From an uncultured Desulfobulbaceae bacterium (GTDB lineage: Bacteria > Desulfobacterota > Desulfobulbia > Desulfobulbales > CALZHT01): 46,001 bases of DNA. The translations under genes and the position numbers were made by a program. The stretch lies in contig CALZHT010000046.1 of the NCBI GenBank assembly GCA_945787445.1, positions 1-46,001 of the forward strand, in the 5' to 3' direction. The notes beneath the pieces were generated by a model. The model did no database searches. It was not told the DNA's origin and saw only the letters and a list, made by a program, of their open reading frames with translations. Of the stretch, positions 1 to 46,001 are shown piece by piece (position 1 is the stretch's first letter; each line of letters begins with the position of its first letter).

Positions 1-557
1 TCATCGGCGTATTTGATATCCATACCCATTGGGATGCCATAGGCGAGCCGGGTGACTTTCAATGGTTCGCTTTGCAGCCTGTTTATCAGGAAAGCGGCGG
101 TGGCCTCACCAGGGACGGTTGAACTGGTGGCGATTAACACTTCCTCAACCTTATGCTTTCTGACCCGGTCAATGAGCGCATCCACCTTAATCTCCTCAGG
201 ACCGATGCCGTCCATGGGCGACAAAACTCCGTGGAGAATATGATACTGGCCTTTAAAGGCCCCGGTCTTTTCAATGGCCATGAGATCGCCTGACTCCTCG
301 ACCACGCAGATCAACGTTGCATCCCTTCTTGCATCGCCGCAGATGGCGCAAGGATCTGTTTCTGAAAAAGCGAAACAATTGCTGCACAACCGGATCGCGT
401 TATGAAGCTCGGCAAGGTCCCGCGCCAGGTTCTGCGCTTCGGCAGCAGGCCGTCGAAGCACATGCAGAGCAAGCCGGGTGGCTGTTTTTTTGCCGATTCC
501 GGGTAGGCGGTTCAGGTCAGCAATCAGCCTGGCCAAGGCAGGAGGAACAACATTCAT
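1..557 (-). CDS. recR: Recombination protein RecR (3' end outside window)
   Basis: RecR works with RecF and RecO to load RecA at single-strand gaps. The protein starts MNVVPPALARLIADLNRLPGIGKKT (written here only as a guide to the helix-hairpin-helix region around LPGIGKK). It continues with a four-Cys zinc finger (CSNCF near residue 59 and CAICGD near 71) and the Toprim segment beginning LICVVEE near residue 83, then HILHGVLSPMDGIGP. The coding frame runs off the window at base 1, so about 185 residues are visible of a usual length near 200. The start at 557 is the first ATG after the ybaB stop, 17 bases away, and the purine-rich sequence before it fits. It is the last visible gene of the dnaX-ybaB-recR order that is very common in bacteria. 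Identification is by motif and context and is secure. Confidence 0.95.
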   Translation of the reverse strand, partial: MNVVPPALARLIADLNRLPGIGKKTATRLALHVLRRPAAEAQNLARDLAELHNAIRLCSNCFAFSETDPCAICGDARRDATLICVVEESGDLMAIEKTGAFKGQYHILHGVLSPMDGIGPEEIKVDALIDRVRKHKVEEVLIATSSTVPGEATAAFLINRLQSEPLKVTRLAYGIPMGMDIKYAD

Positions 558-574
558 TATTGGACTCTAACTCC

Positions 575-883
575 TTAGAACAGCCCCGGGATATTCATAC
601 CGCCCGTCAACTTGCCCATTTCCGCCTTGGACATCTCCTGGGCCTTTTTCAAGGCATCGTTTACTGCTGCGACAATTAAATCCTGCAGCATTTCCGGTTC
701 TTGGGGGTCAATGGCCTCTTTTTCAATTTTCAGGTCCAGCACTTCATTTTTACCATTCACCGTCACCGTAACCATGCCCCCGCCGACGGTTGAGGTCACC
801 TCTTTCTGAGCCAGCTCATCCTGCAGCTCGACAAGCTTCTCCTGGAACTGCTGGGCCTGTTTCATCATTTGATCCAAATTCAT
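575..883 (-). CDS. ybaB: YbaB/EbfC family nucleoid-associated protein
   Basis: A 102-residue protein of the YbaB/EbfC family, small dimeric DNA-binding proteins of the nucleoid. The N terminus (MNLDQMMKQAQQFQEKL) is the amphipathic helix typical of the family. A central beta region follows (GGGMVTVTVNGKNEV), then a helical part with the conserved DPQEPEMLQDLIVAAVNDAL stretch, and a glycine-rich tail. Length is normal. It lies 17 bases before recR and about 340 bases after dnaX on the same strand; a dispersed repeat sits in the latter gap. Co-transcription with recR is likely; read-through from dnaX is possible but the inserted repeat could interrupt it. The family function in recombination or nucleoid structure is known only in general terms. 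Confidence 0.95.
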   Translation of the reverse strand: MNLDQMMKQAQQFQEKLVELQDELAQKEVTSTVGGGMVTVTVNGKNEVLDLKIEKEAIDPQEPEMLQDLIVAAVNDALKKAQEMSKAEMGKLTGGMNIPGLF

Positions 884-904
884 TACATTTCTCTCATTAC
901 GTTT

Positions 905-1165
905 TAATTATCGTAGTTTAGGTTACTACCCCCTGCCTTTCAGGGGGACAGCTTTATGTCGTATTTGTTATTTTCGTGCTCGTGCTCGTGCGCGTAATCG
1001 AAAAGGAAGCATTACTTATCTTGTTTGATTATGAATACAAGGAAAATCGATTACGATTACGCGCACGAGCACGATATAAACGGGTCTATTTAACCCGTAT
1101 CCGGACTTTCAGCAGCGAAGTGGCGGTCCTTTTCATTCAAACCCACTTTAGACAGAGGTTGTCGA
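905..1165. repeat. Dispersed repeat B, copy 1 (GTGCTCG/AATCG hairpin element)
   Basis: This fills most of the gap between ybaB and dnaX. The core is a long imperfect inverted repeat: TCGTGCTCGTG... AATCG on the left and CGATTACGATTACG...GAGCACGA on the right, around a spacer containing TTGATTATGAATACAAGG. Outside it are a small hairpin (CCCCCTGCCTTTCAGGGGG) on the left and the conserved tail GTATCCGGACTTTCAGCAG on the right. The same parts in the same order recur near 14050-14290 (inverted) and 39030-39270. No coding potential is apparent. Confidence 0.8.
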
Positions 1166-1223
1166 GTTTTCTGCAACACTTTGTATCTGCTTACCTTCAG
1201 ACCTCTACCTTTGTGCCTGAAAT

Positions 1224-2963
1224 TCATCTACTCCGTGGACCGGTCCGGATACCAACCACATGGCCGTCGAAAACCTCTGCGGTCATACGTACCAGCGGGT
1301 CATTGGCCAAAGCACGCCTTTCCTCCTGGGGACCGTCACCTTCCACCCCGCTCGCAGCATCAGGATTGGCGCCCCGCATCTTGAATTTAACACTCAACTC
1401 TTTCTGGAAAAAATCCTGGGCAAACTCAGTAAGAAGCTTGAGATTTTCCTGCTCCTGCAAAACCTTACAGTCTGAAGGATTCTCATATTTCAGCACAAGA
1501 TCGGAGTCTTCTTCTCTCGCACTTGCAACCATTCTTAGGACATGGGCCATCCATGCCTTGCGGTCTTTAACATACTCTATAAATCCATCCCAGTTTTCCC
1601 GCACCTTTTTACGGGGCGCCTCTATCTCCACCTTCGCGGCAGGATCACCTTTATCCTTAGTCTCAGACCTGCGGGTATGGTCCGACGCAACAGGAGTTGG
1701 CCCTGGTGGATCCACAGGACTTTTTTTCTTGGTCTGTTCCTGATCAACAGCAGCGGATGGGACCTTTTCTTCGACAAAGGAACGGCCCGGATCCTTAAGG
1801 GTGAAAGCCGGGATTTCACCAACTCCCTGCAATAAAGGATCGAGCTTCTTGAGCAATTCGGTCACCGGCACCACATCACCCGCCTGGATAGCATTGATAA
1901 AGGCCATTTCCAGAACCATGCGGGGATGGGCGGAATATTGCATATTTTCTATCCCTTTAACAAGGAGATGAAAATACTGATACAGCGTCTCGAAACTGTG
2001 GTCCGAGGCAATTTCTCTGAGAACAGCGAATTCCCGGTCGGAAAGATCCAGCAATTCTTCAGACTTTGCACCGCTCTTGCAGATCAGCAATGCCCGGAAA
2101 TAGGAAAGAAGGTCATTGGTGAACCGCTTCAGATCCAGGCCGGCAGTGAAACTCCTGTCTAAAATTTCAAGACTCTTGGCAGGATCGCCGGAAAGGAGCG
2201 CTTTGGCCTGTTGTTCAATGACTTGGCTGTCGACCAACCCCAACACCTGGATCACATCCTCATCAGTAACCTGATCGCCGCCAAAGGAGAAAATCTGGTC
2301 GAGAAGACTTAAGCCGTCACGCACGCTTCCTTCTGCTTCACGCACGATCATCTCAATGGCCCTGTCTGAGATATCGACCTGTTCCGCCTGCGCGATCTTC
2401 TTTAAAAAAGCCACCAACTGAGAAGAAGGAATCCTTTTAAGCTCGTAGCGCTGGCATCTGGACAGGATAGTGATGGGAACCTTATGCAGTTCCGTGGTGG
2501 CGAACATGAAAAAAACATGCTCGGGCGGCTCTTCCAAGGTTTTCAACAAGGCGTTGAAGGCCTCGGTGGTCAGCATGTGTACTTCGTCGATGATAATAAT
2601 CTTATAGCGGCCCCTGACCGGAAAGAAACGGATGTTCTCCTTGAGTTCGCGAATCTCCTGGATGCCGCGGTTGGAAGCGCCGTCAATCTCATGCAAGTCA
2701 ATAGCATTGCCGGAAGTAATGTCATGACAGGAATCACATGTATTGCAGGGCGGTTCAATATCAGGGGTTTGACAATTGAGGGCCTTTGCCATAATTCTGG
2801 CAAGGGTGGTCTTGCCGACGCCCCGGACACCGCTGAAAATCATGGCATGAGCGACCCTATCCTTTTTCAGGGCGTTCTTCAGGGTGCGGACCACCGGTTC
2901 CTGGCCGATTACATCTTCAAAATTCTGGGGGCGCCACTTTCTGGCAAGGACAAGATATGACAT
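1224..2963 (-). CDS. dnaX: DNA polymerase III subunit tau (gamma/tau)
   Basis: DnaX is the clamp-loader ATPase and organiser of the replicase. The 579-residue protein starts MSYLVLARKWRPQNF. It shows Walker A (GVRGVGKTT, about residues 43-51), a four-Cys zinc module (C-Q-T-P...CNTCDSC, about 64-82), Walker B (IIIDEVHM, near 120), sensor 1 and the SRC arginine finger (LSRCQRYELK). Helical domain III and a charged, proline-rich linker from about residue 400 come next, then a C-terminal tau-specific domain. An upstream in-frame start at 3053 would add 30 unlikely hydrophobic residues, so the start at 2963 was chosen because the family begins exactly there. Seven adenines occur in the linker near codon 413, a possible slippage site that could yield a short gamma form (separate entry). 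Confidence 0.96.
   Translation of the reverse strand: MSYLVLARKWRPQNFEDVIGQEPVVRTLKNALKKDRVAHAMIFSGVRGVGKTTLARIMAKALNCQTPDIEPPCNTCDSCHDITSGNAIDLHEIDGASNRGIQEIRELKENIRFFPVRGRYKIIIIDEVHMLTTEAFNALLKTLEEPPEHVFFMFATTELHKVPITILSRCQRYELKRIPSSQLVAFLKKIAQAEQVDISDRAIEMIVREAEGSVRDGLSLLDQIFSFGGDQVTDEDVIQVLGLVDSQVIEQQAKALLSGDPAKSLEILDRSFTAGLDLKRFTNDLLSYFRALLICKSGAKSEELLDLSDREFAVLREIASDHSFETLYQYFHLLVKGIENMQYSAHPRMVLEMAFINAIQAGDVVPVTELLKKLDPLLQGVGEIPAFTLKDPGRSFVEEKVPSAAVDQEQTKKKSPVDPPGPTPVASDHTRRSETKDKGDPAAKVEIEAPRKKVRENWDGFIEYVKDRKAWMAHVLRMVASAREEDSDLVLKYENPSDCKVLQEQENLKLLTEFAQDFFQKELSVKFKMRGANPDAASGVEGDGPQEERRALANDPLVRMTAEVFDGHVVGIRTGPRSR
1721..1727 (-). other. Possible dnaX slippage site (A7 run)
   Basis: On the coding strand an AAG AAA AAA AGT stretch gives seven consecutive A at about codon 413 of dnaX, in the linker between the ATPase domains and the tau C terminus. 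A shift into the -1 frame meets TGA after roughly 20 codons, giving a product near 430 residues, close to the size of E. coli gamma. A small inverted sequence (CCTGTGGATCCACCAGG) follows directly. The tandem in-frame heptamer of E. coli (A AAA AAG) is not present, so transcriptional slippage would be more plausible than ribosomal slippage. Confidence 0.4.
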
Positions 2964-3029
2964 GATCGTAAAAAAATATGGAGTTGCAATGGGAAGTTGC
3001 AGGTCAAGGGCAACCCAAAAAAACAGCAA

Positions 3030-3240
3030 CTTCAGGTATCCTGGTCTCGGCAAATTTTTTAGTTGATACCAAAAATACTCGCTTAAAAGAAGTGCTTAAA
3101 GTTGAGAGATTTATATAATTAGAAAAGCACCCCACAAGGGGGCATAAATACCATAATTTTAGGCACTTTAGGCACTTCAAACTTTAGGCACTATTTATAA
3201 CTCCTTAGAAATTACCTTTCGAGTTCAGGAGTTCTGAACC
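3030..3240 (-). repeat. Dispersed repeat A, copy 1 (GTGCCTAAAGT hairpin element)
   Basis: First of five copies in the window, in minus orientation. Left end: CCTGGTCTCGG...TTTTTTAGTTGATACC. Centre: an AT-rich loop between degenerate arms, with TTTAGGCACTTTAGGCACTT on the right. Right end: TATAACTCCTT...GAGTTCAGGAGTTCTGAA. It lies between dnaX and the SRP RNA gene. The left arm is more decayed than in other copies. It includes a short CCCCACAAGGGGG hairpin in the loop. Confidence 0.8.
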
Positions 3241-3329
3241 TATACCGCACCTTGAGCGTCAGCAAAGAAGACTTTAAAGGGGGATAATAACGCCGTGGAC
3301 CCGCCGACACTACGGTCTCATTAAAAAAA

Positions 3330-3433
3330 TGATAGCCAGGCACCCCTGCGGCACACAAAGGTACTCACTACCGTTGCTTCCTCCCGGATCTGGCGGGGTT
3401 CGCGAGTCTTTGTTGCGCAGGACCCGGCTATCA
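3330..3433 (-). ncRNA. ffs: Signal recognition particle RNA (4.5S type)
   Basis: The minus strand has the conserved SRP domain IV: CCGCCAGATCCGGGAGGAAG followed by CAACGG...GTGAGTACC, which carries the GGAA-type tetraloop and the symmetric internal loop bound by Ffh. The ends pair (TGATAGCC with GGCTATCA), closing a hairpin of about 104 nucleotides, and a run of T follows the 3' arm as a terminator. The RNA directs membrane and secreted proteins to SecYEG with Ffh. It sits between dnaX and tRNA-Ser, a common arrangement. The ends are judged from base pairing and may be a few bases off. Confidence 0.9.
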
Positions 3434-3464
3434 TACTGAAAAACTGTATCCGCATTTTCGTTTG

Positions 3465-3552
<88 letters not shown>

Positions 3553-3562
3553 CATTACACGA

Positions 3563-3760
3563 CTCTAAATTCAGATCTCCTGAACTTGAGGATTTTTCGA
3601 TGATACCATCGTTGATAATGCCCGTAAGAGTGCCTTAAGTTCGAAGTGCCTTAAGTGCCTAAAGTTAATGTACTTATTTTATCAGATGTTCCTTTAACTT
3701 TAGGCACTTCGAACTTTAGCGCACTTTAGGCACTTAACTAGGTATCAAACAATTTTCTAT
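3563..3760 (+). repeat. Dispersed repeat A, copy 2
   Basis: This fills the gap between the two tRNA-Ser genes. Left flank ATTCAGATCTCCTGAACTTG, left arm AGTGCCTTAAGTTCGAAGTG, AT-rich loop, right arm TTTAGGCACTTCGAACTTTA then GCACTTTAGGCACTT, and the right marker GGTATCAAAC. The arms can pair into a hairpin of more than 100 nucleotides. A shorter inverted sequence (CAGGAATTCTGAAATTCCTG) follows near 3800. Confidence 0.8.
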
Positions 3761-3901
3761 AGGGTTCCCCTATCTCCTCAATATTACGTCAGGGGATCAG
3801 GAATTCTGAAATTCCTGTCGCATACAACTTACAATCAAAAAACAACTTTTAAAAGATCAAACAAAAAAATCTTCGAAAAAACTTCTCAAAAAAACAGGAT
3901 A

Positions 3902-3994
<93 letters not shown>

Positions 3995-4002
3995 GGTCGT
4001 AA

Positions 4003-4140
4003 GCGATCACAGGGGCCTCATCTCCTTCGAAGTCTGCGCTTATCTGTCATCGGCCTGTTCACGTAGCACCAGTACAGTTCACAGGCGTCCCTGTCCTGAC
4101 AAAGGCGGGATTTCGCGGAAATAAGCCCCCTGTAATCGCT
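4003..4140. repeat. Inverted-repeat-bounded element of about 140 bp
   Basis: The ends are imperfect inverted repeats: AGCGATCACAGGGGCCTCA at the left and TAAGCCCCCTGTAATCGCT at the right. The inside is GC-richer than the surroundings, lacks a convincing open frame, and contains smaller symmetric stretches. It lies between tRNA-Ser and tadA. The layout suggests a MITE-like or structured mobile repeat, but only one copy is in this window. Confidence 0.5.
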
Positions 4141-4162
4141 AACAGAACAAGGATTTGAAGCT

Positions 4163-4251
4163 CCCCGCGGCAAGCCGCGGGGAATCTCCGTACGCAAGGT
4201 ACTTTTTTACTATTTTACATTCGCTCGCTAACCCCGCAGCAAGCTGCGGGG
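4163..4251. repeat. Pair of matching GC-rich hairpins
   Basis: Two short hairpins of the same design lie 49 bases apart: CCCCGCGGC-AA-GCCGCGGGG (4163-4182) and CCCCGCAGC-AA-GCTGCGGGG (4232-4251). The second keeps pairing despite changes in both arms, which is a compensatory pattern. They look like REP-type palindromes. The rest of 4252-4450 shows no gene; a CCTCAGTC-type short tandem repeat overlaps the 3' end of tadA. Confidence 0.55.
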
Positions 4252-4450
4252 AATGCGCTCGCTGATCGTGTTCAAGTTTCCAAGGCTCGTTGCACCCCGT
4301 GATGAGTTACCTCCGGTCCCTGGAAATCATGTGGGTCTATTTCTGCTCATGCCCAAATAGCCATCGCTAAGCCAAAAAAACCTGGAGCCAGCCAGACCAG
4401 ACGTCAACAATATGACAATGAACCGGATAGATTTCGTTAGTCCTCAGTCC

Positions 4451-4924
4451 TCAGCCCTCAGTCCTCTTGCGACCATTCCGCCTGCTTCTGAAAAAATCCT
4501 GCAAAAGCATACCACACTCATCAGCCATAAGGCCGCCTTCCACCTCGAGTTGGTGATTCAGGCGTCGGTCCTGACCAATCTGATAGAGGCTGACCACACC
4601 TCCTGTCTTGGGATCGGTTGCCCCGAAAACCAACCGCCGGATGCGGGCATGAACCATGGCACCCACGCACATTATGCACGACTCAAGCGTTACATAGAGG
4701 GAGGTGCCTGACAAACGATAATTCGCAAGGCGCTGGCCGGCTTCCCGCAGAACAATCATTTCCGCATGGCCGGCAGGGTCATGATATTCGATGCTCCGGT
4801 TGCCGTTTTGGGCAAGGATGCTACCCTCGTGATCCACCAGGACTGCACCAACCGGCACCTCACCCCGCTCAGCAGCCCGAACCGCTTCCTCCAAGGCAAT
4901 TTCCATGAACCGTATTTCACTCAT
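4451..4924 (-). CDS. tadA: tRNA-specific adenosine deaminase TadA
   Basis: TadA converts the wobble adenosine of tRNA-Arg(ACG) to inosine. The 157-residue protein begins MSEIRFMEIALEEAVRAA. It has the zinc-binding HAE motif with the catalytic glutamate (GHAEMIVL, near residue 54) and the second zinc motif as ESCIMCVGA, near residue 84. The family usually reads EPCxMCxGA here, so a proline-to-serine change is present while both zinc cysteines remain. Downstream VFGATDPKTGGVVSLY is typical. An upstream ATG at 5020 would add a hydrophobic extension that the family lacks, so the start at 4924 was chosen. The last codons run into a short CCTCAGTC-like tandem repeat. Function is well supported. Confidence 0.93.
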   Translation of the reverse strand: MSEIRFMEIALEEAVRAAERGEVPVGAVLVDHEGSILAQNGNRSIEYHDPAGHAEMIVLREAGQRLANYRLSGTSLYVTLESCIMCVGAMVHARIRRLVFGATDPKTGGVVSLYQIGQDRRLNHQLEVEGGLMADECGMLLQDFFRSRRNGRKRTEG

Positions 4925-5039
4925 AAGCGCAAAAAGGTATGCATATATAGCATACCCCACCGAAAATGCAACCGTATCGTTTATTGTGCGCGATATTAAT
5001 AAAAAACCCTTATACCGCATTAAGAAATTTCAGGGCCTT

Positions 5040-6041
5040 CTATTGAAAAAACAAATTAATAAGCTGACTTAACAGTAAAGTCACAATAAAAATTTGGCTA
5101 ATAAGGATGATGGTCAGTCCTTTCCCAATAAATTTAATCAGCATGAAAATGGATGTAATACAGATTGCATTGGCCGTTAATGAAAAGGCAATACCTGAAC
5201 CAAGAAGCACACCGCTGCATAACAGAGGCCGCAACAACAGAACATCCGCGCCATTGCACAAGTATAGCGGTATTCCAAAAAATATGGCTGTAAGGCTTCC
5301 GACAAATGATTTTTTATAGAGAACATCCAAGGATATTTTTTTAAGTGAGATAAGTTCTAAGCCTATTGCAATTGCTCCTGCGATAACGAGATAAGGGAAA
5401 ATGGCCTTGAATATATTGTATGTTCTCATGAAAACATCATTTTCATAACGGTTGCAGGCGCCAGGCTGACAAAGTGCCATTCTTTCAATAGGATAAGCCC
5501 GCTTGAAATTACATACATCAAGCAGATAACCTGCTGATACAGCCAATATAAAAGAGGTGGCTATTCGCAACATGCCGTATTTCATGCCAAGAACATTAAA
5601 GGACAGGAAGATTACATAGGGGTTAAGTAAAGGCGCTGCGACAAGGAATGTAATAATAGTCCTGAACTTAATTTTTTCCTGCATTGTTTCAACAAATGGT
5701 ATTGCGGCACACGCACAGACTGGAATTGCTGAAGCATATAAAAACGCAGAGAAGGGATTTTTCGGGAATATAAATTGAAATCTCTGGAAATATTTTTCAG
5801 CGACAGCGGCAAAAAAGATTCCCAAAAAAACAAAAACCGTAAGTTCGATAAAGTACTCAAAAAATAGAAAACCAAGCCTGGGAAGTGACCGATATATAAT
5901 GCAATTCGTTCGATTCAGGTAAGTGATGTCCTGGACAGTCTTGTATATAATATCTACAGCGGCAAAGAGAAGACAAACAGCCAAGGCTGATTGTACTATT
6001 CTCTTTTTTGGAAGAGGAAGTTGGAATAGGTTTTCTTTCAC
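5040..6041 (-). CDS. YraQ/DUF318-type membrane permease
   Basis: A 333-residue integral membrane protein with about eight hydrophobic segments. Two signatures of the YraQ/DUF318 (ArsP-like) permease family are visible: PVCACAAIPF near residue 107 (family form PVCSCGxxP) and GIPLYLCNGADVLLLRPLL near residue 250 followed by a glycine-rich membrane helix. Members move small solutes, and the ArsP branch exports organoarsenicals; the substrate here cannot be read from sequence. The start is a GTG at 6041 with no strong ribosome-binding site, so the N terminus is uncertain. It lies 135 bases after the outer-membrane barrel gene on the same strand, so co-transcription is possible but not proven. Confidence 0.75.
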   Translation of the reverse strand: MKENLFQLPLPKKRIVQSALAVCLLFAAVDIIYKTVQDITYLNRTNCIIYRSLPRLGFLFFEYFIELTVFVFLGIFFAAVAEKYFQRFQFIFPKNPFSAFLYASAIPVCACAAIPFVETMQEKIKFRTIITFLVAAPLLNPYVIFLSFNVLGMKYGMLRIATSFILAVSAGYLLDVCNFKRAYPIERMALCQPGACNRYENDVFMRTYNIFKAIFPYLVIAGAIAIGLELISLKKISLDVLYKKSFVGSLTAIFFGIPLYLCNGADVLLLRPLLCSGVLLGSGIAFSLTANAICITSIFMLIKFIGKGLTIILISQIFIVTLLLSQLINLFFQ

Positions 6042-6176
6042 GTTTCTGGTGATAGGTGGCCAAAGCCTTGATTGGAATGTTCACTTTTATAACTGCTTCT
6101 TTACATGCAGTTTTTATTCGTGATGAGAATGAATTTTTGCAAATTTGAAAGGTAAGTACATTGATTGAAGATAAGA

Positions 6177-7013
6177 TCAAAACACGTAAACTGCTGATAA
6201 AATAGCGCCATGGGTTATATCATAGGATTTGGTTTTTTCTACCCGACCCGGCCCTCTGGCTTCCAAAGTAAATACCTGGTAACGATACCCTAACTGGACA
6301 ATGAAGCTTTCAAATAGTTGATATGTAGCAGTTGCTTCGCCATTAAAACCAAGTGACGGCCAGGGTTCAATATCCTCGACTTCGCCGGTATCTATTTTTA
6401 TTAAATTCAGTTCAGGAATGGCATATAAAACTCCAAGCTGGAGCCCGGTAACAAATTTTTCTGATAGTGGATACACCCCACCCACGCCAACTGTCGGGAT
6501 GTGCACCATTGATTCCACTTTATACCTGAAAGTCTGGGGACCTACCAGGGTGTCATAGGAGAGGGTAAAATCCAAATCCATGTCCTGGAATTTATAGCCA
6601 AAAAAGACTTTCAGGTATTTTGTCAGGGTATAACTTGCAGCCAGGTCAAAATCCTTACGTTCAAGGTCGACATCTGAGGTAAGTACCATGCTGCCTGCAG
6701 TGCCATGCCAGTCCTGGCTGAAAGAACTGAATACCATGGGAGCGAAACTGAAGGACCACTTGCCGTCACTGGTCTGATAGCCGAACAGGGGACCGGCCAG
6801 ATATCCTTCACCCGGATCTGAATCAGCAGTAAGTGTAAGTCTATTCTCCCTGAAACCGATTGCGATGTCCTGCTCAAACCAGTCTAGTATTGCTGAATCC
6901 CAGGATGCATACCAGCCTTTAGCGCCCACCATGAAGGTGCCGGCATTCGAGATAGTTGGCCAAAGAGTCAAATACAGCACTAAGATGAAACTGCTAACCA
7001 AAAACTTCTTCAT
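6177..7013 (-). CDS. Outer-membrane beta-barrel protein
   Basis: A 278-residue protein with a Sec signal peptide (MKKFLVSSFILVLYLTLW..., cleavage near the SNAG stretch). The mature part is made of alternating amphipathic strands, many beginning or ending in aromatic residues (for example FFGYKFQDMDLDFTLSYDTL and FIVQLGYRYQVFTL). It ends in a terminal phenylalanine (ILSAVYVF), the BAM recognition pattern. About ten to twelve strands are expected. No specific family was recognised. It follows the tetrahaem lipoprotein gene by 21 bases, so the two are almost certainly co-transcribed. A porin role beside an exported cytochrome is a possibility, inferred from position only. Confidence 0.7.
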   Translation of the reverse strand: MKKFLVSSFILVLYLTLWPTISNAGTFMVGAKGWYASWDSAILDWFEQDIAIGFRENRLTLTADSDPGEGYLAGPLFGYQTSDGKWSFSFAPMVFSSFSQDWHGTAGSMVLTSDVDLERKDFDLAASYTLTKYLKVFFGYKFQDMDLDFTLSYDTLVGPQTFRYKVESMVHIPTVGVGGVYPLSEKFVTGLQLGVLYAIPELNLIKIDTGEVEDIEPWPSLGFNGEATATYQLFESFIVQLGYRYQVFTLEARGPGRVEKTKSYDITHGAILSAVYVF

Positions 7014-7034
7014 TGTTAGCTTTCCCGCATGTAA

Positions 7035-9722
7035 TTAATAGAAGGTGAAAATTATTTTGTAATTGTGGAGATTAGGTAAGCTAGCTCCACACACATCATT
7101 CCAATAATCCCCAGCTGAATTATTCCCATTCCATGCATCAGGAATACTTAACGGTGCAGCACCGATAACAAAAATATAATCTCCCGTTCCAAGGGAGGCA
7201 TGGGGGCCATTTGAGTCGGAGAACCGCAGATAAGGATTTTTTCCACTACGAGGCTCATGGATCGGGAATTCAGCCACTGAACATCCAGTAGAATCAGCAA
7301 CATAATGATGGGAACTTGCACAACTATGTATGGGAGAACTACTGTTATTGGCATCAAAAAGATGTACATTGATAAAGGTTTGATCATTCGAATCACCATT
7401 GCCAAACAGGTCCGTCGGAATATTTTTAGCCCAAACACTATCATCAACACAACGCTCAAATGCCAAAACATCAATTGTCACATTACTGGACACAGTCAGC
7501 CGGAAGGGGATCTGGTCAACCTGTGCTGCCGAGGTGATCCGGCCAGTCACCTCTGCAGTGTTAAGAATGGGGCCATAAACAGCAGTTGCAGCCGTACCTG
7601 TTGTAATCCCTCTTATCGCCCTTGGCGTCACCTCGAATATCAAGTACTGGTTGAGATCGGCAGGGACTGCATAGTACGTTTGTGCAGTTGCACCGGCAAT
7701 AGGTACCCGGCCGCTGCCGGATGCGTTATTCGCCCGATACCATCGGAATGAAGTGCCGCTTTCAGGATCGCCCTCTGCATCTGAATACGTATAATTACCG
7801 GTGAGCTGAAAATTGATGCACCGGTAACCGCTGATATTGACGTTCGTCGCTGTCGGCGCCGTGTTTCTGGTGATCGGCCCAATATATTCACTTCGCACAG
7901 GATTGCCGGGCGACCTGCCGATGGAAGCCGCAGGAGTCACCTCAAAGCGCAGGTAATGGTTACGGTCCGCTTCCCGGAGGGTATACGACAGGGAAGTGGC
8001 GCCGGCGACGGCTTCTTCGCCGCCTCCGGCATTATTCGTGAACCGGTACCATTGGTAGGTGGAGCCGCTCTCCGGATCACCTTCGAAATCAGAATACGTA
8101 TACGTGACAGTCAAGGTCGATCCAATCCAGGTGTTGCCTGTAACGCTTATATTGGTGACAGTAGGTAAGGCATTTACCGGATCCGCCTCAATCGGCCCCA
8201 AGACCGGACTCCTTGCAGCCGCACCCTGCCTGGTGCCGCTGGCTGCCACAGGGGTAACTTCAAAGGCCAGATACTGACCCTGATCAGCAACCACCGGAGT
8301 ATAAATCGCCGAATTCGCTCCAGAAATTTCTCCTTGATTGGTGCCGCTTGCATCGTCTGCTCGATACCACTGATAGAGAGAGCCGCTTTCAGCATCACCC
8401 TCTGTATCAGCATATACATAATTCCCTGTCAAGGGACAGCTCACACAGGGACTTCCCATAATTCCGTAACAGGTTGCTGATGGTGCCTCATTTGGCACGA
8501 CTGGACCGACAGCCTCGCTTCTCGTAGCATTTCCAGGAGTCTTTCCTGTGGCAGCCCCTGGAATTACTTCAAATAGCAGATATTTACTCAGATCAGCACT
8601 CACAGGGGTGTAGGTTGTGGAAGTAGCTCCTGCGATAGACTCCTCGTTGTTTCCGTTTGCATCATCTGCCCGATACCATTGATAAGTTGAAACACCTTCT
8701 TCATCACCATCAGCATCATAAAAGGCATAACTGCCGGTCAAGGCACAATCAACGCAAACATTGCCATTGATTAAACCACTTATCGCAACATCCCGGGCAG
8801 TTGGCACGGTATTTCCCTCAAGAGCTAACATTGCAAGCGTATTGCGTAAATGTGCCTGAGCTTCAGACGCGGAGCATAAGGTGCGGGGCCTCGATCCCGT
8901 GAAAACTGCACTATTGTTTAATTTTCCAAGCAGATTCTGTACATGCTGATTATTTTCAAAAGCAGTTGTACTTACTGAGAAATCTATCTGCATATTTACA
9001 GCTTGGTTAATAATAGCATTGGAAATAGTGATACCGTTTGTTGGGTCGCCATCAACATCCAGGGTCAAGAGAAACCTGCAAATATTGGTGACAGACGGAT
9101 CGGTTTCATCAACTGCTCCCTGCACAAGGTCCTTTGGGGTTAAAGTAGCACTTGCCGTGCTCTGCCCTAAAAGAACATCACCAACGTAAAAGCTTATGGT
9201 CTCCCCGGTTCGATAATAAAACAGGCCAGAGGCATTTGTCCTGCTATTCACTGTTGAAGTGCGATACATTAATCCTTCCACCGGACTGTCGACAAATTGA
9301 CCGCTCTGTACTTCTGCGCCTCCCTGATGACAGCCGGTGCAGGTGGTCGGACCATTATGTTCCGGTTTGGAATGGCAAGCAATGCATAAGCCATATATAC
9401 AGTCATGCTGCCACTGATCATCTGCGCAGAGTTGTTCTGTGTCGGTTACAGAGTGGCATGCCTCGCAATCCCAGTTTGTTTCTTCCTGGATGTCGGTATG
9501 GGAATGACATTCAAAACAATTGTCATTAAAGCGGCTGGAATGATCGGTATGGTCGAAGGTTACATCCGACCAGGTGCCACCGGCAAAAGTGAGAACTGCA
9601 TCATTGTTTGATATTTCAGGTGATTCCCCAACATAGCTGTTGGAGTTTTTACATCCTGAAAAAGCAAAAAGAGACAAGAGACTAAAACAAATTAGCACCA
9701 AGCGCAGTTTATAAACTTTCAT
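7035..9722 (-). CDS. Tetrahaem c-type lipoprotein with four Ig-like repeats
   Basis: An 895-residue exported protein. The lipobox is LFAFSGC (Cys about residue 24). Residues about 45-135 contain four haem c motifs (CFECH, CEACH, CIACH, CTGCH) after FDHTDHSSRF, resembling a class III (cytochrome c3-like) module. Residues about 140-290 form a domain of the type SPVEGLMY...GxTISFYVGxVLLG...TPKDLV...LDVDGDPTNGI seen in many exported lipoproteins. Four repeats of about 104 residues follow (roughly 304-720), each with a TYSDxEGDPESG...YQWYR core, an AGATSxxYTPVxAD element and FEVTP. The C-terminal 170 residues contain a separate beta-rich domain with several histidines and cysteines. It probably sits on the outer membrane as an extended surface cytochrome. 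No exact family is known to me. Confidence 0.8.
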   Translation of the reverse strand: MKVYKLRLVLICFSLLSLFAFSGCKNSNSYVGESPEISNNDAVLTFAGGTWSDVTFDHTDHSSRFNDNCFECHSHTDIQEETNWDCEACHSVTDTEQLCADDQWQHDCIYGLCIACHSKPEHNGPTTCTGCHQGGAEVQSGQFVDSPVEGLMYRTSTVNSRTNASGLFYYRTGETISFYVGDVLLGQSTASATLTPKDLVQGAVDETDPSVTNICRFLLTLDVDGDPTNGITISNAIINQAVNMQIDFSVSTTAFENNQHVQNLLGKLNNSAVFTGSRPRTLCSASEAQAHLRNTLAMLALEGNTVPTARDVAISGLINGNVCVDCALTGSYAFYDADGDEEGVSTYQWYRADDANGNNEESIAGATSTTYTPVSADLSKYLLFEVIPGAATGKTPGNATRSEAVGPVVPNEAPSATCYGIMGSPCVSCPLTGNYVYADTEGDAESGSLYQWYRADDASGTNQGEISGANSAIYTPVVADQGQYLAFEVTPVAASGTRQGAAARSPVLGPIEADPVNALPTVTNISVTGNTWIGSTLTVTYTYSDFEGDPESGSTYQWYRFTNNAGGGEEAVAGATSLSYTLREADRNHYLRFEVTPAASIGRSPGNPVRSEYIGPITRNTAPTATNVNISGYRCINFQLTGNYTYSDAEGDPESGTSFRWYRANNASGSGRVPIAGATAQTYYAVPADLNQYLIFEVTPRAIRGITTGTAATAVYGPILNTAEVTGRITSAAQVDQIPFRLTVSSNVTIDVLAFERCVDDSVWAKNIPTDLFGNGDSNDQTFINVHLFDANNSSSPIHSCASSHHYVADSTGCSVAEFPIHEPRSGKNPYLRFSDSNGPHASLGTGDYIFVIGAAPLSIPDAWNGNNSAGDYWNDVCGASLPNLHNYKIIFTFY

Positions 9723-10021
9723 CTTGCGCCTCTCTAAATTTTTGGATTATTTCAGTACAAAGCCCGGATAGGAAAATTTTAGACAAACATATCTAACAGC
9801 TTTTTGCAATAAAAAAAATAATCGGATAACTATTTAAAATTATTAGCCTTTTATAAATCATTTTGAAAAACATAAAACACTCTTGGAAAGATCAGTCAAA
9901 AGCTGAGTGAGATGAACAAATCTGCTTAACGCAAAATAATTCCATCTCCCTTCTTCACAAAAATATGGTGATTTGCTATAATGAATTTTGATTCATCAAT
10001 GCACCAAGAGAGGATCAAGCC
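9723..10021. other. AT-rich divergent intergenic region
   Basis: This separates the minus-strand cytochrome lipoprotein from the plus-strand small gene. It is AT-rich and must hold both promoters, but no clean -35/-10 pair, hairpin or leader RNA was recognised. Confidence 0.5.
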
Positions 10022-10324
10022 ATGCATCCTATTCTCGCGGATTTAAACAATATCCTTTCGCCGATAGCCGTCCTGTTCATCCTGCCGTTTCTCGCTACCA
10101 GGCTTACCCGTTATTTGAACGAAAAATTTGACAAGGTGTATGAGGAGGAAGAAAAGCTCTGCCGTCTGGCAAGGCGCATCGAAAAAAGTGTTTACGCCGT
10201 ATTTCATCTGTCCGGTGAAAAATGGAATATAATTCCGCGAAAAATAGAATATGACTTTAAGGAATATATTCTCTCGGGATGCATTCCTTTTTACGTTAGA
10301 GAATACGTGCGCAGCTACGCCTGA
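10022..10324 (+). CDS. Hypothetical small membrane-associated protein
   Basis: A 100-residue protein with one N-terminal hydrophobic helix (SPIAVLFILPFLATRL, residues about 14-29), followed by a strongly charged helix (KVYEEEEKLCRLARRIEKSVY) and an aromatic-rich C-terminal part. The ATG at 10022 follows AGAGAGG by a suitable distance, which supports translation. No family was recognised. The opposite-strand frame over the same bases lacks comparable signals. It is convergent with the ParA-roadblock gene. It could be a small inner-membrane protein with a cytoplasmic tail. Confidence 0.5.
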   Translation: MHPILADLNNILSPIAVLFILPFLATRLTRYLNEKFDKVYEEEEKLCRLARRIEKSVYAVFHLSGEKWNIIPRKIEYDFKEYILSGCIPFYVREYVRSYA

Positions 10325-10408
10325 CCTCCCCGCCCCTTTCTTTAAACCCAATCCTGTCAGTAAATAATCCACTCCTTAAGGACCTGGCCTTGATTTATCC
10401 CTTTGTGC

Positions 10409-10472
10409 CTTTCTGTCTTTCTGCCTTCTACCTTCTGCCTTCTGCCTTCTGCCTTCTGCCTTCTGCCTTCTG
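10409..10472. repeat. Heptamer tandem repeat (TTCTGCC)n
   Basis: About eight units of a 7-base repeat (TTCTGCC, first units degenerate) end four bases before the stop codon of the ParA-roadblock gene. It is in intergenic DNA. Copy number is likely to vary among strains by slippage. Confidence 0.85.
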
Positions 10473-10475
10473 AAA

Positions 10476-11774
10476 TCATGATAGTTCGGCAACAATCTGG
10501 GCCACCATTTCCTTAATTTGCCTTTCATCCGGATTGAACGGTTCCCGCGGGCAGACAGTTAAAAGATAATAGCTATTTTCGAGCATCTCAAATTTGCACA
10601 TCAGAAGCTTCTCATCATCATTTATGACCAAAGAGATGAAGTTGGCGTTCGGGAGATCCAATATGGACCCTGCTTTTTGCAGAGAATCGCCGAGCACGGA
10701 GGTGAAGGCGGCAAGGGCGTCAATATCGGCAGAGCATTTGTAATGCGCCAGCGGTAATCCCATCTCATCAGTAACAACCGCACCGGAAAATCTCCTCCCT
10801 TTGCACATCTTCGCCAGAATATTTCCTAACAGGTCACTCTGGGTGCGTTTCTTTTTTATTACCTCTGTCTGAGCCTCTCCAAAAGGAGCAATATCTTCCA
10901 GGAGGTCGGCAGGGAGATCGACATATTCCTCTTCCCCGGCTGGGCCCCTGCTCGCCAGTTCTTTTGCCAATGTTTCGTAAGGTTTTGCCGCTTCTTCACC
11001 TATGGGCAGCATCCCTATGGGCAGAGACTTGATATTTGCCGACTCAAAATTTCGGTCATAGGGGACCAGGATATCAAAGAAAAAAGAGCCGGGCAGCTGG
11101 GACTTGAAATGGTTGAGGATATTTTTCTCAGTGGGATTGGTGCTGTCAAACATAGTGATAAGCACCCCTTCAAGCACTAAAGAGGGATTGCCAACTTTCT
11201 GCACCCAGTCGGTAAGCTTGAAAAAACTGGGCAATGACTTCACCGTAGTTGCCCGGCAATTAATTACCAGGATAAAGGTGTGGCTCGCTTCGAGCGCGGC
11301 CTTGACAATCCCACCCACCCCGACCGGAGAATCGATCAGTACATAATTGAAATCCCTGGCAAGATGACGGATAAGGCTGTTAAGCCGCCCTTCTGCTGCT
11401 TCTTTCTCAAAAAACAGGATATCATCGGGTTCGCTCAATCCTACGCCCGCCACAGCAAGGTTGTCACCATTGACATGGGCCAAAAGTTGGTCAGTCTCAG
11501 CATCTCCTTTAAGGGCCTGCACAAGCCCTTGGACATTCTTGCGTTTGAGGTTGCAGGTAAGAGCAGTGGAGCCCCGCGGATCACAATCAATGATCAAAAC
11601 CTTTTCACCAAGCAGGCTTAAGCTGTACCCAAGATTCAGGGCCGTGGTGCTCTTGCCCACCCCGCCCTTCTGGCTGGCGATGGTAATGATTTTTTTCGTG
11701 TGCGATCTCGGTTCGTCATCTGATTCTGAGATCCCTAACTTTAACAATTCTTCTTTTGTTAATTTTATCAACAT
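10476..11774 (-). CDS. ParA-family ATPase fused to a roadblock/LC7-like domain
   Basis: A 432-residue protein. Residues about 28-280 form a ParA/MinD-type deviant Walker ATPase: SQKGGVGKSTTALNLG (Walker A), IDCDPRGSTAL (switch I), VLIDSPVGVGG (Walker B region). The C-terminal 130 residues, from SDLLGNILAKMCKGRRFSG, match a roadblock/LC7 fold pattern: a helix, VVTDEMGLPLAHY strand pair, then a long helix and LVINDDEKLLMCKFE strands. Roadblock domains regulate small GTPases such as MglA; their fusion to ParA is uncommon. The start at 11774 (MLIKLTKEELLK) was preferred over 11831 because the latter adds a non-conserved tract. No parB or parS-like gene is adjacent, so it may position a protein cargo instead of DNA. 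It is a monocistronic gene. Confidence 0.8.
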   Translation of the reverse strand: MLIKLTKEELLKLGISESDDEPRSHTKKIITIASQKGGVGKSTTALNLGYSLSLLGEKVLIIDCDPRGSTALTCNLKRKNVQGLVQALKGDAETDQLLAHVNGDNLAVAGVGLSEPDDILFFEKEAAEGRLNSLIRHLARDFNYVLIDSPVGVGGIVKAALEASHTFILVINCRATTVKSLPSFFKLTDWVQKVGNPSLVLEGVLITMFDSTNPTEKNILNHFKSQLPGSFFFDILVPYDRNFESANIKSLPIGMLPIGEEAAKPYETLAKELASRGPAGEEEYVDLPADLLEDIAPFGEAQTEVIKKKRTQSDLLGNILAKMCKGRRFSGAVVTDEMGLPLAHYKCSADIDALAAFTSVLGDSLQKAGSILDLPNANFISLVINDDEKLLMCKFEMLENSYYLLTVCPREPFNPDERQIKEMVAQIVAELS

Positions 11775-12592
11775 GGTGCAAAATAAAACTATTGGTGGAT
11801 AGTATCTTGTTTTTCTCGGTTCGACGCACATGACAAGCGCTTATACCCTTATGGGGGTATAAGTACCTTTATACCTCCTTGCGGGGTACTTCAGGGGGCA
11901 TCCCCAACGGCTTGCCGGAGCAAAGCGGATATCCTCTTAAGCGGGGTGACGGGGAGCTTCAATACCTACTAATGAATTAGCATACAGAATGCAATATTTT
12001 ATTGTTACTTAGGTATCAGGAGAAAAGAACAATGTGTATTTACGTTATGCGCACAATTCAAACGCAGTGGTCGATAACAGTCACCCTTTTTCTATCCTTG
12101 CCCCGGAAGAGCAAGGGAGGATTTGCCTCATAGGTTGCCTGCAATACTATACCCGCAAGTGCGGCGCAATATCTTGAGCGTTGTTCCCGGTTCCAGGTCT
12201 TTGATTTGCTTTCACCATTGAAATTACATGATCTATATTTCGTTACCGAACCCGCGTACCATAATTTCCTGTCCCGGGAAGATGAAAATTGCCGGAAGTT
12301 GTCAGGATTACTCCTTGCAACACCTATGCAAATCTCATATATTCCTAACCGGAGAGTATGCGTGCTTTTGGGGATAATTCTCTCATAACCAAGAGGTGGA
12401 GAGAGGTGCGAAGGTCTGCGTGGGGAACGATGGGACTTCCATAAAATTATAAATTTCTTTCCGCAGCAGGTATATATTTATTATTTATGGACGCTATACC
12501 TCATAATTTTGCGCGGCAGGTTTCATGAATTTTGTAGAAAAACGGTATACCCCTTGGGTGGAAATGTAGGTATGACTGCAAAGAGGTTTAGG
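11775..12592. other. Long intergenic region with a hairpin, no gene seen
   Basis: About 820 bases without a convincing gene. At 11840-11863 a hairpin CTTATACCC/GGGTATAAG lies just upstream of the ParA-roadblock gene and may be an operator or part of its leader; a further GTACC...GGGGTAC symmetric stretch follows. A 60-codon plus-strand frame at 12206 has no ribosome-binding site and looks accidental. The rest contains AT-rich tracts but no recognisable RNA. Confidence 0.5.
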
Positions 12593-12994
12593 ATGAGAAA
12601 TGTGATTTATGAGACCGTTGTTTTACCGGCCCCTTCTGAAAAGCTATTTGCAATGTACTTGGATCCGTCCACGCACGCATCAATTACTGGTTCGCCGGTC
12701 CTGATCGGGGAAGAAAGCGGATCTCAATTCGAAGCCTTCGGCGGCATGTTAACCGGGACAATTCTGCAAGTAGTGCATTCGCGGTTGATTGTGCAGTCGT
12801 GGAGATCCTCCAATTTTAGGACTGAAGATCCGGAATCTACCCTAATCCTTGCCTTTACTCCCGAAGGAGCCGAAGGCCGGATTGACCTTGTTCATGTAGA
12901 CGTGCCGGACCATGATTATGAAGGAGTGACCAAAGGGTGGGACGAATACTATTGGAAACCTTGGCGCAAATATTTGGAAAGCCTGGGAGAGTGA
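12593..12994 (+). CDS. SRPBCC/AHSA1-like domain protein
   Basis: A 133-residue START/Bet v1-fold protein of the Activator of Hsp90 ATPase homologue 1-like group. Evidence is the opening strand VIYETVVLPAPSEKLFAMYLDPSTHASITG, then SGSQFEAFGGMLTGTILQV, IVQSWRSSNFRTEDPESTLIL, and the closing helix GWDEYYWKPWRKYLESL. These segments match the usual order of the fold (beta strand, alpha pair, curved sheet, long C-terminal helix). The ATG at 12593 follows AGAGG at six bases and was chosen; an in-frame ATG at 12572 would add seven residues. These proteins usually bind a hydrophobic ligand or act as stress-related helpers; the ligand is unknown. It is convergent with the amidotransferase gene across a palindromic repeat. 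Confidence 0.8.
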   Translation: MRNVIYETVVLPAPSEKLFAMYLDPSTHASITGSPVLIGEESGSQFEAFGGMLTGTILQVVHSRLIVQSWRSSNFRTEDPESTLILAFTPEGAEGRIDLVHVDVPDHDYEGVTKGWDEYYWKPWRKYLESLGE

Positions 12995-13033
12995 ATTTAC
13001 GGGAAACGGAAAAAGAAAGTATATAATCCTTTT

Positions 13034-13120
13034 ATCACCACAGAGGACACAGAGAGCACAGAGTAAAAATTTATTATTTCAATAAGTTATCTCTGTGACC
13101 TCTGTGATCTCTGTGGTGAA
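13034..13120. repeat. Inverted repeat of the CACAGAG type
   Basis: Left arm TTATCACCACAGAGGACACA then GAGAGCACAGAG; right arm CTCTGTGACCTCTGTG then ATCTCTGTGGTGAA. The arms pair over about 30 bases around an AT-rich loop. This CACAGAG repeat type is widespread in bacterial genomes. Lying between convergent genes it could also act as a bidirectional terminator. Confidence 0.75.
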
Positions 13121-13157
13121 CTCATATTTTTTTGCATGTCTATCCATCCTTTACGCT

Positions 13158-14036
13158 TTATATGTCATCCTGAAACGGCAGCGGGATAGATTCAATGTCA
13201 AGGTTGTTTTCCGCATCCACTTTGAGCATATGGTTGCTCTTCACCATAATCCAGTCTTTCTGAAAGTCTTTCAGGGGCTCAGAGGCAATAATCACGGCTT
13301 TTTTCTCCATTTCATCACTGGGCATCAACCTGAACTCGCCGGAGTCATCCGGCAGGAGTTTCCCTTTTGCGAAATAGAGGGAAGGAGGCTGCTCGCCCGC
13401 CTTACTCGAAAAACGGGTGACTATGGTAGTTTGCCCATTCGTGATCCCAAAGTTCATATACGCATTGGTATTGTCGCCATGGGAACGGCGTAACTCCATG
13501 ATGCGTCGCATCGTAGATACCATACCATTTCGCATATCATCCGCGCTGGCAAGATCATTACAGCCTATGTGGTCAAGAAACAGACTAAATGCGTGCTCTG
13601 AATCGGTATTCCCCTGGATCAATTGATAGGCGCGATCAGAAAGCTGATTGATTAAAGGTCGCTTGATTTTATGGAATTGATCAAGGTGGCCGTTATGCAT
13701 CCAGAGGTAGCGCCCATACAGGAAAGGATGGCAATTTGCTTCTGATACAGGCATACCGATGGACGCATCGCGCACATGAGCAAAAAAACAATGCGACATC
13801 ACCTTGCCGGCTATCTGATATAGATTGCGATTACTCCAGGCAGGTTCGATGCTACTAAAGACGCCGGGTTCCGGATCGTCATGCATCGGATACCAACCCA
13901 CACCAAAACCGTCTCCATTCACTGGTTTTGATCTCTTTCTGGCACTGAGACTTTGGGCGACCAGTGAATTGTTGGCATGCACCAACAACCTCTCCATCAG
14001 CATCTCAGGTCCTTTATATGTTAGAAATCGGCACAT
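13158..14036 (-). CDS. Class II glutamine amidotransferase (YafJ type)
   Basis: A 292-residue class II (Ntn) amidotransferase domain protein. The start Met is followed by the catalytic Cys2 (MCRFLTYKG), which needs Met removal. Other motifs are NGDGFGVGWY near residue 40 (oxyanion/glutamine site), FAHVRDAS near residue 88, and NCHPFLYGRYLWMHNGHL near 101, followed by the GNTDSEHAF glutamine-binding segment. No second, synthase domain is present, so it resembles YafJ-like proteins whose acceptor is unknown. The ATG at 14036 is fixed by the need for Cys at position 2. It stands alone on its strand; the repeat B copy lies just upstream. Confidence 0.9.
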   Translation of the reverse strand: MCRFLTYKGPEMLMERLLVHANNSLVAQSLSARKRSKPVNGDGFGVGWYPMHDDPEPGVFSSIEPAWSNRNLYQIAGKVMSHCFFAHVRDASIGMPVSEANCHPFLYGRYLWMHNGHLDQFHKIKRPLINQLSDRAYQLIQGNTDSEHAFSLFLDHIGCNDLASADDMRNGMVSTMRRIMELRRSHGDNTNAYMNFGITNGQTTIVTRFSSKAGEQPPSLYFAKGKLLPDDSGEFRLMPSDEMEKKAVIIASEPLKDFQKDWIMVKSNHMLKVDAENNLDIESIPLPFQDDI

Positions 14037-14044
14037 ATACTAAT

Positions 14045-14290
14045 CATAGACTAATGAAAAGGACCGCCACTTCGCTGCTGAAAGTCGGAATACGGGTCAA
14101 ATAGACTCGTTTAAATCGTGCTCGTGCTCGTGCTCGCAATGGTAATCGAAAAGAAAGCGTTACGTGTTTGATTATGAATACAAGGAAAATCGATTACGAG
14201 TACGAGCACGGAAATAATAAATACGAGCTAAAGCTGCCTGCCTGGAAGGCAGGGGTATTAACCTTAACTGAGACTAATAAAGAAGCACGG
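14045..14290 (-). repeat. Dispersed repeat B, copy 2 (inverted relative to copy 1)
   Basis: The order is reversed with respect to copy 1: GGACCGCCACTTCGCTGCTG comes first, then AAAGTCGGAATACGGGTC, the GTGCTCGTGCTCGC arm, the TTGATTATGAATACAAGG spacer, the CGATTACGAGTACGAGCACG arm, and finally the small hairpin CTGCCTGCCTGGAAGGCAGG. It occupies the gap between the amidotransferase and the calcium-binding-repeat gene. In this copy the core spacer keeps the same orientation as copy 1, as expected for a near-symmetric core. Confidence 0.8.
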
Positions 14291-14315
14291 TATCCCAAAA
14301 AGTTCTACCAGACGT

Positions 14316-15383
14316 TCAAACAGCCAGATCTATTTCTTGGATAGTCCCGGCAACCCCGTCTTCCCTGATAAAAATGGATGTTTTTTGTACCATTCCCAAT
14401 AAATCATTCCCATGATTTTTGAAATGGAAATCCGATTGCAGAGATTCCAAAAAGATGGCGCCGATGTTGTGATCGAGCAGTGACCTCAGGTAGTCATTGC
14501 CGGCCGCATCCTTAGCCCATATTTTGAGTTTAGCAAAGATTGGATCGTTTTCATCCACCCAACCGTTGTGGTCCGAATCATAGCGGGCAAGTTCTGCAAA
14601 GCCGTCGCCCGATCCAGGACCGAAGAGTTCGCTGCCGTCATTGACAACCTGGTCGTTGTTATGATCCAGAACCAGAAAACCACTGCCCGGTCCGACAAAA
14701 GAAATTTGATCCTCTTTACCATCCGCATCAAGATCAAAGCTGAACTTCATATTATTCAGTTCGGCCGCCTGACCGCTGAAATTGATCACTAACGGATCAA
14801 CGAGCTTGGCATCTCCTCCCCTGATCCTGATGTCGGTGGATTCGAAAAATTCCCTGGTCATGACAAGCTGGAGCGAGAAATCGATTTCCCGGCCGTCCTC
14901 AGTCCTGATAGAACCGCCGGCTGAAAAATTCATTTCTTCATATTCGGAATGGGATTCATGGTAATCATATTCAAGGCCCCACCCTTCCCTGACCGGCTGT
15001 CCATCGTCAGCAGCATGCCGAGAAACATCATCCGGCCCAGTACATGAGTCGGTCTTAAGATCGTCCAGGTTGGCTATTCTGATTTTTTTGCCGGTAAGCG
15101 CCTCAAGGATCAAACGCATGGCACGGAGTCTCGGCTCTTCAGCAATCGAATCTTTTACAACTTCTTCCTCAGGAGCTGCGGCAGTGGCCTGGGATTGCTT
15201 GGCCAAAGCCTCGGTTGATATAGTGACTACGTCTTTGAGCTCCTCAGTAATGGGCGGTAAGGGATTGTCGCGTAAACCAGGCCGCTGGTCACCTACCCAG
15301 AACAACAGTGACTCTTCCCGAATCTCTTCTTCACGAAGCAGAGAGCTGCTTGTCATCGTAACGGCGGCATCCGTAATCTTCAT
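14316..15383 (-). CDS. Hypothetical protein with calcium-binding (VCBS/EF-loop) segments
   Basis: A 355-residue protein without a signal peptide. The C-terminal half holds aspartate-rich loops of the calcium-binding type: DLDADGKEDQISF, DHNNDQVVNDGSELFG and DSDHNGWVDENDPIF, followed by AKLKIWAKD. This SELFG...D.NxDGxID...F..L..W order is common in large surface or secreted Desulfobacterota and cyanobacterial proteins near haemolysin-type repeats. The N-terminal half is acidic and low in complexity. The start at 15383 follows GGAGAG at a good distance; the upstream in-frame ATG at 15440 adds a basic tract and lacks such a site. Function is unknown; a secreted calcium-dependent protein is plausible but no export signal is visible. 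Confidence 0.7.
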   Translation of the reverse strand: MKITDAAVTMTSSSLLREEEIREESLLFWVGDQRPGLRDNPLPPITEELKDVVTISTEALAKQSQATAAAPEEEVVKDSIAEEPRLRAMRLILEALTGKKIRIANLDDLKTDSCTGPDDVSRHAADDGQPVREGWGLEYDYHESHSEYEEMNFSAGGSIRTEDGREIDFSLQLVMTREFFESTDIRIRGGDAKLVDPLVINFSGQAAELNNMKFSFDLDADGKEDQISFVGPGSGFLVLDHNNDQVVNDGSELFGPGSGDGFAELARYDSDHNGWVDENDPIFAKLKIWAKDAAGNDYLRSLLDHNIGAIFLESLQSDFHFKNHGNDLLGMVQKTSIFIREDGVAGTIQEIDLAV

Positions 15384-15475
15384 AACTTCTCTCCAACGTT
15401 TAGTAAATTTTCTACATAACAACTTTTCGGTCGTTTTCATTAAAAAGGTTAACGTATTTTTATACGCTCAATTTA

Positions 15476-16312
15476 CTACGCAATACGGATTTTACGGAAG
15501 TCGCGGATTACTTTCCTGAAGATGAATTGAAACATTGAAGGATTTAAACGATACAACCACCACACAAAACGTGCATAAAAAGGGAAAACAATGACCGATT
15601 TATTTCGTTCAATCCCTTGTAGGATGATTTTTGCTGCTTTGACTGGGTCCATAAAATATTTTGTTGCCTTGGTGTGGATCAATTTTTCCTTGTCAACATT
15701 GACTAAAGAGGCTCTCTCGTGAATTGGTGTATGCATAATGCCAGGACAGACCAGATTCACTTTAATGCCCAAATCAGCACCTTCCACCCGCAATGAATTC
15801 GAGAAGCCGACTATGGCCCATTTGCTGGTGCAGTATGGAATTTCTTTCGGGATGGGGATTAAACCTGCCAGGGAGCTGATGTTGACAATCTGACCACCTC
15901 CCTGTTTTTCCATGACACTATAGGCAGAGATGGCGCCATAAATAACTCCCCAGAGATTAACATCGATAATACTTCGCCAGTGGCGGACTGTCAGGTCGCG
16001 CGTTTCTCCTTGGATTGCGGTGCCGGCATTATTAAACATCAAATCAATACGTCCATACTTATTGACAATATCTTGGATAATTCTTTGAGTATTTTCATAC
16101 AAAGTGACATCCAAGAATCCAAAAAGCGCCTCACCGCCGGCCTCGGAAATATCAAAAGCAACTTGTTGCGCGCCTTCCTGATCAATGTCGACAGGAACCA
16201 CCTTTGCCCCTCTTCTCCCCAATTCCTCACACAGTGCCTTTCCGAGACCTGAAGCGCCTCCTGTAACTATCGCAACTTTATTCGTGAAATACCCCATGTA
16301 CCGCACCCACAT
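15476..16312 (-). CDS. Short-chain dehydrogenase/reductase
   Basis: A classical SDR of about 278 residues. The cofactor motif TGGASGLGKAL is near residue 16, NNAG near residue 90, and the catalytic Ser and YxxxK are NISSLAGL...IPYCTSKWA (Tyr and Lys near residue 155). After the core, an extra C-terminal segment (FPFYARFVWWLYRLNPSMFQFIF) is hydrophobic and aromatic and may contact the membrane. The ATG at 16312 follows AGGGA by four bases; 16297 (MGYFTNKVAIVTGG) is an alternative that places the motif in the usual position. The substrate cannot be told from sequence; membrane-associated members often act on lipids or sterols. It is divergent from the two-CW epimerase gene. Confidence 0.88.
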   Translation of the reverse strand: MWVRYMGYFTNKVAIVTGGASGLGKALCEELGRRGAKVVPVDIDQEGAQQVAFDISEAGGEALFGFLDVTLYENTQRIIQDIVNKYGRIDLMFNNAGTAIQGETRDLTVRHWRSIIDVNLWGVIYGAISAYSVMEKQGGGQIVNISSLAGLIPIPKEIPYCTSKWAIVGFSNSLRVEGADLGIKVNLVCPGIMHTPIHERASLVNVDKEKLIHTKATKYFMDPVKAAKIILQGIERNKSVIVFPFYARFVWWLYRLNPSMFQFIFRKVIRDFRKIRIA

Positions 16313-16510
16313 TAATTCCCTGAATCCGTGACGGCAGTATAAGCAATAAACGATACGCCTTGAATAAAAGCTCATCCGGTCCGGGAAACAATGAATAGAT
16401 CAGAGGGATCTGAGCGCCTAATTACCTTGCCTGTCCTGTTTGAAAACTGATACTACTATACTAACATTTATTGCACAGATACCATGTATATGTTCACAAA
16501 AGAGATTCCT

Positions 16511-16542
16511 ACACAAAATTGCATACTACAGCAATTTTGTGT
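16511..16542. promoter_or_regulatory. Perfect 12-bp inverted repeat in a divergent promoter region
   Basis: ACACAAAATTGC and GCAATTTTGTGT flank an 8-base loop, with GCGGCTACGCCGC a few bases later. It lies in the 400-base gap between the divergent SDR and epimerase genes. No U-run follows, so an operator or repeat is more likely than a terminator. Nothing else was recognised in 16313-16711. Confidence 0.5.
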
Positions 16543-16711
16543 TAACCGCGGCTACGCCGCTATTAAAGGCAGGGCTAAATTTATGGCAAGTAATTTCTTG
16601 ATTTAACTACATAAAATACAACATAACAAATTTATTTGTTATCTTTAGGCGCAGACAGCCTATTGGGGATGTTGGACGCGTCCTAGGTAGATCAAAGAAA
16701 ACTGGGAAATC

Positions 16712-18190
16712 ATGAAACTGGATGAGATGATCCGAAAAAAAGTAAACTGCTGGGAGGTTATGAAATGCGGCCGGGGGCCGGGAGATAATTCTCCCGATAA
16801 AATGGGAATTTGTCCGGCTGCCAAAGAAAAGCGGCTCGGAGACATCCACGGCGGCAACCATTCCGGCCGGGCCTGCTGGGTTGTGGCTGGTACCTTCTGT
16901 GGTGGAAAGGTGCAGGGCACCTTTGCCAAGAAATATGCCGCCTGCAAATCCTGTGTTTTTTTTAAAAGGGTTCTTGAGGAAGAAGGCAGTGGCTTTCAAA
17001 ATACCATCACCCTTTTGAAGCTGCTCAGGAAACCTGCCAGGATCGTTGATATCACGACAAAAACCTTTGGTGTGCTCATAGGCGGTTCCGGGCTGATTGG
17101 CGGCGCCCTGATGCACTATTTCAAAACAGAGACCCGGAATGAAGTAGAAGTTATCGCGCCAAACAGCAAACGGCTGAGCCTCAGGGATCCTGAGGATATC
17201 AGGATGTATTTTCAAAAATACAAACCCGACTTCATTATCAACAGCGCCGTTGCCGCCATTGACGGCGATGCCCAACTTGCTTACGAAATCAATTACCTGG
17301 GAAGTATTAATCTGGCTAAAGTGGCACTGGCCTTGAAGATTCCCTATATTTACTTTAGCTCAGCCGCCACACTGCCGATGGGCGAAAATCTCACTGAAAA
17401 GGATCATCAGCCCCTGACTGCGAGTCTCCCCTTTTATCCCAGGTCAAAATTGATGGCGGAAATGACCTTGAACCATCTGCAGGAAACCAAGGGACTTGAT
17501 TGCACCATCATCCGGCTTGGCGTGGTCTACGGGAAACACGATCACAAAATCCAGGGTTTCCACCGGTTGCTGTTTTCCGTTGTCGATCAAGCAATGCCGT
17601 TCATGATGACCAAGAAGGGAGTGATGCATTCCTATTCTAACACCAAGAAAATCCCACCCTTTGTGCATTATATTTTAGAACATCGTGATGAGTTTTCCGG
17701 CCAGACATATAATTTTGTGGATCGGAATCCGGTTGAGCTGAGTCAGATTATTCTCGCCATTAAATCGTATCTTGAACTCAGTTTCCCAAAGGAAATATAT
17801 GTCCCTTATCCCATGGTGAATTTCGGCATGTCCTGTCTGAATTTTCTGATGAGGCGATTGAGCCGCATCGGCTTAATTGCCCGCATGCCGGCGGAATTGA
17901 TGTTTTTGGAGTATTTCTTCAAAACCCAGGTCTTATCTTCGAAGAAACTTCAAAAATCAAGTTATGGGGATCCCAATGCAGAACTGACCATTTATACTGA
18001 ACTGCCGGATATTATCAGATACTACTGCACCAGGTGGAAGAACCTCAACCTGGTATCACCGAAAAAAGGGGAAGTGGTCTACTCCTCGGATGGCGTCCTC
18101 GATTTCCTGAACTCTCCGCAAGATCATGTCGATGCTTTTCATAGAGGGAAAAAGGATTATTTTTCGGATTATAATGCCTTAGGTGAATAA
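16712..18190 (+). CDS. Two-CW domain fused to an NAD-dependent epimerase/reductase
   Basis: A 492-residue protein. The first 90 residues form a cysteine-rich two-CW domain: NCWEVMKC near residue 13, ICPAAKEKR, ACWVVAGTFC near residue 58, and CKSC near residue 83. From about residue 118 an extended SDR follows with LIGGSGLIGGALM (NAD-binding GxxGxxG form), LRDPEDIRMYF and PDFIINSAVAAIDGD, which recall RfbD (dTDP-4-dehydrorhamnose reductase). The catalytic pair is FSSAAT and YPRSK. The C-terminal part is longer than in RfbD. The role of the cysteine domain is unknown; metal or redox sensing is possible. The ATG at 16712 is preceded by CTGGGAA. A similar two-CW block occurs in the haem sensor kinase later in the window. 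Confidence 0.82.
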   Translation: MKLDEMIRKKVNCWEVMKCGRGPGDNSPDKMGICPAAKEKRLGDIHGGNHSGRACWVVAGTFCGGKVQGTFAKKYAACKSCVFFKRVLEEEGSGFQNTITLLKLLRKPARIVDITTKTFGVLIGGSGLIGGALMHYFKTETRNEVEVIAPNSKRLSLRDPEDIRMYFQKYKPDFIINSAVAAIDGDAQLAYEINYLGSINLAKVALALKIPYIYFSSAATLPMGENLTEKDHQPLTASLPFYPRSKLMAEMTLNHLQETKGLDCTIIRLGVVYGKHDHKIQGFHRLLFSVVDQAMPFMMTKKGVMHSYSNTKKIPPFVHYILEHRDEFSGQTYNFVDRNPVELSQIILAIKSYLELSFPKEIYVPYPMVNFGMSCLNFLMRRLSRIGLIARMPAELMFLEYFFKTQVLSSKKLQKSSYGDPNAELTIYTELPDIIRYYCTRWKNLNLVSPKKGEVVYSSDGVLDFLNSPQDHVDAFHRGKKDYFSDYNALGE

Positions 18191-18304
18191 GAAGTATTGG
18201 CCGTTGAAGGGACGCTCCGACATTTGGCCTGCGTAAAAGACTGTTTTTCTCACGCAAAGCCGCGAGGCATGCAACGTATTTTTTATCTAAAGGGAGATTA
18301 CGCC

Positions 18305-18793
18305 ATGGATACGGAAAAGATAATGCGTGAGCAAGTGCTCGCCTTATTGAACGGCGGCAACGCCCACATGAACTTCAGCCAGGCGCTGACTGGATTTCCG
18401 ATTGAATACATTAACCGGAAGGCGGTCAATTTCTCCTATACCTTCTGGCATTTACTCGAACATATGCGGATCGTGCAATGGGATATTCTGGAATTCATAA
18501 GGAATCCGGCGCATGTTTCACCGGACTATCCGAGCGGATACTGGCCTCCGGAAGAGGAAGAAGCCCAGGAGCCACAATGGCAGCAGACCATCGCTCAGTT
18601 TCGCGCAGATCTTGAGGCGGTCCAGAATTTGGTCGCTGATCCGTCCACAGACTTTTTTGCTCCGATTCCCCATGCCAGGGACTATACTGTTTTCCGGGAA
18701 ATACTGCTGGTCGCCGATCACAATGCCTATCATCTTGGCGAGATAGTTACCTTACGACAGGCAATGGCTATTTCTCCTGCGGATAAATGGTGA
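18305..18793 (+). CDS. DinB-like family protein
   Basis: A 162-residue four-helix-bundle protein of the DinB/YfiT-like group. The metal-site histidines are visible in FWHLLEHMRIVQWDI near residue 48 and in DHNAYHLGEIVTLR near residue 143. The length fits the family. The ATG at 18305 follows AAAGGGAG at a good distance; an earlier in-frame start at 18197 lacks this. DinB-like proteins include thiol-dependent and metal-dependent enzymes, and the actual reaction is unknown. It lies 114 bases after the epimerase on the same strand and ends 15 bases from the convergent MBL-fold gene. Confidence 0.85.
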   Translation: MDTEKIMREQVLALLNGGNAHMNFSQALTGFPIEYINRKAVNFSYTFWHLLEHMRIVQWDILEFIRNPAHVSPDYPSGYWPPEEEEAQEPQWQQTIAQFRADLEAVQNLVADPSTDFFAPIPHARDYTVFREILLVADHNAYHLGEIVTLRQAMAISPADKW

Positions 18794-18808
18794 TCCTGAA
18801 AATTCGAC

Positions 18809-20368
18809 TCAGGGACCCGGTATTGCTGTGGCAAAAACACCATGGCCGCCGGCAATAAAACCCACATCAAGACTGAATTGCTGGATTGTTGCGAGCAACT
18901 CAGGGGGCAGATCGGCGGCGGCGAAATCTCCACTCGGATTAAAAATATCGCTGACAAAGAGCAGTCTTGCCTGCGGTAGATAAGCAACGACCAGATCAGA
19001 TGAGTGGGAGTTGGTGACCGGATAGATATCGACGTTTCTGATGTTGTCAGTCAAATTTAACGGGAATGAGGTTACAGGGGCAATGTCGGCAACCCGAGGA
19101 TTGTTCTGCAGGGCGTCAGGTTTCAGGGTGTGGGGTGTATCCAGGATGACCCGAAAACGAGAAACGCTGTCCGCCCCGACCACCAGATCCGCGCCTTTAG
19201 CTGCATATGCTCGAATGCCGCCGCCATGGTCAAAGTGAAAATGAGTGGCAACGATAGTGCGGATTGGCTTTCCAGGAAATCTTGCCTCAATCTCGGCAAT
19301 CACCGCCTGCGATCTTTCTTCATATAATGGCGCCTCTATCACAATCAGGTGGTCCGCCATTTCAACGACCAAGCTATGATGGGAGCCGCCGGTCACATGA
19401 AACACTCCTGGCGCTACCCCTGGCAGCACCTCAGTAAAAACGACTGTTTGCGACTGATCCGTATATGTTGGCAGCCCCATACTCTGAAATCTGGCGAACC
19501 ATTGGGAGTTTATTTCACCTCGGGCCGCGTCTGCCGCATCGAAAGGCGTCTGCATGTTGGCCGGAATATCGAAAATGCCGGCCTGGAACTGAACATTGTG
19601 TTGGATGTTCGAACGGGTTTCGGTATGGATGGTAATGTTGTTGATATTCACGGTTAGAGTAAAAGGCTCCATCACTCCTCCCACTTGCTGCCAGTTCGCA
19701 AAGATTGCTTCCATCAGCATGTCACCGAAATAGGGATCATCCTCAATGGTATCCGCTTTGGTGGGCAGGAGGGTTGCCGCATCAAGAAAAATGCGGATGG
19801 GACTGACTGCATCCGGCAGTCCAATAACATGATGCAGCTTGCCCTGAAAATTTTCATCCGGCCGGATCTCAACAACCGCCCGATTTTCAATGGCAGTACG
19901 CAAAAGAAACAAAGGTGAGGTGAGGCGGTGCAGTTTGCGGAGGGTGGCCACCCGCACGGATTCCATAGGAGCTTGCGGCGGCGAGTTATTGCTGTCCGGA
20001 CCGTCGACAAAACCGATCTGGCCATCCATGACATCGGCATATGCCAAAGGGCCGGGAAAGGGATAAAGAATATTCCATTGCCAATCAAGGCGTAAACGGT
20101 TGTTTCCAATGTCCCATGATTGGGTCAACTGAAAATCCGAAACATTTCGCGGCGTATCACCCGGGGTGACCGTCTGCTCCGGCTCGAATCGCTGGCCGGC
20201 CGTTACGATCAACTGGGTATCTACAGATTGCAGGGTAACCTGGCCGCCCATGGCATTAACAGCCCTGTCGACAGTAGTAGCCGCGTCATCGTTACTGCCA
20301 CAACCACTGCCAAGGATGGCAAGGAAGATTATTATTGGAATGACAATAAAAAATTTACCATTTCTCAT
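18809..20368 (-). CDS. MBL-fold metallohydrolase lipoprotein
   Basis: A 519-residue exported protein. The N terminus has a hydrophobic signal with lipobox LGSGC (Cys about residue 23). Residues about 40-300 form a non-catalytic beta-rich domain with a scaffold like LolA/outer-membrane lipoprotein sorting folds (DTQLIVTAGQRF, NNRLRLDWQWNILYPF, FLDAATLLPTKADTIEDDPYFGD). The C-terminal 200 residues form a metallo-beta-lactamase fold with THFHFDHGGG (HxHxDH) near residue 383, plus further metal-ligand candidates at SHSSDLVV, LFVSDIFNPSG and GGHG. The start at 20368 follows AGGGGGAATACTT. The substrate is unknown. The protein probably works in the periplasm, attached to a membrane. Confidence 0.85.
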   Translation of the reverse strand: MRNGKFFIVIPIIIFLAILGSGCGSNDDAATTVDRAVNAMGGQVTLQSVDTQLIVTAGQRFEPEQTVTPGDTPRNVSDFQLTQSWDIGNNRLRLDWQWNILYPFPGPLAYADVMDGQIGFVDGPDSNNSPPQAPMESVRVATLRKLHRLTSPLFLLRTAIENRAVVEIRPDENFQGKLHHVIGLPDAVSPIRIFLDAATLLPTKADTIEDDPYFGDMLMEAIFANWQQVGGVMEPFTLTVNINNITIHTETRSNIQHNVQFQAGIFDIPANMQTPFDAADAARGEINSQWFARFQSMGLPTYTDQSQTVVFTEVLPGVAPGVFHVTGGSHHSLVVEMADHLIVIEAPLYEERSQAVIAEIEARFPGKPIRTIVATHFHFDHGGGIRAYAAKGADLVVGADSVSRFRVILDTPHTLKPDALQNNPRVADIAPVTSFPLNLTDNIRNVDIYPVTNSHSSDLVVAYLPQARLLFVSDIFNPSGDFAAADLPPELLATIQQFSLDVGFIAGGHGVFATAIPGP

Positions 20369-20788
20369 AAGTATTCCCCCTTTACGGGCTCTTTGCACAG
20401 ACAAACCGCTCAATGTAATGGATATAAAATAGCACCATTCACTGAAATGATTTCCTTACTGTATACAATCACCTGAAAATACTGTTCCTTTTAAAACCAA
20501 TTAGTTAAAAATTTTTTCTGCCTGTAAAAATGGTACGGCATGATTGGTGAGTGGCATATGGGGGAAATACTGTATTTTGGGGTGGTAAAAGTGCTCATAC
20601 CGAAAAAGTCTCATGGCCGAAAAGGTTAGAAATACGGGAAAAACACAATTTCTCAGGGTGGGGTAATGGCCTTGCAAAATTTTCCGGGCAGCGGTCAAAA
20701 AAATAGGGCAGACTGACGCCTGCCCTTATATATGAACTGCTCCGAGCCATACACGCTCTGCAGAAATGGAAAAACCGAAATAGTACTT
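20369..20788. other. Intergenic region of 420 bases
   Basis: This holds the promoter region of the MBL-fold gene and the terminator of the OmpA-like gene. A 65-codon minus-strand frame at 20501-20698 has no ribosome-binding site and no recognised family, and is not called. Confidence 0.5.
20696..20727 (-). terminator. Rho-independent terminator of the OmpA-like gene
   Basis: On the minus strand AGGGCAG-GCGTCAGT-CTGCCCT is followed by ATTTTTTT. It lies about 60 bases after the stop codon of the OmpA-like lipoprotein. Confidence 0.8.
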
Positions 20789-21553
20789 TTACTTTCTGGC
20801 AACCAGGATGATTTCTATCCGCCTGTTCATTGCCTTGCCCTCTTCCGAGTTGTTATCTGCCACTGGACTATACTCACTATGCGCTTCCGCGGTAAGAAAT
20901 GAAGGATCAATCCCTTTTTCCTGCAGATGCTTTGTGACATTGATGGCGCGTGCTGCTGACAGTTCCCAGTTGGTGGGATATATAGAAGCCAGGCCTCCGG
21001 AGATCTGCACATTGTCGGTATGCCCTTCAATTTTTATTGCCTTATCGGAAACTTCTTTCAGGACACCGACGACCTTATTCAGCACCTCCAGACCTTCACT
21101 TTTTACCTCGGCCTTGCCTGAATCAAAAAGGATGGAGTTCACCATGTTCACGGTCAGCTTGCCTTTGAGTTCCGATATGGTTACCTCGCCCTTGGAAATT
21201 TCATCCTTCATCTTGGCCAGCAAGGCTTCGTAGGTACCGCTCATTTTCTTGGCCTGTTGTTCCTTCTCTCTTTCCAGAGCCCTTTTTTGGGCTTGCTGCT
21301 CGGCGATGGTTTTTTGCTTACCCGCAATATCTTTCTGCAAGCCTTGATTTTCTTTTACAAGTCCGTCATACATCTGCTGCAAGCCGTTTTTTTCTTTCAC
21401 AAGGTCGTCATATTTCTGCTGCAGGGACTGAAGATTATCAGCCAGAGTCTTGGCCTCCCCTTCTTTCTTGAGATACTTGTTTTTTGCCACACATCCCCAG
21501 GCGGGAATAGTAAGACACATGATTACCGCTAAGGTAACAATCCTTTGACGCAT
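20789..21553 (-). CDS. OmpA-family lipoprotein with coiled coil
   Basis: A 254-residue outer-membrane or periplasmic lipoprotein. The lipobox is IPAWGC (Cys about residue 21). Residues about 30-115 form a coiled coil with heptad-like repeats (LQQKYDDLVKEKNGLQQMYDGLVKENQGLQ). The C-terminal OmpA/MotB peptidoglycan-binding domain covers about 130-250: VNSILFDSGKAEVKSEGLEVL, IEGHTDNVQI, NWELSAARAINVTKHL, and NRRIEIIL with the basic pair that binds diaminopimelate. It resembles TolB-Pal-type or putative cell-wall anchors. The start at 21553 fits the signal. It is alone on its strand and ends with a clear terminator. Function beyond peptidoglycan attachment is unknown. Confidence 0.9.
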   Translation of the reverse strand: MRQRIVTLAVIMCLTIPAWGCVAKNKYLKKEGEAKTLADNLQSLQQKYDDLVKEKNGLQQMYDGLVKENQGLQKDIAGKQKTIAEQQAQKRALEREKEQQAKKMSGTYEALLAKMKDEISKGEVTISELKGKLTVNMVNSILFDSGKAEVKSEGLEVLNKVVGVLKEVSDKAIKIEGHTDNVQISGGLASIYPTNWELSAARAINVTKHLQEKGIDPSFLTAEAHSEYSPVADNNSEEGKAMNRRIEIILVARK

Positions 21554-21716
21554 TACACTCCTCCTCTCTCTGAATGATACGCTAAAATTTTTATGTAAGG
21601 CCTAGAAAATCAACCAGTTGATCTCATGGCTAAATGATCTTATAAACTACATTTATGCCAACATCCGGAAGGCAAATATTCCAGCCATGTACCCCGGTGT
21701 AATGAGATAAAGAAAC

Positions 21717-21752
21717 GGGGTTGCACAGTTGAAATTTCAATTGTACAACCCC
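21717..21752 (-). terminator. Long palindrome after the EF-hand gene
   Basis: A 36-base near-perfect palindrome, GGGGTTGCACAGTTGAAATT... with TTTCAATTGTACAACCCC. On the minus strand it follows the EF-hand gene by about 54 bases and is followed by a weak T-rich stretch. It is likely a terminator. The mismatches are symmetric pairs. Confidence 0.65.
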
Positions 21753-21805
21753 GCCCCGCGTATAACTCTTCCCATGCTATCTGCCACAGGAACATGAGAA
21801 TTGTG

Positions 21806-22057
21806 TTACTTCCCGAGCTTGCTTGCTATCGTAACAAATTCAGACTTGTCCAGTTGCTTATCCTTGTTGGCATCTGCCTCGTCGAAAAGCTTGGCAACAC
21901 TGTCCGAAGTGGCGGCTTCCTCTTTGCTGATAAAGCCATTTTTATCAGCATCAAGAGTCTCGAGCGTGGGTTTCTCGACATTTGAGCCGGCGTATGCTAC
22001 ACCGGCCATCATTACCACCATCAATACAGTTAAAACCTTACTCATAATAGTTTTCAT
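21806..22057 (-). CDS. Small secreted EF-hand protein
   Basis: An 83-residue protein with a Sec signal peptide (KVLTVLMVVMMAGVAYAGSN, cleavage after AYA). The mature part of about 60 residues carries two EF-hand loops: DADKNGFISKEE near residue 36 and DANKDKQLDKSE near residue 62, both with acidic residues at positions 1, 3 and 12 (Glu at 12). Loops of this type bind calcium. The mature protein is a single EF-hand pair, as in calmodulin-like small secreted proteins. Function unknown; a periplasmic calcium buffer or sensor is possible. It is divergent from the DUF4197 gene. Confidence 0.87.
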   Translation of the reverse strand: MKTIMSKVLTVLMVVMMAGVAYAGSNVEKPTLETLDADKNGFISKEEAATSDSVAKLFDEADANKDKQLDKSEFVTIASKLGK

Positions 22058-22608
22058 CGTTACCCCTCCTCAATATATAGAAACTTTATAGAAACTTTTT
22101 TCTTTATTGTTCCATTTATTCATTTTATCGCGGCAGATGGTAGTGAATTTAGCAACTCCCGTGCCAAATTATATTTTCCATTTGAATTCAAATATATAGC
22201 CCTTTATTGGCCGTGGCATTATATCTAAATACCCTCTTTTTTGTCGTAAGAAAACGACAACAGAAACATATCCATGGAGTAATGTATTGAAAGTACGTTA
22301 ATTATTGGTGTCGTTAAAAGGCGACAACTGGCTTGAAGTCAATGATTATAAACTTCGCACTGTAGTTGGGGCAGATCTGGATTTTTAATCATATGTAAAC
22401 ACTGTTTTTATTTTTGGAGTAAGGATTCGTCCACCATTAATTTATTCGAACAATCACTTTTTTTTGACATTGCTTTGATTGCCCCCGTATACTTTGGAAA
22501 ATAATTTCTACTATACTTGGTTAGGGTGTTTAGTTGTTAACACTATTGAGGACGGAACGAATACCCTTATCGCTTTCGTTAACCTTAATAAAGATTGGGA
22601 GTATTTCC
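22058..22608. other. Divergent intergenic region
   Basis: About 550 AT-rich bases between the EF-hand and DUF4197 genes. A good plus-strand promoter is called separately. The remainder contains no recognisable gene. Confidence 0.5.
22464..22493 (+). promoter_or_regulatory. Sigma70-type promoter upstream of the DUF4197 gene
   Basis: TTGACA (22464-22469) and TATACT (22488-22493) with an 18-base spacer. Preceded by an AT-rich tract. It lies about 115 bases before the start of the DUF4197 gene, leaving room for a leader. Confidence 0.6.
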
Positions 22609-23379
22609 ATGGATTCGACTGGCAAAAATTTCGTTAAGGTTCTTCTTTTTCTTACCGGAATAGTTCTTATCACCTTTTCTTTATCATCGTGTTCAACTTC
22701 GACGGGAAATAGCTGGTTGGAGGAAGGAGCAAAAATTTTTACCACACTTGGCGACGGCAAAGGGAAAAAAGAACTTACTATCGGTGAAATCGGCGAGGCA
22801 TTTAAAGATGCTCTCCGCATCGGCACCACAAATGTTGTGAGTCAACTCGGTCGCCGTGACGGTTTCAAAGCGGACCCCGCTATCCACATCCCTCTGCCCA
22901 AAGAATTTACCACCGTGAAAAATATGCTCAGTACCATCGGCATGGCCAATTTACTTGATGACCTCGAGCTCAAACTCAACAGGGCCGCAGAAGCAGCAAC
23001 GCCAAGGGCCAAAACAATATTTTTACAGGCAATCACTGCAATGACATTTGAGGATGCCATGGCCATTTATAAAGGCCCTGAAGATGCCGCAACCCAATAT
23101 TTCCAGGGAAAAATGACGCCATTGCTGGCCAAGGAGATGCACCCTATTGTAGAACAAAGCCTGTCACAGGTAGGAGCAGTTCAAGCTTATGATAACGTTA
23201 TGGGACAATATCAATCTCTTCCTTTTGTACCTGATGTGAAGGCGGATTTAACAACTTATGTGGTTGAAAAAGGAATGGGAGGAATTTTCTACTATATTGC
23301 CCAGGAAGAAGCGGCTATACGCCGGGATCCTGCAAAGCGCACTACTGAATTGCTAAAAAGGCTATTCGGGCCAAAATGA
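22609..23379 (+). CDS. DUF4197 family lipoprotein
   Basis: A 256-residue lipoprotein. The lipobox is FSLSSC (Cys about residue 26). The mature protein matches the DUF4197 pattern: ELTIGEIGEAFKDALRIGTTNVVSQLG, FKADPAIHIPLPKEF, LLDDLELKLNRAAEAATPRAK, AITAMTFEDAMAIYKGPEDAATQYFQ and a C-terminal DLTTYVVEKGMGGIFYYIAQEEAAIRRDPAKRTTELLKRLFG. The family has no known function. The ATG at 22609 follows GGGAG at seven bases; an earlier in-frame start at 22534 would add an unlikely extension. It is 22 bases from the MRJP-type gene and almost surely shares its transcript. Confidence 0.9.
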   Translation: MDSTGKNFVKVLLFLTGIVLITFSLSSCSTSTGNSWLEEGAKIFTTLGDGKGKKELTIGEIGEAFKDALRIGTTNVVSQLGRRDGFKADPAIHIPLPKEFTTVKNMLSTIGMANLLDDLELKLNRAAEAATPRAKTIFLQAITAMTFEDAMAIYKGPEDAATQYFQGKMTPLLAKEMHPIVEQSLSQVGAVQAYDNVMGQYQSLPFVPDVKADLTTYVVEKGMGGIFYYIAQEEAAIRRDPAKRTTELLKRLFGPK

Positions 23380-23401
23380 ATTGCCTCCGGAGGAGCCGCG
23401 C

Positions 23402-24478
23402 ATGAAAAGAGTTGACCTCATTATTATGACACTCATTATTCTTTCTGTTGCCGGATGCGCCATGCAAAAAACATGGCTTACACCCGGAAAAATTCAACTT
23501 ATCGAGGTGGCAAGATCAGAACGGCGCTGGACCGGTCTCGCCGTGTCGCAGGAGGGCCGCATCTTTGTGAACTTTCCACTCTGGTCAGCTTCTCAGCCCT
23601 TTGCAGTAGGTGAATTGCAACAAGACGGTACGGTCCTGCCTTATCCCAATGAGGTGCTCAATTCCTGGCAGCCGGACAAATCACCTCGGAATCACTTTGT
23701 CTGTGTGCAGGCCATGTTTGTAGATGCCAGAAACCGTTTATGGATTCTGGATCCGGCCAATCCCCGCTTCGAAGGCGTGGTGCAGGACGGCCCCAAGCTT
23801 TTTGTCGTCGATCTATCCAGCGATACGGTGATCCGCACCTATAGATTCGGACCGGAAATTGCCAAACCTGACAGTTACCTTAATGATTTGCGGGTGGACC
23901 TGGATACTGATACGGTCTATATGACCGACTCGGGTAATGGTGCGCTGGTGATCCTCAATCTGGCCAGCGGCCAGGGACGGCGCCTGCTGGACAATCATTC
24001 CTCAACTCAGGCGGAAGATATCCTGCTGACCATTGAAGGCAAACCATGGCTCATGGGCGGCAACAGACCTCGGGTGCATGCTGATGGCATTGCCTTGAGT
24101 AACGACGGCAATTGGCTTTACTATCAGGCCTTGACCGGCCGCACCATGTACCGCATTGCCACTGCTGATCTCCGTGACAGGCTGCTGAGTGCTGATGAAT
24201 TGGTAAATCGGGTAGAAAAGGTGGCTGAGTCCGGTGCCAGCGACGGGCTATTTTACGGGACGGACAACAATATCTATATCTCGGCCCTGGAGCACAGTGC
24301 CATCCGCAGGGTCCGGCCCGGCAGCATGGTTGAAACGGTAATTCAGGATAAATGTATCTCCTGGCCGGACAGTTTCGCACTGGGGCCCGGCGACATCCTG
24401 TACTTTACCACGGCCCGTATTCACCAGAGGGACAAACCCAGCGGTCCATTTACCATATTCCGGTTGGAATCTAATTAG
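23402..24478 (+). CDS. MRJP/yellow-family lipoprotein (beta-propeller)
   Basis: A 358-residue lipoprotein (lipobox LSVAGC, Cys about residue 19). It matches the major royal jelly protein/yellow family, six-bladed beta-propellers: TGLAVSQEGRIFVNFP, AVGELQQDGTVLPYPN, VQAMFVDARNRLWILDPANP, LNDLRVDLDTDTVYMTDSGNGALVIL, VHADGIALSNDGNWLYYQALTGRTMYRI and SWPDSFALGPGDILYFTTARIHQ. The family contains L-dopachrome-converting-like proteins and others of unknown substrate. The ATG at 23402 follows GGAGGAG; the frame opens earlier with a TTG at 23381. It is immediately downstream of the DUF4197 gene and ends in a repeat C copy. Confidence 0.88.
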   Translation: MKRVDLIIMTLIILSVAGCAMQKTWLTPGKIQLIEVARSERRWTGLAVSQEGRIFVNFPLWSASQPFAVGELQQDGTVLPYPNEVLNSWQPDKSPRNHFVCVQAMFVDARNRLWILDPANPRFEGVVQDGPKLFVVDLSSDTVIRTYRFGPEIAKPDSYLNDLRVDLDTDTVYMTDSGNGALVILNLASGQGRRLLDNHSSTQAEDILLTIEGKPWLMGGNRPRVHADGIALSNDGNWLYYQALTGRTMYRIATADLRDRLLSADELVNRVEKVAESGASDGLFYGTDNNIYISALEHSAIRRVRPGSMVETVIQDKCISWPDSFALGPGDILYFTTARIHQRDKPSGPFTIFRLESN

Positions 24479-24664
24479 TTTCCATCCGGAAACGCCCCTT
24501 TTTCGTAATCTCTGCGTCGATCTGCGGAATTGCTTGTGCGACGTACTCAAGTACGTCTCCGCCCAATTCCTTGATTTCCTTGACCTTTCGCAAAATTGTC
24601 AGTTTCCGAATTGGAAACAACTTGTTCCAGCTTCCTCCAAGTCTGCGACTTTCCGGATGGAACG
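24479..24664. repeat. Dispersed repeat C, full copy (GTTTCCATCCGG element)
   Basis: Ends are inverted repeats: TTTCCATCCGGAAA and TTTCCGGATGGAA. The inside includes ACGTACTCAAGTACGT (a perfect palindrome) and GTTTCCGAATTGGAAAC. It fills most of the 208-base gap between the convergent MRJP-type and hybrid kinase genes and may serve as terminator. A shorter copy lies at 36911-36973. Confidence 0.7.
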
Positions 24665-24686
24665 AATTAAACATCACACCGCAGAA

Positions 24687-27101
24687 TCACCCCCTCTGAA
24701 GACCAGCTAGGGATTGGTCAATGGCCTCGCAGAGGTCTTCAATTTTATGTGGTTTGCTGAGCAATTCCTGAATACCGACACCTCTCGCCTCATTCTCATT
24801 CAGCAGATCATTCCAGCCGGTGGTCATAATAATAGGGATGTCGGGCCGAACTGCCAGCATCTTCTCAGCCAGTTCAATACCATTCAAATGCGGCATACGA
24901 TAATCGGTTATTACCACGTCAAAATCGGTCGGACTTCTTTCAAAGGCCGCATAGGCTTCGGGACTGCTGTCAAATCCATACACTTGATAACCGGCTTGTT
25001 CCAGGGCGATCTCCCACACCTCGATGCTCATCTTTTCATCATCCACCAGCATGATACGGGCCTTGTTCCTTGTTATCACCACCCTGTCCTTTTCTTCTTT
25101 AGGTGTATCATACTGCTCAACATGAATCGGAAAAAACAAATCAAACCGCGTACCCGTATCCGCATTGCTTTTGGTAATAATAAAACCGTTGTGGTTCTCA
25201 ACAATGCCATGCACAATCGCCAATCCCAGGCCGGTCCCTTCATCAAGATTTTTTGTGGTAAAGTAAGGCTCGAAAATCCGTTCCATCGTGGCCTTATCCA
25301 TGCCGTGACCGGTATCGCTAATCGTGAGTTGAGCGTATCGCCCAAAAGCCATGTTGGGATGGGGTTGCCCGGTGCCTGGATGAACGGCGTTGGTCAAGAG
25401 ATTCGTAACAGCCTGACCGATTTGCGCACCTTCCGCCAGGATCATCTCGCATTCTCTGTTGATTTGCTCGTGGATTTCAATTGCCTCGGGAACGGTCTGC
25501 CGGAACAGCTGTATCTCTTCAGCAAGCAATGACTGGAGACGCAGGGGCTGCTTGGTCTGCTCGCTATGCCGGCTGAAGGTCAATATTTGTTTGACGATTT
25601 CAGCAGCCCGTTTACTAGCGGTATCAATACCTTGCAAGTGCTGGCGGACCGGGCTCTCCAGCGGAACCGTCGGCATAAGGACCTGGATATAGCCGTATAT
25701 GGTATTAAGGATATTATTAAAGTCATGAGCAATCCCAGCTGCCAGCGTACCAATGGCCTCCATTTTCCTCGCTTGCCGGAGACTTGCTTCCAGCTGTTTC
25801 CGCTCTGTAATATCCTGGACCTGGGCCAAAGCATAATTTTTTTCTTTCACCTGGACGAGTTTAGCAAAGAGTAGACCTTTACGTTTGGAGCCATCTATTA
25901 TGGAAAAATCCATTTCTATGCCATCCACTTCACCTGACCGCGCCAGTTCCTCTATAATTCTCGCTCGTTCCTTTTCTGAATAGAAACCCAACTCAACCGT
26001 GGACTTGCCGACGATTTCCTGCCGCGAAAGCTTTGACAAACTGCAGAAGTTTTCATTTACATCCACAAATTTGCCGGTTGAAAGGTCGGTCACACTGACA
26101 GCCTGGGGCGAAAAGCTGAAAAGGGTGCGGAACTTTTCTTCGCTTTCCCGCAAATCCATTTCGATCCGTTTACGCTCTTCTATCTCCTGACGCAGTTGGT
26201 TATTCACTTTTTCCAAGGTTGCAGTCCGTTCCCGCACAAGTTCTTCAAGATGATCGCGGTATCTGTATAACTCATCCTCAGCTTTCTTTTGTTCGTTTAT
26301 GTCATAAATAAAAGCCAGGCTGGCCGGCTTTCCCTCCCAGTCAACTTGGGTCACATTAAGCTGCAGCCAGATGGAATGACCATCCTGATGAATGATCTTT
26401 GTCTGATAGAAGCTGGGCACTTGTTTACCCTGTACCCGTAATCGGTGCCGTTCTGCCAGTTCATGACGGTGGTCAGGATGGACAAAATTGACAAATGGTT
26501 TATCACTATAATCCTCTTCCTGATAGCCGGCGATATCCAAAGCCTTGTTATTAAAGAATTTTACAAGGCCATCCTGTACCACTATTATGGCCTCGTTGGT
26601 ATTTTCCACAAAAATATTGTACCGCTCTTCGGTCTGCTTAGTTTCCGTAATGTCTTCGTGCAATATCAATACTTCCTGCACCGTACCGTCATCACCTTTC
26701 AAGGGGTATACGTGAGAACGGGCCCAGTGTTTACTGCCCTGACACCCGGATTGTGAGGGATCATATTCGAATGGAGGCAGGGCAATGGCCTCTCCCTTGC
26801 CGACCTGATCAAAAATAGCTTGGATCCCTTGCTGTTTGGCTTGCTCGTCGGCAAGTATATTGAATCTTCCAACAACCTCTTCAGCATTGACGCCCCATAA
26901 GGATTGCCAGGCCCTATTCGCCTGGTGCATGACGCCATCAACACCATGAATTTGAATAGGCATGGGCGATTGATCCACCAGCATCATGAATCGTTCTTTG
27001 CAATACGTTAACGCATCGCTAAAGCTTTCCTTTGCAGCTAGCTTTTCCTGCAGCAATGTAACCTGCTGCTCCAATTGCTCATAGGTTTGTTTTTTCGCCA
27101 T
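24687..27101 (-). CDS. Triple-PAS hybrid histidine kinase
   Basis: An 804-residue soluble sensor kinase without membrane segments. Three PAS domains are visible: about 35-155 (ending in HEDITETKQTEERY), about 160-275 (ending YDINEQKKAEDELY) and about 325-440 (ending VQDITERKQLEASL), with a coiled coil between the last two. HisKA has AAGIAHDFNNILN (His near residue 458). HATPase has ISDTGHGMDKATMERIFEPYFTTK and EGTGLGLAIVHG; its N-box reads NLLTNAVHPGTG. The C-terminal receiver (about 685-800) has MLVDDEK and Asp in DVVITDYRMP (near 731). No response-regulator gene is next to it. Signal unknown. A 26-residue C-terminal phosphotransfer partner is not visible. Confidence 0.93.
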   Translation of the reverse strand: MAKKQTYEQLEQQVTLLQEKLAAKESFSDALTYCKERFMMLVDQSPMPIQIHGVDGVMHQANRAWQSLWGVNAEEVVGRFNILADEQAKQQGIQAIFDQVGKGEAIALPPFEYDPSQSGCQGSKHWARSHVYPLKGDDGTVQEVLILHEDITETKQTEERYNIFVENTNEAIIVVQDGLVKFFNNKALDIAGYQEEDYSDKPFVNFVHPDHRHELAERHRLRVQGKQVPSFYQTKIIHQDGHSIWLQLNVTQVDWEGKPASLAFIYDINEQKKAEDELYRYRDHLEELVRERTATLEKVNNQLRQEIEERKRIEMDLRESEEKFRTLFSFSPQAVSVTDLSTGKFVDVNENFCSLSKLSRQEIVGKSTVELGFYSEKERARIIEELARSGEVDGIEMDFSIIDGSKRKGLLFAKLVQVKEKNYALAQVQDITERKQLEASLRQARKMEAIGTLAAGIAHDFNNILNTIYGYIQVLMPTVPLESPVRQHLQGIDTASKRAAEIVKQILTFSRHSEQTKQPLRLQSLLAEEIQLFRQTVPEAIEIHEQINRECEMILAEGAQIGQAVTNLLTNAVHPGTGQPHPNMAFGRYAQLTISDTGHGMDKATMERIFEPYFTTKNLDEGTGLGLAIVHGIVENHNGFIITKSNADTGTRFDLFFPIHVEQYDTPKEEKDRVVITRNKARIMLVDDEKMSIEVWEIALEQAGYQVYGFDSSPEAYAAFERSPTDFDVVITDYRMPHLNGIELAEKMLAVRPDIPIIMTTGWNDLLNENEARGVGIQELLSKPHKIEDLCEAIDQSLAGLQRG

Positions 27102-27179
27102 TTTTTTTCTCCATCAAGCAGAATCAAACATCATGTGCGCATGAAAAATTAAAAAAAACCGCGGTGCAGATGACCTGAT

Positions 27180-27365
27180 CTTGGTGGATTTTTTGTTGAT
27201 ACCAATAATACCAGCGCAAAAAAGTGCCTAAAGTTCGAAGTGCACTAAAGTGCCTAAAATTGCTATTTTTTTCTATTAAGATATTTCCATTAACTTTAGG
27301 CACTTCGCACTTTAGGCATTTTAGGCACTTTTTTAGTATCCCTCGAAATTTCGATTCAAGCTTAG
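27180..27365 (-). repeat. Dispersed repeat A, copy 3
   Basis: Minus orientation: GATCTTGGTGGATTTTTTG then TTGATACC, left arm AAGTGCCTAAAGTTCGAAGT then GCACTAAAGTGCCTAAA, AT-rich loop, right arm CTTTAGGCACTTCGCACTTT then AGGCATTTTAGGCACTT. The right flank (TAGTATCCCTCGAAATTTCG) is shorter than in copies D and E. It fills the gap between the hybrid kinase and the hypothetical gene. Confidence 0.8.
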
Positions 27366-27394
27366 GTGTGTTTTGTTTCTTCCCACATCTCTGC

Positions 27395-27799
27395 TCATGC
27401 CACCAAAAAAGCCGTATCCACCCTCCGGACCAGCTCTTTACGAAAAGACTCATCCGGTCCAAATCCCAAGAACTCTTCAACCAGCGAGGCCACATATGTA
27501 TCAACAGCATTTGCGATATCTTTGCTGCTGCCTTTGCCCGCGCCGGCCGCGACGCCTTCAGACATTTCAGTGGTTATAATTCCTTTGACCATTTGCACTG
27601 CATCGGGATCTTCCAAGAGAATCGCCGCCCAAAGCAAATGGGCTGCCGAAGGATTAATTTTATGGTCACTTTGCCAAAAAAGATAGGGTTGTTTCAAAAC
27701 ACCGAGCTTTTTGGTGACCGCCACATCAAGCCACATTTTCAATTGCGGCCTCAAAGGCATTCTTCCTTCCTTTAACCCGGAAATTATCTGCTCAAACAT
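27395..27799 (-). CDS. Hypothetical protein next to fmdB-like gene
   Basis: A 134-residue cytoplasmic protein, no signal or membrane segment, mostly helical. Segments include LRPQLKMWLDVAVTKKLGVLKQPYLFW, NPSAAHLLWAAILLEDPDAVQMVKGI and VEEFLGFGPDESFRKELVRRVD. No family was recognised. The strand, size and 21-base distance to the FmdB-like gene indicate a shared operon, so the two may work together. The ATG at 27799 is taken without an obvious strong ribosome-binding site. Confidence 0.6.
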   Translation of the reverse strand: MFEQIISGLKEGRMPLRPQLKMWLDVAVTKKLGVLKQPYLFWQSDHKINPSAAHLLWAAILLEDPDAVQMVKGIITTEMSEGVAAGAGKGSSKDIANAVDTYVASLVEEFLGFGPDESFRKELVRRVDTAFLVA

Positions 27800-27820
27800 A
27801 ACAATATCTAAGATAAACTA

Positions 27821-28309
27821 TCAAAGCTCATATAGAGTTTTATCATACAGAGGTTGCCCGGAAGCTGATCCTTTTTTTGCCTTCTTGGCAAACAAGGCCA
27901 TGGGATCTTCCCCTTCGAAGATATCGCCCATCTCCTGTTCGATCTTTTCAGGGTCCTCCCCTGCTTCCATGCGTGCAATGGCCTCTTTCATTTCATCCTT
28001 GAGATGCAGGCCGGCTTTTTCAGTAAATTTACGCATGACATTCGCCATCTGCCGGGGATCATCCTCATTGATCCCTTCCGCTTCCCGGGCAAGCTCTCCC
28101 AAAACCTTTTCCATTTTCGCCTCATCCAGATCAGGCAACATTTCATCACCCTCTTCCTTGGCCCGGCCTATGGTGGCAAAGGTGGACAATTGACGCTTGA
28201 GGTCCCTGCTGCATCGAGGGCATTGCGGAATTTTTTCCGTGTTTATCCGGCTGGAAAAAAAATTGAATATCGTGTTGCAGGCCTGGCAATAAAACTCATA
28301 TATCGGCAT
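27821..28309 (-). CDS. FmdB-family zinc-ribbon protein
   Basis: A 162-residue protein. The N-terminal 40 residues are an FmdB-type zinc ribbon: MPIYEFYCQACNTIF and IPQCPRCSRDLKRQL supply CxxC pairs near residues 9-12 and 31-34. The rest is acidic and helical (EMLPDLDEAKMEKVLGELAREAEG), different from the short tail of small FmdB proteins. Its partner is unknown. It heads a two-gene unit with the hypothetical gene downstream. A perfect hairpin AACCACCGGC-TCT-GCCGGTGGTT lies about 70 bases upstream (28376-28398). Confidence 0.85.
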   Translation of the reverse strand: MPIYEFYCQACNTIFNFFSSRINTEKIPQCPRCSRDLKRQLSTFATIGRAKEEGDEMLPDLDEAKMEKVLGELAREAEGINEDDPRQMANVMRKFTEKAGLHLKDEMKEAIARMEAGEDPEKIEQEMGDIFEGEDPMALFAKKAKKGSASGQPLYDKTLYEL

Positions 28310-29005
28310 GTATCACACCTCATCTGTTAATGGCATCTATACTTTTGTTAATCCTCTTGCACTGAAACAATCGGCAACCACCGGCTCTGCCGGTGGTTAC
28401 TGACTTCATTTATTTCCCATATTTTTTTATAAAGAAAATGACAAAAATGAAACCTCGTAAACCTTAGAAATGAAGCATTTACCATTAGTATGAATCATGT
28501 TTCATTTACACTACGCAGACATGACAAGATTGCAGATGTGACTGCCCTTTACGTTCATGACTTATAAATTATGCTTAAGGATTTAGGCAATGTTTTTATG
28601 CCAGGCACCATGTGAAAGAATATAACTGCCTAAATTTCGGATGAATTGACGAAATACCATCCTGGAAGTGAAATTTTCCATCCATGAAACCTTTTTTCGC
28701 TTTACAATATTCTGCGGCTTAAAAAAGGCGTTCTTTAACAAAACAAGCATATTACAAATATCAAGGATACTATAGGTCTAAAATTTGTCAGAGAAGGTCC
28801 ATTCATCAATCATATATTTTTATTTGATTGCCTTATACGTTTTTTTGTTTGACATTCCCGGGAAGTCCTTTCCATCCTATAAATATAAACTGTAAACATA
28901 TTGATTCTTTAATTTTACGTCGTCATGGAAAGCGGTCTGTTTCCATTTCTATACGCCGCTCCTCTATCCTGACGCCATTCATTTCCTTTCTGCAAGAGGT
29001 GGCGT
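28310..29005. other. Long divergent intergenic region
   Basis: About 700 bases between the FmdB-like gene and the cytochrome operon. It contains the 10-bp hairpin AACCACCGGC/GCCGGTGGTT (28376-28398). A TTGACA at 28849 has no well-spaced -10. No gene or riboswitch was recognised; the region is AT-rich. Confidence 0.5.
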
Positions 29006-29497
29006 ATGGCATCATTTCTCCTTTTATTCTCCAAGAAAATTTCCCGGACAACCCTAACAACTATATTTATATTCTCCATCCTGCCCTGCATTGCGCAAAC
29101 TGCTGATCCGCAATCTGTATATATTGGTTCTGAAGCCTGCAGAGAGTGTCACCCGAACGAATATAAAAGTTTTACGGCATACGCCAAAAAAAGCAGATCC
29201 TACGAAAGCATCATCAAACTGGAGAGGGGATTGACCAGGGAAGAAATCGAAAAATGCTATTCCTGCCACACGACCGGCCATGGTCAACCCGGTGGCTTTA
29301 TAAGTGCCGAAGAAACTCCCCACTTAAAAAATGCTGGTTGCGAAGTGTGCCACGGCCCTGGCAGCCTGCATACAAAAACACTGGCCAAACACGATATCAA
29401 GGGAGAGCTAACCACGGAAGATTGCAAGCAATGTCATATTTCGGAACGGGTCAAGGCTTTCAGATATAAGCCCTTGATCCGCGGTGGGGCGCATTGA
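29006..29497 (+). CDS. Tetrahaem c-type cytochrome (c554-like)
   Basis: A 163-residue exported cytochrome. A signal peptide (residues about 1-32, ending IAQTADP) is followed by VYIGSEACRECHPNEYKSF, the usual opening of cytochrome c554/NrfB-like proteins. Four CxxCH motifs are present: CRECH, CYSCH, CEVCH and CKQCH. Extra histidines (TGHGQPGG, KHDIKG, GGAH) may be distal haem ligands. The ATG at 29006 follows AAGAGGTG. The stop overlaps the region of the next gene: the kinase starts one base after it, so the two are translationally coupled. It is the likely periplasmic electron partner or ligand of the haem-bearing kinase. Confidence 0.9.
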   Translation: MASFLLLFSKKISRTTLTTIFIFSILPCIAQTADPQSVYIGSEACRECHPNEYKSFTAYAKKSRSYESIIKLERGLTREEIEKCYSCHTTGHGQPGGFISAEETPHLKNAGCEVCHGPGSLHTKTLAKHDIKGELTTEDCKQCHISERVKAFRYKPLIRGGAH

Positions 29498-29498
29498 A

Positions 29499-32400
29499 AT
29501 GTATAGCCTGCTGGACGCATTGCGAAGTCGCTTAAGCCTCAAGATTCTAGTGGCGCTGACCATTGGCGTCGCCATTGTCATGGTGGTGGTGATCAACCTC
29601 AGCCTGGTCCGCCAACAAGAAGAAATTCGAGCGCGCATGACGACCTTTGGCAAGGAATTAAAATACCTTGCCTATGCCGGCATAAAGCATCCCATGTCGG
29701 TCGGCGACAGCCCTTCCGTAAAGACCCAACTCCTGGAAGTTCGAGAATCCCTGCACGATGCTGAAATTACCATCTGCGATTATAACCAGAGGATCATATT
29801 CGCCACCCATGAAGACAGAATTGACACCCAGGTATCACAACTCATCCACAACCAGAAGGCCTTGGATGCCCTAACCTATTTGATTGAAACCGGTGATCCC
29901 CACTATGAAAAATCCTTTGAAGAAGAAGAAGACGGCAGAAAGTATCTTGTCACCATCCACATGATGGCCAACGAAAAGGGATGCCATCATTGTCATGGCT
30001 CCTCCCGGAAAGTGCTGGGCGGCATGATCGTCAGACAGGCTACCGATGAAACCTATGCCGCCATCGCTTCATTACGGAACCAAACTATTATTATCAGTGT
30101 TATCGGCATCGGCGCCATTGTTTCCATAATTTACTTCCTGCTCGCCAAACTCGTCACCAAGCCGGTGACGGAATTGGCTGACAAAGCGGATCGTTTTGCC
30201 AAGGGTGACATGACCGTCTCCGTGGATGTTAAAACGAAAGATTCCATCGGCATCCTGGGAAACTCCTTTAATTACATGGTCGGCAGCATCAAAAACCAGA
30301 TCGAATATGCCAACAGCCTGAAAGTGGCCATTGCCGATCCCCTTTTCATGGTGGATACCAATATGGTTATCACCTATATGAATGAAGCATGTGCTCAGCT
30401 TACCGGATACAGCAAAGAGGAGGCGGAAGGAAAACTGACCTGCCATGAGGTTTTTCAAAGTGATCTCTGTGAAACCACCTGCCCGGTGAAATACTGTTTT
30501 GAAACCGGCGGACCGGTGGCAGGGATCAGGGTCACCATGAACCATCGTGAAGGCAGGAAAATACCGCTGATGGCCAGCGCCAGCGCCCTGAAAGATGCCC
30601 AAGGCACCCTGCTCGGCGGGGTAGAGATATGCAGGGATATTACGGATGTGCTTGAGGCTGAGCGGCTCAGATATATCAAGCAGATTGCGGAAAGGGAGGA
30701 GGAACACCGGAAATATTTGGAAAATCGGGCGGAAAACTTACTTGTCATTCTCTCGCAGGCCTCGGACGGCAATCTTAAAGTCAGGGCCGAAGTTACTGAA
30801 AAAAACGAGGTCATGGATGAAATCGCCCATCATACCAATTTGATGCTGACCAATCTTGAAAAACTCTACGAAAAAATCTCCTCATTCAGCAAAGAGCTTG
30901 AACTTGAAGTGGCAAGAAGGACCATGATGCTGCGGGAAAAAACCCTTCTTCTCGAACGGGCCAACAGGGAACTACGAGAACTGGATCGGCTCAAATCATC
31001 CTTCCTGGCCAACATGTCCCATGAACTGAGAACCCCGATGAACTCCATCATCGGCTATACGGACCTCCTACTCGATGGGGTAGACGGAGAGATTAACGCA
31101 GAACAGGAAAAAAGTCTACGCAAGGTGGTGAATAATGCCAGGCACCTCCTGCAGTTGATAAACGACATACTCGATATGTCCAAGATTGAGTCGGGTAAGA
31201 TTGAACTGGACCTTAGAGAGACTGACATCAAAATCTTGATTGAATCAATCGTCTTCACCTTTGAAACACCCATTGCCCAGAAAGGCCTTACCCTCTCTCT
31301 TGATATAGAAGAAACTCTCCCCATACTTTTTGTGGATGAGGATAAAATACGGCAAATAATCATTAATCTGCTGTCCAATGCCATCAAGTTTACCCATAAA
31401 GGTGGCATTACCATCAGTGCCAAACATTCAAATCGGGGCATTCGTCCGGGCGAGGAACCCTTGTTTATAGAGATATGCGTAGAGGACAGCGGGATTGGCA
31501 TAAAAGAAGATGACATCGCAAAGCTCTTTGACAAATTCAGCCAGATCGATATATCGACAATCCGGCAATATGAAGGCACCGGCCTGGGTTTGAGTATCGC
31601 CAGAGGACTTGTGGTCCTGCACAAAGGGGTGATCTGGGCCGAGAGCGAATTCGGCAAAGGGAGCCGCTTCTTTTTTACTCTGCCGGCTAGAAAAGAAATC
31701 CTGGAAAAACCCTTGGAGCCCATCCTGGAACCGATGATGGCGGAAGAGCTGGCAAAATACTTCGACAAGCCGGTGAAGCTGTTCATGAAAGAACCGCATT
31801 ATGCTGGAAAATCCATAAAATGTTGGGAATACGTGCATTGCGGCCAGACCAGTTGTCCGGCCTACGGCAGTTCGGAACACCGCTGCTGGTTGATCTCCGG
31901 CACCCATTGCAAAGGCATGCAAATAGCTGCTTGTCCGGAAAAAGTGGAATTCTGCAAAGGATGCGAGATCATTGAAAATCAGGTCTTGGACGAATACAAT
32001 TCCACCAGACCGGAAATATTGGCTGAAAATGCGTCGGCACCCAGAACAGTTCTTGCAATTGATGACAATCCTGAGGTGATTGATATCATCCAAAAATCAA
32101 TTGGTAGCGACTATAAAGTTGTGGGCCTCTTGAGTGGAGATGAGGCTGTTACGAAGGCAAAGGAAATTCATCCTGTTGCCATTACCCTGGACATCATGAT
32201 GCCTAAGAAAAACGGCTGGCAGGTCCTGCAGGAACTTAAAAAAACACCTGAAACGCAAGACATACCTGTCATCATTCTCTCCATTATCGATGAAAAAAAG
32301 CTCGGCTTCGGGCTGGGGGCGGCAGAATACATTGTCAAACCCATTGACAAAAATCTTCTGTTACAAAAGCTTAAGAACTTAGAAAAATTAGCTCTCATAA

Positions 32401-32768
32401 AAAAGGTGCTTGTGGTAGACAATGAAGCTGAAAGTGTAGAACGGATCGGCAATGTGCTTGCTGAAGCAGGGTATCAGATTACCACAGCAAGCTCTAATCT
32501 TGAGGCCGTGCAATCCATTAAGCACTCACGGCCGGACCTTATTGTTGTTAACATTATAATGCCTGACACCAATGGTTTTGACGTCATCGAATACATCAAA
32601 TCAGACGTGAAGGCGAAATCCATTCCCTTGATATTAATCACCCAGAAAGACTTGAGTGAAGAAGACATTGAAAAACTTGACGGAAGAATCAAGGCCATTC
32701 TCAATAAAGGCATCCTGCAAGAAAAAGAGTTGTTGGATGAGCTGACCAGCACCTTAAAAAAAATATAA
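29499..32768 (+). CDS. Haem-c sensor hybrid histidine kinase with two-CW domain and two receivers
   Basis: A 1089-residue membrane kinase. TM1 about 15-36; a periplasmic sensor with the c-type haem motif GCHHCHG near residue 162 (DUF3365/Tll0287-like layout); TM2 about 192-214; HAMP about 215-265; PAS about 275-385; HisKA with ANMSHELRTPMN (His near 506); HATPase with DSGIGIKEDD and GTGLGLSIARG; two-CW domain about 772-822 (KCWEYVHC, CPAYG, CWLISGTHC, FCKGC); receiver 1 (Asp in ITLDIMMP); receiver 2, where the phospho-acceptor reads IVVNIIMP, so Asp is replaced by Asn. The ATG at 29499 overlaps no codon of the cytochrome but follows its stop by one base. It probably senses periplasmic redox state and signals to the regulators downstream. 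Confidence 0.93.
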   Translation: MYSLLDALRSRLSLKILVALTIGVAIVMVVVINLSLVRQQEEIRARMTTFGKELKYLAYAGIKHPMSVGDSPSVKTQLLEVRESLHDAEITICDYNQRIIFATHEDRIDTQVSQLIHNQKALDALTYLIETGDPHYEKSFEEEEDGRKYLVTIHMMANEKGCHHCHGSSRKVLGGMIVRQATDETYAAIASLRNQTIIISVIGIGAIVSIIYFLLAKLVTKPVTELADKADRFAKGDMTVSVDVKTKDSIGILGNSFNYMVGSIKNQIEYANSLKVAIADPLFMVDTNMVITYMNEACAQLTGYSKEEAEGKLTCHEVFQSDLCETTCPVKYCFETGGPVAGIRVTMNHREGRKIPLMASASALKDAQGTLLGGVEICRDITDVLEAERLRYIKQIAEREEEHRKYLENRAENLLVILSQASDGNLKVRAEVTEKNEVMDEIAHHTNLMLTNLEKLYEKISSFSKELELEVARRTMMLREKTLLLERANRELRELDRLKSSFLANMSHELRTPMNSIIGYTDLLLDGVDGEINAEQEKSLRKVVNNARHLLQLINDILDMSKIESGKIELDLRETDIKILIESIVFTFETPIAQKGLTLSLDIEETLPILFVDEDKIRQIIINLLSNAIKFTHKGGITISAKHSNRGIRPGEEPLFIEICVEDSGIGIKEDDIAKLFDKFSQIDISTIRQYEGTGLGLSIARGLVVLHKGVIWAESEFGKGSRFFFTLPARKEILEKPLEPILEPMMAEELAKYFDKPVKLFMKEPHYAGKSIKCWEYVHCGQTSCPAYGSSEHRCWLISGTHCKGMQIAACPEKVEFCKGCEIIENQVLDEYNSTRPEILAENASAPRTVLAIDDNPEVIDIIQKSIGSDYKVVGLLSGDEAVTKAKEIHPVAITLDIMMPKKNGWQVLQELKKTPETQDIPVIILSIIDEKKLGFGLGAAEYIVKPIDKNLLLQKLKNLEKLALIKKVLVVDNEAESVERIGNVLAEAGYQITTASSNLEAVQSIKHSRPDLIVVNIIMPDTNGFDVIEYIKSDVKAKSIPLILITQKDLSEEDIEKLDGRIKAILNKGILQEKELLDELTSTLKKI

Positions 32769-32783
32769 CGTTTCAGAATAATT

Positions 32784-33164
32784 ATGAAAAAAGAAAAAAC
32801 CAACATAAAAATAATGGTTGTGGATGACAATCAGGACAGTCGTGAACTGGTCCTCAAAATCCTTAAAGCTAAAGGGTATGTAATTGTTGAAGCCATTGAC
32901 GGGGAGGAAGCATTGGAAAAAGTACCGGTTGAAAGACCGGATCTTATCCTGATGGATATTTCGCTCCCCAAGATTGACGGCTATGAAGTGACCCGAAGAC
33001 TGAAAAACCAGGAAATTTTTAAAGACATCCCGATAATAGCCCTTACGGCACATGCCATGAAGGGTGATAGAGAGAAGGCACTGGAGGCCGGCTGCGAGGG
33101 CTATATTCCCAAACCGATCAATATCCATGAACTCCCCAACCAGATAAAGTTGTTCCTCAAATAA
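32784..33164 (+). CDS. CheY-like single-domain response regulator
   Basis: A 126-residue receiver domain: MVVDDNQDS (acidic pair), LILMDISLPKIDGYEV (phospho-Asp near residue 58), ALTAHAM (Thr/Ala switch) and YIPKPINIHEL (conserved Lys). No output domain is present. It resembles DivK/CheY-type shuttles. It begins 16 bases after the hybrid kinase and its stop overlaps the ATG of the next gene by one base (TAATG). It probably relays phosphate between the large kinase and the receiver-kinase downstream. Confidence 0.93.
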   Translation: MKKEKTNIKIMVVDDNQDSRELVLKILKAKGYVIVEAIDGEEALEKVPVERPDLILMDISLPKIDGYEVTRRLKNQEIFKDIPIIALTAHAMKGDREKALEAGCEGYIPKPINIHELPNQIKLFLK

Positions 33165-34252
33165 TGAAGAGGAAAAGCACAATACTCATAATAGACGACA
33201 CCGTGGATACGGTGGAACTTTTGAAAAAAAGGCTGCGCTCAGAAGGCTATGAAACTTTTGAGGCCTATGACGGCGTGGAGGGCTTGAAAAAGATAAAAGA
33301 CTGCTCCCCTGACGTAGTTGTGCTCGATATTATGATGCCCAAGCTCGATGGTTATGAGGTTTGCAAGAGGCTGAAATCTGAAGATTCGACCAAACATATT
33401 CCCATTCTCATGCTCACTGCAAAAGGCGATATTTCAGATAAAGTGAAAGGCTTGGACATCGGCGCTGACATGTACATAACCAAACCCTTTGACTACAAAG
33501 AAATTTCAGCCCGGATCAGATCCCTTCTCACTAAAAGCGCCGCCACGAAGGAACTTGCTGATAGAGAAAGAGCCGAAGCCCTGGATCAGATGGTTGATGA
33601 AATAGCCCATGAGATCCGCAATCCCCTAGTTGCCATCGGCGGCTTCGCCAGACGAGTCAAAAAGAGCCTCCCGGAGGGGGATGCCAACAGAAAATACCTT
33701 GAAACAATACTCCAGAATGTGACGGTACTCGAAAAAATGGTCAATGAGTTGGTCGGTCTGAAAAGTGCCGCTTTATCCTATATGGAACCTGCCAATATCA
33801 ATGAGATTCTGCAAAATGCTCTGGATCTAAATATAAAGAACATTGGAAAAAACAACATTGCCGTAACCACCCATTTCATGGAAAGCTCCGCCCTGATTCC
33901 CGTGGATGTGGAAAATCTTACCAGGGCGCTTGCCAATATTATTGAAAACGGCATTGAGGCCATGGATGGAGAGATACGGAATCTGGTAATAACCACCGGC
34001 GTGAGTGGCGACTATTTTGAAATTACGATAGCTGACAGCGGCAAAGGAATTTCCCGCGATCAGATAAAAAATATCTTTAATCCATTTTTCTCTTCCAAAA
34101 TCTATGGCCCGGGCCTTGGACTCACCTTTACCCTCAGAACGATCCAGAACCATAAGGGCACGATTTCTGTGGAAAGTGAAGAGGGCAAGGGCACCTCTTT
34201 CACTATTCGGCTGCCAAAAAAAGGAAGGGGAAAATCCGTGGAGGCACAATAG
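33164..34252 (+). CDS. Receiver-histidine kinase (REC-HisKA-HATPase)
   Basis: A 362-residue soluble protein. Residues 1-120 form a receiver (IIDDTVD, Asp in VVVLDIMMP near residue 54, Lys in YITKPFDY), 140-210 HisKA (EIAHEIRNPLVAIGG, His near 148), 240-355 HATPase (NIIENGIEAMDG, ADSGKGIS, GPGLGLTFTLR). This is the architecture of kinases controlled by phosphorylation of their own receiver. It overlaps the previous stop by one base. With the CheY-like protein and the haem-c kinase it forms a compact phosphorelay. No DNA-binding output domain is present, so targets are unknown. Confidence 0.92.
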   Translation: MKRKSTILIIDDTVDTVELLKKRLRSEGYETFEAYDGVEGLKKIKDCSPDVVVLDIMMPKLDGYEVCKRLKSEDSTKHIPILMLTAKGDISDKVKGLDIGADMYITKPFDYKEISARIRSLLTKSAATKELADRERAEALDQMVDEIAHEIRNPLVAIGGFARRVKKSLPEGDANRKYLETILQNVTVLEKMVNELVGLKSAALSYMEPANINEILQNALDLNIKNIGKNNIAVTTHFMESSALIPVDVENLTRALANIIENGIEAMDGEIRNLVITTGVSGDYFEITIADSGKGISRDQIKNIFNPFFSSKIYGPGLGLTFTLRTIQNHKGTISVESEEGKGTSFTIRLPKKGRGKSVEAQ

Positions 34253-34297
34253 TATGCACCTCTGCACACGATAATGAAGACGAAAATATATTAACAA

Positions 34298-34331
34298 TAA
34301 AAAAAGGGGCCATCCCTTATGTGACAGCCCC
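34298..34331 (-). terminator. Terminator of the pentahaem cytochrome gene
   Basis: On the minus strand GGGGC...GCCCC closes a hairpin of about 26 bases followed by TTTTTTT. It lies about 30 bases beyond the stop of the cytochrome and between convergent genes. Confidence 0.6.
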
Positions 34332-34362
34332 ATTCTCATTTGCTTTAAATCCCGATCTCTTT

Positions 34363-36630
34363 TTAATCAGGTCTGCATATTCTTCTTCTCCTACTCCAAT
34401 CACAATCTAACGGTGAATCTTCGCAGGATTCCCTGTCAGTGTAGTCACTGCATTGCTGTGGAGGTGGCGGAGGTGGAGGTGCCTGACAGTCAAGGTCATT
34501 ACTGTCGGTATGACCATCGCAGTCATTGTCAACATTGTCATTGCAGGTCACTTCAGGATTCTCCGTGGGCGTGCAGGTCGGTGGTGGTGGCGATGCATTG
34601 CCCCATGTCGTTGAAGCCATAGTGTAAGGAAATGACATGCCTGTGTTCAACCATGCCTCAAGCATTACCATGCCGTCATTGGCAAGGAAGGAAACAGAGC
34701 CATCGTTTGCCAGGTACAAGAACTGGATATACTCCCAGCTCGTGGTCTGGTAAAGAAGGTCAATGGTTGCAGATGTCGCTTCTGCAGGAGGATTCAGGGT
34801 GACTTCATCCCAGTAGTTAAATGTACCACCCATACCCGGGTCTCCATATTGGTCATCCGGGACCGGCAGACAGCTTCTCTTCTTACATTCGTCATAGCTC
34901 ATACCGTAGACAGGAATGCGGTTGTCGTGGGTCATTATGTTGTTGAGCACAAAGTGAAAGGTCTTTTTGTAGGGCCCAAAGTTCCCGTTTGCCAATTGTG
35001 CAATCGTTCCTACCGGGGCCCCGGTTAAACGGTCGTAGCCAAGGGCAATCGGCCCGTAGAAGTCTGCATTGACGGCCATGAGCTTCGCTGCCCACTCCTG
35101 CGTGATTCCCGGTGCAGCCTCATATATTTTAGTGTTAGGATCATGGAGATCAATAATGGACTCCACTGCCACATTAGGTCCGCCAGCCGGATTTGGCACG
35201 GTTACGCCGATCGGTCCATAGGCCCCGTCTTCCCTGAGCAGGTTGTTATCGGCATCATACCACTTGATATTGAGCCACATGCGCCGGCCTTCTGGATAGC
35301 CGCTGATGAGTTTATGTCCTGTCAGATTTACCACTTTCAGGACATTGCCGGTCACCGATAGGGAAGCGGCGTTCTCAAGCTGCACCTTGGCCCGTGCTGC
35401 ACCTTCATCCCAGGAATCTCTCTGGAAACGCTCAAGTTCCCTCGTGAGCCGTAGTTTACCTTTACTGTAAAGATACTTCAGGGCCTCAGGCATCCAGTAG
35501 TTGCCGCCCTGCATATCATGATGCGGAAAATCCGTGTGCCGCGCACCGATGTCATCATCGCCAAATCCGATTACCGGAGGTATATGACAGGTCTGGCAGC
35601 TGAAGTAACGGGGCGTTCCATCTGCATAATCTCCGCCTCTTCCAGCCAGCTGGGAAGCGTTAAATGCCCTCATAATAGAGCCGGCCTGCAGTTCCGTAGG
35701 AAGGGTGGAATACTGTGAGACAAGCTTCTGAGACAGTGCCCCGGCCTTATATTCGCTGAAGGTCCTTTCCACAATACCGTACTGGTATGGGAAGTTGTTG
35801 AAAGCCGCTTTTTCTTCAACCGGTGTGCCGAGAGCTCCGCTGAAAGTCCCTGGTTGCAATGGAACCATCGCACCGTTGTTAGGGGCCAGGTCACCCACTG
35901 CGGGATTGGAGACATCATGACAGGTACCGCAGAAATCAACGTCACGATGGAATTGTGATTGCATAACCGGATGATCAGCATCCAGTATTCTGGGATCGTA
36001 TGGTCCGAGGCGCTCGGGCTTCTGATCAGGCCACATTGCATCTCCCCAAAGCACAGCCATGCCGCTTCCGTAATAGCCGATAATAGGGTCTCCAGGCATC
36101 CAGAATGGATCCTGATAATTATTCGCAAGAAACGGAGGAAACTGCACACCGACATGTTCGGAATTATCAGGGTTGGTCATTTTATGGCAGAGCTCGCAGA
36201 GCACACCGTCAGCATCATCCATTGCCACCGCAGAGCCGTCCGTAGGTGTAGATCGTCCGTCATACCATGCCCTGGGAGCATGGCACCTGAGGCAGAGATC
36301 ACCCGAGCCGTCAAAGTCCTGTTCGGCAATGGCCATAGTTGCCCAGAAAATAGGATCCCGGCCGGCCTGCGCCATCATGCTGCCCGACCATATTTTTACA
36401 ATGCTTTCCGGCCTGTCGTACTCATGGCAATTGTAGCACGCCTCGTTTAAGGTGTTATCTTGGTAAGGCCCCGGGACATCTTCTATCGCCGGTATTAGTG
36501 TCGGCACCTCCATCGGCTGGGTGCCCGGTTGTTGGATTTCATTGGGCACCACATCTGCTGCGTCTGCAGGAAAATTTCCCCAAACCAGAGCTACCCCTAA
36601 CAATGCAATTATTAGATGAATCCGTTTCAT
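34363..36630 (-). CDS. Exported pentahaem cytochrome with MopE-like tail
   Basis: A 755-residue secreted protein with a signal peptide (cleavage near ADAADV). Five haem c motifs: CYNCH, CLRCH, CELCH, CGTCH and CQTCH, all in about the first 345 residues. Extra histidines between the motifs fit bis-His ligation. From about 430 a long non-haem domain follows (NVLKVVNLTGHKLISGYPEGRRMWLNIKWYD... HFVLNNIMTHDNRIP), with TGHKxxxGYPExR recalling multihaem proteins of deltaproteobacteria. Residues about 690-755 hold ENPEVTCNDNVDNDCDGHTDSNDLDC (a MopE-type metal motif), a proline run and a Cys-rich end. A terminator follows. A GEMM-like RNA is about 165 bases upstream. It is likely surface-located. Confidence 0.87.
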   Translation of the reverse strand: MKRIHLIIALLGVALVWGNFPADAADVVPNEIQQPGTQPMEVPTLIPAIEDVPGPYQDNTLNEACYNCHEYDRPESIVKIWSGSMMAQAGRDPIFWATMAIAEQDFDGSGDLCLRCHAPRAWYDGRSTPTDGSAVAMDDADGVLCELCHKMTNPDNSEHVGVQFPPFLANNYQDPFWMPGDPIIGYYGSGMAVLWGDAMWPDQKPERLGPYDPRILDADHPVMQSQFHRDVDFCGTCHDVSNPAVGDLAPNNGAMVPLQPGTFSGALGTPVEEKAAFNNFPYQYGIVERTFSEYKAGALSQKLVSQYSTLPTELQAGSIMRAFNASQLAGRGGDYADGTPRYFSCQTCHIPPVIGFGDDDIGARHTDFPHHDMQGGNYWMPEALKYLYSKGKLRLTRELERFQRDSWDEGAARAKVQLENAASLSVTGNVLKVVNLTGHKLISGYPEGRRMWLNIKWYDADNNLLREDGAYGPIGVTVPNPAGGPNVAVESIIDLHDPNTKIYEAAPGITQEWAAKLMAVNADFYGPIALGYDRLTGAPVGTIAQLANGNFGPYKKTFHFVLNNIMTHDNRIPVYGMSYDECKKRSCLPVPDDQYGDPGMGGTFNYWDEVTLNPPAEATSATIDLLYQTTSWEYIQFLYLANDGSVSFLANDGMVMLEAWLNTGMSFPYTMASTTWGNASPPPPTCTPTENPEVTCNDNVDNDCDGHTDSNDLDCQAPPPPPPPQQCSDYTDRESCEDSPLDCDWSRRRRICRPD

Positions 36631-36796
36631 AAAACACCTCCCCTTGTTTTAGAATTAAAAGAAATATCCTCTTTACTCTTTTACACATCTTCTCCCTTGT
36701 TAAATTTTATTAAGGCTCACCTCGATGGAACGCTCATTGTGCTATCCCATAGTATTCGCTGCCATAGCGCTTAAAACAACACTCCGGGTCACCTTT

Positions 36797-36886
36797 CTGC
36801 AAATCAATCCCGCTGTCCGTCTCAGCATGCCCGGACCTGCCGCCTCCTGCTCATCCCAAAGGTTTGGCTTTATCAGTGAATTACAG
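36797..36886 (-). ncRNA. Divergent GEMM-I-like aptamer upstream of the pentahaem cytochrome
   Basis: On the minus strand this 90-nucleotide segment shares GATAAAGCCAAACC with the better aptamer at 38.8 kb, at the same distance from its outer stem. The ends can pair as CTGTAA/TTGCAG. A second part has a GTCCG/CGGAC hairpin and GGACAGCGGGATT, similar to the 3' part of GEMM-I RNAs. The usual GACGxAAAGCC core is poor here (AGGCGGCAGG), so it may be decayed or unusual. It ends 166 bases before the cytochrome start. Confidence 0.45.
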
Positions 36887-36910
36887 TCCACCAAAGCTTC
36901 TTGTCTACCC

Positions 36911-36973
36911 GGTTTCCATCCAGAAACAAATTGTTCCAGCATCCTCCAAGTCTGCGAATTTCCGGATGGGAAC
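36911..36973. repeat. Dispersed repeat C, short copy
   Basis: GGTTTCCATCCAGAAACAA at the left and TTTCCGGATGGGAAC at the right, with GTTCCAGCATCCTCCAAGTC in between, matching the last part of the copy at 24479-24664. The middle of the element is deleted. The surrounding gap (36631-37398) is otherwise AT-rich. Confidence 0.6.
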
Positions 36974-37291
36974 TAACGACTAAAAGTAGGTGCATGGCAG
37001 TAAAAAACTATTACAGCCCTTTTTTGAGGGATTACTTTTTTTGGATGTATTCGGATAAAAATATAATAATTGTTACTGAATATATTTTGATTTCACAGCT
37101 CGACACATACAAATGTCAAGCAGAAAAAATCATACTTTGTATTTTTCCAAAAATATATTAAAATTCAAATGCTTATGAACATAATTGCATAACCGGGAAA
37201 ACATATCAGAAATTATTTTTAAAACATTTGCATACCACCTAAGGAGAAAATTTTTATAAAGATTATTCATAAAAAAAGACTTTGGAATGAT

Positions 37292-37335
37292 TAAAAAAAA
37301 CAGCCGCAATCTTATTATATGAGATATGCGGCTGT
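37292..37335 (-). terminator. Rho-independent terminator of the PAS kinase
   Basis: On the minus strand ACAGCCGCA...TGCGGCTGT closes a hairpin followed by TTTTTTTT. It lies about 65 bases beyond the stop codon of the PAS kinase. The arms are perfect. Confidence 0.85.
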
Positions 37336-37398
37336 CAGGAAAACCGGCGGCAATTTTAGTAATTTTCAGCAAATATCAAAACGTGCCAAAATTGAAAA

Positions 37399-38676
37399 TC
37401 ATGCTGCCAGTTTTTTGGAAATTGACATGCAGAATGTCGAACCCGCGCTGGGATCGTCTTCAATCCATACCTTGCCTTTATGCTGACCGGCGATCTCCTT
37501 GACGATTGCCAGACCGAGCCCTGTCCCTTTCACCCCCTTTGAGGTTTTTTTACGCTGAAATGGAGTGAAAATTGCCTGTAAATCATCTTTGCTCAAGCCA
37601 ACCCCGTCATCTTTAACGCATAATATGTGGAAATTCTCAGTTTCCTTATGCCAGATGGATATTTCACCTAAATTATCACCACCGTATTTTAATGAATTAT
37701 CCACCAAGTTGCGGATAACTCGAAAAAGGGAAGATTTATCGGCAAAAATTGCCGGAAGCTTTTTCGGCATTGAAAACCGGATTTCCCTGGAGAGAAGCTT
37801 GGGGAAATACTCCTCCTTAATGCTGGTAAGGACATCTTGCAAATCGACCCGTTCAATGGACATCGGCAATTCTTTGGTTGAAATGAAGGTATTGATCCTG
37901 TCAAGAAGTCCAATGATCTGTTCTGCTGATTTCAGGATGAGGTCGCAGTGTTTTTTTCCCTGTTCATCAAGAAGTTGTCCGTACTTTTTATGAAGAAGCC
38001 TGGTCAGACCGTGCACTGCCAAGGCTGGATTTTTCAAATCATGCGATACGGAATAGGCAAAAAGCTTAATTTTCTCAGAACTTTTTATCACCTCTTCTTC
38101 GGCCCGCTTCAACTCGGTTATATCGTTGAAAATTACCGCGAATTTGCCCAATTCGTTGCTATAGGCGGTGACATCAAAGTATCTGTCAAGCTCCTCACTG
38201 TAATTTTCAAAACGGATCGGCTTGCCGCCAAGCGCCACTTTGCCATATATATCAATCCAATGCGGCTCTAGATCCGGTAAAACTTCAAGGACCCTCTTGC
38301 CGACAATGTTCTCGACCTTGAGGCCGGTAAGCTTTTCAAAGGCGGGATTGGCATCAAGAAAACGATAATCACACGGCTTGCCGTATGTATCACAAATAAT
38401 TTCATGCAGGGCAAAACCGCTTATCATCTCATTAAACATGAGACAGTGGTGTTTCTCAGCCTTGAAAAGCTTTTTTTGTAGAAGCTTTCGCTCAGTCCGC
38501 TCTTTCCTTAATTCCGACTTTACTTGGGCCAGGTCGTTGACAAGTTTTTCTAATTTTGCTTCGGCCTCTTCATGATCATGACTCTGCACAGGGAGAACAG
38601 CATCATGTTGTATTGGGTTTCCTGTCAGAGAAAAATGTTTATTTTTCGATTTGTTGACAAATGATTTCCCTGTCAT
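37399..38676 (-). CDS. PAS-domain histidine kinase under GEMM-type leader
   Basis: A 425-residue soluble kinase. Residues about 40-80 form a charged coiled coil (LVNDLAQVKSELRKERTERKLLQKKL). The PAS domain covers about 85-200, with GFALHEIICDTYGKPCDYRFLDANPAFEKLTGL and AVIFNDITELKRAEEEV. HisKA has AYSVSHDLKNPALAVHG (His near residue 213). HATPase has NLVDNSLKYGG, KDDGVGLS and GVKGTGLGLAIVKEI. The ATG at 38676 follows GGAGGTG. The start at 38703 would add nine residues and has no such site. It is monocistronic, with a strong GEMM-I-like aptamer in its leader and a terminator after it. Signal and partner regulator are unknown. Confidence 0.92.
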   Translation of the reverse strand: MTGKSFVNKSKNKHFSLTGNPIQHDAVLPVQSHDHEEAEAKLEKLVNDLAQVKSELRKERTERKLLQKKLFKAEKHHCLMFNEMISGFALHEIICDTYGKPCDYRFLDANPAFEKLTGLKVENIVGKRVLEVLPDLEPHWIDIYGKVALGGKPIRFENYSEELDRYFDVTAYSNELGKFAVIFNDITELKRAEEEVIKSSEKIKLFAYSVSHDLKNPALAVHGLTRLLHKKYGQLLDEQGKKHCDLILKSAEQIIGLLDRINTFISTKELPMSIERVDLQDVLTSIKEEYFPKLLSREIRFSMPKKLPAIFADKSSLFRVIRNLVDNSLKYGGDNLGEISIWHKETENFHILCVKDDGVGLSKDDLQAIFTPFQRKKTSKGVKGTGLGLAIVKEIAGQHKGKVWIEDDPSAGSTFCMSISKKLAA

Positions 38677-38725
38677 ACATACACCTCCGTTATATACATG
38701 CAACTGGCCTACCTGCCCTTTTCAA

Positions 38726-38811
38726 GGCAGCCTGGCCATCCATAGCAGGCGGGCTTACGGCTTTCCGTCCTCACCTCATGATGGGTTTGGCTTTATCATG
38801 GATACGCTGCC
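38726..38811 (-). ncRNA. GEMM-I riboswitch aptamer (cyclic dinucleotide)
   Basis: An 86-nucleotide minus-strand segment fits the GEMM-I (c-di-GMP-I) consensus. The outer stem is GGCAGC (38806-38811) with GCTGCC (38726-38731). Then GATAAAGCCAAACC (38784-38797), a CCCATC/GGTGAGG stem with an ATGA loop, GACGGAAAGCC (38759-38769), a second stem, and GGATGGCCAGG before the closing arm. By alignment the base before the CC of CCAAACC is G, which fits c-di-GMP better than cGAMP; this is tentative. It ends 50 bases before the PAS kinase start and should regulate it. No database model was run. Confidence 0.75.
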
Positions 38812-39029
38812 CTACCCTTCAACAGAACGGCGATTTTCATATCATGTGTTATCGTCATATTTTCTGGTGTATTTCTCCTTGGTTCAGGGTTTGACCATAT
38901 ACAATTCAGTATCAAAACCTTCTCTAGTATAAAATAAGTATCAAAGAGACAAAAAACACCTGTCAAGGGAAAACTACCACAATGTGGTATGAAGCGGTTG
39001 AGTAAAAAATACCGGCCCGCACCCCTGAT

Positions 39030-39270
39030 TATTAGTCTCAGTCAAGGTTAATGCTCCCGAATTTTAGAGGGAGTTTTAGCTCGCACGTGTTATTTTCGTG
39101 CTCGTGCTCGTAATCGAAAAGGAAGCATAGTTAGGTGGTTGATCATAATAAAAGGAAGATCGATTACGATTACGATTACGAGCACGATACAAACGGCTCT
39201 ATTTAAGCCGTATCCGGACTTTCAGTCCTTTTCGTTCAACCCACCGTCTTTAGAAGGAGGTTGTTAGGTT
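39030..39270 (+). repeat. Dispersed repeat B, copy 3
   Basis: ATTAGTCTCAGTCAAGGTTA at the left (also at the far end of copy 2), a small AGGGAG-type hairpin, the arm TCGTGCTCGTGCTCGTAATC, a shorter spacer, the arm GATTACGATTACGATTACGA then GCACGA, and the tail GTATCCGGACTTTCAGTCC. The GATTAC unit is expanded to three here versus two in copy 1. Confidence 0.8.
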
Positions 39271-39299
39271 GGGACATCCGCAAGACCCCATTATGAGGC

Positions 39300-39500
39300 G
39301 GGATATGAGAAACCAGAATTCGGGAGCTCGAAACGTAATTTCAAGGAGTTACAAAAAGTGCCTAAAGTTCGAAGTGCCTAGAGTTATGGTACTTTTCTGA
39401 TTGGATAAATCCTTTAACTTTAGGCACTTTAGCTCACTTTAGGCACTTTAGGCACTTCTTATAGGTATCAACTAAAACTCTGCCGAGACCAGGTTATCTG
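39300..39500 (+). repeat. Dispersed repeat A, copy 4
   Basis: Left flank CCAGAATTCGGGAGCTCG and TAATTTCAAGGAGTTAC, arm AAGTGCCTAAAGTTCGAAGT, loop, arm AACTTTAGGCACTTTAG then GGCACTTTAGGCACTT, right flank GGTATCAACTAAAACTCTG then CCGAGACCAGG. It lies directly before trkH and so may affect its leader. Confidence 0.8.
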
Positions 39501-39548
39501 AAATAGGGTTGTGTATGTCAAATGGTTTTGCATACAATGTACTCGTAA

Positions 39549-40913
39549 ATGATCATGCCGATAAAAAAACACCTGCCCCCCATATCCCTGCCGATCATCT
39601 TCTTTGCGGTGATGATTCTCATCGGCACCGTATTTCTCCACCTTCCCATCAGTATTTCCATGGGAGAACTTTCCTGGGTGGATGCGCTGTTCACTGCAAC
39701 GTCGGCCACCTGTGTGACGGGATTGATCCTAGTAGACACCGGCACGTATTTTACCGGTTTCGGCCAGGCCGTTATTCTCTGCCTCATACAGCTGGGAGGA
39801 TTGGGCATCATGACCTTTTCCGGTCTGTTTTTCTACCTATTACATCGGCGGGTGTCCCTTACCGATCACATTGCGGTGGGAAAATCGCTCCTGCACGATC
39901 CTGCTTTTCGTTTAGGTAAATTTCTTATCCGCATCGTCCTGTGGACCTTTGTTATTGAAACCATTGGCGCCATATGCATATACATCCTTTCGCAAAAGGG
40001 CTTCACACCTTACTCTGCCGTTTTTCACGCCATATCTGCATATTGTAATGCCGGGTTCTCACTCAATAAAGAGAGTCTTGTGGGTTGGCAGGGGAACCTC
40101 TGGATCAACTTCATATTTATGGCCTTGATAATCCTTGGCGGGATAGGTTTTTCTGTCTTGGTTGAGTTGCAGACGGTTATCAAGGGCAAGGTCACAGCAC
40201 CAAAAAACAACATCAGACCACTGAGCTGGTATTCGCACGTTGTTCTCACAACCAGTGCAGCTCTCATCCTCGGTGGCTGGCTTTGTATATATTTAGCTGA
40301 ATCCACGGGTTTTAGCAGAAGTCTTCCTCAGCCGACCGCCCTCCTGAGCGCACTTTTTCAGTCCGTCACTTGCAGGACCGCGGGCTTCAACACCCTGGAT
40401 ATCGGTCAAATGACCAATGTCTCCTTGCTTATTATGATGTTACTGATGTTCATTGGAGGCGCCCCGGGCTCATGCGCCGGGGGCGTTAAAGTAACAACAT
40501 TCCGGGCCCTTATCGCCTTTGTTGTTGCCCAGATCAAGGGACAGAAGCAGGCCGTGGTGAAAAAATTCGCCATAGGCAACGAATCCATGAGTAATGCCCT
40601 CATTTTACTGGTATTTGCAGGCTTGATTATCTTTTCCTCTGCCCTCCTTCTCAATATAACCGAAGGAGGAAACCTGCCCCATCCCCTTGCCAGAGGACTA
40701 TTTACGGATGTTCTCTTTGAGGTGGTCTCGGCATTCGGCACCGTGGGATTGAGCACCGGTCTCACCCCGAAACTCTCCGTGCCGGGTAAAATTATTATAA
40801 CCGTTTTAATGTTTATCGGGCGACTCGGCCCAATTGTGTTATTATCAGCAGTACAGAGTTTTCAAAGAAAAAAGCTCTTTGAATGGCCGGAACAGAATAT
40901 GCTCATCGGCTAA
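39549..40913 (+). CDS. trkH: TrkH/KtrB-type potassium transporter membrane subunit
   Basis: A 454-residue integral membrane protein of the superfamily of K+ transporters. Four pore-loop segments with the conserved glycine of the selectivity filter are visible: TSATCVTGLI near residue 53, SAYCNAGFS near 165, SVTCRTAGFN near 278 and SAFGTVGLS near 400. Each is flanked by hydrophobic helices, giving eight TM and four pore segments. Length is closer to KtrB (about 450) than TrkH (about 480). The ATG at 39549 is used; the next one, two codons later, is equally possible. It needs the cytoplasmic TrkA/KtrA-type regulator, which is encoded downstream. A repeat A copy lies immediately upstream. Confidence 0.93.
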   Translation: MIMPIKKHLPPISLPIIFFAVMILIGTVFLHLPISISMGELSWVDALFTATSATCVTGLILVDTGTYFTGFGQAVILCLIQLGGLGIMTFSGLFFYLLHRRVSLTDHIAVGKSLLHDPAFRLGKFLIRIVLWTFVIETIGAICIYILSQKGFTPYSAVFHAISAYCNAGFSLNKESLVGWQGNLWINFIFMALIILGGIGFSVLVELQTVIKGKVTAPKNNIRPLSWYSHVVLTTSAALILGGWLCIYLAESTGFSRSLPQPTALLSALFQSVTCRTAGFNTLDIGQMTNVSLLIMMLLMFIGGAPGSCAGGVKVTTFRALIAFVVAQIKGQKQAVVKKFAIGNESMSNALILLVFAGLIIFSSALLLNITEGGNLPHPLARGLFTDVLFEVVSAFGTVGLSTGLTPKLSVPGKIIITVLMFIGRLGPIVLLSAVQSFQRKKLFEWPEQNMLIG

Positions 40914-40917
40914 AAAA

Positions 40918-41067
40918 ATACCAAGGTGCATTCAAAGAGGTAACAAGGCCGCTAAGGAGGAGGCCCCGGAGGTCCGCCGCGGCGGACCGAGGAAGCCGAC
41001 GACGCAGCCAATTCAGTTCAATCCCCCCTGAGGGGGACAAAGTTAGAATTTGAATGCGGCTTGGTAT
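40918..41067. repeat. Terminal-inverted-repeat element between trkH and trkA
   Basis: The ends are near-perfect inverted repeats of 19 bases: ATACCAAGGTGCATTCAAA and TTTGAATGCGGCTTGGTAT. The 112-base interior is GC-rich, with a perfect palindrome GGTCCGCCGCGGCGGACC and CCCCCCTGAGGGGG, and has no coding frame. It lies between the trkH stop and the trkA start, separating two genes that are usually closer. It looks like a MITE. One copy is in this window. Confidence 0.65.
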
Positions 41068-41084
41068 ACATTGGTGTCATTTCT

Positions 41085-41738
41085 ATGGCTAAAGAACAAA
41101 TCGGGGTAATCGGGCTCGGAAAATTCGGTTTCAAATTTGGTCAAACCCTTATGAATCTCGGACAAGAGGTTCTCGGCATTGATTCAGACCCGGAAAAAAT
41201 TAAGCTCGCCCAGGATACATTTACCCAGGTCTATGAGGCGGATGCAACGATTAAGGCGGCACTGGAACAAATCGGCCTTGAAGACTTCTCCCATGTTCTG
41301 GTGAGTGTGGGTGACGACATAGCCGCCTCCACCATGATTTCCATGTATTTGAAGGAACTTGGAATCCCAAAGGTCTGGGTCAAGGCAACCAATACTGATC
41401 ATGAAAAACTGCTCCATAAAGTGGGGGCTGATGAAGTTATCATCCCGGAACACCTTGCGGCAAATCAACTTGCCAATCGCATTGCCAAGCCCGGCTTTAT
41501 TGAATACCTTCCTTTTGATAAAAATATGGTTCTGGAAGAATTCACCGTGGATAAATGGGATGGGAAAAAACTGAAGGAAATTGACCTGACCAATCGATAT
41601 AACGTGCAAATAATCGCCATAAAAAGGGCTGAAGAAACACTTTTTGCTTTTATCCCCAAGGCGGATGACGTCTTGCAAGCCGGAGACACCATAGTTGTCA
41701 TCGGCCCGACCGAACAGATGGAGAGACTGTCGCCTTAA
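41085..41738 (+). CDS. trkA: TrkA/KtrA-type potassium uptake regulator
   Basis: A 217-residue RCK protein. The Rossmann nucleotide-binding motif is GVIGLGKFGFKFG near residue 6, with the acidic residue at the end of strand 2 in VLGIDSDPEK. LVSVGDDIAASTM and VWVKATNTDHEKLLHKVGADEVI are typical of TrkA_N. TrkA_C runs from about 140 to the end (FTVDKWDGKKLKEIDL, AFIPKADDVLQAGDTIVVIGP). A single RCK pair and this length fit KtrA, and the membrane partner is trkH. The ATG at 41085 was chosen, with a weak ribosome-binding site; a TTG at 41061 is possible. The MITE-like element before it could alter its expression. Confidence 0.92.
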   Translation: MAKEQIGVIGLGKFGFKFGQTLMNLGQEVLGIDSDPEKIKLAQDTFTQVYEADATIKAALEQIGLEDFSHVLVSVGDDIAASTMISMYLKELGIPKVWVKATNTDHEKLLHKVGADEVIIPEHLAANQLANRIAKPGFIEYLPFDKNMVLEEFTVDKWDGKKLKEIDLTNRYNVQIIAIKRAEETLFAFIPKADDVLQAGDTIVVIGPTEQMERLSP

Positions 41739-41764
41739 AGGATGTTTTTTAGTGGAAATAAAGA

Positions 41765-41975
41765 TTCAGAACTCCTGAGCTTGGAACATAATTTCAAGGA
41801 GTTATTAAAAAAGTGCCTAAAGTGCGAAGTGCACTAAAGTGCCTAAAGTTGCTGTTTTTTCTAATCAGACTATTTTCAGTGCCCCCTTGAGGGGTATATT
41901 TCCACTAACCTTAGTACTTTTTTACTGGTATTTTGGGTATCAACTAAAAAACTCCCGACATCAGGTTGTCTGAGA
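41765..41975 (+). repeat. Dispersed repeat A, copy 5
   Basis: Left flank ATTCAGAACTCCTGAGCTTG and TAATTTCAAGGAGTTATT, arm AAAGTGCCTAAAGTGCGAAG then TGCACTAAAGTGCCTAAAGT, an AT-rich loop with a CCCCCTTGAGGGG hairpin, a decayed right arm, and the right flank GGTATCAACTAAAAAACTCC then CGACATCAGG. Copies 4 and 5 share the most complete flanks. Confidence 0.8.
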
Positions 41976-42034
41976 TTGTTCGAAATCTTTATCATAGAAA
42001 TGTTCTGGGCTCTTCTCATCTCTCCAAAAGTACC

Positions 42035-42778
42035 ATGGCTGATATCCCTTTTACATCCTTGTTTCTAATCGGCGGTATATTTTTTCTGGGCGGCCTTACC
42101 CAAGGCCTTACCGGTTTCGGCTTAGCATTGGTCGCCTTGCCGCTCCTCTCCTTTTTCCTGGATATCAAGGTGGCTGTACCGCTATGCACCTTAAACGGCC
42201 TGGTTATCACCCTGTTTCTTTCCCTGCAGCTCAGAAAGTATATTGATTTCCATAAAATCATGCCGCTCCTGGTCGGTTGCCTGCCCGGTGTATTTTTCGG
42301 TGTCCTCTTCCTTAAAAAGGCTGATGAAAACCTGCTCAAGATTCTGTTGGGTATACTCCTGATCGCCTATGCATCGTATAGGCTTTGTACCAAACAAAAC
42401 CCCGGAAATATTCACCGCAGCTGGTCCTATATAGCAGGATTTTTCACCGGCGCCATCAGCGGCGCATTCAGCGCCGGGGGACCGCCGACCATCATCTACA
42501 CCACTCTCACCGGGTGGCCCAAGGATGACATCAAGGCAACCCTTTCCGGCTTTTTCTTTGCTGGTGGAGCAGTTACTGCGTTGGCTCATGCAGCTTACGG
42601 CCTGACTACTCCCATAGTTCTCAAGCATTTTGGAGCGGCAGTGCTCTTTGTTTTGGCGGGGGTGGTGACGGGTGCTCACTTGTATAACAAATTCGATACC
42701 ACAGGATATCTCAAACTGATCCTCATTGGCCTCATAGTATTGGGAGTCATGATGATCGGCTCGGTGAATGTCGCATAG
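42035..42778 (+). CDS. TauE/SafE-family membrane permease
   Basis: A 247-residue integral membrane protein with about eight TM helices. Family signatures are GGLTQGLTGFGLALVALPLL near residue 19, the corresponding second-half motif FFTGAISGAFSAGGPPTIIY near residue 138, and a KATLSGFFFAGG segment. The family exports or imports sulfonates, sulfite or other anions; the substrate here is not known. The ATG at 42035 fits the usual N terminus; it has a poor ribosome-binding site and upstream in-frame ATG at 41966 overlaps the repeat. It is the last plus-strand gene before the integron-like region, and a palindrome follows. Confidence 0.88.
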   Translation: MADIPFTSLFLIGGIFFLGGLTQGLTGFGLALVALPLLSFFLDIKVAVPLCTLNGLVITLFLSLQLRKYIDFHKIMPLLVGCLPGVFFGVLFLKKADENLLKILLGILLIAYASYRLCTKQNPGNIHRSWSYIAGFFTGAISGAFSAGGPPTIIYTTLTGWPKDDIKATLSGFFFAGGAVTALAHAAYGLTTPIVLKHFGAAVLFVLAGVVTGAHLYNKFDTTGYLKLILIGLIVLGVMMIGSVNVA

Positions 42779-42813
42779 CAGATGGCAGTCGATAGGATAT
42801 TCGGCGGTGAAAA

Positions 42814-43101
42814 TTATACCGATACCAACGAAACAATTTGCTGAGATGCAAGACGCTCAATAGTATTACTAAACAACCCTCGTCTCGAAGACGAGAATTG
42901 TTTAGTTTGTTTCTTTTCCTGTAATTTACACAAGAAACGAGAAAGACTCTCTTTTTGGGTGGGAGTGGAATGATATTTTTGGTAAAAATCAAGATAATAA
43001 CGCAACCATTTTTTAAAAAACAAACGTGCATTTTCCGGAATTTTCTTGGTCCGTAAGTACGCCTCGAATTTGATCTGCAACACTGAGGGTAGGGTGAGCA
43101 T
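42814..43101 (-). pseudogene. Integron-integrase (IntI-type) N-terminal remnant
   Basis: The first about 70 residues of this 95-codon frame read as the N-terminal SAM-like core-binding domain of an integron integrase: FEAYLRTKKIPENARLF, KKWLRYYLDFYQKYH, KESLSRFLCKLQEKKQTK. The sequence then leaves the family pattern at a palindrome (42869-42905), and the catalytic domain with the Arg/His/Tyr residues is absent up to the TauE/SafE gene. A GGAGAT ribosome-binding site lies before the ATG. It faces away from the cassette-like genes to its right, which is the arrangement of intI and attI in integrons. It is inactive. A XerC-like origin is less likely given the domain pattern. Confidence 0.7.
42869..42905. 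terminator. Two-part palindrome at the end of the integrase remnant
   Basis: CTAAACAA-CC-CTCGTCT-CGA-AGACGAG-AA-TTGTTTAG folds as a hairpin with a small symmetric internal loop. It sits between the convergent TauE/SafE gene and integrase stump and marks the point where the integrase sequence breaks off. It could be a terminator or the end of an insertion. Confidence 0.55.
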
Positions 43102-43334
43102 CCAAAGATCTCCAGAAACTGGTTATTCTTCCATTTGTAATGATATACAGAAAAGCAGGTAAACATTTAGAAATGACTTGGCAAGCATATTTTAGATAGA
43201 ATATAACGATACTATCATTAGATAGAGGAAAGGGACCTCGTAATTGACCACTTGGCTGAGAGTTATTTGCCTGGTAGAGAAACTATAGGGCACCTTCACC
43301 CTCGTGGAGATATACAGAAACTGTAGAATTACTT

Positions 43335-43341
43335 GTTAGAA
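43335..43341 (+). other. Integron boundary core site GTTAGAA (attI-like)
   Basis: GTTAGAA lies 34 bases before the dioxygenase start. Its TTAGAA half is the exact complement of the TTCTAA part of the R'' box at the end of the same cassette (44017-44023), as expected when a circular cassette is opened between G and TT. The stretch from 43102 would be attI; GATATACAGAAA occurs there twice (near 43141 and 43312), possible integrase-binding repeats. Confidence 0.6.
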
Positions 43342-43374
43342 ATAAAGGAAATTATTTATTTATGGGAGCCTTAA

Positions 43375-43974
43375 ATGAATAGTCTAAAATATTCTTTTAT
43401 TATTATAATTTTTATTCAATTGGTTTTTGGATGTCAAATGCACGCCGAACACAAACTCCCAAAAACTCCTTCCGATTATGAAGGTCCTTTTTATCCTGTT
43501 AGCAAACAGAATGATGAAGACAATGATCTAACTCAAATTGCTGGTAAAATAAAAAAGGCAGAAGGTGAAATTCTAAATTTATCAGGAATTGTTATTAACA
43601 CTAATGGTGATCCTTTACCCAGGATGATCGTTGAAATATGGCAGACTGATCCGAATGGAAAATATAAACATCCGAAAGATAAAAGCATTGGAAGTAGAGA
43701 TTCAAACTTTCAATATTGGGGAAAAGCCAAAACTGATAATAGAGGAAAATATTATTTTAAAACATTGATTCCAGGGAAATATGATCCACGTCCTGTTCAC
43801 ATTCATTTCAAGGTCTGGAAAAATAATAAACTATATTTAACAAGTCAGATATATTTCAAAAATTATACTAAGGATTCCAAGCTGAATAATTCAAATATTT
43901 CTCAGCTTCAAAAAATTGAGATAAAAGAAAATGAAAATGGTGAATTTACAGGTTTTTTCCAAATTGTTATTTAA
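43375..43974 (+). CDS. Intradiol-dioxygenase-like lipoprotein (integron cassette)
   Basis: A 199-residue exported protein. The lipobox is LVFGC (Cys20). The mature part matches the intradiol ring-cleavage dioxygenase fold: YEGPFYPVSK, GIVINTNGDPLPRMIVEIWQTDPNGKY (Tyr ligand) and GKYYFKTLIPGKYDPRPVHIHFKVW, which supplies the second Tyr ligand and the HxH pair. All four iron ligands (two Tyr, two His) are kept. Known members cleave catechol or protocatechuate between the hydroxyls; extracellular lipoprotein forms are known but substrates are unclear. The base composition is far more AT-rich than the genes to the left. The ATG at 43375 follows GGGAG. It lies inside a cassette (43336-44077). Confidence 0.83.
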   Translation: MNSLKYSFIIIIFIQLVFGCQMHAEHKLPKTPSDYEGPFYPVSKQNDEDNDLTQIAGKIKKAEGEILNLSGIVINTNGDPLPRMIVEIWQTDPNGKYKHPKDKSIGSRDSNFQYWGKAKTDNRGKYYFKTLIPGKYDPRPVHIHFKVWKNNKLYLTSQIYFKNYTKDSKLNNSNISQLQKIEIKENENGEFTGFFQIVI

Positions 43975-44016
43975 GTAACTTAAAGACGTTGGTGTGGAGA
44001 GTGCAACAATAAAGGA

Positions 44017-44083
44017 TTCTAACAATTTGCTCCACTTGCCACTGTCACTTACGCGCCAGCGGCAAGTGAGCACGGTGTTAGGA
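44017..44083 (+). other. attC recombination site
   Basis: R'' TTCTAAC (44017-44023) and R' GTTAGGA (44077-44083) bound a 67-base imperfect palindrome. The inner arms CACTTGCC and GGCAAGTG pair, next to GCTC/GAGC with an unpaired base, as in the L'' and L' boxes of integron attC sites. The spacer ACTGTCACTTACGCGCCAGC forms the loop. This has the size and symmetry of an attC site and lies between two cassette genes. Confidence 0.8.
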
Positions 44084-44095
44084 GGCAAACTCACT

Positions 44096-45106
44096 GTGCC
44101 ATATCAGAAGGAACATGAAGTAGAAGTTATATCGGCAGTGAGGAAATTTGCCCAATCATTTAATTCTGGAAGCAAAGTGGTTGCAGATATGTCGATGTTG
44201 GTTGAGGCAACATCACAACTATCATTAGCAAATTTAGAATTTTGGGAGCGACTAATCCGGTGGGAGTTTTCTAAAGAGCTAAAGTCGTCGATGACCCCTA
44301 AATGGAAGTTTTGGGCACAGTCTACCCCTTTTTTAACATGGATAGATTTATGCAGTGCGGACGGTTTTAAACGTGAGAAAACGTTGCGCACTCTATCTGG
44401 GGCAGCACCTAATAGTTTCTTTTTTGCATTAGCAGTACGTCGACTTAATGACTGGGTAATTCAGGTCCGAGAAGCAGCACGTAACGCGCTTCCAATTATT
44501 GCAAAATCAACCAAGCCAGAAATTGTTGTTGATGTATTGTGTGCAACATTCCCTCATTGGAACTCATGGGGTCGCATGGATGACGAAGACAAACAAGTGA
44601 TGCTGGAAATCACTGCTATAGAAGAAGTAGGTTACTCACTTAAAACGAGAATTCTGTCAGCTACCTCCGGTCCGATGACGTCGATACTATCGCAGGCCGG
44701 GCGTACTGAAATATTAGATAATTACTTGGAGGAGCTTGCAATAAAAGCTATACAGCCGTCAGTGCGAGCAAAGTCATATAGATGCTTGCTTGAAGGAAAA
44801 ATGGTCTGGTTCGCTGGGCGAAAGTGGGTGTGGACTGACAAACGATATTGTGTGGGGCATTTCGAACCGATATTATGCGAGCGAAAGTTACTTGTTACTA
44901 GTCAGTTCCTAGAAACTTTAAAGTCTGCGGCAACAGATCGGTCACCAATAGTTCGACGCGTTGCTGGCGAAATGCTTATACGTGAACTAGATAAAATTGG
45001 TACTGAGTCTTTGATGTTGGCTCAACTGCTCGCGTCTGACCCCTCACCGTCAGTGGCAGAGCGTGGAATATTTGCATTGAATAAATTGGGAAATCCTGCT
45101 TTATGA
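44096..45106 (+). CDS. HEAT-repeat-like protein (integron cassette)
   Basis: A 336-residue protein if started at GTG 44096. The alpha-helical repeats look HEAT-like: NDWVIQVREAARNALPIIAKS, FLETLKSAATDRSPIVRRVAGEMLIREL and LLASDPSPSVAERGIFALNKLG. No signal peptide is present. The open frame extends back to 43994, but that part overlaps the attC, so the start must lie inside the cassette; AGGAGG at 44080-44085, made by the R' site itself, lies 10 bases before the GTG. Codon use is unlike the left-hand genes. Function unknown; such repeats usually mediate protein binding. Confidence 0.65.
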   Translation: MPYQKEHEVEVISAVRKFAQSFNSGSKVVADMSMLVEATSQLSLANLEFWERLIRWEFSKELKSSMTPKWKFWAQSTPFLTWIDLCSADGFKREKTLRTLSGAAPNSFFFALAVRRLNDWVIQVREAARNALPIIAKSTKPEIVVDVLCATFPHWNSWGRMDDEDKQVMLEITAIEEVGYSLKTRILSATSGPMTSILSQAGRTEILDNYLEELAIKAIQPSVRAKSYRCLLEGKMVWFAGRKWVWTDKRYCVGHFEPILCERKLLVTSQFLETLKSAATDRSPIVRRVAGEMLIRELDKIGTESLMLAQLLASDPSPSVAERGIFALNKLGNPAL

Positions 45107-45122
45107 TTTCCACCCCAAGCCT

Positions 45123-45240
45123 CCTAACTATACGATTGAGTTGATGCGAAGAACTTCGGCGGCGCTGTCGCAGGAAAGGCAGTTGGCGCACCACTCAGCT
45201 TAACGATTCTGCAGGAGAATTCTCAATCAACTATGTTCGC
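45123..45240 (+). other. Second attC candidate, long type
   Basis: TCCTAAC (45123-45129) is the exact complement of GTTAGGA, the core that opens this cassette at 44077-44083. GATTGAG near 45135 pairs with CTCAATC near 45223, and GCGCTG pairs with CAGTTGGCGC inside. The right core would be GTTCGCT near 45234, which departs from GTTRRRY. The site would be near 115 bases. The left half is well supported, the right boundary is not. Confidence 0.5.
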
Positions 45241-45372
45241 TACGACTATCAATTTCTTAATCACGGTTACACTAAGGTTGCTACTGAGGTTTAATCCGCC
45301 ACCTGAGCCTCGGGTTTATAAAGGTGAAGGCTCCATTAAGAAACTCGCCCTCCATGTTGCTGATGGAGAACG

Positions 45373-45500
45373 GGCAAGAAGGGGGTCAGGTCTTGCAAAA
45401 TCAGTTTTTTCTTGTTTTTTTATCCAGGCGCTTTACAGGCAAGAAGGGGGTCAGGTCTTGCAAAATCAGTTTTTTCTTGTTTTTTTATCCAGGCGCTTTA
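45373..45500. repeat. Tandem 66-bp duplication with GGGGGTCAGGTCTTGC motif
   Basis: Two copies of a unit starting GGCAAGAAGGGGGTCAGG are joined head to tail with period 66; the second copy matches 62 bases. The motif GGGGGTCAGGTCTTGCA resembles sequences often seen around REP-associated Y1 transposases, but no transposase is present. The interval 45501-45881 shows no gene; CATTAATTCAAA occurs twice. Confidence 0.8.
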
Positions 45501-45881
45501 TGAAAATCCACCGATACGGATTTAGATTTACGTGATAAGGCCGGAAAATGATGCCAGACTGAAATTAAAGGCTTCATATGTAAAAAACAATTGTTTCCAT
45601 AGTAATTCGAGCGTAAAAACTCTTGAACTTATTCGATGCGTGGAAGACGCTGCCACTCTTGGTTTCAATAATGCAATAGGCATTAATTCAAATTAATCTG
45701 ACTCAAGATTAATATTAGAAATGGTTCGAAAATTAGCGGACATTAATTCAAAATGCAGATGTAAAAAATGCATTACAAATAAATTTAGATGATTCGAAGG
45801 GGTCCCGTTTTTTCGAGATACACCGGTGGCTCACCTCTGATTAAAATCGTTAACCAAGAATAAAACAACTTGCAAAAATTA

Positions 45882-45923
45882 AAATTAAGACCTAATATAG
45901 GTATATATTTTAGGTCTTAATTT
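45882..45923 (+). promoter_or_regulatory. Palindromic operator of the antitoxin gene
   Basis: AAATTAAGACCTAA and TTAGGTCTTAATTT are perfect 14-base arms around a 14-base AT-rich centre. It lies 17 bases before the antitoxin ATG and probably overlaps its promoter. Antitoxins of this type repress their own operons by binding such sites. Confidence 0.7.
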
Positions 45924-45940
45924 AATAAAGAGGTGCCACA

Positions 45941-46001
45941 ATGGAATCAGTATTAGCAAGTTGTTCAGCAAGCATATCTGAATTAAAGAAAAATCCCTCC
46001 T
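45941..46001 (+). CDS. Phd/YefM-family antitoxin (start only)
   Basis: The window ends 20 codons into this gene. The protein opens MESVLASCSASISELKKNPS, the N terminus of Phd/YefM (YafN-like) antitoxins, which contribute a DNA-binding fold and neutralise a RelE- or YoeB-type toxin. The ATG follows AGAGGTG. A palindromic operator precedes it. A toxin gene would be expected just beyond the window. Such pairs are frequent cassettes of sedentary chromosomal integrons, so it may be cassette 3. Confidence 0.8.
   Translation, partial: MESVLASCSASISELKKNPS

Follow-up and report, generated by a model that had tools for sequence, protein, structure and literature searches.

A putative small chromosomal integron with a truncated long-type integrase gene in an uncultured Desulfobulbaceae bacterium

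The integrase stump, attI and two cassettes

The window analysed here is a stretch of 46,001 bases that forms contig C46 of a 4.46-Mb draft genome (227 contigs), and its right end carries an integrase stump, an attI site, two gene cassettes and the beginning of a toxin-antitoxin gene cluster. C46 and contig C118 are joined by an exact overlap of 99 bases, the last of the former and the first of the latter, and the locus continues in C118. For comparison, 57 relatives of the order were used, none of them of the same genus; in the relatives checked, the flanking genes of the locus are on separate contigs. Rfam includes no family matching the integron region.

The truncated integron integrase gene is a 95-codon open frame on the minus strand (42814–43101), in which residues 1–67 (42901–43101) are homologous to integrases and the remainder is read-through past the break. 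The homologous residues are 61–63% identical to full-length integrases of relatives (L024/L025), homologues that belong to the integron-integrase family TIGR02249, in agreement with the sequence-only reading, which had noticed an IntI-type N-terminal stump facing left at 43101. As the stump aligns with residues 1–67 of the long IntI type described below, it is identified by this alignment as the extra N-terminal domain of such a protein, which refines that reading. Its own match to PF13495 falls under the cut-off (E=0.004), and Cys40, invariant in 40 intact members (alignment A2), is replaced by Tyr. The stump has no plasmid match. The aligned DNA of the stump and its relatives agrees to about position 42900, where homology ends, and a search of the assembly contigs revealed no catalytic remainder of a long-type integrase elsewhere in the genome. 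These two observations argue that the gene is truncated, with the usual caution for draft assemblies. The gene stops at codon 67 and so lacks the catalytic R, H, R, H and Y residues and the IntI-specific extra domain by which a functional integrase is recognized; intact relatives retain R289, H420, R423, H446 and Y455. A terminator-like hairpin (CTAAACAA..TTGTTTAG; 42866–42906), present as a single copy in the genome, lies at the break point, with its T-rich tail towards the adjacent TauE gene.

A recurrent programmed end point after KKQT was considered, as the stump in contig C201 of genome G042 is alike, and was rejected: the end in C201 is a stop codon, beyond which the frame continues. At that locus (L060, 3782 onward), where attI is intact, a decayed long IntI gene is interrupted at codon 67 by an in-frame stop and truncated further on, an independent decay of this gene type.

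The attI site (43307–43340, plus strand; GAGATATACAGAAACTGTAGAATTACTTG^TTAGA) is a block common to 36 loci, counting the window. The block has the approximate form GATATACAGAAAC-N5-GAATNACTTG^TT (also given as GATATACAGAAAC..GAAT.ACTTG^TT) and precedes the start codon of a full or broken integrase gene by 112–288 bases at these loci. Sequence similarity between the window and its two nearest relatives persists as far as ACTTG^TTA and is lost immediately beyond the crossover; contig C168 of G042 stops a few bases short of this point. The shared block and the divergence right after G^TT fix the crossover at G43335/T43336, the position that the GTTAGAA of the sequence-only reading had already suggested. 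The core motif is found at 20 of 31 loci with intact and 8 of 27 with broken integrase genes, compared with 0.4% of random 250-base windows from the same loci. On the basis of this conservation, 43307–43335 is regarded as a genuine attI.

The left block of attI (GATATACAGAAAC), at 43307–43321, recurs near the integrase start, at 43105–43119 and 43140–43155. At the 36 loci, the best second copy tends to lie about 3 or about 38 bases before the start codon, in most cases oriented like the first (combined p 2e-5). Part of this clustering could be due to overlap with the Shine-Dalgarno and -10 sequences.

Cassette 1 (43336–44077, plus strand; 742 bases) begins with TTAGAA and has the R'' box TTCTAAC (44017–44023), which complements the cassette start; both this box and the GTTAGAA at 43335 are present as had been reported. 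Its gene (43375–43974, plus strand) encodes a 199-aa intradiol ring-cleavage dioxygenase-like protein with a lipoprotein-type signal (PF00775, E=5.2e-22). Among solved structures, its nearest relatives are protocatechuate 3,4-dioxygenase beta chains (E=4.3e-20), and PG-x-Y and H-x-H are retained in the alignment. Homologues (48–55%) are encoded in five of the relatives, where no recognizable attC flanks them. The attC1 site (44017–44083, plus strand; 67 bases) extends from this R'' box to the R' box GTTAGGA (44077–44083). Its bottom strand folds at -20.9 kcal/mol (z -6.4 against shuffles) and its top strand at -15.7 (z -3.4). A strict scan for R'', R' and stem found one such site per strand in the 46 kb, compared with three in 60 shuffled 46-kb strands; an ungapped L-box scan missed attC1 owing to bulged bases, and a fold-based scan was added. 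By these measures attC1 has all the features of a textbook attC, and the attC proposed earlier for the same positions is upheld.

Cassette 2 (44078–45235, plus strand; 1158 bases) begins with TTAGGA, and its end is set at the G of a degenerate R' box. Its gene (44096–45106, plus strand), with a GTG start behind an AGGAGG that is partly made by the R' box, encodes a 336-aa HEAT-repeat-like protein (PF12765, 22.3 bits against a cut-off of 21). The protein is 52% identical over 99% of its length, from residue 1, to Duffyella/Pantoea plasmid proteins, one of which was inspected and is encoded at an ordinary locus; homologues are found neither in the 57 relatives of the order nor in viral contigs. 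About 16 bases past the stop codon, the R'' box TCCTAAC complements the GTTAGGA at 44077, with which cassette 2 starts; the complementarity had been recognized in the sequence-only reading, in which the box was placed at 45123 rather than at 45122. The second attC-like site of that reading is a degenerate attC2 (45122–45241, plus strand; 120 bases): in addition to the R'' box, the arms L'' and L' (GATTGAG/CTCAATC) pair at 7/7 positions with the correct spacing (p 0.002, conditional on R''), but the R' box GTTCGCT is off consensus and the fold is no better than that of shuffles (z +0.9). This suggests, weakly for the site as a whole, an attC that is degenerate or incomplete. In one reading, the stretch from 45236 onward would be what was once the 3' half of attI, since displaced, and no R' match would then be expected; alternatively, it might be a damaged third cassette.

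A 63-base unit (GGCAAGAAGGGGGTCAGGTCTTGCAAAATC...) occurs twice in tandem at 45372–45504, and this segment and 45553–45591 match contig C130, beside a large multidomain gene. The toxin-antitoxin cluster directly follows the array, from 45941 to the window end and on in C118 to about 2121. Its members are a Phd/YefM and ParE/RelE pair, a PemK/MazF-like toxin frame and, on the opposite strand, another pair of the Phd-RelE-like kind, with no convincing attC between these genes; past them are DUF599 and then sensor-kinase and hydrogenase genes, the last two judged by eye. Scans of C118 for attC revealed no further convincing site. A GGCTAAC..GTTAGG segment at about 580–610 of C118, attC-like at first, was rejected, as it belongs to a repeat that is also present in C130.

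The long IntI type and the other integrases of the genome

The extra N-terminal domain is encoded at 324 loci (stretches of genome contigs), the best 80 of which come from Desulfobacterota, Nitrospirota, Nitrospinota, Planctomycetota (Brocadia, Scalindua), KSB1 and others. Full-length members among those fetched are 402–501 aa. Residues 156–473 of the long type correspond to a normal IntI (L052: TIGR02249, 373 bits against a cut-off of 265), and the catalytic part of the model superposes on Vibrio cholerae IntI (2a3v) over 302 residues (Z 26.5, rmsd 4.6). Two structure predictions give four helices with high confidence for residues 1–89, followed by a disordered linker (92–153).

The N-terminal domain is conserved as a domain across long IntI members and matches PF13495 (Phage_int_SAM_4) in 39 of 40. 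A profile alignment with the members' own core-binding domain gives an E of 1.7e-4 and a probability of 50%. In a structure search with the isolated domain, core-binding domains of the tyrosine recombinases Xer, IntI and Cre ranked at the top by Z, with 81 residues superposed on IntI 2a3v (Z 10.2, rmsd 2.5); the Foldseek E-values are not significant alone. Taken together, the Pfam match, the profile alignment and the structure ranking suggest that the long IntI likely carries a duplicated core-binding domain. It is possible, if rather doubtful, that this extra copy is a working DNA-binding module which, with the attI block and the upstream repeats, alters the reading of attI or the regulation of intI. 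If so, a second architecture of integron recombination would exist across several phyla.

Across long-IntI loci, the rule that cassette ends match as in an excision circle is obeyed by an R'' in 16 of 36 cases, compared with 4.5 expected by chance, and an attC-like fold is also present at the first-cassette site in the window and about ten other loci. The conserved attI and the first-cassette attC at these ten or so loci indicate that the long type works. The open frame is shorter than 400 aa at 34 of the 77 loci with room for a whole gene among the 80 fetched, a count possibly inflated by draft frameshifts.

Elsewhere in the genome, contigs C198 and C91 each carry an intact IntI gene of ordinary size (proteins of 347 and 334 aa). 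The C198 gene adjoins a region (L018, 2622–5831) with an IS91-like transposase and a split XerC/D-like recombinase and is followed by a lexA-like gene; the C91 gene (L019, 10219–11223) is beside a MoxR/von Willebrand-factor-like gene cluster.

Formation and decay of the array

An intI gene, with 67 codons left, lies beside the array and divergent from it, followed by an attI with G^TT and at least one attC. The locus is thus very probably, on these sequence features, a small sedentary chromosomal integron of the deltaproteobacterial long IntI type, the integrase of which was later cut. The earlier view of a small chromosomal integron with a decayed integrase is consistent with the placement and orientation of the stump, the attI shared across species and the cassettes that obey the excision-circle rule. 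An active long IntI would have inserted two cassettes successively at attI (43335/43336), the HEAT-like cassette first and the dioxygenase-like cassette then in front of it. Afterwards, a deletion or rearrangement with its end at the terminator-like hairpin would have severed the integrase gene at codon 67, leaving the stump, attI and two cassettes that could no longer be moved by a cognate integrase. We infer this order of events and the loss of activity. The earlier proposal, in which the array was the work of an active integrase that then disappeared, fits this evidence, but the genome as a whole retains the two other full-length IntI genes.

These genes raise the question of whether the integron is alive, with its cassettes moved in trans by the C198 or C91 IntI. 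Both proteins score above the cut-off of TIGR02249 (470 and 417 bits), and both frames are open over their full length. Recognition of attC sites is mainly by structure, so that reactions in trans between attC1 and other attC sites are plausible, but an attI is usually recognized best by the integrase of its own integron, and the C198 and C91 proteins are only 39–46% identical to the long type. Moreover, neither gene has a recognizable attC array or the window-type attI upstream, and the degenerate attC2 suggests no recent use of the array. Movement in trans is thus considered unlikely. Somewhat less likely still is that only cassette 1 is a true cassette, with the HEAT-like gene and everything after it being ordinary chromosome and TCCTAAC at 45122 a chance occurrence. 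The failure of attC2 to fold better than shuffles would be in line with this, but an exact 7-base complement stands just past the stop codon and is accompanied by fully paired inner arms, and the absence of the HEAT-like gene from the relatives of the order, together with its relatives on plasmids of distant bacteria, is the pattern of a captured gene.

A chimeric join at 42900 would make the truncation an assembly artefact, and the integrase would be intact in the actual population. This is conceivable in a draft of so many contigs, and contigs of relatives often end near the array side of the integrase, but the break is inside a 46-kb contig rather than at its end, no orphan catalytic half was found, and the stump is also substituted at the otherwise invariant cysteine; such an artefact is highly improbable. 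The favoured explanation remains a sedentary integron of the long IntI type that lost its integrase by truncation.

Comparison with known systems

About one third of intI genes have been described as pseudogenes, and proteins 20% larger than IntI1 were counted among them (Nemergut et al., 2008; PMC2426708). In the same study, clade 15 from Deltaproteobacteria was noted for a shared gene fusion that makes its proteins about 120 aa longer and perhaps functional, and the function was left open (PMC2426708). Both the long type and its decay therefore have precedent. A limited literature search returned no later paper on an added IntI domain.

Taken by itself, the locus adds another example to a well-documented pattern of integron decay. 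Its broader value lies in what it shows of the integrase type from which the stump derives, an enlarged and little-studied IntI with 324 loci and an attI consensus of its own; a similarly enlarged clade had earlier been suspected of consisting of pseudogenes. What the added domain does can now be tested directly. In addition, the ACTTG^TT block can serve as a marker when integrons are sought in Desulfobacterota, Nitrospirota and anammox genomes of poor assembly.

By description, the clade 15 proteins (PMC2426708) can be likened to the long deltaproteobacterial IntI, and the stump corresponds to the additional portion of such proteins; what differs here is that the extra part is seen as a conserved, core-binding-like domain tied to shared attI and attC sites. 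Like Vibrio cholerae IntI (PDB 2a3v), the long type has a catalytic part that superposes on that structure, but unlike it, the long type adds the N-terminal core-binding-like domain (1–89) and the disordered linker. The arrangement of the locus, with a divergent intI, an attI, and one gene and one attC per cassette, resembles that of sedentary chromosomal integrons of the Vibrio and Xanthomonas type, from which this locus differs in having only two cassettes, a truncated integrase and a degenerate last attC. A CALIN, a cluster of attC sites lacking integrase, is usually called only from two attC sites upwards. The window array is like a CALIN in having no functional cognate integrase alongside, but is unlike one in having one clear attC and in retaining both an attI and an integrase stump.
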